A stretch of DNA of 37,246 nt, taken from contig CAITND010000059.1 in the NCBI GenBank assembly GCA_903893625.1, forward strand, positions 1-37,246. Direction: 5' to 3'. This stretch comes from an uncultured Oscillatoriales cyanobacterium. Lineage in GTDB: Bacteria; Cyanobacteriota; Cyanobacteriia; Cyanobacteriales; Microcoleaceae. The notes beneath the pieces are model-generated. The model made no database searches, had not been told where the DNA came from, and worked only from the letters and a program-made list of their open reading frames with translations. Shown here in pieces: positions 1 to 37,246 of this stretch (positions are counted from its first letter, which is position 1; each line of letters opens with the position of its first letter). The position numbers were made by a program, and so were the translations under genes.

Positions 1-7
1 AAAACCT

Positions 8-64
8 GTAGGGGTTGGGTCTCCCAACCCAGGTGCCAAGAGGGTTGGGAGACCCAACCCCTAC
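8..64. repeat. Long perfect inverted repeat (palindromic intergenic element)
   Basis: Two perfectly complementary 23-base arms (8-30 and 42-64) flank an 11-base loop (31-41). The arms are built from GGGTTGGG and CCCAACCC blocks. Palindromes of this kind are common as dispersed intergenic repeats in filamentous cyanobacteria. It could be a miniature mobile element or the terminator of a gene left of the window; no T-tract follows on the plus strand. Confidence 0.7.
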
Positions 65-201
65 GATAAAATGTTACAACCTATTTAGGATTGCTATAGA
101 TATCTTTGCTTAAAATAATGCTAATATGTAAAAAACTGTAAAGGGTGCTAAATTCCCGACTGTTCCCTGTTCCCTATTATCAATTCTAACTTTTTAAAAT
201 C

Positions 202-1065
202 ATGTTCCAGTATATTCTGGGTATTTTATTCCCCATAATCATTGGATTTACTCTTAATTCCTCAGTTAAAGTCATTAGTACCAGTGATCAAGCCATTGTT
301 GAACGATTAGGTAAATATAGACGGACTCTAAAACCAGGACTCCAATTTATTATTCCTGTAGCGGAAAAAATTGTTTATTATGATACCAACCGTGAACGGT
401 TATTAGATATTGATCCTCAAGAAGTGATTACTAAAGATCAAATCACCCTCGGAATTAATGCGGCGGTTTTTTGGAAAATTGAAGATTTACAAAATTTTTA
501 TTACAACGTTGAAACCGATAAAACAAAAGAAGCTATTTCTAATTTGGTTTTAACCACACTTCGGGCAGAAATTGGGTTAATGAATCTGGAAGATTTATTA
601 GCTAAAATCAAACAACTGAATACGGAATTATTAGGAGCATTAGCACAAGGAACAAAAACCTGGGGGATTAAGATTATTCGGGTTGATATTCAGAATATTA
701 CGCCTCCTAAATCTATACAGGATGCGATGGAACGCAAGCGGGTTGCTGAAAGTCGAAAACAGGCAGAAATTTTAGAAGCTCAAGGACAAGCTCAATCCAT
801 TCGAGTATTAGCTGACACTTTGGGACTCAAAACCAATAGTTCAGAGTTCCTAAAATTTTTAATTACAAAACAATATGTTGATGCTAATCAACAGTTAAGT
901 CAAAGTGCGAATGCAAAAGTTATCTTTATGAACCCCAATCAATTAACCGAACCTATTATTCATCTCATGGAAAATGATTCAGAAAATACAACCCCTGCCA
1001 TTATTTTACCTAATTTAGAACAAGTAACTAAACCTGAATCCAATCCTAACACCCAAAAAACCTGA
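202..1065 (+). CDS. SPFH/Band 7 (stomatin/slipin-like) membrane protein
   Basis: This 287-residue protein has one hydrophobic N-terminal segment (about residues 3-18), then an SPFH/PHB domain (about 22-180) with the family features VKVISTSDQAIVERLGKY and LKPGLQFIIP. A charged helix follows (DAMERKRVAESRKQAEILEA, about 175-195), typical of stomatin-type oligomerisation. Stomatin/QmcA-like proteins assemble as membrane scaffolds and often restrain membrane proteases or organise lipid domains; the substrate here is unknown. The C-terminal ~50 residues are polar and probably disordered. The ATG has no obvious Shine-Dalgarno (an AT-rich TTTTTAAAATC precedes it), which is common in cyanobacteria. 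No NfeD partner gene lies beside it, unlike many slipin operons. Family assignment is secure; the specific role is not. Confidence 0.88.
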   Translation: MFQYILGILFPIIIGFTLNSSVKVISTSDQAIVERLGKYRRTLKPGLQFIIPVAEKIVYYDTNRERLLDIDPQEVITKDQITLGINAAVFWKIEDLQNFYYNVETDKTKEAISNLVLTTLRAEIGLMNLEDLLAKIKQLNTELLGALAQGTKTWGIKIIRVDIQNITPPKSIQDAMERKRVAESRKQAEILEAQGQAQSIRVLADTLGLKTNSSEFLKFLITKQYVDANQQLSQSANAKVIFMNPNQLTEPIIHLMENDSENTTPAIILPNLEQVTKPESNPNTQKT

Positions 1066-1112
1066 TATATTAATCTGTCTCTAACGACCCAAACCCGATT
1101 TTTCTCTTGTCA

Positions 1113-1142
1113 CCAGTTTGTCACTATTCCATGACAAACTGG
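1113..1142 (+). promoter_or_regulatory. 11-bp perfect inverted repeat upstream of the EGG-peptide gene
   Basis: CCAGTTTGTCA (1113-1123) is repeated in inverse as TGACAAACTGG (1132-1142) around an 8-base loop. It lies between the SPFH gene and the chosen start of the small secreted peptide gene (1178). No T-tract follows, so a 5' UTR hairpin or a dimeric-repressor operator is at least as likely as a terminator. Function is inferred only from position. Confidence 0.5.
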
Positions 1143-1177
1143 GTTTAGTTTCCAATCAAGAACTCAGGATGAAACCC

Positions 1178-1483
1178 ATGAATAGCAATAAAAACAACGG
1201 TCTGTCTACTCGTACTAAGATTTGGATGGGAGTGGGTGCTTATATTCTAACGGCTGGATTGTCCGACGTTGCCAATGCTTCTGCACTTCAATCTCAGTCT
1301 AATTCTATTCAAGAAATTGCATCTGGAATTTCGACTTCTGGGGATACTTTCACCTCCTCTGAGATGTTGCAAGCAGCTACTCCAACCGACAAGAAAGGGG
1401 ATAAAAAAGATGAAGGCGGAGAAAGTGGAGAAGGCGGAGAAAGTGGAGAAGGCGGAGAAAGTGGAGAAGGTGGAGAAGGCTAA
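1178..1483 (+). CDS. Small secreted acidic Gly-rich repeat peptide (EGG/ESG tail)
   Basis: I do not recognise a named family. The predicted 101-residue product starts with a signal-peptide-like region: polar/basic residues 1-14, a hydrophobic core around IWMGVGAYILTAGL, and an ANA-SA cleavage motif near residue 34. The mature part is Ser/Thr/Gln-rich, then Lys-rich (TDKKGDKKDE), and ends in alternating EGG and ESG triplets encoded by an 18-bp tandem repeat. I chose the ATG at 1178 because AGGA lies 8 bases upstream; an in-frame ATG at 1169 and a TTG at 1118 are less likely. It ends 6 bases before the start of a PKHD-type hydroxylase, so the two are probably cotranscribed. The acidic tail could bind metal such as iron, or could be modified by the neighbour; both ideas are inference. 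Confidence 0.7.
   Translation: MNSNKNNGLSTRTKIWMGVGAYILTAGLSDVANASALQSQSNSIQEIASGISTSGDTFTSSEMLQAATPTDKKGDKKDEGGESGEGGESGEGGESGEGGEG
1412..1480 (+). repeat. 18-bp tandem repeat encoding (EGGESG)n
   Basis: The unit GAAGGCGGAGAAAGTGGA occurs three times in a row, followed by a partial fourth (GAAGGTGGAGAAGGC) just before the TAA. It encodes the acidic Gly-rich tail. The perfect copies suggest recent expansion, and length should vary among strains. A purine-rich GGAGAAGG in the last unit may also serve as ribosome binding site for the gene starting at 1490. Confidence 0.85.
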
Positions 1484-1489
1484 AATACG

Positions 1490-2161
1490 ATGATTTTTTG
1501 TATTGCAGATGTTCTCACACCTGAAGAACTAGAAACAACTTTGACGCTACTGCAACAAGCTGAGTTTGTAGATGGGAAAACAACTGCTGGTCGCTACGTC
1601 AAATCAGTTAAAAATAATCAACAAATCAAAACCGATACCGAGATTACTTCTGACCTGAGAAGTCTTGTTCTCGAAGCTTTAAAGCGTAACGAACTGTTTC
1701 AAGTAGCGGCGCGTCCTAAAATAATCCGCCCGATTATTTTCAATCGCTATGATGTGGGAATGTATTATGGTTCCCATTTCGATAACGCGATTATGGGAGA
1801 TGAATCTATCTCTCGAACTGATGTTTCATTAACTCTATTTCTCACTGACCCTGACACCTATCAAGGGGGAGAATTAGTGATTGAAACTTCACTAGGAGAA
1901 CAGAGTTTTAAGTTAGATGCAGGTTCGGCGATTGTTTATCCGTCTTCGACTTTGCATCGTGTGGAAACGGTGACTGAAGGGACTCGGTGGGCGGCTATTA
2001 CTTGGATTCAAAGTTTAGTTCGTGACCCATCTCAACGAGAAATATTGTTTGATTTAGATACCGCTCGTAGAAGTATTTTCCAACAATATGGCAAAACCAT
2101 AGAATTTGACTTGATTGCTAAAAGTCACGCAAATTTATTGCGGAAATGGGCTGATATTTAA
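1490..2161 (+). CDS. PKHD-type Fe(II)/2-oxoglutarate-dependent hydroxylase (YbiX/PiuC family)
   Basis: The 223-residue product has the length and layout of the YbiX/PiuC family. The Fe(II)-binding facial triad is visible as H96-x-D98 (in YGSHFDNA) and H156 (in STLHRVE). R166 (in GTRWAAI) is the expected 2-oxoglutarate-binding arginine. The N-terminal part (1-75) and the C-terminal segment with RDPSQREILFDLD also match the family. Members are iron-linked dioxygenases, often placed near iron-uptake genes, and their physiological substrates are poorly known. Here no TonB receptor is adjacent; instead the gene follows the small acidic Gly-rich secreted peptide by 6 bases, suggesting translational coupling and a shared job, either peptide hydroxylation or an iron-related role. 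Enzyme family is confident; substrate is unknown. Confidence 0.92.
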   Translation: MIFCIADVLTPEELETTLTLLQQAEFVDGKTTAGRYVKSVKNNQQIKTDTEITSDLRSLVLEALKRNELFQVAARPKIIRPIIFNRYDVGMYYGSHFDNAIMGDESISRTDVSLTLFLTDPDTYQGGELVIETSLGEQSFKLDAGSAIVYPSSTLHRVETVTEGTRWAAITWIQSLVRDPSQREILFDLDTARRSIFQQYGKTIEFDLIAKSHANLLRKWADI

Positions 2162-2181
2162 CCCAAATTTAATTAAAATAT

Positions 2182-2205
2182 AGGGACGTTTTATTAAACG
2201 TCTCT
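2182..2205. repeat. Small palindromic repeat (GTAGAGACGTTT-type family)
   Basis: AGGGACGTTT (2182-2191) pairs with AAACGTCTCT (2196-2205), with one G-U wobble, around a TATT loop. It follows the hydroxylase gene by about 20 bases and could terminate it. The arm ending in TCTCTAC resembles the hairpin at 9890-9917, so both may belong to one dispersed repeat family. Confidence 0.6.
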
Positions 2206-2269
2206 ACGTCAGGGCTGTATTTTCAACTTCCAAAGATTTTTGATTTAAACGCAACAGGAGATAAAGATC

Positions 2270-3115
2270 ATGAGTTTGTATGAATCTAACGATGACAATA
2301 ACAGTTCAGATGATAATAGTTTGGATAATAACAGTTCCGATCATTATTATCAAACGCTTCCAGTAACAGGTATTACCCCAACGACTTCTATTTATAATGA
2401 TAATAGTGGGGACAATAACAGTTCCGATCATTATTATCAAACGCTTCCAGTAACAGGTATTACCCCAACGACTTCTACTTATTATGATAATAGTGGGGAC
2501 AATAACAGTTCCGATCATTATTATCAAACGCTTCCAGTAACAGGTGTTACCCCAACGACTTCTACTTATTATAATAATAGTGGGGACAATAACAGTTCCG
2601 ATCATTATTATCAAACAACTCCAGTAACAGGTGTTACTTCAACGACAACTTTTGATAATCTGACTGGAACTCATTGGGATGATGTCTTACAAAATCCTCA
2701 ATATCAAGAGAATTTACTGGAAACTTTTGATGAGGAATATTATCGACAAAGCAATCCTGATGTTAATTTAGCCATCACTCAAGGAACCTTATCTTCGGGT
2801 TTACAACAGTATATTTATTCAGGAGAAACAGAAGGACGTTCACCGAATCAATTCTTTGATGAATCCTACTACTTAACTACAAATCCTGATGTAGCAAATG
2901 CCGTCCAAGCTGGTGCATTTAATTCAGGTTTTGAACATTTTGTGATGTCAGGTGCTGAGGAAGGACGAAACCCCAGCACCCAGTTCAACACAGGATTTTA
3001 TTTAGCACAGAATCCTGATGTTCTGCAAGCCATCAACAGTGGAGTTGTTAGCAATGCGTTTTCTCATTATACCCTACATGGTCAGTTTGAAGGTCGGGTT
3101 GCAACATCAATTTGA
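2270..3115 (+). CDS. Repeat protein: 29-residue tandem repeats plus three FDExYY-NPDV repeats
   Basis: The 281-residue product has three parts. Residues 1-18 are acidic and Asn/Ser-rich. About residues 19-128 hold four copies of a 29-residue Ser/Thr/Asn/Tyr-rich repeat (core DNNSSDHYYQTLPVTG), encoded by nearly identical 87-bp units. About residues 150-276 hold three ~42-residue repeats of the pattern FDExYYLxxNPDVxxA...G...HY...GxxEGR. That last motif is widespread in bacterial surface or extracellular proteins and some glycosyltransferases, but has no agreed function. There is no signal peptide or membrane segment, so export, if any, would need a leaderless route such as type I secretion. 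An AGGAG at 2256-2260 supports the ATG at 2270. It stands alone, between two hairpins. Real gene: confident; function: unknown. Confidence 0.8.
   Translation: MSLYESNDDNNSSDDNSLDNNSSDHYYQTLPVTGITPTTSIYNDNSGDNNSSDHYYQTLPVTGITPTTSTYYDNSGDNNSSDHYYQTLPVTGVTPTTSTYYNNSGDNNSSDHYYQTTPVTGVTSTTTFDNLTGTHWDDVLQNPQYQENLLETFDEEYYRQSNPDVNLAITQGTLSSGLQQYIYSGETEGRSPNQFFDESYYLTTNPDVANAVQAGAFNSGFEHFVMSGAEEGRNPSTQFNTGFYLAQNPDVLQAINSGVVSNAFSHYTLHGQFEGRVATSI
2324..2653 (+). repeat. 87-bp tandem repeat, about 3.8 copies
   Basis: Units start at 2324, 2411, 2498 and 2585. The first three are nearly identical at the DNA level; the fourth is truncated and diverged. The period is a multiple of three, so copy-number change would keep the reading frame. 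The lack of synonymous drift points to recent duplication. Confidence 0.9.
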
Positions 3116-3187
3116 ACTGAATTGAATTAGGACTCAATAGAAACCCATTTCTTGCAAACTTAATTTTGAGGGATGCAATCGAATTAA

Positions 3188-3208
3188 AGGATGGGCGTAG
3201 CCCATCCT
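3188..3208. terminator. Hairpin between convergent genes (putative bidirectional terminator)
   Basis: AGGATGGGC and GCCCATCCT form a perfect 9-bp stem around a GTA loop. The hairpin lies between the convergent repeat-protein gene and priA. No long T-run is present, so efficiency is uncertain. Confidence 0.55.
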
Positions 3209-3209
3209 A

Positions 3210-5825
3210 CTACAAATTCAGGGGATCAATATCAATTGTAATATAAACAGAACCCGAATTAAACTCAGAAAATTTAGGTAAAATCATCGAGGAATCTTGA
3301 GAGGTTTTAATTAAAATTTGCCAACGATAACGATTAGCAACTCTGAGAATGGGGGCCGGGGCTGGGCCTAATAATTCAAAATCGGAATTAGGATTATTTT
3401 CTAATAAAAACTCTGCTAATCTTTGGGCGGTTTGTTCAACATCTTGCTGATTAAAACTACTCAAACGTAATAATATTAAACGACCATAAGGCGGATAATT
3501 TAACTCCTGTCGCTGTTGTAATTCTGTAGCAACAAAAGACTCATAATCATGACGTTGTACCGCTTGAATAACCGGATGTTCGGGGGTATAGGTTTGTAGA
3601 ATCACTCGCCCAGGATCATTGCCTCGTCCAGCCCGTCCAGCTACTTGTACTAACGTTTGAAAAGCCCGTTCACTAGCGCGATAATCTGATAAATGTAATA
3701 ACCCATCTGCTGATACAATTCCGACTAAACTAACAGAGGCTAAATCTAATCCTTTAGTTAACATTTGGGTTCCCACTAATAGATCCGCTTCTCCATTCGC
3801 AAATTGAGTTAATAGGGTGCGATGAGCATTTTTTCGAGAGGTAGTATCACTATCAAAACGAATACATTTTAACTCAGGAAATAAGCGATTTAATTCTTCT
3901 GTCACCCGTTGTGTTCCACTGCCAAAATGTTTAAAATAGGGAGAGTCACAATCTGGACAACGTTGGGGATAGAGTTGACTATAATTGCAATAATGACATC
4001 TTAAAAGTTGGGCTGCGTCGGGATGTTCGTGATGATAAGCTAAGGAAACATCACAATGGGGACATTCCATCACATAGCCACAACTGCGACAGGAAACAAA
4101 GGTACTATATCCCCGACGATGAATAAATAATATCCCTTGTTGACGAGTTGCTTTTAATTGATGTAGGGCGGTTTGTAAATCATAACTAAAAATAGATCGA
4201 TTTCCTTGACGCAATTCTTGACGCAGATCAATAATTTTTATCGGCGGCATTGGTCGCGCTTGAATGCGTTCGGGAAGGGATAAATAAAACCGATTTTGTT
4301 GAGTTTTGTGTTTAATTTCTAACCAACTTTCTAAGGATGGAGTTGCTGATCCTAAAATTAAGGGACAATTTTCTAATTCAGCCCGCCATTGAGCAACTTT
4401 TCTGGCATGATAACAGGGAGAGGGTTGATCTTGTTTGAAACTGCTATCATGTTCTTCATCTAAAATAATTAATCCTAATTTCGGTAAAGGTGCGAAAATA
4501 GCCGAACGAGTTCCGATAATAATTTGGGGTAAACCTAAAGTCATATTCCGCCAAGTATCATAACGTTCTCCATCGGAAAGAGCGCTATGATAAACAAAGA
4601 CTTGTTCGCCAAAACGAGCGCGAAATCGGTCAGTTAATTGGGGAGTTAAGCCAATTTCAGGAACTAAGACTAAGGCTGATTTTCCTTGAGTTAGAATGGG
4701 TGTGATCGCTTGTAAATAAACTTCCGTTTTTCCTGAACCTGTAACCCCGTGTAATAATACTTGAGCATAACTGGATAAACTGTTAATTGCTTGTAAAGAT
4801 TCCGTTTGATATTGATTTAAAATTTTAGGCTGATCCAGGGTTTGAAAAATTCCTTGATCTTGTCTTAAAATTTCTCTTTCGGTGATCACAATACAGCCTT
4901 TTTCTGCTAAATTTTTTAATAAACTAGAACTGGTACTACAAATTTTTATTAAATCATTAAACCAAAGTTCTCCTCCTTGCTGCTTGAGAACTTTAATCAC
5001 CAGGATTAAAACTTCCTGTTGACGAGAGGTTAAATCTAAGGGGATAATATCATCAACTAATGTCACCGCCTGTTTTAATTTGGGACGAGGAGGACTAGGG
5101 GGTTCTAAATAACTTTCGATCCACTTTCTTTGTAATAAATCTTTTAATCCCCGTTGAGAATTAATCACATTTTGTTTTAAATATTTCCAGGTAAAATCTC
5201 CGGTAGCTGAAGATTGCAAGATATTTAAAATAGCAGCAGCAGCCGGATTTAAAAATAATTGAGCATCCTTTGGGAGTGTTTCAGGAATTAAACGAATCCG
5301 ACGTTGACTTTTTCCTAATAATCCCGGGGGTAAAGCAGTCCGAATAACTTGAATTAAAGGGGTTTGATAATAATTAGAAACCTGTTGTAATAGTTGCCAA
5401 TAGGTTGAGGGAAAGAAACCATTACAAATAATATCTTCAACTGCTTTAACTTTATTTTCAGGTAAATCGGGAGGCAGTTTATCCATCAACCGAATTGCAA
5501 TTCCTCCTAATTGTTGAGTTCCAAAAGGAACGCTGACAATATCTCCAGGTTTGACAATTAAATCTTGAGGAACACGATAAGTAAATAGTTTTTCTTCCTC
5601 TTGTTCCTCCGTATTAAAACCATAAGGAACATCAACTAATACTTCAATAAATTGTTCTGAACCAAAAGCAGAATTATCCGAATCATTCTGATAGTAAGAT
5701 GCACCAGATTCGGCAACAATAAACTTAGATTGATTGCAAGTCAAAGAAGACATCAGTAGTTTTTGTTGAGTATTAATATTGAGAAGGGTAGCGGGTAACG
5801 GAGCCGGAAAACCGAACACCGACAC
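3210..5825 (-). CDS. priA: Primosomal protein N' (replication restart helicase PriA)
   Basis: The product (871 residues) shows the complete PriA architecture. A 3'-DNA-binding/winged-helix N-terminus begins near residue 59 (IEVLVDVPYG). The superfamily 2 helicase core has Walker A GVTGSGKT (360-367) and Walker B DEEHD (456-460). The paired zinc-binding cysteines are C579, C582, C588, C591, C610, C613, C623 and C626. PriA rebuilds the replication fork at stalled forks by loading the primosome. The start is uncertain: the GTG at 5825 lies 8 bases after the upstream gene and gives about 60 residues before the conserved domain; the ATG at 5753 would shorten this by 24. Neither has a convincing Shine-Dalgarno. 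It probably shares a transcript with the nucleotidyltransferase upstream. Confidence 0.96.
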   Translation of the reverse strand: MSVFGFPAPLPATLLNINTQQKLLMSSLTCNQSKFIVAESGASYYQNDSDNSAFGSEQFIEVLVDVPYGFNTEEQEEEKLFTYRVPQDLIVKPGDIVSVPFGTQQLGGIAIRLMDKLPPDLPENKVKAVEDIICNGFFPSTYWQLLQQVSNYYQTPLIQVIRTALPPGLLGKSQRRIRLIPETLPKDAQLFLNPAAAAILNILQSSATGDFTWKYLKQNVINSQRGLKDLLQRKWIESYLEPPSPPRPKLKQAVTLVDDIIPLDLTSRQQEVLILVIKVLKQQGGELWFNDLIKICSTSSSLLKNLAEKGCIVITEREILRQDQGIFQTLDQPKILNQYQTESLQAINSLSSYAQVLLHGVTGSGKTEVYLQAITPILTQGKSALVLVPEIGLTPQLTDRFRARFGEQVFVYHSALSDGERYDTWRNMTLGLPQIIIGTRSAIFAPLPKLGLIILDEEHDSSFKQDQPSPCYHARKVAQWRAELENCPLILGSATPSLESWLEIKHKTQQNRFYLSLPERIQARPMPPIKIIDLRQELRQGNRSIFSYDLQTALHQLKATRQQGILFIHRRGYSTFVSCRSCGYVMECPHCDVSLAYHHEHPDAAQLLRCHYCNYSQLYPQRCPDCDSPYFKHFGSGTQRVTEELNRLFPELKCIRFDSDTTSRKNAHRTLLTQFANGEADLLVGTQMLTKGLDLASVSLVGIVSADGLLHLSDYRASERAFQTLVQVAGRAGRGNDPGRVILQTYTPEHPVIQAVQRHDYESFVATELQQRQELNYPPYGRLILLRLSSFNQQDVEQTAQRLAEFLLENNPNSDFELLGPAPAPILRVANRYRWQILIKTSQDSSMILPKFSEFNSGSVYITIDIDPLNL

Positions 5826-5833
5826 CGCTTAGA

Positions 5834-6991
5834 TTAAGTATTACCTAATAAATCGACGATCGCTTGTCGTTCAGAAGATTGATTATTAAAAACTTGACGG
5901 GTATCCGTAATTAACCAATCAAGTGCCGCCGCTTGGACATCAATAGAAGCTCCCAGTTTATCAACACAATAGCGCCCAAATACCAATTTATCAACTAAAC
6001 GTACTCCTTGCCCCAAACGAGAATATTCAAAAATCACGCTATTGTCTACATAGGCATCGCTGCAAACCCAGCAGTTAGGGCCAATCATCGTTGGGCCAAT
6101 AATACTCGCCCCGTCTTCAATGCGAGTCATCCCGCCAATATAAACCGGGCCCTGGATATTGACTTTATCCCAATTTACTGCCACATTCAACCCCGTATAT
6201 ACCCCAGGACGCACCTGTTGACCAGGGATAGAAACGTTTTTGATCTGTCCCAATAACACACTGCGAATAGCTTGCCAATAGTCGGGGACTTTGCCAATAT
6301 CCACCCATTCAAAATCCATTGAAATCCCATAAAATGGAGCACCAATTTCAACTAAATGGGGAAATAATTCGCTCCCAATATCATACTCACACCCTGATGG
6401 AATATATTTAAAAATCTCTGGCTCAAAAATATAAATCCCGGTATTAATATCCGTGCTGAGAGCTTCATCTACCGATGGTTTTTCTTGAAATGCTTTAATA
6501 CGACCTGTTTCATCAGTGACAACAACCCCATAACTAGAGACTTGATCTTTAGGAACAGATTTCATCACAATTGTGGCAATTGAGCCTTTCTCTCGATGCC
6601 ATTTTACGGCAGATGTTAAATCCAAATCAATCAACGCATCGCCACACAAAACTACAAAAGTATCATCAAAAAAGGGATTAAAATCTTGAATTCGTTTCAT
6701 CCCTCCAGCCGAACCTAAAGCTTGTCCGATTAAATTTCCATCTTCAATTCGTCCTTCAAAAGAATAGGCGATATCAACTCCAAATTTTTGACCATCTCGA
6801 AAATAGTTTTCGATTTCATCAGCTAAATGGCTAACATTAACCATAATTTGGTCAAACCCGTGCATTCGGAGTAATTCTACCAAAAATTCCATTACCGGTT
6901 TTTGCAGGATAGGAATTAAAGGTTTGGGAATTGTATAAGTAATTGGACGGATACGAGTTCCTTTTCCAGCCGCCAGAATCATGGCTTTCAT
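5834..6991 (-). CDS. Sugar-phosphate nucleotidyltransferase, mannose-1-phosphate guanylyltransferase-like
   Basis: The product starts MKAMILAAGKGTRIRPIT, the nucleotide-binding signature (GxGTR) of NDP-sugar pyrophosphorylases. It continues with the sugar-nucleotidyltransferase Rossmann fold (to about residue 240, including CGDALIDLD and EWVDIG). A left-handed beta-helix of hexapeptide-type repeats follows (about 275-345, e.g. IIGPTMIGPNCWV). Such enzymes make GDP-mannose or another NDP-sugar for exopolysaccharide or glycan synthesis; the exact sugar cannot be read from sequence. I chose the ATG at 6991 because AGGA lies 7 bases upstream; a GTG two codons earlier (6997) is possible. It is followed after 8 bases by priA, likely an operon without functional relation. 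Confidence 0.85.
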   Translation of the reverse strand: MKAMILAAGKGTRIRPITYTIPKPLIPILQKPVMEFLVELLRMHGFDQIMVNVSHLADEIENYFRDGQKFGVDIAYSFEGRIEDGNLIGQALGSAGGMKRIQDFNPFFDDTFVVLCGDALIDLDLTSAVKWHREKGSIATIVMKSVPKDQVSSYGVVVTDETGRIKAFQEKPSVDEALSTDINTGIYIFEPEIFKYIPSGCEYDIGSELFPHLVEIGAPFYGISMDFEWVDIGKVPDYWQAIRSVLLGQIKNVSIPGQQVRPGVYTGLNVAVNWDKVNIQGPVYIGGMTRIEDGASIIGPTMIGPNCWVCSDAYVDNSVIFEYSRLGQGVRLVDKLVFGRYCVDKLGASIDVQAAALDWLITDTRQVFNNQSSERQAIVDLLGNT

Positions 6992-7178
6992 GTTCACTTC
7001 CTCAACCCTAATCTATATTTAAAGTTATCAAATCAGATGCAACTCCTGAATCAAAATCAGCAATTGCTTTGCGTGTACGAAGATCATCCATAGAAGAATC
7101 ACCTCATTCTACAATTCAATCAATTGATCGCTGTTCAATTAATAGCCTATCAAGCTTTATCGTGATTGATCCGGTGAA

Positions 7179-8411
7179 CTACCCACACTGACTGGGAGTA
7201 CCAAGTACAGTGTCGGCTTCTGTAATCACGGGGGAGTGCCGCAACTTAGACTTTCGCCCCAGCTTTGGTCTTACATCCCCTCCTACAGCAGAGACGGCTG
7301 AACCTTCCGCCTTGATCATTCTGATCCCCTCCGCTCTAATATTGATCGCTGCGTTTCCATCACGGTCATGATGAGTACCACAATCAGGACAAGTCCATTC
7401 ACGAACATCCAATGGCATCTCACTCACTTGATAGAAACAATTAGAGCAGAGCTTGGAACTGGGGAACCATCTATCAATCTCAATCAACTTCCCGCCTTTA
7501 CCTTCTAGCTTATAAGCTAAGAAGTTAGTGAATGTTCCCCATCCCAGATCAGATATTGATGAAGCTAATTTAGGGTTACGAACCATGCCCTTGACATGAA
7601 GATTCTCTACGATGACAGCTTGGCTATCGCTGACCAACTTATAACTAAGTTTATGTAGAAAATCTTGCCGGGAATTGCTAACTCGTTCGTAGACTTTAGC
7701 AACAACTTTTCTATACCTATTTCTGGAATTACTCCCTTTTTGTTTACGCGCTAATTTTTTCTGCTTACGCTTGAGGTTTTTCTCATGCTTGGCAAGGTGT
7801 TTAGGATTATCGTATTTAGAAACCTTTTCACCATCAGTGACAATAGCAAAGTGCTTTAACCCTAAATCAATACCGTAAATCTTACCTTCTGAAAGAGTTG
7901 GATTTTCCCCTTCTACTTCTGTCAGGATAGATGCAAAATATTTACCTGATGGTGTTTTACTAATAGTTACAGTCTTGATTTTCCCTTCAATTGGTCTATG
8001 TATTTTGGCTTTGACTATCCCAATATTGCCGGGAAGTTTGACATTCCCATCTACAATCTTGACGTTTTGAGGATATTGGACAGACTGTTTACCCTGCTTA
8101 GATTTAAACTTAGGAAATCGGGCACGTTTCTCAAAAAAGTTTTTGTATGCTGTAGTTAGATTAAGTGTTGTAGCTTGTAAAACTTGGCTATAACAATCGG
8201 CTAACCATACCGTATCTTCAGCTTTTTTGAGTGTTGGGAGAAATGAATTGAGTGCTGCACGCCCAAGTCCTTTACCCGTCTCCTTATAAGTCTCAATAGA
8301 TTTATTCAGAGCATAATTCCACCACCAACGAGCACACCCAAAAGTTTGTGCTAGTTGTACTTCTTGTTCTTTTGATGGATATAACCGGACTTGCACAACT
8401 TTGTGTAACAC
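7179..8411 (-). CDS. tnpB: TnpB, RNA-guided nuclease of an IS200/IS605-family element (no TnpA)
   Basis: The 410-residue protein is a full-length TnpB. It has the N-terminal HTH-like region (CARWWWNYAL), an OrfB/RuvC domain with D182 (GIDLGLKHF), E269 (VIVENLHVKG) and D351 (DRDGNAAINI), and a zinc finger with C322, C325, C341 and C344. All catalytic residues are present, so it may be active. TnpB uses a guide RNA from the element's right end to cut the empty donor site. The GTG start at 8411 is fixed by a near-perfect Shine-Dalgarno AGGAGGTGAT at 8417-8426. No tnpA lies nearby, so it is a stand-alone or trans-mobilised element. The guide-RNA scaffold, if made, would lie at its 3' end (about 7130-7250), where TGGGTAGTTCACC appears on the minus strand. 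It separates scpA from the nucleotidyltransferase. Confidence 0.93.
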   Translation of the reverse strand: MLHKVVQVRLYPSKEQEVQLAQTFGCARWWWNYALNKSIETYKETGKGLGRAALNSFLPTLKKAEDTVWLADCYSQVLQATTLNLTTAYKNFFEKRARFPKFKSKQGKQSVQYPQNVKIVDGNVKLPGNIGIVKAKIHRPIEGKIKTVTISKTPSGKYFASILTEVEGENPTLSEGKIYGIDLGLKHFAIVTDGEKVSKYDNPKHLAKHEKNLKRKQKKLARKQKGSNSRNRYRKVVAKVYERVSNSRQDFLHKLSYKLVSDSQAVIVENLHVKGMVRNPKLASSISDLGWGTFTNFLAYKLEGKGGKLIEIDRWFPSSKLCSNCFYQVSEMPLDVREWTCPDCGTHHDRDGNAAINIRAEGIRMIKAEGSAVSAVGGDVRPKLGRKSKLRHSPVITEADTVLGTPSQCG

Positions 8412-8489
8412 TCAGCATCACCTCCTGGATAGCAATACTTTAGCGCCAATTGATATTGTGGTGAAATTGCAATTTCCTCCTACTCTGTT

Positions 8490-9386
8490 TCAAGGCTTTG
8501 GAGGTGGCTCAGTCAAAGAGCGCACTTTTAGGTCTTGGTAAAATTCCTCTTGAGCGAGTTCAACTTTAGATTGAGCCGATAATAACAGCAGCGCCCAAAA
8601 TACCCCCACCCGATCATGATTGGGGCTATGCTGGATAGGGTTTTCTTCGGGGGTTTGGGGGTGTTCCGGTTGTTTCGTCTGTAACCACAGGGTTAATAGC
8701 TGCTCCAAATCAAACCATTCCTGACTCTGTTGTGATCCTTGCAGGTTCAAGAGTCGTTCCACTTCCGTCGCCATTTCCACTAAGTTTTCCTGGTGGGCTA
8801 ACTCGGCAATAGCCCGTGCCGTTGTCGCTCTGGCTTTGGCGGTATTAGCACGGGGACGGGGACGGGCCTTTTGTGCCTCAATGGTAGCAGCCATCAATTG
8901 TAACTGTTCAATCAGTTCTTCCAATGTGACTCGCCGTTTTTGCGGAATTTTGCCCACCGCCCGTCGCCGGATTTGTTTTTCCAGTTGTTGGGGACGCTGA
9001 ATGCCATTCCCCCCTTCGTCCAGTTCTAAGAAGTCTTCTCCCTCAGTTAACCCGGCATTCGGGTCTACCGTTTCCGTTGCCATCAGACTATCGGCCTTGA
9101 GCAAGACTAACATTGAGGCATACAAAAAGGCTTGGCCCGACTGAGATAACTCGGCAAAATTATTGCTAGAGCTTGATTCCTCTGGAGGTGTCAGTTTACT
9201 GAGATAACGGTCAATGACATCAATCACCTGCACATCCCAAGGATCGATTTCTCCCCGTTGTGCCAAGTCAATCAGCAGTGCAATCCCCTCGGAAAGAGCC
9301 GTTAAGGCATCTTGAGGGGTGGCGATGGTCAGGGGAAGACTGGGGAGTGGGTCAGGGCTGGAAATTGTGGAATCACCTGAAATCAC
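8490..9386 (-). CDS. scpA: Segregation and condensation protein A (kleisin)
   Basis: This 298-residue protein carries the ScpA N-terminal kleisin signature (ALLIDLAQRGEIDPWDVQVIDVID compressed to its core DLAQRGEIDPWDV) at about residues 37-60 and an acidic middle. It ends with a winged-helix C-terminus rich in Leu/Gln that binds the SMC head. ScpA bridges SMC dimers and ScpB in the bacterial condensin that compacts and segregates chromosomes. The start used is a GTG at 9386; an in-frame stop lies shortly upstream and no ATG is available before the conserved domain. scpB is not in the window. The tnpB element starts 78 bases downstream on the same strand. Confidence 0.92.
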   Translation of the reverse strand: MISGDSTISSPDPLPSLPLTIATPQDALTALSEGIALLIDLAQRGEIDPWDVQVIDVIDRYLSKLTPPEESSSSNNFAELSQSGQAFLYASMLVLLKADSLMATETVDPNAGLTEGEDFLELDEGGNGIQRPQQLEKQIRRRAVGKIPQKRRVTLEELIEQLQLMAATIEAQKARPRPRANTAKARATTARAIAELAHQENLVEMATEVERLLNLQGSQQSQEWFDLEQLLTLWLQTKQPEHPQTPEENPIQHSPNHDRVGVFWALLLLSAQSKVELAQEEFYQDLKVRSLTEPPPKP

Positions 9387-9449
9387 TGAAGGTACAAAAC
9401 TCAGTAGTTCGCTTAATGCTTAACTATTGTAGACCAAAACCTGCGTTTC

Positions 9450-9860
9450 TCACTGCACAACATCTTCAAGGGGTTGTTGTTCTTGAGGAAGAATTTCGGG
9501 AGTATGGGTTAATCCTTCAACGGTGGGAATTAGGGTTTTTTGTTGAGTTTCTAGGGAACTTTGATACTCATTAAGTTGTTTTTGGAGATTTTTTTCTAAC
9601 TCTTGAATTTGCTTTTCTTGTTGTCGCATTTGACGAGAGTTTTCTCGATTCAATAGAATGCGTTGGAATCTTGACCAGAGACTAAAAATCCAAGCCAAAA
9701 ATGCACCAAACCCAGTTGCAATTATTAATTCAATCGAGATGGGAGCTTGTACTTCTATTCCTTCAATCAGTTGCACAGTTGCCGGATTAGTATTTTCTAA
9801 ACTAAACAATACTAATCCCAAACAGACGAGAAAAATAAACAAAAAGTTCAACGCACGCAT
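9450..9860 (-). CDS. LapA-domain membrane protein with coiled coil
   Basis: This 136-residue protein has two predicted transmembrane helices (about 4-20 and 43-62) separated by a short loop with the LapA-type signature SLENTNPATVQL. A Gln/Glu-rich coiled coil follows (about 70-112), then a polar tail. It matches the lipopolysaccharide assembly protein A-domain family (DUF1049); in enterobacteria LapA/LapB regulate LpxC turnover, but the cyanobacterial role is not known. AGGAGA upstream of the ATG at 9860 supports the start. The gene lies 63 bases upstream of scpA on the same strand. Confidence 0.8.
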   Translation of the reverse strand: MRALNFLFIFLVCLGLVLFSLENTNPATVQLIEGIEVQAPISIELIIATGFGAFLAWIFSLWSRFQRILLNRENSRQMRQQEKQIQELEKNLQKQLNEYQSSLETQQKTLIPTVEGLTHTPEILPQEQQPLEDVVQ

Positions 9861-9889
9861 TCTAAATTATCTCCTATAGGGGGCATCAT

Positions 9890-9917
9890 GTAGAGACTTG
9901 CCATAGCACATCTCTAC
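9890..9917. repeat. Imperfect palindrome GTAGAGA...TCTCTAC
   Basis: GTAGAGA (9890-9896) pairs with TCTCTAC (9911-9917), with a few more pairs inside (TTG/CA). It lies between the DUF3153 gene and the LapA-like gene and resembles the element at 2182-2205. Confidence 0.5.
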
Positions 9918-9981
9918 GGGGGATTAATCAGCAGTTAAAGCCTATTTTAATTGTAGGGCTTTTTGGAGCTTTTGAATTGGG

Positions 9982-10782
9982 TTAAACCTTTGTGGGAATG
10001 GGAGGTTGTCCAGTTTTAATTTGAGGACGGATATTAGACTTGAGATAAATTCCTAAAGCCGTTATCAGGATAATTACAAGTGTACCAATTCCAATGGGAC
10101 TGGGAACCCAGAAAATAGCTTCTAAGTGATTAATTTCTCCAGGTTTAAGTGTCCAAACCACCTGTTTTCCATTAGATTCAACGTTGACTAATATAGGTTC
10201 GCTTGATGTTTCAGCAGCAATACTGACGGGATTAATAACAGTAGCACCCCAAGGAGTTGTTAACACAAATTGCAGTTCTAATAAATTACCCGAACTGATT
10301 AATACATTTTCTGAGGTTGAAAGTAGGGAAAGCGATCGCAAATCTAATTCTAAACTCAGATGATTGCGTAAGGCAAAAATAAAATTATTTTGTTTAAGGT
10401 TTAAATCGGAGGAAAATTGAGGCAATACAACATCGGAATTTTTCTTGGATTTCTGAGTATTGAATTCGGCAGGATTAAAGAATTGATTGAATTTTTTCTC
10501 TAAATCCTTACCATTATTAAAGGGAATCGTGACGGAAATTTCTTGTTTAGACAGTCGTTTCGTTTTCCCTTTTAACTGTTTAACCCGTCGTTCCAGACTG
10601 GATATCCATTCATCAATGACTTCATGACTAAAGCTAGTTAATCGTTCTCCTAATTGAATCTTTTGAACAATCAGACCATGAGTTTGATCCTGAAATTCCA
10701 CTCCTACATCATATCTAACACATCCACTCAGCAGAAAAATGGCACAAAAAACAATCGTTAATTGTTTGATGATTTTGATCAT
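9982..10782 (-). CDS. DUF3153-family lipoprotein with C-terminal membrane anchor
   Basis: The 266-residue product begins with a lipoprotein signal (hydrophobic core IVFCAIFLLSG and lipobox LSGC, Cys at residue 21). A mostly beta-strand exported domain follows, and one transmembrane helix near the C-terminus (about 228-246, GIGTLVIILITALGIYL) precedes a basic tail. This matches the cyanobacterial DUF3153 family, whose function is unknown. The double anchoring implies a periplasmic/outer-face domain tied to the plasma or thylakoid membrane. The ATG at 10782 is preceded by a weak GGGATAA. No operon partner is obvious. Confidence 0.82.
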   Translation of the reverse strand: MIKIIKQLTIVFCAIFLLSGCVRYDVGVEFQDQTHGLIVQKIQLGERLTSFSHEVIDEWISSLERRVKQLKGKTKRLSKQEISVTIPFNNGKDLEKKFNQFFNPAEFNTQKSKKNSDVVLPQFSSDLNLKQNNFIFALRNHLSLELDLRSLSLLSTSENVLISSGNLLELQFVLTTPWGATVINPVSIAAETSSEPILVNVESNGKQVVWTLKPGEINHLEAIFWVPSPIGIGTLVIILITALGIYLKSNIRPQIKTGQPPIPTKV

Positions 10783-11003
10783 AATTTTATCCCTAGCAGT
10801 TATTGAATATTATATAGCGAGTCTTGAGCAATTGTGTTATAGCTAAGGATTTTAAATAGTCTGTTGAGGTTTGGGCGGATATTCGGGCGATCGCTCTAAC
10901 TTAAAGATTCTTAATAATTTATTGAGAACCGCAGGAAGGGTAATTAATGGCAATAGGAATTAAAATAGTTAATAATATTAAAATCAGATGGGCTTTTTTC
11001 TAT

Positions 11004-11032
11004 AATTCATCCCAAGAAAAATTGGATGAATT
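11004..11032. terminator. Inverted repeat downstream of the AbiE pair
   Basis: AATTCATCC (11004-11012) and GGATGAATT (11024-11032) form a perfect 9-bp stem 25 bases beyond the toxin stop codon. No T-tract follows on the minus strand, so termination is only suggested by position. The rest of 10783-11056 shows no gene. Confidence 0.45.
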
Positions 11033-11056
11033 CCAAACATAATCAGAGATTTTATT

Positions 11057-11923
11057 CTAAATAATTGATCGATAAACAGGCTCCAGAAACCCTCTGAGGC
11101 GCGAAATAATATCCTGAAAATTTTCTGGGGCATTTTTAATTTCTTTTACCTTTAAAAAAGCAATCCAAGATTGTTGCTTTGCTTGAGAAAACTCTATTGT
11201 TAAACAATCAGGAATATCAGAAGGTATAGCCGTTTTTCTGCGATTAAAAGTGGCTTGAATAGCCTCAGAAAGATTGTTTTGATTAAAGACAAAATTTTCT
11301 GATAAATAGAAAATATCATAGAAATCTTTCATGCGACTATTGGCTACTCCTAATTTAACCATGGCTTCAAACTTTTCCGCTATGACAGTCTCACGATGAT
11401 ACATTCTCAGTTTTGGCGGATTAAATTCTTGTAAAATCAGGGGAAATGTTTCTATTTTAGCTTCAGGTACTACTTGATCTCCAAAACCTATATCGATTTG
11501 TGTAACTCCTTTAGATGTATGAATTTTCCAATCTATTTTAATTTGGACTCCTTCATAATCTTGATCTTCTTTAATTAATTTTCCTTTAATCTGATCAGAC
11601 AAAAATTTAACTCCATCTTCTTGAACAGAAGTAGAACAGATTTCTCGAAATATTTTTTTTATATGCTCAATATCAGGGTTGCCAAAACAGAGAAAATCTA
11701 AATCTTTAGTATGTCGATGGGGTTGACCACTCCATACAAAAAATAGAGTTGAACCTTTGAGAATAAACTGATCGCAATAATGAGATTGACTCAGACGATA
11801 CAATAATCTTTCATTAACATAACGAATTCGCAGACGATTAGCATCTTCTTTTCTCTCCTTAGCAAGTTTTAATAAATCTTGATTAACCTTTTGAGAAATA
11901 TTCGGTTTATTGGTTTGACTCAT
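11057..11923 (-). CDS. AbiEii/AbiGii-family nucleotidyltransferase toxin
   Basis: The 288-residue product has the AbiEii nucleotidyltransferase signature: KGSTLFFVW (Gly-Ser at 57-58) followed by the metal-binding TKDLDFL (D74, D76). It also has the downstream family motif EKFEAMVKLG...RMKDFYDI (about 192-212). AbiEii toxins are type IV toxin-antitoxin effectors; related MenT enzymes add nucleotides to tRNA acceptor ends and stop growth. The ATG at 11923 follows the antitoxin stop after 3 bases, so translation is coupled. All visible catalytic motifs are intact. Such systems protect against phage or stabilise the DNA that carries them. Confidence 0.9.
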   Translation of the reverse strand: MSQTNKPNISQKVNQDLLKLAKERKEDANRLRIRYVNERLLYRLSQSHYCDQFILKGSTLFFVWSGQPHRHTKDLDFLCFGNPDIEHIKKIFREICSTSVQEDGVKFLSDQIKGKLIKEDQDYEGVQIKIDWKIHTSKGVTQIDIGFGDQVVPEAKIETFPLILQEFNPPKLRMYHRETVIAEKFEAMVKLGVANSRMKDFYDIFYLSENFVFNQNNLSEAIQATFNRRKTAIPSDIPDCLTIEFSQAKQQSWIAFLKVKEIKNAPENFQDIISRLRGFLEPVYRSII

Positions 11924-11926
11924 AGT

Positions 11927-12526
11927 TTAAGATACAAGCAATTCCAGATAGGGACGCATAACACTTTGAACACGGCAAATTTTAGCATAATGCCAAATTT
12001 CATCGATTGTACAACGCTTTTCTTGCCAAGATTCTCGCAGAGCTTCAAGAGCAATATCGAGTCCAATTTTATTGCGAAATTTGAAACAGTCAGCGATTGT
12101 TTTTGCCAGACTATAAACTCTGACAGAGACTCCTTCAATAATATGTTCTTCAATCCCTGATTCTTTGGCAATACCAGACATATAAATAATTCGCAAAGGA
12201 ATCATATCCTCCTTTGGAGAACGTGCTTTTTGGTCAATTGCAAGCCATATTTGAAAGGGTACTTGAGTGGTAATTTGATAAAAACTTAGTGCTGACAACA
12301 AACAAATTACCCCATTTGGTACTCGCTTAGAGACTTCTGCAAAACTATGATTTTCTGTGATGTCTGCGTCTACTATGGTATAAATACCTCGTCCTGAACG
12401 AAGCAACAAACCTTGTTTTTCTAGTCGTTGCACATACTGACGAGGAATTCCCCATTTTTCTATATCTTTGGTACTGATGACTCCCACACAGCAATGGGTA
12501 TCCAGCACTTGTTGTCTCTGACTCAT
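11927..12526 (-). CDS. AbiEi-family antitoxin/autorepressor
   Basis: The product (about 199 residues) has an N-terminal winged-helix domain (VGVISTKDIEKWGIPRQYVQ and LLLRSGRGIYT) and the C-terminal AbiEi domain (VRVYSLAKTIADCF). It is the expected partner of the downstream AbiEii toxin: it antagonises the toxin without direct binding in characterised cases, and represses its own promoter by binding inverted repeats. I chose the ATG at 12526 because AGGTGAT lies about 8 bases upstream. An in-frame ATG ten codons earlier (12556) has its AGGAG directly adjacent, too close to use well. The upstream region holds a matching promoter and palindrome. Confidence 0.88.
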   Translation of the reverse strand: MSQRQQVLDTHCCVGVISTKDIEKWGIPRQYVQRLEKQGLLLRSGRGIYTIVDADITENHSFAEVSKRVPNGVICLLSALSFYQITTQVPFQIWLAIDQKARSPKEDMIPLRIIYMSGIAKESGIEEHIIEGVSVRVYSLAKTIADCFKFRNKIGLDIALEALRESWQEKRCTIDEIWHYAKICRVQSVMRPYLELLVS

Positions 12527-12614
12527 AATGGTATCACCTAAATTAATGAATGGCATCTCCTACAATTCCAGAAACTATTAAGGAACGTAGAAACTTACAT
12601 CTATATACCTAAAT

Positions 12615-12644
12615 ATTATCACAATTTAGCTGTTTTTTTAACAA
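12615..12644 (-). promoter_or_regulatory. Sigma70-type promoter of the AbiE operon
   Basis: Read on the minus strand, TTGTTA (12639-12644) and GATAAT (12615-12620) are separated by 18 bases. This resembles -35 and -10 boxes, about 90 bases upstream of the antitoxin start. The -35 box overlaps one arm of the palindrome at 12640-12681. Confidence 0.55.
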
Positions 12645-12681
12645 AACGTAGGTAACTATAAATAAATACCTACGTTTTGTT
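12640..12681. promoter_or_regulatory. 15-bp perfect inverted repeat, likely AbiEi operator
   Basis: AACAAAACGTAGGTA (12640-12654) is repeated in inverse as TACCTACGTTTTGTT (12667-12681) around a 12-base A+T-rich spacer. The arm nearest the genes covers the putative -35 box. AbiEi proteins are known to bind inverted repeats upstream of abiE operons, so this is the best operator candidate. No T-run follows on either strand, which argues against a terminator. Confidence 0.6.
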
Positions 12682-12765
12682 GAATTTCATCTAATTTTGA
12701 TCTGACTTACAATTTGAGGAACTTTAAGTCGTTTTTTCTGGTTTTTTTCAATCTTCCTACGCATT

Positions 12766-12885
12766 TTAAGCTTGAACTTGAAAATAATGATAAAGATTAG
12801 CTACGGTTAAATCGGGTACTTCTTGCCAATTTTTAGGGGCTAATCCATTTAAACCTGTTGCGATCGCTGTCCTCGCGGACTGATA
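12766..12885 (-). pseudogene. C-terminal fragment of an unidentified protein
   Basis: On the minus strand an open stretch of 39 codons ends in TAA and reads like real protein: ATGLNGLAPKNW, then QEVPDLTVANLYHYFQVQA. A stop codon precedes it, and no start or domain is visible. It looks like the tail of a gene whose front was lost between the AbiE operon and rsmE. I do not recognise the family. No other gene is seen in 12682-12948. Confidence 0.35.
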
Positions 12886-12929
12886 TTAATCAAGAATGGT
12901 TAAGCTGTTAATCATTTAAAGGGATAATA

Positions 12930-12947
12930 GCAAGCGAGGACGCTTGC
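12930..12947 (-). terminator. Hairpin just after rsmE
   Basis: GCAAGCG and CGCTTGC form a perfect 7-bp stem around an AGGA loop, starting one base past the rsmE stop codon. It is a candidate terminator without a clear T-tract. Confidence 0.5.
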
Positions 12948-12948
12948 A

Positions 12949-13689
12949 CTACTTTTCCATGATTCCCACAATTTGAGATACTGCTACAATTGGCGCTGTA
13001 ACGGCCCTTAATATGCGTTTTCCTAACGAAATCGGTTGAAATCCTATGGCGATCGCATATTCTATCTCTTCCTCCGTCCATCCCCCTTCTGGCCCCGTTG
13101 CTATGATAATTTTATCCGGTATTTTTCCAGTTTCAAATGATATTAATTCTTGCATTAAAGATTGATAATTTCCCCTGGCTTCACAAATATATTGATCAGA
13201 AGATTGAAGGGTCAATAAACCTTGTTGAAACGAAACCGGATCAGAAATAGTCGGGATGATTTGACGTTCTGATTGTTCCGCCGATTCTGTAGCAATTCTT
13301 CGCCACCGTTCCACTTTTTGAGAACTGGGTTTTAACACCGTTCTAGCACTAATAACCGGGATAAATTGTGTTACGCCTAACTCCGTACAACAGCGTACAA
13401 CTTCCTCAAATCCATCGCCTTTGGGTAAGGCTACAATTAATATAATTTCTAGGGGTAATTCGGTCTGAATGGAGACGATTTCTATTAACTTAACTTGGGG
13501 AGAAGCCGCAGGTAAATTAACGATTAATTCTGCTATCCACCATTGACCATTACCCTCAATAATAATAAAGCGATCGCCCTGTTTCAACCGTAACACCCGA
13601 CCCAAATAATGCTGTTGTTCAGCCGTTAAAATCAGGTGTTCGTTTTGAATTTGTTCAGGAGCGATCGCAATGCGTTGAAGTTGAACCAT
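12949..13689 (-). CDS. rsmE: 16S rRNA (uracil-1498-N3)-methyltransferase
   Basis: This 246-residue protein has a PUA-like N-terminal domain (about 1-70, ending LRLKQGDRFIIIEG) and a SPOUT/trefoil-knot methyltransferase domain. The RsmE motifs are IIATGPEGGWTEEEI (about 195-209) and LGKRILRAVTAP (about 222-233), which form the SAM-binding knot. Using S-adenosylmethionine it methylates U1498 of 16S rRNA in the assembled 30S subunit. It lies 63 bases downstream of the sulfite reductase gene on the same strand and could be read from it. Start ATG at 13689 fits the family. Confidence 0.94.
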   Translation of the reverse strand: MVQLQRIAIAPEQIQNEHLILTAEQQHYLGRVLRLKQGDRFIIIEGNGQWWIAELIVNLPAASPQVKLIEIVSIQTELPLEIILIVALPKGDGFEEVVRCCTELGVTQFIPVISARTVLKPSSQKVERWRRIATESAEQSERQIIPTISDPVSFQQGLLTLQSSDQYICEARGNYQSLMQELISFETGKIPDKIIIATGPEGGWTEEEIEYAIAIGFQPISLGKRILRAVTAPIVAVSQIVGIMEK

Positions 13690-13752
13690 CGGTAAAACGG
13701 ATTAAATACTCGGTTAGATACTCTAGCCTAAAATCCTCCCAATTCAACCTAA

Positions 13753-15747
13753 CTACAGGACTTTCAGTTTTTCTAAATATTCTTCAATTGCTTGAGTGGC
13801 TAACTCAACCACTGGTTTCCCCAAACGTTTAGATTCAGCTTTTAACTGATTATAAATGGAATCCCGAACACTAACCCGATGCCGGATTTTGCTCGGATCA
13901 AAGGGGATATCAGAATCGCTAATCTCTGGTAGGGTGTGGCTAGCCGTAAAAACGGGTGCTTCTTGAGTTTCAATGTTCATTGCGGCCGTCGTTGAGTAAG
14001 AGGTTATAAACTGGCGAAGCGCATCAAAGCCGACACGATAGCAAAAATCTCCAAAACTCTCCCCAGGTTTCCGATCCTGTTTAAAATAAACTAAGATCGG
14101 AGTCAGAAAAGTTTCGAGATCGTGAACCGATAACCGATCCACAAAAGTTTGAGCCAATCGTGTCTGATTAGGAGAGCCACCTAGCCAAATTTGATAGGTA
14201 TCGGGGACAATCCCAACAAAGCCTAACTCCGCCATGTAGGGTCTCGCGCAACCATTAGGGCATCCCGTCATCCGAATAACAAAATGCTCTTGTTGCAAAC
14301 CTACACTGTCCAACAATACCCGAATCCGTCCCAATACACTAGGGATGACCCGTTCTGATTCTGTAATTGCCAACCCACAGGTCGGGAACGCCGGACACGC
14401 CATAGAATAGCGTTCTAGGGGGTCAATTTCCGTTTCGGTTTTAATCCCATGTTCTTTGAGCAGGGTTTGAATTTTGGGTTGAACCTCCGGGGAAATTTCA
14501 TATAGAATCACATTTTGACTTGCTGTGACTAACATTGGGATTTGAAACTGTTCTACAATTTGGCGTAAAACCGTTTTTAGGCGGAAATTTCCCTCATCTT
14601 TAATCCGACCATTTTCAATAGAAATCCCCAGGAATAATTTGCCATCCCCTTGTTCGTGCCATCCTAAATAATCTTTATAGTTCCAAGCGGGTAAAGGTTT
14701 AAAGGGTTTAAAGGATTTTCCCAAATATTCTTCGGCTTTTTCCCGAAATTGCTCCACACCCCAATCATGAATTAAATATTTCAGTCTGGCATGACGTCGG
14801 TTGCTGCGATCGCCATAATCCCGTTGAGTCGCTACAATAGCTTTTACGGCATCATAAATATCCTCTTTATCAACATAGCCAATTTCATCGGCAATGCGAG
14901 CAAAGGTTTCTTCTTTATTATGAGTCCGTCCTAAGCCTCCTCCAGCTAAAATATTAAACCCTTCTAACTCTCCCGCCGCATTGGTAATCACCACTAAACC
15001 CAAATCTTGGGTGTAGATATCAAGAGAATTATCCCCAGGAACTGTTACCGCACATTTGAACTTGCGGGGCAGATAATAAGTGCCATAAATCGGTTCTGGG
15101 GAGTCTGTAGAATTGGTGCCATTTGTATTACGAAGACGGGCAGCTTTTACCTCTGGATCTTCTTCTGCGGTAATAAATTTTTCCCCATCTAACCAGATTT
15201 CATAATAGGCTCCACTTTGAGGGGTGAGCAGATCAGCAATATTATTAGCATAAGTCCGGGCATATTCATAATCAGAACGATTTTTATAAGGAGCCGGAGG
15301 TGCTAAAACATTGCGGTTAATATCCCCGCAAGCCCCTAAAGTTGACCCCATATTATTAACAATAGAAGCCAAAGCCGTTTTCAGATTCTTCTTTAAGATT
15401 CCGTGTAACTGAAACCCTTGACGAGTCGTAGCCCGAATTGTATGATTGCCATATTCATCGGATAAGCTATCCAGGGTTAAATACAGTTGAGGTGGAATAA
15501 ACCCCCCAGGACTGCGGGTTCGCAGCATCATTCCATAGTCTTTTTCCTGCCCCTTAACTCGATGATCTCGGTTATCCTGTTGATAGGAGCCGTGAAACTT
15601 GAGAATTTGAATTGCATCTTCAGAGAAGAAGTTCAGATCATTCAATAGTTCCGTAGCGACGGGTTCTCGCAAGAAATTGCTGTGTTCTTTCATCCCTTCT
15701 ACTTTCGAGGGTTTATTAACGTTGGGAGGTGTTTCGGATAGAGTCAT
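13753..15747 (-). CDS. sir: Ferredoxin-dependent sulfite reductase
   Basis: This 664-residue protein is a siroheme/[4Fe-4S] reductase of assimilatory sulfate reduction. It takes six electrons from ferredoxin to turn sulfite into sulfide. Two sulfite/nitrite reductase repeats are visible. The cluster cysteines are C451 and C457 ([11 protein letters not shown]) and C496 and C500 ([10 protein letters not shown]). [11 protein letters not shown] and [13 protein letters not shown] are typical of the sulfite rather than nitrite enzymes. Unusually, about 75 residues follow the catalytic part: a linker (about 590-620) and a basic helical segment (about 621-664, [20 protein letters not shown] core) that resembles a ribbon-helix-helix DNA-binding fold. 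It starts at ATG 15747, divergent from crr7. Confidence 0.95.
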
Positions 15748-15779
15748 GAGCTTCTGATACCTATTTCAATAAAAAAACT

Positions 15780-15816
15780 CTACGGGTTAAGGGTTTGGGT
15801 TGCAATCAACCCGTAG
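15780..15816. promoter_or_regulatory. Inverted repeats in the sir-crr7 divergent promoter region
   Basis: CTACGGGTT (15780-15788) and AACCCGTAG (15808-15816) are perfect inverse copies, with a nested GGGTTG-CAAT-CAACCC inside. They lie 33 bases upstream of the sulfite reductase start. They could be an operator for sulfur or redox control or a 5' UTR structure; no known binding-site consensus was matched. Confidence 0.4.
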
Positions 15817-15969
15817 TTCAACCCGATTTTTTTCAAACCCCTGTAATTCGGTCGGAATTATCGGTATTAAATTTGATCGTAACATGGGGGTAATCAAATA
15901 TTGTCCCGTATTTTGACCGCCCCCTCCCTGAGTCAGAATGATTATTTAACAGTTTGAGAGAAAACTACC

Positions 15970-16227
15970 ATGCCAGACCCCCTAATGTACTATGAGGATA
16001 CCTTTGTGGTATTAGAAACCCATCAACCCGAACAGTTTATGACGGTTGCAGAACTCCTCGAAAAGCTCAAATCCGTTTTATCTGAATCTCAAGACAATTT
16101 ACCCCAAGATTTACAACGCTTTACCACCCTGGACGCACAAGCTCAATATCTGATTGATACAAGCTGTGACCTGGATGTGGGTGCAGGTCAATATCTGCAA
16201 TGGTATGCGGTGCGGTTAGAAAAGTAA
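15970..16227 (+). CDS. Chlororespiratory reduction 7 (CRR7)-family protein
   Basis: The 85-residue product matches the CRR7 family in length and in its conserved start (PLMYYEDTFVVLETHQPEQF) and end (GAGQYLQWYAVRLEK). In plants CRR7 is needed for assembly of the chloroplast NDH complex; cyanobacterial members are widespread and thought to act on NDH-1-dependent cyclic electron flow, though direct proof is thin. It is a single-gene unit divergent from sir. The start ATG at 15970 is followed directly by the conserved motif; a Shine-Dalgarno is weak. Confidence 0.8.
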   Translation: MPDPLMYYEDTFVVLETHQPEQFMTVAELLEKLKSVLSESQDNLPQDLQRFTTLDAQAQYLIDTSCDLDVGAGQYLQWYAVRLEK

Positions 16228-16269
16228 CCCTCACCCCCTGACGCTGACCAAAAAAATGGGATACAAGCC

Positions 16270-16286
16270 TCGCCCTTCTAGGGCGA
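16270..16286. other. GC-rich hairpin in the crr7 to 16473 spacer
   Basis: TCGCCCT and AGGGCGA pair around a TCT loop and are followed by CTTTAG. It lies 43 bases after the crr7 stop. It could be a terminator or a decayed IS200/IS605 end hairpin. Nothing else was recognised in 16228-16472. Confidence 0.4.
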
Positions 16287-16472
16287 CTTTAGAAACCTAA
16301 AACTATTGGAATGTGCGATCGCGCAAGAAAATTAGCCCCAGGGTCATCGCCTCAGAATCCCAAATAGCCTGTACAAACCATCTGGGCTAAAGTGTAAATT
16401 GATTTTGACCCTAACTCAACTATTCACAGCGATTAGACTAGGAAATAACAACGGCTATACAGGAGAAGTGCA

Positions 16473-16775
16473 ATGCAACCGATGCGACAAGGTGACGTTC
16501 TTTTAATTCCCCGCACAGCAGAAGTTCAATATGATCATTATAAGCAAGACCATCTGGTGCTTGCCCTCGGTGAAGCCACCGGACACAAACACCAAATTTC
16601 AAACGGACAAGCAGAACTCTATAAACGGAATGGGACACTATATCTGCGGGTTATCTCGGAGTTTGCTACCCTCAGCCACGAAGAACATCATGCGCTGCAA
16701 ATTCCCAAGGGGGATTGGGCCGTGCGGATTCAACGGGAGTATGAACCCACAGGATGGCACCCTGTTGCTGATTAA
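16473..16775 (+). CDS. Small His-rich conserved protein (QGDVLL...ATGHxH...QREY)
   Basis: This 100-residue protein has no name I know. Conserved-looking features are RQGDVLLIP (5-13), GEATGHKH (33-40), SHEEHH (68-73) and IPKGDWAVRIQREYEP (77-92). The histidines at 38, 40, 69, 72 and 73 in a predicted all-beta fold suggest a cupin-like metal site. From memory, proteins with this QGDV/ATGHxH/QREY pattern occur in many bacteria beside DUF6745 proteins, and here the next intact gene carries a DUF6745-like tail. AGGAG at 16461-16465, 7 bases before the ATG at 16473, supports the start. It ends in GWHPVAD. Function unknown; a partner role with the LRR protein is inferred. Confidence 0.75.
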   Translation: MQPMRQGDVLLIPRTAEVQYDHYKQDHLVLALGEATGHKHQISNGQAELYKRNGTLYLRVISEFATLSHEEHHALQIPKGDWAVRIQREYEPTGWHPVAD

Positions 16776-16835
16776 TCTATTGTCCTAGACTCCACAGATC
16801 ATCGTGGGACGGGTGGCGAGTGCTGCAACGAGTGA

Positions 16836-16949
16836 TGCAGCCTGCGTTTTCATGTCTGGCGCGTTCCTGTTGATGTCACTTCCGCCCGTGAAGCCATTTG
16901 CTGGGCAAACTGGGATGTTGACCCGGAAGCTTTTGCAGTAAAAACCTAA
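16836..16949 (+). pseudogene. Remnant of a DUF6745-like C-terminus
   Basis: An open stretch of 37 codons (stop TAA at 16947-16949) reads HVWRVPVDVTSAREAICW, then ANWDVDPEAFAVKT. It aligns almost residue for residue with the last ~34 residues of the LRR protein downstream (HVLRVPPDLTSAHAAISW...). A TGA lies just upstream and there is no start. It is therefore a leftover or displaced tail of a related gene, located exactly between the His-rich protein and the LRR gene. Confidence 0.7.
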
Positions 16950-17042
16950 AAATTGCTGATTTGGCAATCATCCCACAACTTCCTTTTGGTGGGTTTGATG
17001 GCGATCGCTCTCCTAAACAAATTTGAACAACTGGAGAATCTC

Positions 17043-18632
17043 ATGAAACTAAATTTATCGCTAGATTTATCGGACAGAAGGCTTAAAAAACTTCCATCTG
17101 ACTTTTTTCAACAGCATACATACCTGGAAGAACTTAATTTAAACGGTAATCGTCTGACAGAACTACCACCGGAAATTGGTCAGTTGCACAGTCTACAAAC
17201 ACTTAATTTAGAGGATAGTTATCTGACAGCACTACCACCGGAAATCGGTCAGTTGCACAGTCTACAAACACTTAATTTACGGCATAATCGTCTGAGAGAA
17301 CTACCACCGGAAATCGGTCAGTTGCACAGTCTACAAACACTTTATTTATTCTTTAATTATCTGAGAGAACTACCACCGGAAATCGGTCAGTTGCACAGTC
17401 TACAAACACTTTATTTAGGGAGTAATTCTCTGACAGAACTACCACCGGAAATTGGTCAGTTGCAAAGTCTACAAACACTTGATTTATGGAGTAATCGTCT
17501 GACAGAACTACCACCGGAAATCGGTCAGTTGCACAGTCTACAAACACTTGATTTATCAAAATGTAATTCTCTGACAGAACTACCACCGGAAATCGTTCAG
17601 TTGCACAGTCTACAAACACTTGATTTATCTCGTAATTCTCTGGCAGAACTACCACCAGAAATCGTTCAGTTGCACAGTCTACAAACACTTGATTTATACT
17701 GTAATTCTCTGACAGAACTACCACCGGAAATCGGTCAGTTGCAAAGTCTACAAACACTTAATTTAGGGGGTAATTCTCTGACAGAACTACCACCGGAAAT
17801 TGGTCAGTTGCACAGTCTACAAACACTTAATTTACGCGATAATTCTCTGACAGAACTACCACCGGAAATCGGTCAGTTGCACAGTCTACAAACACTTGAT
17901 TTACAGGATACTTCTCTGAAAACACTTGATTTACAGCATACTTCTCTGACAGAACTACCACCGGAAATTGGTCAGTTGCACAGTCTACAAACACTTATTT
18001 TATTCTCTAATTCTCTGACAGAACTACCACCGGAAATCGGTCAGTTGCAAAGTCTACAAACACTTGATTTACGGTATAATTCTCTGACAGAACTACCACC
18101 GGAAATCGGTCAGTTGCAAAGTCTACAAACACTTGATTTACGGTATAATTCTCTGACAGAACTACCACCGGAAATTGGACAATTAAAAGACTTGAAGTAT
18201 ATTGATCTAAGGGACAATCCGATTCAGGATTTGTCAGCACTTGCTAATCATCCTAATCAAAACTTGGAAGTTTCTGTATTTGGGATGGAGAGATTTCGTC
18301 GGCAATATTGGACTCACCCCAGCCAGCGAAAAGCTGAGTGGTTATTGACGGAAAAAAATTCGGAAATTCGCCGACTGTTGATCCAAAAAATGGGCTATGA
18401 GCGCATCTGTAAGGAACTCCAAGCCATTGAACTTGACTCTTGGCGCGAATATACCTTACTTAAAATTGATGCTAAGGTGGATATTGAACCAATTCATCTG
18501 TTGAAAATGACTTGTCCGAGTACAAATCATATTCACGTTTTGCGGGTTCCTCCTGACCTCACTTCTGCCCATGCCGCCATTTCTTGGGTAAACTGGGACA
18601 TTGACCCCGAAGTTTTTGCAGTAGAATCCTAA
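17043..18632 (+). CDS. Leucine-rich-repeat protein with DUF6745-like C-terminal domain
   Basis: The 529-residue product starts with a diverged leucine-rich repeat (about 1-37). Fifteen 23-residue repeats follow, LPPEIGQLxSLQTLxLxxNxLTE, nearly identical to each other (about 38-393). Residues about 397-529 form a non-LRR domain with RFRRQYW, EIRRLLIQKMGYERI and the ending LRVPPDLTSAHAAISW...DIDPEVFAVES; I match this part to DUF6745-type proteins. There is no signal peptide, so it is probably cytoplasmic. I chose the ATG at 17043 because GGAG lies 6 bases upstream; a TTG at 16953 would add 30 unlikely residues. LRRs bind protein ligands, so this may be a recognition protein coupled to the conserved tail. 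It is probably cotranscribed with the His-rich gene. Function unknown. Confidence 0.82.
   Translation: MKLNLSLDLSDRRLKKLPSDFFQQHTYLEELNLNGNRLTELPPEIGQLHSLQTLNLEDSYLTALPPEIGQLHSLQTLNLRHNRLRELPPEIGQLHSLQTLYLFFNYLRELPPEIGQLHSLQTLYLGSNSLTELPPEIGQLQSLQTLDLWSNRLTELPPEIGQLHSLQTLDLSKCNSLTELPPEIVQLHSLQTLDLSRNSLAELPPEIVQLHSLQTLDLYCNSLTELPPEIGQLQSLQTLNLGGNSLTELPPEIGQLHSLQTLNLRDNSLTELPPEIGQLHSLQTLDLQDTSLKTLDLQHTSLTELPPEIGQLHSLQTLILFSNSLTELPPEIGQLQSLQTLDLRYNSLTELPPEIGQLQSLQTLDLRYNSLTELPPEIGQLKDLKYIDLRDNPIQDLSALANHPNQNLEVSVFGMERFRRQYWTHPSQRKAEWLLTEKNSEIRRLLIQKMGYERICKELQAIELDSWREYTLLKIDAKVDIEPIHLLKMTCPSTNHIHVLRVPPDLTSAHAAISWVNWDIDPEVFAVES
17154..18221 (+). repeat. 69-bp coding tandem repeat, 15 units
   Basis: Fifteen units run from 17154 to 18221. 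Thirteen are exactly 69 bp, one has an extra codon (unit 6, about 17499-17570), and one carries a 30-bp partial duplication (LKTLDLQHTS, after unit 11). Blocks such as CTACCACCGGAAAT and CAGTCTACAAACACTT are conserved even at synonymous positions, so the array was amplified or homogenised recently. Variation is concentrated at the exposed x positions of the LxLxxNxL strand. Confidence 0.95.
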
Positions 18633-18696
18633 AATTACTCTTTCCCCCATAAGCCTGGAGGGCGGGTTGTCACCCCCCGGCCCTGTTCCCTATGAT

Positions 18697-19242
18697 TTAA
18701 CCTTCAGCAATTAAAGCCACATCAATCTGTTCCTCTTGGGGTTGAGTGATTTGGACTTTTACACCAGGGCCAAAGAAATTAGTGATTTTATCTTGTTTTT
18801 GTTGCCAAGTGCTCAGGGGCATAAAGGGAGAATAAAACTGTAAAATCAGTGTATAAGACCCATCAATAATCGTTTCTCGGATACCTTGGAGGGAGGGACG
18901 TTCTTCGCGGTTAGGGCTGAGTCCTAGACGTTCTAAGACATCGGATAAATGGGCTTCTTGGCCATAGCGATAACGGGTGACATCTTGGCGAACTTGATTT
19001 TGAGTTTCTGTAGCTTGTTGCTCTCGGAGGGCCAGAACCTCAGAGGATGTCGCTTGAGTAAAGGGTATGGGCTTCAATTCTGCTGCTTTAAGGGCGAGTC
19101 CTCCCAACAATAGGGGAATTCCATAGAAAAATCCAGCTAAGTTCAATGTGGCATTATCAGCAAAATAAGCAGCAAAACCTACTACAGTTAAGATTCCACC
19201 GACCACTAAACCTAGTGCGCCCAGAGAAGTTTGACGTAACAT
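18697..19242 (-). CDS. DUF2854-family membrane protein
   Basis: The 181-residue product begins MLRQTSLGALGLVVGGILTV and has two predicted transmembrane helices (about 8-28 and 37-52). A soluble C-terminal domain of about 120 residues follows (SDVLERLGLSPNREERPSL, FYSPFMPLSTW). This is the DUF2854 family of cyanobacteria and plastids, function unknown, likely thylakoid or plasma membrane. I chose the ATG at 19242 because the conserved start motif begins there; a GTG three codons upstream (19251) is possible. It is convergent with the LRR gene and lies next to the left end of a tnpB element. Confidence 0.85.
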   Translation of the reverse strand: MLRQTSLGALGLVVGGILTVVGFAAYFADNATLNLAGFFYGIPLLLGGLALKAAELKPIPFTQATSSEVLALREQQATETQNQVRQDVTRYRYGQEAHLSDVLERLGLSPNREERPSLQGIRETIIDGSYTLILQFYSPFMPLSTWQQKQDKITNFFGPGVKVQITQPQEEQIDVALIAEG

Positions 19243-19297
19243 ATAAATCACTCATTAGTCCGCGAAAATTCATAAGAAAAGGATGGGAGTGTGGAAA

Positions 19298-20738
19298 CTC
19301 AGTGTCTTTAGACCTGAGAGGAAACACGACGCAGGGGAATCTATTCCCCTTGAATATTTATTGAATCATGATACCATAAAAAAGAGGTCAACAAAGTCGT
19401 GATGGTAGAGTCAATGGCTAAAACAAATAAAATGATGGGAGTGCAGCAAGTTTTACTTTCTCCCGACTCTGAAACCCATGCGTTGCTAGAATACCTTTGT
19501 CAACAATCAGGCAAATTGTACAACACAGGAATTTATTTTGCCCGTCAAACATTTTTCAAGACAGGTAAATTATTAACAGGAAAGTTTGATTTAGCTTTTG
19601 AACCATCGGTATCAAAATCTTTGTTGGCACAATCAATGCCATCAACACCAATGCAACAAACCTTGATGTCAGTAGCGGAATCCTTCAAATCTTTTAAGAA
19701 TCTGAGGGATTTGTATACCAAAGGGCAACTACATTTTCGACCTAAACCTCCTGGCTATCTCAAGGGTTCTAAACTGTTTAAAGTTGCCTATCCCAATTCA
19801 GGAGGACAAAAACCAACACTGATTAATGGTCAACTTAGATTCTCTCTAGGATTAACGGTTAAAAGATGGTTTGGGGTATCTGAATTTTTTCTATCGATGC
19901 CATCAAATCTTGATTATTCCAATATCAAAGAGTTTACAATTCTACCTAAGAATGGTGCTTTTTATCTGGAAATGTCCTACGAAGTAGAAAAACAAAAACA
20001 TGATTTAGACATCAATCAAGCCTTATCTATTGATTTAGGTACTGCCGATAACTTAGTAGCTTGTGTTGATACTTTGGGAAATTCCTTTTTGATTGATGCC
20101 AGATATTTGAAAGCTAAAAATCAACTTTGGAATAAAAAAGTATCAACCCGTAAAGAAGGTAAATCCCAAGGGTATTGGGATAATTGGCTAGACCGTATAA
20201 CTCGTAAACGCAATCACCAAATGCGTGATGGGATTAATAAAGCAGCGAAACTAATTGTTGATCACTGCCTCAAGCATGGCATTGGAAACCTAGTAATTGG
20301 TTGGAATGAAGGATTTAAAATCAATGCCAACTTGGGTAATTTGAATAATCAAAAATTTGTTCAAATGCCTTTAGGTAAACTAAAATCCCGTGTCAAACAA
20401 CTCTGTGATTTGCACGGGATTAGATTTATTGAAACCGAAGAAGCCTACACTTCAAAAGCTAGTTTCTTAGAGGTCGACTCCCTGCCCAAATACGGTGAAA
20501 AACCGATAGGGTGGAAAGCATCTGGGAATAGAATTAAGCGTGGACTTTATCGGACGGCTGATGGTTTTGTTGTTAATGCCGACCTTAATGGTGCAGCTAA
20601 TATTTTCAGAAAAGTATCGGGAAGATTAGGTATATCGCTTAATCAACTCAGTAGACGATCTTTGGCAATCGTAGCGAGAATTAAGTTAAATTAATTCTGT
20701 CCGCAGAATCTCAGTGGCTTCAGCCCTGAGAGTGTCAA
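19298..20738 (+). mobile_element. IS200/IS605-type element carrying only tnpB, with matching end hairpins
   Basis: Hairpins of the same design lie on both sides of the tnpB gene. The left is CTCAG-T-GTC-TTTA-GAC-CTGAG (19298-19318) and the right is CTCAG-T-GGC-TTCA-GCC-CTGAG (20710-20730). Both continue with AG. TCAA, the right cleavage tetranucleotide known from IS608, follows the right hairpin at 20735-20738. Such subterminal hairpins are the recognition sites of Y1 transposases (TnpA). No tnpA is present, so movement would need one in trans. Exact outer ends are not fixed. Confidence 0.75.
19399..20694 (+). CDS. TnpB-family protein lacking the zinc finger
   Basis: The 431-residue product has the OrfB/TnpB RuvC core: D212 (LSIDLGTADN), E304 (VIGWNEGFK) and D395 (VNADLNGAANI). 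The usual CxxC...CxxC zinc finger between the second and third motifs is absent; the region reads EEAYTSKASFLEVD instead. This belongs to a distinct TnpB clade seen in cyanobacteria (motifs YTSKASF, IKRGLYR, NADLNGAANI). The catalytic acids are intact, so RNA-guided nuclease activity is plausible. The start is a GTG at 19399, with an ATG right after (19402); AGAGG lies about 11 bases upstream. A guide RNA would be expected to overlap its 3' end and the right hairpin at 20710-20730. Confidence 0.88.
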   Translation: MMVESMAKTNKMMGVQQVLLSPDSETHALLEYLCQQSGKLYNTGIYFARQTFFKTGKLLTGKFDLAFEPSVSKSLLAQSMPSTPMQQTLMSVAESFKSFKNLRDLYTKGQLHFRPKPPGYLKGSKLFKVAYPNSGGQKPTLINGQLRFSLGLTVKRWFGVSEFFLSMPSNLDYSNIKEFTILPKNGAFYLEMSYEVEKQKHDLDINQALSIDLGTADNLVACVDTLGNSFLIDARYLKAKNQLWNKKVSTRKEGKSQGYWDNWLDRITRKRNHQMRDGINKAAKLIVDHCLKHGIGNLVIGWNEGFKINANLGNLNNQKFVQMPLGKLKSRVKQLCDLHGIRFIETEEAYTSKASFLEVDSLPKYGEKPIGWKASGNRIKRGLYRTADGFVVNADLNGAANIFRKVSGRLGISLNQLSRRSLAIVARIKLN

Positions 20739-20777
20739 TCTCTGATTTTACTGGGTTCGGATATACCGTGTCATCGG

Positions 20778-21053
20778 ATGTTGAACATGACAATTAACGA
20801 CGAAGATCAATCCACTGCTAGTATTAAACGCAAACTCCTAGAGCAAATTAATACGCTCAAGTGCGAAGATGAACGAATGTACAACATCCTTGCCATTGAT
20901 GTCTGGGCTTTAGCCAAAACAATGGATGAATTTCAACCTGGCTTTTGGGGGGCTTTTATGAAAAACCGTGAAAAAGCGTTAAAACGGTTCCTCGCTGAGT
21001 CTGCCAAAAATAAACCCGATACCAATACTAAACGCCCTCCTTTTCTGCGATAA
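20778..21053 (+). CDS. Small hypothetical protein
   Basis: The 91-residue product is mostly charged and helical, with TINDEDQSTASIKRKLLEQI, DVWALAKTMDEFQPGFWGAF and a basic tail ending KRPPFLR. No family recognised. The start could be the ATG at 20778 or the one at 20787 (GGA lies 8 bases before the latter). It begins 40 bases beyond the right end of the tnpB element, so its promoter may lie in or near that element. Codon use is like its neighbours. Confidence 0.6.
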   Translation: MLNMTINDEDQSTASIKRKLLEQINTLKCEDERMYNILAIDVWALAKTMDEFQPGFWGAFMKNREKALKRFLAESAKNKPDTNTKRPPFLR

Positions 21054-21059
21054 TTTCTT

Positions 21060-21080
21060 CAATATATTGTCAATATATTG
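21060..21080. promoter_or_regulatory. Tandem pair of the palindrome CAATATATTG
   Basis: CAATATATTG occurs twice (21060-21069 and 21071-21080), separated by one T; each copy is a perfect palindrome. It lies in the 58-base spacer between two small genes, 31 bases before the second start. Two palindromes with 11-bp spacing (about one helical turn) suit a repressor pair, but chance in A+T-rich DNA is possible. Confidence 0.4.
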
Positions 21081-21111
21081 ATTACTGATCCACTCCGGCA
21101 GGAAATAGAAC

Positions 21112-21294
21112 ATGAACGCAAATACCATTCGAGAACGAGTTGCTTTAATTGAGACAAAACGGGAATCCCTCGTTAAACTGTTAGAAAAACCTAATTTGGG
21201 AACCCTCAGAATTGATGTAAATCAAGCTTTAGAAGAAATTGACGATTTGATTGAAGAATTTAAGCGGACTTTCCCTAATCCAGATCACAATTAA
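21112..21294 (+). CDS. Small conserved cyanobacterial helical protein
   Basis: This 60-residue protein is strongly helical and charged (IRERVALIETKRESLVKLLE, then NQALEEIDDLIEEFKRTFP), likely a helical hairpin. I recall similar short proteins in other cyanobacteria but no function. AGGAAA lies about 8 bases before the ATG at 21112. A rho-independent terminator follows at 21339, so it probably ends a short transcript with the gene at 20778. Confidence 0.7.
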   Translation: MNANTIRERVALIETKRESLVKLLEKPNLGTLRIDVNQALEEIDDLIEEFKRTFPNPDHN

Positions 21295-21338
21295 AGGGCA
21301 ATTATCCTCTATTGAAAAATCCTTGATCTTTACTCACC

Positions 21339-21363
21339 AGACGCAAGATTGTGCGTCTTTTAT
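21339..21363 (+). terminator. Rho-independent terminator
   Basis: AGACGCA (21339-21345) and TGCGTCT (21352-21358) form a perfect 7-bp stem around AGATTG, followed directly by a short T-tract (TCTTTTAT). It is the most canonical terminator in the window and closes the small-gene transcript. Confidence 0.8.
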
Positions 21364-21393
21364 GTTGATTGATTCATTTTAATATTGAGATCC

Positions 21394-21792
21394 ATGAGCT
21401 TAGAAAATACCAAGATAGAAATAACAGTTTCCCCAGAATGGGCTGATCAATTCAATCAATTATCCCTAGAAACAAAACGATCTGTTGAAGAATTAGTTCA
21501 AGAGGCTTTAGGTCAATATTTAGAACAAAGCCAAACTTCTTTGCTGTCTAATTCGCCAGCTATAGAATCTTCAAGTCTTTCCAAGGAATTATCAATTTTA
21601 AAGCAAAGAGTTCAGTCATTAGAACTGTTATTGAATCAAGTGGCTAAACTAGAATCCAAAATATCCGCGCTTGAAAAAATAGTTATTCCTGAAATTTCTA
21701 TCCCGCCCCATTCTACCTTTGCTCAACTTTTAACAAATGATGATGAGGATGATGACGAACCGGATGAAGTTCTCACGGACTTTTTACCATAG
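21394..21792 (+). CDS. Hypothetical protein: RHH-like N-terminus, coiled coil, acidic tail
   Basis: The 132-residue product has an N-terminal segment (ITVSPEWADQFNQLSLETKR, about 7-45) that resembles a ribbon-helix-helix/CopG-type fold. A Ser-rich linker follows, then a leucine heptad coiled coil (about 70-100, LKQRVQSLELLLNQVAKLES) and a very acidic end (NDDEDDDEPDEV). It could be a small DNA-binding or adaptor protein; no partner toxin is adjacent. I chose the ATG at 21394 over the in-frame TTG at 21385. No strong Shine-Dalgarno. Confidence 0.6.
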   Translation: MSLENTKIEITVSPEWADQFNQLSLETKRSVEELVQEALGQYLEQSQTSLLSNSPAIESSSLSKELSILKQRVQSLELLLNQVAKLESKISALEKIVIPEISIPPHSTFAQLLTNDDEDDDEPDEVLTDFLP

Positions 21793-21821
21793 TGAAGCAT
21801 GAACGCCTTCTCTTAGCCTAT

Positions 21822-22679
21822 TTATAGTTCTAAAGGAGCCATAATTCCTAATTTTTCTGCTAATAAAATTTGGAGAAGGAATTGCGTAATCAAAACTAAA
21901 CCCAGTCTGGCTTGAGCTAATTCTGGGTTATTTTGTTTCACCTCTCCCCAAATGCGACATTGACGATAAAATTCTTGAAAATTTTGACTTAATTGCTCTG
22001 CAAGTTTTGGCCAATCGGGAGAACTAGAGGACGAGAAAAGAACATCTACAATATTCACGAATTGGGTTAGAAGTTGATATTCACACCGTTCAATAAATTG
22101 TAACTTTCCATTGACTGTTAACCAGGAAATCGGAGGAGAAATCTGATCCCTTTTTAAAGGTAATGAAGATATAAAATCAGATTCCACTAAACTAATCAGA
22201 TGATCCCGATGAGCTAAACGCAATAAAGAACAACATCGAGCATGAGTATATTGAATTATAAATCGTTCTGGTGAAACAGCCAAATCCTGAATCGGGGTGT
22301 TTATCCAAGGGTTACGAATGATTTCTTCTAACCAATTTGCCATTCCCCCATCCGTTAACATAAACTGAAGGATTCCTGACGGTAGAAGCTCGAAGGTAAA
22401 ATCTCGGCTGAGTACCCCCAGACCAGAATCATCCCCTAAATCAAGACTCCTTAAGTTAGTCAGGATCACCTCCGCAAGTTCAAACGGAGATTGATGCAAA
22501 CGGGAAGCCCATTTCAGTGCGATCGCCGATCCGTATATTACCTGTGTCGGATGTTTAATCCGATTTACGAGAATTTCCTGAGAATCAACCGGATCAATCC
22601 CTTGGGAATGTAAGCTTTGTCTCAGTTGTACCCCTAACCGATTTGCCAAAGCGGGCGTAACTATTGGACTTCCCCCCAA
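21822..22679 (-). CDS. Free-standing DALR anticodon-binding-domain protein (ArgRS-like C-terminus)
   Basis: The 285-residue product lacks any class I aminoacyl-tRNA synthetase catalytic motif (no HIGH/KMSKS). Its second half reads like the DALR domain of arginyl-tRNA synthetase (FIIQYTHARCCSLLRLA and ARLGLVLITQFLLQILLAEKLGI). Such stand-alone DALR proteins occur in cyanobacteria; tRNA or RNA binding is likely but no role is established. The start is unclear: the frame opens at TTG 22679 after an in-frame TGA, with no ATG before conserved sequence. It is convergent with the gene at 21394. Confidence 0.75.
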   Translation of the reverse strand: MGGSPIVTPALANRLGVQLRQSLHSQGIDPVDSQEILVNRIKHPTQVIYGSAIALKWASRLHQSPFELAEVILTNLRSLDLGDDSGLGVLSRDFTFELLPSGILQFMLTDGGMANWLEEIIRNPWINTPIQDLAVSPERFIIQYTHARCCSLLRLAHRDHLISLVESDFISSLPLKRDQISPPISWLTVNGKLQFIERCEYQLLTQFVNIVDVLFSSSSSPDWPKLAEQLSQNFQEFYRQCRIWGEVKQNNPELAQARLGLVLITQFLLQILLAEKLGIMAPLEL

Positions 22680-22951
22680 ACTTCCGCAAATCTCAGAGGA
22701 TCAGCCCACCTTGTAGAAGCGGGTAAAGAATTTTTTGGGCAAAATTCCTGAAAATGATTGGTCATCCTTCTCAAAATTGATGTGTTTTTTGCTACATTGG
22801 TTAAAAGATCTGAAACCCCTCTGTCTCAAGTATAAAATACACCTTTGGGAATAGGTTATCAATATCTGTGAACCCATTCAAAACCGGACTGATATGGGGG
22901 GTCTATCAGCTTCTCTTCTGATTTTTACCAATTTTTTAATTACCATATCTC

Positions 22952-23716
22952 ATGATGCAGCCATCTTCGATCACAACCGATTCCAATCGACCGTTTCTAA
23001 CTTGGCAACGCATTACAGACTGGGCGCAGGAACATTATCGTTGTCGAAGTTTTAGTAAAGATGAGCGAATTCCGGCTCGTCCAGGGTTACTGTATTTAGT
23101 CCAACGGGGTGCAGTGCGATTAGTGGGTAGTGCTCAACTGGAATACGCCAAGGGCAAACCCAATTCCAAACCCCGGAATCGCAATTTAGATGAAGCCTTT
23201 TTAGGTTTTGTCGGTGCAGGTCAACCCTTTGAACTCGTTGCCCAGTCTCCCTTTAGCCTGCAAGCCTATAGTCACGCCGATGATACCACCGTGTTATGGA
23301 TGTATTGGCATGATTTAGATAACTGGCCCCATTTTCGTCGGGAAGTCCTCGATGCTTTTCGGTATCAACATCAACGCAAACTACTATGGTTAAGCACATT
23401 AGGTCAACGTCGTACCATTGACCGACTCTTGGGATTCTTGACCCTATTGATTGAAGAATACGGGGAATATTATACCAGTGGCAGTGGGGAAGACGGGTTT
23501 AAAGGCTATTGTTTACCCTGGTCATTAACCCACTCTCAAATTGGCAGTGCCATCGGTTCCACACGAGTTACCGTCACCCGCCTGATGGGAAAACTCCGTC
23601 AACAAGGCTTGGTTTATACTCAGGACGATAATTTAATTTGTATTCCGATTGAATCCGAAGACCCCAACCAAACCCTTGATTTAGAAGAAGAAGATACAGG
23701 CTTTGAGGAGGAATAA
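22952..23716 (+). CDS. Crp/Fnr-family transcriptional regulator
   Basis: The 254-residue product has a cyclic-nucleotide-binding-like beta-roll (about 35-130). A dimerisation helix follows (about 130-165), then a winged-helix DNA-binding domain (LPWSLTHSQIGSAIGSTRVTVTRLMGKL, of which SIGSTRVTVTRL-type residues about 200-211 form the recognition helix). An acidic tail (DLEEEDTGFEEE) ends it. The HTH resembles NtcA, but the length and an insert (KGKPNSKPRNRNLDEAF) rule out NtcA itself. The effector is unknown; the cAMP-pocket residues are not evident. It starts at ATG 22952 or the next codon, and its TAA overlaps the first base of a heptamer repeat. It is convergent with hmpF. The 270-base upstream region (22680-22951) shows TATAAAAT but no firm promoter. 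Confidence 0.85.
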   Translation: MMQPSSITTDSNRPFLTWQRITDWAQEHYRCRSFSKDERIPARPGLLYLVQRGAVRLVGSAQLEYAKGKPNSKPRNRNLDEAFLGFVGAGQPFELVAQSPFSLQAYSHADDTTVLWMYWHDLDNWPHFRREVLDAFRYQHQRKLLWLSTLGQRRTIDRLLGFLTLLIEEYGEYYTSGSGEDGFKGYCLPWSLTHSQIGSAIGSTRVTVTRLMGKLRQQGLVYTQDDNLICIPIESEDPNQTLDLEEEDTGFEEE

Positions 23717-23870
23717 TCAGTTATCAGTTATCAGTTATCAGTTATCAGTAAAAAATAAATTCTAATCTGTTGATTAAGTCGGAGTTTCTAAACTGTTTAC
23801 TATTGATCAGTTATTGGTCAACTCTTACACTGATTACTGATGACTGATTACTGATGACTGATTACTGATA
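23716..23870. repeat. Heptamer (STRR-like) repeat element filling the crp-hmpF spacer
   Basis: ATCAGTT-type heptamers run five times from 23716, beginning on the last base of the regulator's stop codon. Their inverse (ACTGATT/ACTGATG) runs six times at 23829-23870. The two blocks can pair as a long stem. The right block enters the hmpF coding region. The inner edge AACTCTTACACTGAT (23820-23834) occurs in inverse at 32382-32396, showing that both spacers are copies of one dispersed element. Confidence 0.88.
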
Positions 23871-25593
23871 AAACTTGCCGTAACTGGGTTGTTGCTTGGG
23901 CTTGAGCGTTGGACATTTCTAGTAACTGATTCAGTTCACCCATTGTTTGATCCAAATGTTGCCGAACTTGATTCCAGGAATCTTGAATCGGTTGTAACAT
24001 TTCCTGATACAAACTGATCTGTCCCCCCAGTTCCGCAACCCTTCGTTGCTGTTCGATCCAACTTTGATCTTGAGTCTCTAACTGTTGGCGTGTTTGTTCT
24101 TGTTGTTGGGCTTGACCATTCACCTCGGTTTGCTTTTGATCCAAGGTAGAGCGTAATTGTTGGAGTTCCGTTTCCCAGGCTTGGAGTTGCTGTTGTTGTT
24201 CCCGTTGTTGGGTTTCCAAATTAGCAATTACCGATTTGAAATCAACCGCCTCCCCTGCGGTAGCGGGAGATAGACCTTGACGACGAAGTAACACCGCTTC
24301 ATATTGGGTTTTATGTTCCTCCCGTTCTTTTAGGGTGCGACGCTGACCCACCAACGTTTCATTCAACATTTTATAGGCATCTTGCTCATCGGCTAATTCT
24401 GTCTGTAAACTCTCTCGTTCTCTATCGCTAGCTGCTTTGAATTTCTCTTGAAGTTCGCCAATCTCTTCGAGTTTGTATTTTAATTCTTCCTCTTGGTCTT
24501 TAACAAAACCAGACCACCGATCCCACTCCTGTTTCAATTGTTGGACTTCCGTTTGTAATTGCTCTAAGGGCATGGCCTCCAAGGCTTGGACATCCACTTT
24601 CACGCTGACTGGGACGGGATCATCCTCTGATTGACGGGAGGCTAATTCTTGTAACTGTTCTAATAAAGTTTGACGGTTTTGGATTAGAGTTTGTAAGGTT
24701 TGGGCGTAGTCCTGTTTCGTTTGCAGTAATTGTTGTTGAGAGGCCAACTCAGAACGGTTTTGGATCAAAGCATCCTGAGCCTGCTGCCATTGCTGCCATT
24801 GCTGTTTCAGGGTCGGGGTGGTATTGTCGAGGGTTTGTTGAAGTTGTTCAGCCTCTGAACGTTGTGCTTGCAACCGTTGCTGGTGTTGTTCCAGCCAACT
24901 CTGAGCGCCCGTGACTCGTTCTAATGACTGATGGAGTCGGGCTTGTAAGGGTGAAATTGAAACGGGATTAGACAGTTGATTCAGCAAGCGCTGGAGGCGT
25001 TCTGACTGCTCAGAACTCAAGGAGGGAGTTGCCTGCAACTGACTCTGTTGTTCTTCAAGCTGTTTTCGTTGATTTTGTAACTGCCCGCGTGTGGTTTCAA
25101 TATCTTGACGAGCTTGGTCAATTTCAGAACGTAAACGGCTGCTGTCCTCCCGGGAGCGATCAATTTCTTGGCGTTGCTGTTCCAGTCGCTCTAATTCTTC
25201 CTCCAGTTGTTCCATCTGTTCTCGCCGGGCTTCCATTTCCATTTCGCGGCGATTTAATTCCTGACTTTGGTAAGTCAACGACTCCTTCCACTGTTCAATT
25301 TCTTCTTGTTGGGTTTTAAACTTTTCCTGCAACCGAGAAAAATCTTGGAGAATCCCTACGAGTTGCCGTGCAGCTTCTTGAATACGCTGTACCTGTTTAC
25401 CCGTATTCAGATCGACTAATACTAACGTTCCATCCTTAAAGTTGTTCGCATCCTCAGCAAGGATGATCTCATCTCCTGAGACAGCACTCCAATTGTTTTC
25501 ACCTCGCTGACAAGCTAATAGCTTCAGTTCAGTCCTCCCGCCACCGAGACCAAATTTGCTACTCTGCTTTTGTACTTCCGCTAAATAGAGCAT
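23848..25593 (-). CDS. hmpF: Pilus motility taxis protein HmpF
   Basis: The 581-residue product has the characteristic HmpF N-terminal domain (MLYLAEVQKQSSKFGLGGG, ELKLLACQRGENNW, about 1-75). Almost 500 residues of Gln/Glu-rich coiled coil follow. In Nostoc and Synechocystis, HmpF localises to the leading pole and is required for type IV pilus activation and phototaxis, working with the Hmp chemotaxis-like system. It is transcribed divergently from hmpA. Its last residues (LSVISHQ) and stop codon are encoded inside a heptanucleotide repeat array, so its native C-terminus may have been rewritten by the repeat. The start at 25593 matches the conserved N-terminus, with GAGGATAA upstream. Confidence 0.92.
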   Translation of the reverse strand: MLYLAEVQKQSSKFGLGGGRTELKLLACQRGENNWSAVSGDEIILAEDANNFKDGTLVLVDLNTGKQVQRIQEAARQLVGILQDFSRLQEKFKTQQEEIEQWKESLTYQSQELNRREMEMEARREQMEQLEEELERLEQQRQEIDRSREDSSRLRSEIDQARQDIETTRGQLQNQRKQLEEQQSQLQATPSLSSEQSERLQRLLNQLSNPVSISPLQARLHQSLERVTGAQSWLEQHQQRLQAQRSEAEQLQQTLDNTTPTLKQQWQQWQQAQDALIQNRSELASQQQLLQTKQDYAQTLQTLIQNRQTLLEQLQELASRQSEDDPVPVSVKVDVQALEAMPLEQLQTEVQQLKQEWDRWSGFVKDQEEELKYKLEEIGELQEKFKAASDRERESLQTELADEQDAYKMLNETLVGQRRTLKEREEHKTQYEAVLLRRQGLSPATAGEAVDFKSVIANLETQQREQQQQLQAWETELQQLRSTLDQKQTEVNGQAQQQEQTRQQLETQDQSWIEQQRRVAELGGQISLYQEMLQPIQDSWNQVRQHLDQTMGELNQLLEMSNAQAQATTQLRQVLSVISHQ

Positions 25594-26031
25594 CGGCCCT
25601 TTATCCTCTTGAGGTGTTCAAGCACTATTTGTTCGCTGTCTTAATCATAAAACCTTCTGGGAGTAGCAGTTAACAGTTAATTGGTCAGCTAACCCCTTGA
25701 AGGACAAGTTCAGACTCGAACAACGGGACATCGCCTCACAGAAGGTTAAAAAAAGTCTAGCTCACTGTCAACCCTTAATCACCAAATATCCGGTGCATAA
25801 GTGGCTGTCTCTCCTAGAATATAAGGAAAGCCCTGATTAAATCAGGGCTATGGGGAAAGGTTTCATTTTAGGGAAACAAATGATATGCAATATAGACCCC
25901 GACCCCCTTTCCTCTGATCCTTCGCAAGCTCAGGACTAATCGGAGTAACGATTTAGCGGGAGTCGACCGGGGGAAGAAAGATGAGAGGATGTACATAAAC
26001 TGAAACCGATTTGCAGGAGGCAACTTGCTAA
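25594..26031. other. Divergent hmpF-hmpA regulatory region with hairpin
   Basis: This 438-base gap must hold the promoters of both divergent units. The clearest structure is a palindrome at 25829-25849, AGCCCTGATT-A-AATCAGGGCT. Degenerate CAGTTAA heptamers occur near 25668. AGGAGG at 26015-26020 serves hmpA. I found no reliable -10/-35 pair; motility genes in this group often use alternative sigma factors. Confidence 0.5.
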
Positions 26032-27273
26032 ATGCAAGGCTCTTTAAACGAAATTGATATTCGCAGTATTTTGCAACTGATTGAGCTTGGCCAGAGGACA
26101 GGGGAACTCATGGTAGAAGCTTACAGTTCATCCCAGGTGACGACTGAAATGGAACGCCATCCCAGCCGTTTAACTGGGCAATGTTGGTTAGTGTTTTCTT
26201 GGAACGGTCGAATTATCTATGCAGGTCAAAGTGAAGGTAATCTCAGGAGATTACACGATTATTTACGGCGCTATAAAGCTGAAACCATTCTCGCTGAGTT
26301 AGAAGTTCCGTTTATCGCTTCGGTCAATGCTCCAGAGTATGGGTATTTGTGGCTATTGCTAGAAAATCAAGTGATTACCCCAGCCCTGGCTCGCAGTATT
26401 GTTCATTGTATGGTTCAGGAAACTCTATTTGATCTGCTGAGTTTACATCAAGGGGCTTTTATTTTTGAAATGGGATCAGCTTTAGCACCCCAGTTAACCA
26501 CCTTAGAAATTAGCCCGTTATTAGCTAATATTTTCAAACAAGTTCAGGAATGGAAGAAATTCCATCCCCATATTACCTCCCCGAATCAATGTCCCTTGAT
26601 TCCTGATCGAGCCAAATTACAAAAAGCAGTACAGCCCCAAGTGTTTGAAACCCTCAATCGTTGGGCGGATGGCAAAACCTCGATTCGTCAAATTGCCCGT
26701 TATTTACATCGAGATATTGTCGTGGTGACCAAAAAAGTCATTTATCCCTTTGTACAACAGGGATTGGTACAACTATTAGTACCCCATCCTGAAACTACCT
26801 TAACCGTCCCCGAACCGTTTACAGATCGGAACCGTACTCCTCGAATTGTGTGTATTGATGATGATCTGGTGATTCGGCAAACGGTTGAAATCATTTTAAA
26901 AGAACAGGGCTATGAAGCGACTGCTATTGGTAATCCTTTAAAAGCATTGAGTTTGGTTTTTCAGCTTAAACCCGATTTAATTCTTTGTGATATTGCGATG
27001 CCCGAATTAAATGGTTATGAAATCTGCGCCATGTTACGAAATTCAACCGCTTTTCGTCAAACTCCGATTGTGATGTTAACCGGAATTGATGGATTTATTG
27101 ATCGTCTCAAAGCTCGGATGGTTCGAGCTACGAATTACTTAACTAAACCCTTTGGAGATGGAGAGTTATTAACCTTGGTCGAAACCTATATTGGGCCCGG
27201 AAAAACCCCTAATGATTCTTCTATAGAGAGAGATTTAGAAGATGAATTCATGAGTGAATTAGAAACCCTTTGA
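26032..27273 (+). CDS. hmpA: PATAN-domain response regulator (PatA/PilG-type, HmpA)
   Basis: The 413-residue product starts with a PATAN/DUF4388 domain (LNEIDIRSILQLIELGQRTG, about 1-180) and a winged-helix-like middle (about 195-250). It ends in a receiver domain (about 268-395) with the acidic pair in CIDDD (275-279), phosphoacceptor D320 (LILCDIAMPELNG), the T/S of MLTG and the K of LTKPF. PATAN regulators bind the pilus extension ATPase PilB in Synechocystis and set which cell pole assembles pili. An acidic tail follows. It is first in the hmpABCDE run. AGGAGG lies 11 bases before the ATG. The name hmpA (Nostoc) or pilG (Synechocystis) is by position and architecture. Confidence 0.88.
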   Translation: MQGSLNEIDIRSILQLIELGQRTGELMVEAYSSSQVTTEMERHPSRLTGQCWLVFSWNGRIIYAGQSEGNLRRLHDYLRRYKAETILAELEVPFIASVNAPEYGYLWLLLENQVITPALARSIVHCMVQETLFDLLSLHQGAFIFEMGSALAPQLTTLEISPLLANIFKQVQEWKKFHPHITSPNQCPLIPDRAKLQKAVQPQVFETLNRWADGKTSIRQIARYLHRDIVVVTKKVIYPFVQQGLVQLLVPHPETTLTVPEPFTDRNRTPRIVCIDDDLVIRQTVEIILKEQGYEATAIGNPLKALSLVFQLKPDLILCDIAMPELNGYEICAMLRNSTAFRQTPIVMLTGIDGFIDRLKARMVRATNYLTKPFGDGELLTLVETYIGPGKTPNDSSIERDLEDEFMSELETL

Positions 27274-27698
27274 CATTCCCCCGAATTCTATAGGGGAAAT
27301 CACTCCGACAACAACCCCAGAAGCAAAACCACTCCTGCCGGATCAACCCTAGCCGTCAAAGATTTGTATAATTAAATTGGACGATAGCAGACAAGACACG
27401 CAATCCTGGCTTGAGCGTGAACATCTCGAAATCAACAATGGGAGCAGTGGCTTTGTCGTTAGCCTTGTTAAGAGAACACCAGTAAAATGATTCTATGGGT
27501 TTATAGAGTCAGGAACTATACTTGAAATCAAACCATAAGTTAAAAAAACTGAGTGATCATGACCCTGCCAATGGGATTGACAACTGAAGAAACTAGGAGC
27601 GAGTAGATGCACAACCATTCCGCAGAGCCGCCCTTTTTAATCGATCCCTCTCCCTGTGGGAGTTGCGTCCCGTTAACCAAAAAAATCTGCTAGACAGT
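27274..27698 (+). promoter_or_regulatory. hmpA-hmpB spacer with candidate promoter
   Basis: A hairpin-like ATTCCCC...GGGGAAAT lies at 27277-27302, just after hmpA, and could terminate it. A TATAAT box at 27367-27372 could be a -10 element but lacks a good -35. The 425-base spacer suggests that hmpB and hmpC can be transcribed separately from hmpA. Confidence 0.35.
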
Positions 27699-28064
27699 AT
27701 GAATAAAGTTATGGTCGTGGAAGATAGCGTCACCCAAAGGGAGATGATTTGTAATCTTCTCAAAGATAGTGGCTTACAAGTCAGTGTCGCTAGTGATGGT
27801 GTAGAAGCTTTGGAAGAAGTGCAAAAAAACTGCCCCGATTTAATGGTGCTAGATATTGTCATGCCTCGGATGAATGGCTATGAACTCTGTCGTCGCCTTA
27901 AATCCGATCCTAAAACCCGAAATATTGCCATCGTCATGTGTTCTTCTAAAGGGGAAGAATTTGATCGCTACTGGGGGATGAAACAGGGGGCAGATGCTTA
28001 TATTGCCAAACCCTTTCAGCCCACAGAATTAGTCGGAACCGTTAAACAATTGCTTAGAGGATAG
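27699..28064 (+). CDS. hmpB: CheY-like response regulator (PilH-type, HmpB)
   Basis: The 121-residue product is a single receiver domain. The acidic pair is in VVEDS (E8, D9), the phosphoacceptor is D52 (MVLDIVMPRMNGYEL), the switch Ser/Thr lies in MCSSKG, and the conserved Lys is in AKPFQP. In the pil/Hmp system it is the CheY-like partner of the CheA kinase. I chose the ATG at 27699 because MNKVMVVED is the normal start of such proteins; a TTG at 27663 would add 12 residues. hmpC follows after 13 bases, so the two are probably translated from one mRNA. Confidence 0.9.
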   Translation: MNKVMVVEDSVTQREMICNLLKDSGLQVSVASDGVEALEEVQKNCPDLMVLDIVMPRMNGYELCRRLKSDPKTRNIAIVMCSSKGEEFDRYWGMKQGADAYIAKPFQPTELVGTVKQLLRG

Positions 28065-28077
28065 GTGAGAAACAAAA

Positions 28078-28605
28078 ATGGTTGGAAATCCTGATTTTTT
28101 AACCGGGCAAGGAACAGACAGTCCAGAATTCCAAGAGTTGGAAACGCCGGAAGGAGAGCCACATCTGCGGTTTTTCGTCCCTTCAGGAAATGAATTTGCC
28201 CTTCCAGCAATTGGCATTCGGGAGGTACTGTTTCAGTCGCCAGACCGGATGACTCCGATTCCCAATGTTTCCCCGCTATTACTCGGAACCTTCAACCTCC
28301 GGGGTCGAGTGATTTGGGTGGCTGATTTAGGTCAATTTTTAGGGGATTCAATTCCCCTGAACACAGACCGAACCGAGATCCATGTGATTGCAGTGGAAGA
28401 CCAAGACATTATATTAGGGTTAGCAGTCGATGCCGTCAATGATATGGCATGGCTTCACCCTGATAAAATGCAAATGCCCACTCAAGTGAATGATAGTATG
28501 GCTCCTTTTATTAAAGGAGAGTGGCAAGTGGGAAATGCAGGTGAACAACGTCTGCGACTCCTAGACCAAGTGGCAATTTTGCGATCGGCTCGCTGGGCAA
28601 CCTAA
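28078..28605 (+). CDS. hmpC: CheW-like adaptor (PilI-type, HmpC)
   Basis: The 175-residue product is a CheW domain (about 27-170) with FFVPSGNEFALPAIGIREVL and the hallmark NLRGRVIWVADLGQFLG. It links the chemoreceptor (HmpD) to the kinase (HmpE) in the polar signalling complex. A GGTGAG sits about 11 bases before the ATG. It lies 13 bases after hmpB. A 284-base gap without an evident gene separates it from hmpD. Confidence 0.9.
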   Translation: MVGNPDFLTGQGTDSPEFQELETPEGEPHLRFFVPSGNEFALPAIGIREVLFQSPDRMTPIPNVSPLLLGTFNLRGRVIWVADLGQFLGDSIPLNTDRTEIHVIAVEDQDIILGLAVDAVNDMAWLHPDKMQMPTQVNDSMAPFIKGEWQVGNAGEQRLRLLDQVAILRSARWAT

Positions 28606-28889
28606 CCCGTCACAGGCGATCTTTCATCCCATAACCCAGAGGATGTAGATTGTAAATTGATTATAAAACTGTTTAAGCTAAACCTTTTAAAACGGGAAAG
28701 TAGATATCCCCTGAGAGGGTTCTTTAGCCCAAAGGGTGAAGTTTTAATCCCATCTGAGAACGGAAGGACTGGTATTGTTGGAAAATCTAGTATAGACCCC
28801 ATTACCTCGGTATGATTCCGTTCCTACATTGAAATCTTAACTTTTAAGCCATACAACACTAAACTTTAAAATCAAAAGGGGAATCGCTC

Positions 28890-31800
28890 ATGGCAACAAG
28901 CACAGACTTCCTACAGGAATATCAGCAAACGCAGGAAGCATACGATCAGCAGAATTACGAAGAGGCAGCAGCACTGGTTTACCAACTGGTCGAAGATTAT
29001 CCCGAAAATCCATGGGCTCGTCTTCTGTGCGGTCATATCTATGGCTACGGGTTGCAACAGTATGATGTAGCGCGTGATCAGTATATCGCGGTATTAAACT
29101 TAACTAATGATGCTGAATTATTGGAACAAGCCCAACAAGCCTTAGCAGATACTGACCAATACTTACTGGACTCTCCCTCTGGCTCTTTCAATGATAACCC
29201 CGATTCCCAAGCCGTTTTTAATGCCCTGTTGGATGAAGAAATCGAGGGTACTGAGGAGGATTTAACCCAAGATTTGAGTTGGATGGCAGAAGAAACCAAT
29301 GGTTCGGCTAATGGCACATCCGGGATTAATATTGATCCCACTCACAAACTTAATGGCAATCTCATGAATGGGTCAAGCCATGAGGTAGACATGGACGATT
29401 TCAACAACGATTTGCATGAAAGTTTTGATTTCCCAGGATTAGAGGATTCTGAGTTAGACTTATCGGTTGCTAACCTTGACGTTTCAATGGGTGTTTTAGG
29501 GTTAGAGAACCTCGAAGATGAAGCCGAGAATTTACACCGGGCTGGAAGTCAGTCTCCCCTCAATGTTGCTACTGATAATCCCTTTACCTTAGAGGATGAC
29601 ATCGAGGACGGGACAGAAATTTTAAACCCCTTAGACGATCAGGCTTCCCTCACCCAATTAGATCCGTTTATACTGGAAGAAGATGAACCCCAAGCGTCTC
29701 ACTCGCCTTTTGCGACCGATGAATCAGCCGTCAGTGATCTTGAACAGTTAACTGGAGATTTATTTTCCTCTGATGATGACCTATTAGATATTCTCTCCTC
29801 AACTCCCAGCACTGAGGATGACGAGCCCTCGGTCAATTCCCAAGAAACCCTTGATGAGTCAGAGATGGATTATCAGCCTCAACCCACTCAGTTCCTAGAC
29901 CTGGATGACATGGGCAGCGATGGCATGGGCATTTTCGGTGAGCCACAAGCGGAATCTCGATCTGACAAGAGCAATAACAGAGAACTCAACGGGGTTAATC
30001 ATGAGTCCTCAACTGCTCGTACCGAAAGGGTTACGACTTCCGCCCCCATGAATTTTGAAGAAGAACTCGATGATATTTTTGCACCTCCAGAAGATGGGGT
30101 TGAGCCATCGGTGGAGTCTATCAGTCATGAACCCGTATCCCAGAATGGGAAAAAGTCTGGCAGGGAAACTCCGCTATTTGAGGAAGATGAGTTTGACCCC
30201 GATTTCAATTTAGGTTTTACTTGGACTGCGGAACCCTTCGTTGATGATGCCGATGATTCTGTTCCCTTACCTCCTGAACCTCCTAACATGACGGCAAACT
30301 TTAAAGTTGTAGATGTCGAAGAAAGCAACGAAGAGGAAACCCTGTTGACCAATAATGCTCTTCATCATTCCTATGTTTCTAATTCTAGAGCCTCTGACTC
30401 AAGATCAAGAGCTAATGGTGCGTTGAGTTCCGATGATGCCGATGATACGGAAGATGATGATGGAGTCTTTGATGCTACGGATATTCCCGATAGTTTTGAT
30501 CTCGAACCCTTGAATGAGGATACCTTTGGGGACTCCTTTGATTTAACGCCTGAGATGAATGACATGAATAGCCGCCCCTCCAACCCCTCGTTCGCGCAGG
30601 GCAGGGGGGGACAAAATGGCAAAGCTCCAGCACTCACAGAAAATGATTTCTTAGAAGATTTTGAAGAGTTTGATGACGTTGGCGATTTTAATATGACGGC
30701 CAATGCTGATCAGGATCTTTACATGAATTCGGACTTTGGCAACCTAGAGGGTCAATTTGCCAATACCACCAACAATAGCACCCTCGATAGTGATAGTTCA
30801 TCGATTCGGGATGATGAAATTTTTAATAGTGCCTACACTGCATCGGCGGTTACTACCTTAATCCCCGATTTAGGGGATGTGATGGATACAACGGTGATGG
30901 CAGACCAAGGGCCATTTTCCTTCTTGGAAAATACCTCCCTTAAACGGAAACCCTTATATACAGCCCTGGGAACGGGACTGGTGACTCTGATTTTAGTAGC
31001 AACAACCACCAATATTGCCACTCGCACGGCTTCCTTAGAGAATAAACAAGAGGTCGTGGATTATCTGCGAGTCACCGGATGGTTGATGACGACTGTAGCT
31101 GGAGCCACCAGTTTTCTAGCGGCTTGGGGATTGGGCCGCATCAGTGCTGAACAAATTACTAAAGCTACAGACAATTTACAAGCTCAATTTGATGCGATTA
31201 GTAAAGGCAACTTAGATGCCCGCGCGACAATTTTTGCAGAGGATGAGTTTGGCAGAATGTCCGCTAAATTTAACCATGCTGCTCAATTTATTCAAAATAT
31301 TACGCGAGAAGCCCAACGCAAAGCCAAGGAACAAGAAGACGCCAGAGATGATTTACACCGTCAGGTGATTCGGCTCTTGGATGATGTGGAAGGGGCAGCA
31401 CGGGGAGATTTAACTGTAACAGCAGAAGTCACGGCTAACGTTCTGGGGGCTGTAGCCGACTCCTTTAACTTGACCATCCAAAACCTCCGGGAAATCGTTG
31501 TCCAGGTGAAACAAGCGGCCCGTCAAGTCAGTAAGGGGGCCACCGATAGTGCCACCTTCGCGAAGGATGTGGCTGGAGATGCCTTCCGACAAGCGGAAGA
31601 ACTCGCAGCAACGTTAAATTCGGTACAGGTTCTCACCGATGCCATTCAACGGGTGGCTGAAAGTGCGCGGGAAGCCGAAGAAGTGGCACGTTCGGCGGCG
31701 GAGGTAGCTACCAAAGGGGGGGAAGCAGTACAAATGACGGTGGCGGGGATTCTGAAAATTCGGGAAACGGTAGCAGAAACCAGCCGAGAAGTCAAGCGTT

Positions 31801-32354
31801 TAGGGGAGTCGTCCCAAGAAATTTCTAAAATTGTGGGGCTGATTTCTCAAATTGCTTCCCGAACTAACTTACTCGCCTTAAACGCTAGTATTGAGGCAGC
31901 ACGGGCCGGAGAAGCGGGTAAGGGATTTGCGATCGTTGCTGATGAAGTCCGACAGTTAGCGGATAAGTCGGCGAAATCTTTAAAAGATATCGAACAAATT
32001 GTGATGCAAATCCAAAGCCAGACTAACACGGTGATGATGGCAATGTCCCAAGGTCATCAACAGGTGATTGAGGGGACTCGTCTGGCGGAACTAGCGAAAC
32101 GCGCTCTCGATGACATTATTCAGGTGACGAACCGCATTGACGTGCTGGTGCGTTCAATTACGGCGGATACTGTTGAACAAAACGAAACCGCCCGCGCCGT
32201 CGCCCAGGTGATGCGAGCCGTTGAACATAGTGCCCAAGAAACTTCTCAAGAAGCCCAAGGTGTCTCCAGTGCGTTAACTAAACTGGTCGGTGTGGCGCGA
32301 GACCTCCTGACCTCAGTGGAACGCTTTCGCGTTGATGCTTCTGAGAAGGGTTAA
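28890..32354 (+). CDS. hmpD: Methyl-accepting chemotaxis protein (PilJ-type, HmpD) with TPR and long disordered N-terminus
   Basis: The 1154-residue receptor begins with a TPR-like helical region (about 1-95, [28 protein letters not shown]). About 590 residues of acidic, low-complexity sequence follow, dotted with short DLE/FDxDD motifs. Two transmembrane helices (about 690-708 and 731-750) flank only a ~20-residue loop, so there is essentially no periplasmic sensor. A HAMP-like segment (about 750-805) and the MCP signalling domain (tip about 975-1030, [20 protein letters not shown]) end it. Sensing is therefore probably cytoplasmic. A GC-rich 36-nt palindromic repeat is inserted in frame at 30575-30610. 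GGGG lies 10 bases before the ATG. The TAA overlaps the start of a heptamer array. Confidence 0.93.
30575..30610 (-). repeat. 36-nt GC-rich palindromic coding repeat, copy 1 (inside hmpD)
   Basis: Read on the minus strand it is CCCCCCCTGCC, 12 variable bases, then GGGGTTGGAGGGG. The second copy at 33539-33574 (plus strand) is also exactly 36 bases and shares about 29 of 36 positions. It encodes [12 protein letters not shown] in the disordered part of HmpD. It is much more G+C-rich than its surroundings. Confidence 0.8.
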
Positions 32355-32550
32355 TCAGTTATCAGTTATCAGTAATCAGTTATCAGTGTAAGAGTTAATA
32401 GTTAATAGTTTAGGGGCAGGTTCTTTGAGATCTTTTTTAATTAATCACTCACGTTGATGAACTTGCCTTTAAAGACTGATAACTGATAACTGATAACTGA
32501 TAACTGATAACTGATAACTGATAACTGATAACTGATAACTGATAACTGAT
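32354..32550. repeat. Heptamer (STRR-like) repeat element filling the hmpD-hmpE spacer
   Basis: ATCAGTT-type heptamers (five units) start on the last base of the hmpD stop codon. At 32475-32550 the inverse unit ACTGATA is repeated ten times in perfect tandem, plus six bases, ending exactly at the hmpE ATG. ATCAGTGTAAGAGTT (32382-32396) matches the inner edge of the crp-hmpF spacer in inverse. The arms can form a long hairpin in DNA or mRNA. Confidence 0.92.
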
Positions 32551-35500
32551 ATGCAACTTGAACAGCAACAACGGATCATGGGCTATTTTATTGAGGAGGC
32601 AAAAGACCACCTCAATACGATTGAACAGGGATTACTGAATCTACAAACAACGATTGAAGATCCAGAACTGCTCAATGAAGTCTTCCGAGCCGCCCACTCG
32701 GTAAAAGGTGGAGCCGCGATGTTGGGACTGAATAGTATTCGACAAACGGCTCACCGATTAGAAGATAGTTTTAAAATTCTCATAGAAAACCGTCTTCCGA
32801 CTCAATTTGTTGATCAACAATTAGAATCATTATTTTTACAAGTTTTTGATACCTTACAAGCCTTGATTGATCAATTATCAGGGCCCTATGGGTTAACAGA
32901 AGAAGCCGCCAGTGCAATTTTGCAGGATGTTGAGCCTGTTTTTGAAGCGTTAAATTATCATATTAAAAATGTCGTGCAACAACAGGGGATGAACAACCGA
33001 CCTCCTGAACGTGAGCCACTGACCTTCGTGCCTGCAAGTGTCGTACCAGAGCCTTCATGCAAGGATATGCCACCGCGTCCAAAAGAAACCCCGGTTAGCA
33101 GTGCCAAAGACCTAGTATTTCGCAGCGATGTTCCTGAACGGTTGCGGGAAATGTTACAACAGTTCAAACAATCAGAAACACCCCAAACTCGTCAAGCATT
33201 AATTGAAAGTTGTCGGAGTTTAGCGAGGGCGGGAGAGCTATTTGATTTACCCCATTGGGTTAAGTTTATTGAAGCACTAGAACAAACGATCGCTAATCCT
33301 GATAATACTTATCGAAGCTTGGCTCCCGTCGTTATTAAATCAATTAAGGAAGCCCAAGAACTTGTTTTAGTGAATCGAGATAGGGAAATTGTCCTCACAG
33401 AGCAGATTAAAAGCCTTTTACCTAAACCCGTACCTCCCGCCAAAACGCCTCAACCTAAAACTCATAAAAAAGATATCAAAGAGGGTGGGACAGGGAACAG
33501 ACAAAATACGCCGAAAGCTTCAAGTCAGAGCAAATCCTCCCCCCCTGCCGCCCGTGCACGGGGGGTTGGGGGGGCATTAGGATCGGGTGCCGGTAAATCA
33601 GGAGGAGCCACTGCTAAATCCAGTCAATCGAAGTCTGGGAATGCCAAGCAGAAATCCTCATCGAGTTCTTCGACTCTCACTAACCCCTTGTTAGATGCTA
33701 ACTGGTCAGATTCGGCGACAAATCCCAGTAACACTCCCAGCCGTTTACAAAATGGCCCAGAAATTACCCCGGAAGAATATAACAGCCTCAGAGATTTATT
33801 TGAAGGTTTGGATGAATGGGATCATGAGGCTGCTGATGAGGGAACAACGGAAACCCTCACATCTGCGGTGATGGAAGCTGAGGCAATGGAGGGGGACTTT
33901 TTCGATTTGCTGGAGGAACAACAAACCGGGTTAAACCCAACAGAAGCAAAAGGCTCCAAAGCATCGCACCAGAGGCTCAAACCGGGAGAAAAATCGGCTG
34001 CGACTTCTGCCGTTACCTCTAATGTTGATGATGATCTTGCCAGTTTCTTCGATAACCTCAGTGATGCGGACTCCGCCCTACCAGAAACCGCAACCGTGAC
34101 ACCGCCCACGATCATAGAAACAAGACAGGATGAGCCCGTACAAGGTTTTGATGATTTCTTTGATGAATTGTTAGGGATTAATTCCGATTTTTCCGGTACG
34201 GTAGACGGGGTTTCATCGGTTTCATCGACGGGTTCTGTATCTACTTCCCCTGAACAAATCACCGATTTATTAGAGGATGCAGAAAGTTTAGATGAACTGT
34301 TTGACCAGTTTGACCAGCAAACCCAATTCGTTGTGGAGACACAGCCCTCGCCAACGGTGAATGCTGAGTCCGATTCCTTGGTGTTGGAAACCACCCCGGA
34401 GGAAGATTGGTTTGAAGATCTCTTACAAGGTGAAATAAGTACAGAAGCAGACGGATCAGCCCCTTCTACTTTAGATGATCTGATGCACTTGGGGAATCAG
34501 CAAGCTGCATACGCGGCGGGAAGTTTAGAAGTGTTAACCCCAAGGGTATCCCAAAACTTGGAAACGATGGCTAAAGCGAAACCCAGCCTAGAATTACCGG
34601 ATGATGATTTTGCGAGTTTAGATGCTTTACTCAATCAAGGGGAGGTCAACGGTCAGCCCTCAACTTCTGTAACGATGGTAGAAGAGGAGGATACTTTCTC
34701 CAATTTGGATCAACTTCTACAGTCACCGGTTGCTGAACCCTCAAAGAAAAAAACGAATGCTTCTAAGAATCCTAGAGCCGAGAGTGGGCGACTCCCCTTG
34801 GCCACCGAATCACCATCCTCAGAGGAGGATTCGGAATTTACAGAATTAATCCGATTAATTGAGGATACTCCCCCTCGGTCTCGTTCAGCATCGGTTCCCA
34901 GAGGGACGTTTGCGAAACCCATTGCTGAACCCATTGTCAAGGTTCCAGTGAAACAACTGGATAACCTCAGTAACTTGATGGGGGAACTGGTGGTTAACCG
35001 CAACAGTTTGGAACAAGACCAAGAACGGATGCGACAATTTTTGGATAACTTACTGCATCAGGTTTCTCTGTTGGGGGATGTGGGTCAACGGATGCAGGAT
35101 TTTTATGAGCGATCGCTCTTGGACATTTCCCTACTGTCCCACCAAACATCTCGTCGCAAACCCTTGTGGTTTTCGGACAGTACCTCGATTCATGATGATG
35201 ATCCCAATAATGATTTAGACTCAACGGAACTGGATCGGTTTACGCCCTTCCATACCCTGTCCCAAGAGATTATTGAGTTAATTGTGCGGGTACGGGAGTC
35301 GAGTGCAGATATTGGATTTTTAGTCGATGGAGCGGATCAAGTTACCCGGGAGTTGCGACGGATTACAACAGCATTGCAAGAAGGGTTAAATCGCTCTCGG
35401 ATGGAACCTTTTGGTATTGAAGCGGATGCCCTGAAACGTCCCGTGCGGGATATTTCGATTAAGTGTGGGAAACAGGCGGAGTTATTTGTTGAGGGTCGAG

Positions 35501-36879
35501 ATACCTTAATTGACAAAATGTTACTGGGTAAACTCCATGACCCCTTGATTCATTTGGTGAATAATGCCATTACTCACGGGATTGAAACGGCGGATGTACG
35601 GACGGCGACGGGGAAATCTGCGGTGGGTCGAATTTCGATTCGGGTATTTCACCAAGGAAACCAAACGATTATTGCGATTTCCGATGATGGGGGTGGTATT
35701 GATGTCAATCGGGTGAAAAATAAGGCGATTCAGAAAGGAATCATTACCGCCGAAGATGCCGAAAGTATGAGTAACCCAGAAATTTATGATCTGTTATTCT
35801 TGCCCAACTTTAGTACGAAGGATGTGGCGGATGAATTCGCGGGTCGAGGGGTGGGGATGGATGTGGTGCGAACCAGTTTAACCGATATTCGGGGCGCGAT
35901 CACGACGGATTCTACCTTGGGACGCGGGACGACGTTCACGATTCGTTTGCCCCTGAATATGAGTATTTCCCGGGCGTTGTGTTGTGTGAGCGATCGGGTT
36001 CGGATTGCTTTCCCGATGGATGGGGTGGAAGATATGATTGACGTTCCTCAGGAACAGATTCGCTCTGGAGAGGATGGAGGCAAAGAGTTGGAATGGCGGG
36101 GTACGAGTTTGCCCCTACGTCATTTGCGGGAGTTGTTGACCTATCATCGCCATTTGGGTCGGGGGAATGTCTATGGTACAAATGCTGAGGAGGATATGAT
36201 TTCGGTGATTGTGCTGCGGTCTTCGAGTAGTTATTTGGCGGTACAGGTGGATCAGGTGTTGATTGAACAGGAAATCGTGATCAAACCCCTGGAAGGGCCA
36301 GTCCCGAAACCGATTGGAATTGCTGGGGCGACGGTGTTAGGGGATGGTCAAATTGTGGCGATCGCCGATGTGTTAGAACTGATTGATTTGGCGATGGGTC
36401 GAATTCGCAAGGATGCGGCGGGCAAGATTTGGCAGATGGGAAGTCCGACGGCTGAAGTGCTACCGCAGAAGTCTGAACCAACGGTGTTGATTGTGGATGA
36501 TTCGATTACGGTGCGATCGCTGCTTTCGCTTACGTTTGAAAAATCGGGTTATCGAGTCGAAGAGGCGCGAGATGGTAAGGAAGCTTGGGAAAAACTGAAA
36601 TCGGGTTTACCCTGCGATATCGTGTTCTGCGATATTGAAATGCCACGCATGGATGGGTTGGAGTTGTTATCACGGATGCAAAAAGATCCGACGTTAACGA
36701 GTTTACCGATTGCGATGTTAACGTCTCGTGGTGCGGATCGTCACCGTCAAATGGCGTTCAATTTGGGGGCAAGAGGTTACTTTACGAAGCCTTATTTGGA
36801 GGAGCAGTTATTGGAAGCAGCAGGACGAATGTTAAAAGGTGAAGTTGTCGGGAATACGGTGGTTGCTGCGGCTCAATAA
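32551..36879 (+). CDS. hmpE: Hybrid CheA-type histidine kinase (PilL-type, HmpE)
   Basis: The 1442-residue kinase has an HPt domain (about 8-115, phospho-His H49 in AAHSVKGGAAML). A second HPt-like region without histidine follows (about 195-290), then a ~500-residue disordered acidic linker. Next come the dimerisation/P3 helices (about 800-920), an ATPase domain (HLVNNAITHGIE, SDDGGGIDVNRV, AGRGVGMDVV), a CheW-like domain (about 1140-1290) and a C-terminal receiver (about 1311-1430; D1361 in FCDIEMPRMDG, K1413 in FTKPY). It phosphorylates the Hmp response regulators. The ATG at 32551 directly follows the heptamer array, with no Shine-Dalgarno; the ATG at 32578 (MGYFIEEAKDH) is a credible alternative start. 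A 36-nt palindromic repeat sits in the linker at 33539. Confidence 0.93.
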   Translation: MQLEQQQRIMGYFIEEAKDHLNTIEQGLLNLQTTIEDPELLNEVFRAAHSVKGGAAMLGLNSIRQTAHRLEDSFKILIENRLPTQFVDQQLESLFLQVFDTLQALIDQLSGPYGLTEEAASAILQDVEPVFEALNYHIKNVVQQQGMNNRPPEREPLTFVPASVVPEPSCKDMPPRPKETPVSSAKDLVFRSDVPERLREMLQQFKQSETPQTRQALIESCRSLARAGELFDLPHWVKFIEALEQTIANPDNTYRSLAPVVIKSIKEAQELVLVNRDREIVLTEQIKSLLPKPVPPAKTPQPKTHKKDIKEGGTGNRQNTPKASSQSKSSPPAARARGVGGALGSGAGKSGGATAKSSQSKSGNAKQKSSSSSSTLTNPLLDANWSDSATNPSNTPSRLQNGPEITPEEYNSLRDLFEGLDEWDHEAADEGTTETLTSAVMEAEAMEGDFFDLLEEQQTGLNPTEAKGSKASHQRLKPGEKSAATSAVTSNVDDDLASFFDNLSDADSALPETATVTPPTIIETRQDEPVQGFDDFFDELLGINSDFSGTVDGVSSVSSTGSVSTSPEQITDLLEDAESLDELFDQFDQQTQFVVETQPSPTVNAESDSLVLETTPEEDWFEDLLQGEISTEADGSAPSTLDDLMHLGNQQAAYAAGSLEVLTPRVSQNLETMAKAKPSLELPDDDFASLDALLNQGEVNGQPSTSVTMVEEEDTFSNLDQLLQSPVAEPSKKKTNASKNPRAESGRLPLATESPSSEEDSEFTELIRLIEDTPPRSRSASVPRGTFAKPIAEPIVKVPVKQLDNLSNLMGELVVNRNSLEQDQERMRQFLDNLLHQVSLLGDVGQRMQDFYERSLLDISLLSHQTSRRKPLWFSDSTSIHDDDPNNDLDSTELDRFTPFHTLSQEIIELIVRVRESSADIGFLVDGADQVTRELRRITTALQEGLNRSRMEPFGIEADALKRPVRDISIKCGKQAELFVEGRDTLIDKMLLGKLHDPLIHLVNNAITHGIETADVRTATGKSAVGRISIRVFHQGNQTIIAISDDGGGIDVNRVKNKAIQKGIITAEDAESMSNPEIYDLLFLPNFSTKDVADEFAGRGVGMDVVRTSLTDIRGAITTDSTLGRGTTFTIRLPLNMSISRALCCVSDRVRIAFPMDGVEDMIDVPQEQIRSGEDGGKELEWRGTSLPLRHLRELLTYHRHLGRGNVYGTNAEEDMISVIVLRSSSSYLAVQVDQVLIEQEIVIKPLEGPVPKPIGIAGATVLGDGQIVAIADVLELIDLAMGRIRKDAAGKIWQMGSPTAEVLPQKSEPTVLIVDDSITVRSLLSLTFEKSGYRVEEARDGKEAWEKLKSGLPCDIVFCDIEMPRMDGLELLSRMQKDPTLTSLPIAMLTSRGADRHRQMAFNLGARGYFTKPYLEEQLLEAAGRMLKGEVVGNTVVAAAQ
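33539..33574 (+). repeat. 36-nt GC-rich palindromic coding repeat, copy 2 (inside hmpE)
   Basis: CCCCCCCTGCC, 12 bases containing the palindrome core CCCGTGCACGGG, then GGGGTTGGGGGGG. It encodes PPAARARGVGG in the disordered linker. Same family and exact length as the copy in hmpD, but in opposite orientation. Confidence 0.8.
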
Positions 36880-36882
36880 CAG

Positions 36883-36907
36883 TTGACGGTTGACTGTTAA
36901 CCGTCAA
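36883..36907 (+). terminator. Hairpin after hmpE (degenerate heptamer palindrome)
   Basis: TTGACGGTT (36883-36891) and AACCGTCAA (36899-36907) form a perfect 9-bp stem around GACTGTT, starting 4 bases after the hmpE stop. The sequence is built of heptamer-like units (CAGTTGA, CGGTTGA, CTGTTAA), so it may be another repeat rather than a dedicated terminator. Confidence 0.55.
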
Positions 36908-36980
36908 TTGGCGACATTGTAATTATCCCTATTCCCTATCACTTCTGTAGCATTCATTTTTAGATTTCATATTAGATGGT

Positions 36981-37124
36981 GCGTGCGATCCACGCTTACC
37001 GAAAAGCGAGGGTCAAGCCCCCGACTTTAGGCGTGGGGATGAACACGGTAGTGGCTTTAGCCACCAGAGAAGAAGTTAGCCAGGGAAAAGTTTTATTTGT
37101 AATATTCCATGATCAACTTAAATC
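36981..37124 (+). mobile_element. Putative left end of a tnpB element (continues past the window)
   Basis: Two hairpins precede the tnpB start: CCACGC (36990-36995) with GCGTGG (37031-37036), and GTGGC-TTTA-GCCAC (37051-37064). The second resembles the TTTA/TTCA-loop hairpins that bound the element at 19298-20738. AAGCCCCCGACTTTAGGCGT is typical of IS200/IS605 ends in cyanobacteria. The outer boundary is not defined. Confidence 0.5.
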
Positions 37125-37246
37125 ATGTTAATTAGAGAAGCCAAACTACTGCACGGAACCAAGGAGCAATACCTAGCTCTTGATGAAGCGATTCGTACCG
37201 CACAATTTATTAGAAACAAATGTGTTCGGCACTGGATGGATAATCA
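37125..37246 (+). CDS. TnpB-family transposon protein, N-terminal part only
   Basis: The frame starts at ATG 37125 and runs off the window after 40 codons (MLIREAKLLHGTKEQYLALD, then EAIRTAQFIRNKCVRHWMDN). The motif ALDEAIRTAQFIRNKCVRHWMD is the typical N-terminal helix-turn-helix region of one cyanobacterial TnpB/OrfB group. The RuvC domain and zinc finger would lie beyond the window. It differs from both other tnpB genes here. Upstream hairpins fit an element end. Confidence 0.8.
   Translation, partial: MLIREAKLLHGTKEQYLALDEAIRTAQFIRNKCVRHWMDN

Follow-up and report, generated by a model that had tools for sequence, protein, structure and literature searches.

What do two adjacent cyanobacterial genes, one for a small protein with clustered histidines and one for a leucine-rich-repeat (LRR) protein, do together, and do they belong to any system already described? 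The window analyzed here, 37,246 bases long, is one whole contig of a draft genome of 5.83 Mb in 277 contigs (G000), and its cyanobacterial origin fits its genes (e.g., CRR7) and its relatives. The original prediction placed a 100-residue, histidine-clustered protein ahead of a gene with 15 LRRs and a DUF6745 tail, and we located both open reading frames (ORFs), each with matching profiles. The first, the QGDV gene (16473–16775, plus strand, ATG start, 100 aa), contains the histidine motifs GEATGHKH and SHEEHH. Its residues 4–100 match phrog_27831 (E 4.1e-16), a small phage protein without assigned function, whereas the homologue in the window is chromosomal. Relatives were found through the peptide pattern LAxGE[VLA]TGH, whose first residue was varied in the genome scan; conservation of the pattern residues, H38 included, is therefore partly by construction. 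H40, H69, and H72 are invariant in alignments of 90 and 99 rows; H38 is also invariant in the 90-row alignment but belonged to the search pattern, and the remotest relatives (in G113 and G162) do not share H38 and H69. An AF2 model of QGDV is all-beta with seven strands (pLDDT 86.4), and comparisons of this predicted fold, for example as a cupin-like metal protein, yielded no clear match.

The second ORF as listed runs from 16953 to 18632 and opens with TTG, an unlikely start; ATG at 17043, picked by eye, is better because GGAG lies a few bases upstream, giving a gene at 17043–18632 (plus strand) and a probable length of 529 aa. No signal peptide was seen by eye at this start, and the protein is therefore probably cytoplasmic. 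Its 15 repeats (17163–18230, plus strand; 13 of them 23 aa long), marked by LPPEI, match Pfam LRR_8 with E 2.5e-87 and 287 bits against a cut-off of 27. Behind them lies the constant tail (18324–18629, plus strand), which scores 31.0 bits with PF20530 (DUF6745) over the entire ORF and 35.1 bits alone, against a gathering cut-off of 27; the match spans only profile positions 100–201 of 206 and so does not amount to a full domain. The tail shares the C-terminal half of DUF6745, while the N-terminal half is missing and the LRRs stand in its place. It also matches phrog_31813 (E 1.1e-13), and the libraries assign no function to either PF20530 or this PHROG family. Modeled by AF2 from 18201–18629, it forms helices, a four-stranded sheet, and a helix (pLDDT 81.9). 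No housekeeping fold emerged for either protein, but fold comparisons for the tail likewise gave no clear match of any kind. The repeats also align with the NCBIfam type III LRR effectors XopAC, XopAE, and XopL, with E values down to 8.5e-73 and the best stretches in the repeats; membership in this group was rejected, as every match falls below its curated cut-off (245.6/450, 234.6/600, and 193.7/500, respectively).

The two genes are a near-obligate pair. Among 194 cyanobacterial genomes, QGDV occurs in 18, PF20530 in 18, and both in 16, where 1.7 would be expected (p 2e-19). DUF6745 lies within 2.5 kb of QGDV on the same strand at 17 of 19 places (16 downstream, 1 upstream), and QGDV without DUF6745 was seen in 2 of the 18 genomes (G119 and G113). 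Confirmed QGDV relatives number at least 555 on genome contigs and 432 on viral contigs, of which we analyzed the best 80 of each. With purpose-built profiles, DUF6745 was found within 500 nt of QGDV at 73 of the best 80 bacterial loci, always downstream, and at 69 of the best 80 viral loci (60 downstream, 9 upstream). Two of the 7 bacterial misses and 8 of the 11 viral ones lie near a contig end, with at most 821 bases left; QGDV stands without DUF6745 at loci L102, L117, L135, L140, L141, L186, L192, and L193. Record titles among the best 80 bacterial loci name Herpetosiphon, Deinococcales, cyanobacteria, Planctomycetes, Verrucomicrobia, Methylobacterium and relatives, and Polyangium, and plasmid records extend the pair to Streptomyces and Nonomuraea. 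With these organism names assigned to what we take to be their phyla, the pair spans at least six phyla besides cyanobacteria, and phages as well. The predicted adjacency of the two families in distant bacteria is thus borne out by cyanobacterial, genome-contig, plasmid, and viral loci, and the neighborhood survey excludes a lack of co-occurrence. Protein distances within the two families correlate across 124 loci (r 0.79; maximum of 500 permutations 0.094), a correlation that co-inheritance alone could explain.

Copy number separates the two partners. Of the 61 genomes of the window's family, 35 have QGDV, and DUF6745 is present in every one of these. QGDV occupies a single place in 34 of the 35 and two in G228, with partial matches in G226 and G245, whereas DUF6745 occupies 1–7 places per genome, for 89 places, fragments counted, against 36 for QGDV (sums of tables). 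QGDV is therefore the single-copy constant member of the family's system, and DUF6745 proteins are its multi-copy variable partners, in line with the proposal that the tail and the small protein form the constant part. DUF6745 without QGDV occurs in 7 of the 42 DUF6745-bearing genomes of the family, at one place each, several of these partial or with stops; in Nostoc HK-01 and Aulosira laxa, plasmid sequences, the only ones covered, give a match to the tail but none to QGDV. These counts bear on a toxin-antitoxin-like arrangement, in which the small upstream gene would neutralize the larger one. The order at most loci, small gene first with the larger directly behind, suits such a pair, as do the overlapping annotated gene ends on two Deinococcus plasmids and the restriction of the seven QGDV-less genomes to one DUF6745 place each. 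We nevertheless regard it as very unlikely: Pfam finds no toxin or nuclease domain in QGDV or the LRR-DUF6745 protein, the fold matches are uninformative, one QGDV faces up to seven DUF6745 places, and it is the LRR part that diversifies, not the tail.

The pair segment is gained or lost as a unit. By blastn of the sites, G240, G157, and G242, all of the same genus, lack 16227–18690, although the flanking crr7 and the gene at 18697–19251 are syntenic there; one further genome reaches a contig edge at the site (G239), and three have different DNA downstream of crr7 (G235, G236, and G238). Between the two genes of the window lies a scar, a 35-codon remnant of a DUF6745 3′ end (16842–16949, plus strand) with 64% identity to the present tail, which is also present in the other pair-bearing genomes of the genus, G237 and G241; pair and remnant thus occur together in 3 of 10 genomes. 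In G223, one QGDV is followed on the same strand by an LRR-less DUF6745 gene (407 codons) and then by three LRR-DUF6745 genes (638, 827, and 1285 codons); the remnant in the window is best read as the leftover of a first DUF6745 gene like the one in this row. In G237 and G241, an even shorter tail end, translated by eye, sits between crr7 and QGDV.

The LRR array was predicted to be the fast-changing part, and comparison of the three arrays of the genus agrees. The coding DNA that flanks them is 93–99% identical (199/213 to 211/213 before, 456/468 to 463/468 after), while the arrays hold 15, 13, and 24 repeats and have 1, 1, and 3 exact units in common. We compared 46 of the 52 repeats, leaving out 6 (three of odd length and the last of each array). 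Scaffold DNA is nearly invariant, with zero differences, synonymous ones included, at repeat positions 1, 2, 4, 11, 14, 16, and 21. Variation is strongest at positions 15, 17, 18, 20, and 22: amino acids differ in 85% and 84% of pairs at positions 17 and 18, against synonymous differences in 1.4% and 0.2%, and in 66%, 55%, and 54% at positions 15, 20, and 22; positions 6, 9, and 23 follow with 35–41%. Across all 23 positions, pN/pS is 2.64 for the three strains and 2.02 for the window's own 12 repeats, and these are the unselected figures, since the five positions were chosen after their variability had been seen; at those five, the values are 6.48 and 4.30, and at the other 18, 1.07 and 0.57, respectively. 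These ratios carry no p-value because the repeats are non-independent. In LRR structures, the face of the LxLxx strand is exposed, and the variable positions lie mainly on this face. Exposed LRR positions thus diversify, while the scaffold and the tail stay nearly fixed.

These ratios are also what an ordinary LRR protein has to account for, one whose repeats drift under weak constraint beside an incidental neighbor gene. Exposed positions vary in most LRR proteins and are the least constrained, unequal crossing-over often lengthens LRR arrays, and pN/pS is near 1 at the 18 less variable positions, all of which would fit. Whole-repeat values of 2.64 and 2.02 exceed what drift of this kind predicts, however, and a partner within 500 nt at 73 of 80 bacterial and 69 of 80 viral loci is hardly incidental, leaving this explanation, already disfavored, with the smallest probability of those we considered. 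Homogenization by recombination should not spare exactly these variable codons. In two G223 arrays, which belong to another LRR class, positions on this exposed face also rank with the most variable ones, yet synonymous changes are frequent in the scaffold as well, so that weak constraint is possible for those arrays; near-identical LRR DNA sets the window and its close kin apart from other bacterial members. Searched against the ten genomes of the genus, a 138-base piece of the array hit nothing but the arrays in the three genomes that have them and had no match in the other seven (draft assembly); this lack of a repeat copy elsewhere in the genus disfavors a retroelement-type template. Although the window's genome has 12 RVT_1 places, the array is, judged from these searches, unlikely to be the target of a diversity-generating retroelement.

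Lamprey VLRs and plant NLRs are hypervariable LRR receptors, and the window array resembles them in its near-constant LRR scaffold, diversified exposed residues, and changing repeat number. It differs in that the pair is bacterial, comes without any NTPase, signaling, or membrane part that we could find, and has a small all-beta partner; we claim no membership in either group.

Phages carry the pair as well. Both proteins have matches in nine Microcystis-phage records and in one spring-water siphovirus (the pair was inspected in three), and profiles detect both in a Mycobacterium abscessus prophage. In Microcystis phage LMM01, the pair lies between replication genes and the uracil-DNA glycosylase gene, and in phages generally its neighbors, where their function could be guessed (by eye unless annotated), include replication, recombination, or terminase genes. 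By eye, cyanobacterial and phage DUF6745 proteins mostly consist of an N-terminal part, a variable middle, and a constant tail, and an LRR-like part precedes the tail in Deinococcus, Herpetosiphon, planctomycete, verrucomicrobial, and Methylobacterium examples. We surveyed in-frame DNA tandem repeats before the tail, counting DUF6745 ORFs more than 85% alike once, dropping those with fewer than 100 aa before the tail or more than 1500 aa, and using as controls mechanical ORFs of the same loci, which are unproven as genes. Such repeats occur in 45 of 50 distinct phage proteins versus 38 of 372 control ORFs (p 8e-32), with a 12-nt unit in 24 of the 45 and copy numbers from 6.5 to 41. At bacterial loci, they occur in 1 of 50 DUF6745 proteins versus 17 of 468 controls, making DNA-level repeats a phage trait rather than a general one in bacteria. 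In the phage proteins, short tandem units take the place of LRRs, and ligand binding by the repeat part may therefore not extend to the whole family.

The phage copies raise the prospect that the pair began as a phage-borne anti-defense or exclusion module, later domesticated by bacteria, whose variable repeats mimic or bind host proteins. The 432 QGDV relatives on viral contigs, the adjoining DUF6745 at 69 of the best 80, the placement in LMM01, and the enrichment of tandem repeats in phage DUF6745 proteins over controls all speak for such an origin. Chromosomal copies are nevertheless widespread, stand four in a row in G223, and have LRRs rather than phage-type repeats, and we consider it improbable.

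In other bacteria, the pair is recurrently joined by the STM4011–STM4015 cassette (NCBIfam NF038073–NF038076 and NF006067), which comprises, by NCBIfam names, two radical-SAM proteins and a hydrolase (sulfatase-like by Pfam), together with STM4014, weakly ATP-grasp-like below cut-off, and the LRR-like STM4015, of which two of three members exceed an LRR cut-off. At least three of these genes lie near the pair at 17 of the best 80 bacterial loci and at none of the best 80 viral ones. They are also present at 5 of 6 plasmid loci inspected, out of 8 matches; four of the plasmid loci helped to build the STM profiles, but the genes carry these names in the annotation as well. The Deinococcus ficus plasmid locus has a VWA gene in their place, and a cluster of VWA-domain proteins (one member Pfam-tested) lies near the pair at 21 of the 80 bacterial loci. 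STM4015 is named in one paper, and STM4013 in one, where it appears in a sigma-54 binding table; in the literature searched (subscription papers and preprints were outside its scope), no paper mentions any two of STM4011, STM4012, STM4013, STM4014, and radical SAM together, none mentions DUF6745, and none is devoted to this family, judged by titles and opening lines of abstracts.

This company suggests a maturation module, in which a modifying or folding machinery would dock on the tail and take the repeats as its substrate; QGDV, possibly a metal protein, would act on the repeats, alone in phages and with the radical-SAM enzymes of STM4011–4015 in other bacteria. The recurrence of the cassette at bacterial and plasmid loci, its radical-SAM, hydrolase, and LRR-like members, and the service of many repeat proteins by a single QGDV would all fit. 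A search that covered STM4011 gave no match in the window's genome, though; among the 194 cyanobacteria, it exceeds the cut-off in 3, at places away from the pair, and the cassette is missing from the 80 viral loci. STM4015 and the DUF6745 tail show no profile match to each other, and diversification of exposed LRR residues is unexpected for a mere substrate. We hold this account to be doubtful.

Whether the pair serves defense was the other part of the prediction, which had likened the module to defense or surveillance systems; the conserved module with its fast-changing LRR arm is well supported, but the comparisons do not establish defense. At E up to 1, PADLOC-DB 2.0.0, a library of systems described by 2023, has no family matching either protein, phage carriage is frequent, and Pfam reports no toxin or nuclease domain in either protein. 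Defense-type neighbors are scattered. We scanned 87 proteins within 5 kb (87 of 112 selected, from 216 candidates), with no control set. It matched 166 PADLOC families at E up to 1e-5; among the 25 listed, PDC-S03 has three members and subtilase and IetS two each, the remainder having one each, including a type I specificity subunit, a DRT reverse transcriptase, Csx1, mad5, and a Cas12f/TnpB-like protein. The Pfam matches (25 of 193 families listed) are mostly housekeeping, with Uma2 in three members. Recognition in a wide sense appears to be the best reading of the module.

We favor, with a probability of roughly 0.5, an undescribed two-gene recognition module that appears and vanishes as a unit. 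Each DUF6745 protein consists of a constant tail and, joined to it, a part that can be exchanged, either N-terminal or made of repeats (LRRs in the window). The concave LRR face may bind a changing ligand, such as a phage, rival, or partner protein, and the tail may dock on QGDV. A metal may sit at the conserved histidines of QGDV, and these may supply a common output or maturation step. Array divergence, pN/pS, and the phage tandem repeats all support a constant core with a fast-changing repeat arm. A broader version is more tentative, although we rate it above each of the alternatives discussed: the pair would define a new class of recognition systems, prokaryotic as well as viral, with a core formed by one QGDV protein, perhaps binding a metal, for several DUF6745 receptors. 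Repeat turnover and positive selection would diversify the repeat parts of these receptors, LRRs in bacteria and short tandem arrays in phages, and the systems would move among phages and bacteria of at least seven phyla. By sequence comparison, the system would be new only insofar as the libraries and papers searched place neither the single genes nor their pair in a system of named function, and a functional test could yet place the pair beside a known kind.

If the favored reading is right, bacteria and phages would both possess a receptor-like system that combines a hypervariable arm for binding with a core of two constant proteins, and the defense and family libraries searched lack such a system. 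Two PHROG families without names and a DUF would also acquire a meaning (one of the three has relatives in 432 viral contigs), and the little-studied STM4011–4015 radical-SAM cassette could be linked to the pair in a testable way.

A hairpin-like 24-mer lies upstream of the QGDV gene in the window (16269-16292), where it occurs in one copy only; in G237 and G241, two further genomes of the same genus with the QGDV-DUF6745 pair, the corresponding site is the end of another DUF6745 tail. The window also carries two IS605 OrfB/TnpB-like genes, one of which, downstream of the module (19399-20694), matches OrfB_IS605 and Cas12f1-like_TNB, and the other of which (7179-8411) was judged by eye to resemble this family. 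Heptamer tandem arrays of the ATCAGTT/ACTGATA type were found at four sites (23716-23749, 23829-23869, 32354-32387 and 32475-32551), with the arrays at 23716 and 32354 each starting at the final base of an ORF. Elsewhere, an ORF at 2270-3115 contains an 87-bp repeat in about four copies (2310-2646), and an adjacent ORF pair on the minus strand (11057-12556) has the look of an AbiEi/AbiEii-type antitoxin and nucleotidyltransferase.

Across several phyla, the pair is adjoined by the radical-SAM cassette STM4011-4015, on which we found next to nothing in the papers searched (bacterial loci L084, L088, L101, L103, L104, L106, L107, L109, L111, L112, L114, L118, L119, L120, L125, L130 and L131). 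A VWA-domain gene also recurs as a neighbour, at L076 (9145-11016, minus strand) and 20 other loci, with a Pfam check on one member of the cluster.

Two viral contigs, L192 (5332-5718) and L193 (5537-5923), have QGDV without DUF6745; there QGDV comes after a small protein bearing an HxT-type motif and, as judged by eye, reminiscent of 2H phosphoesterases. In phage DUF6745 proteins, units of 3 or 4 residues, such as those of the SQVW/SQVG type, are strung into long arrays of about 6 to 73 copies, as at L217 (5553-6944), L221 (4721-6298) and L167 (1095-2837); we know of no structure that these arrays match. Most viral DUF6745 ORFs in the set tested for tandem repeats carry such short-unit arrays.
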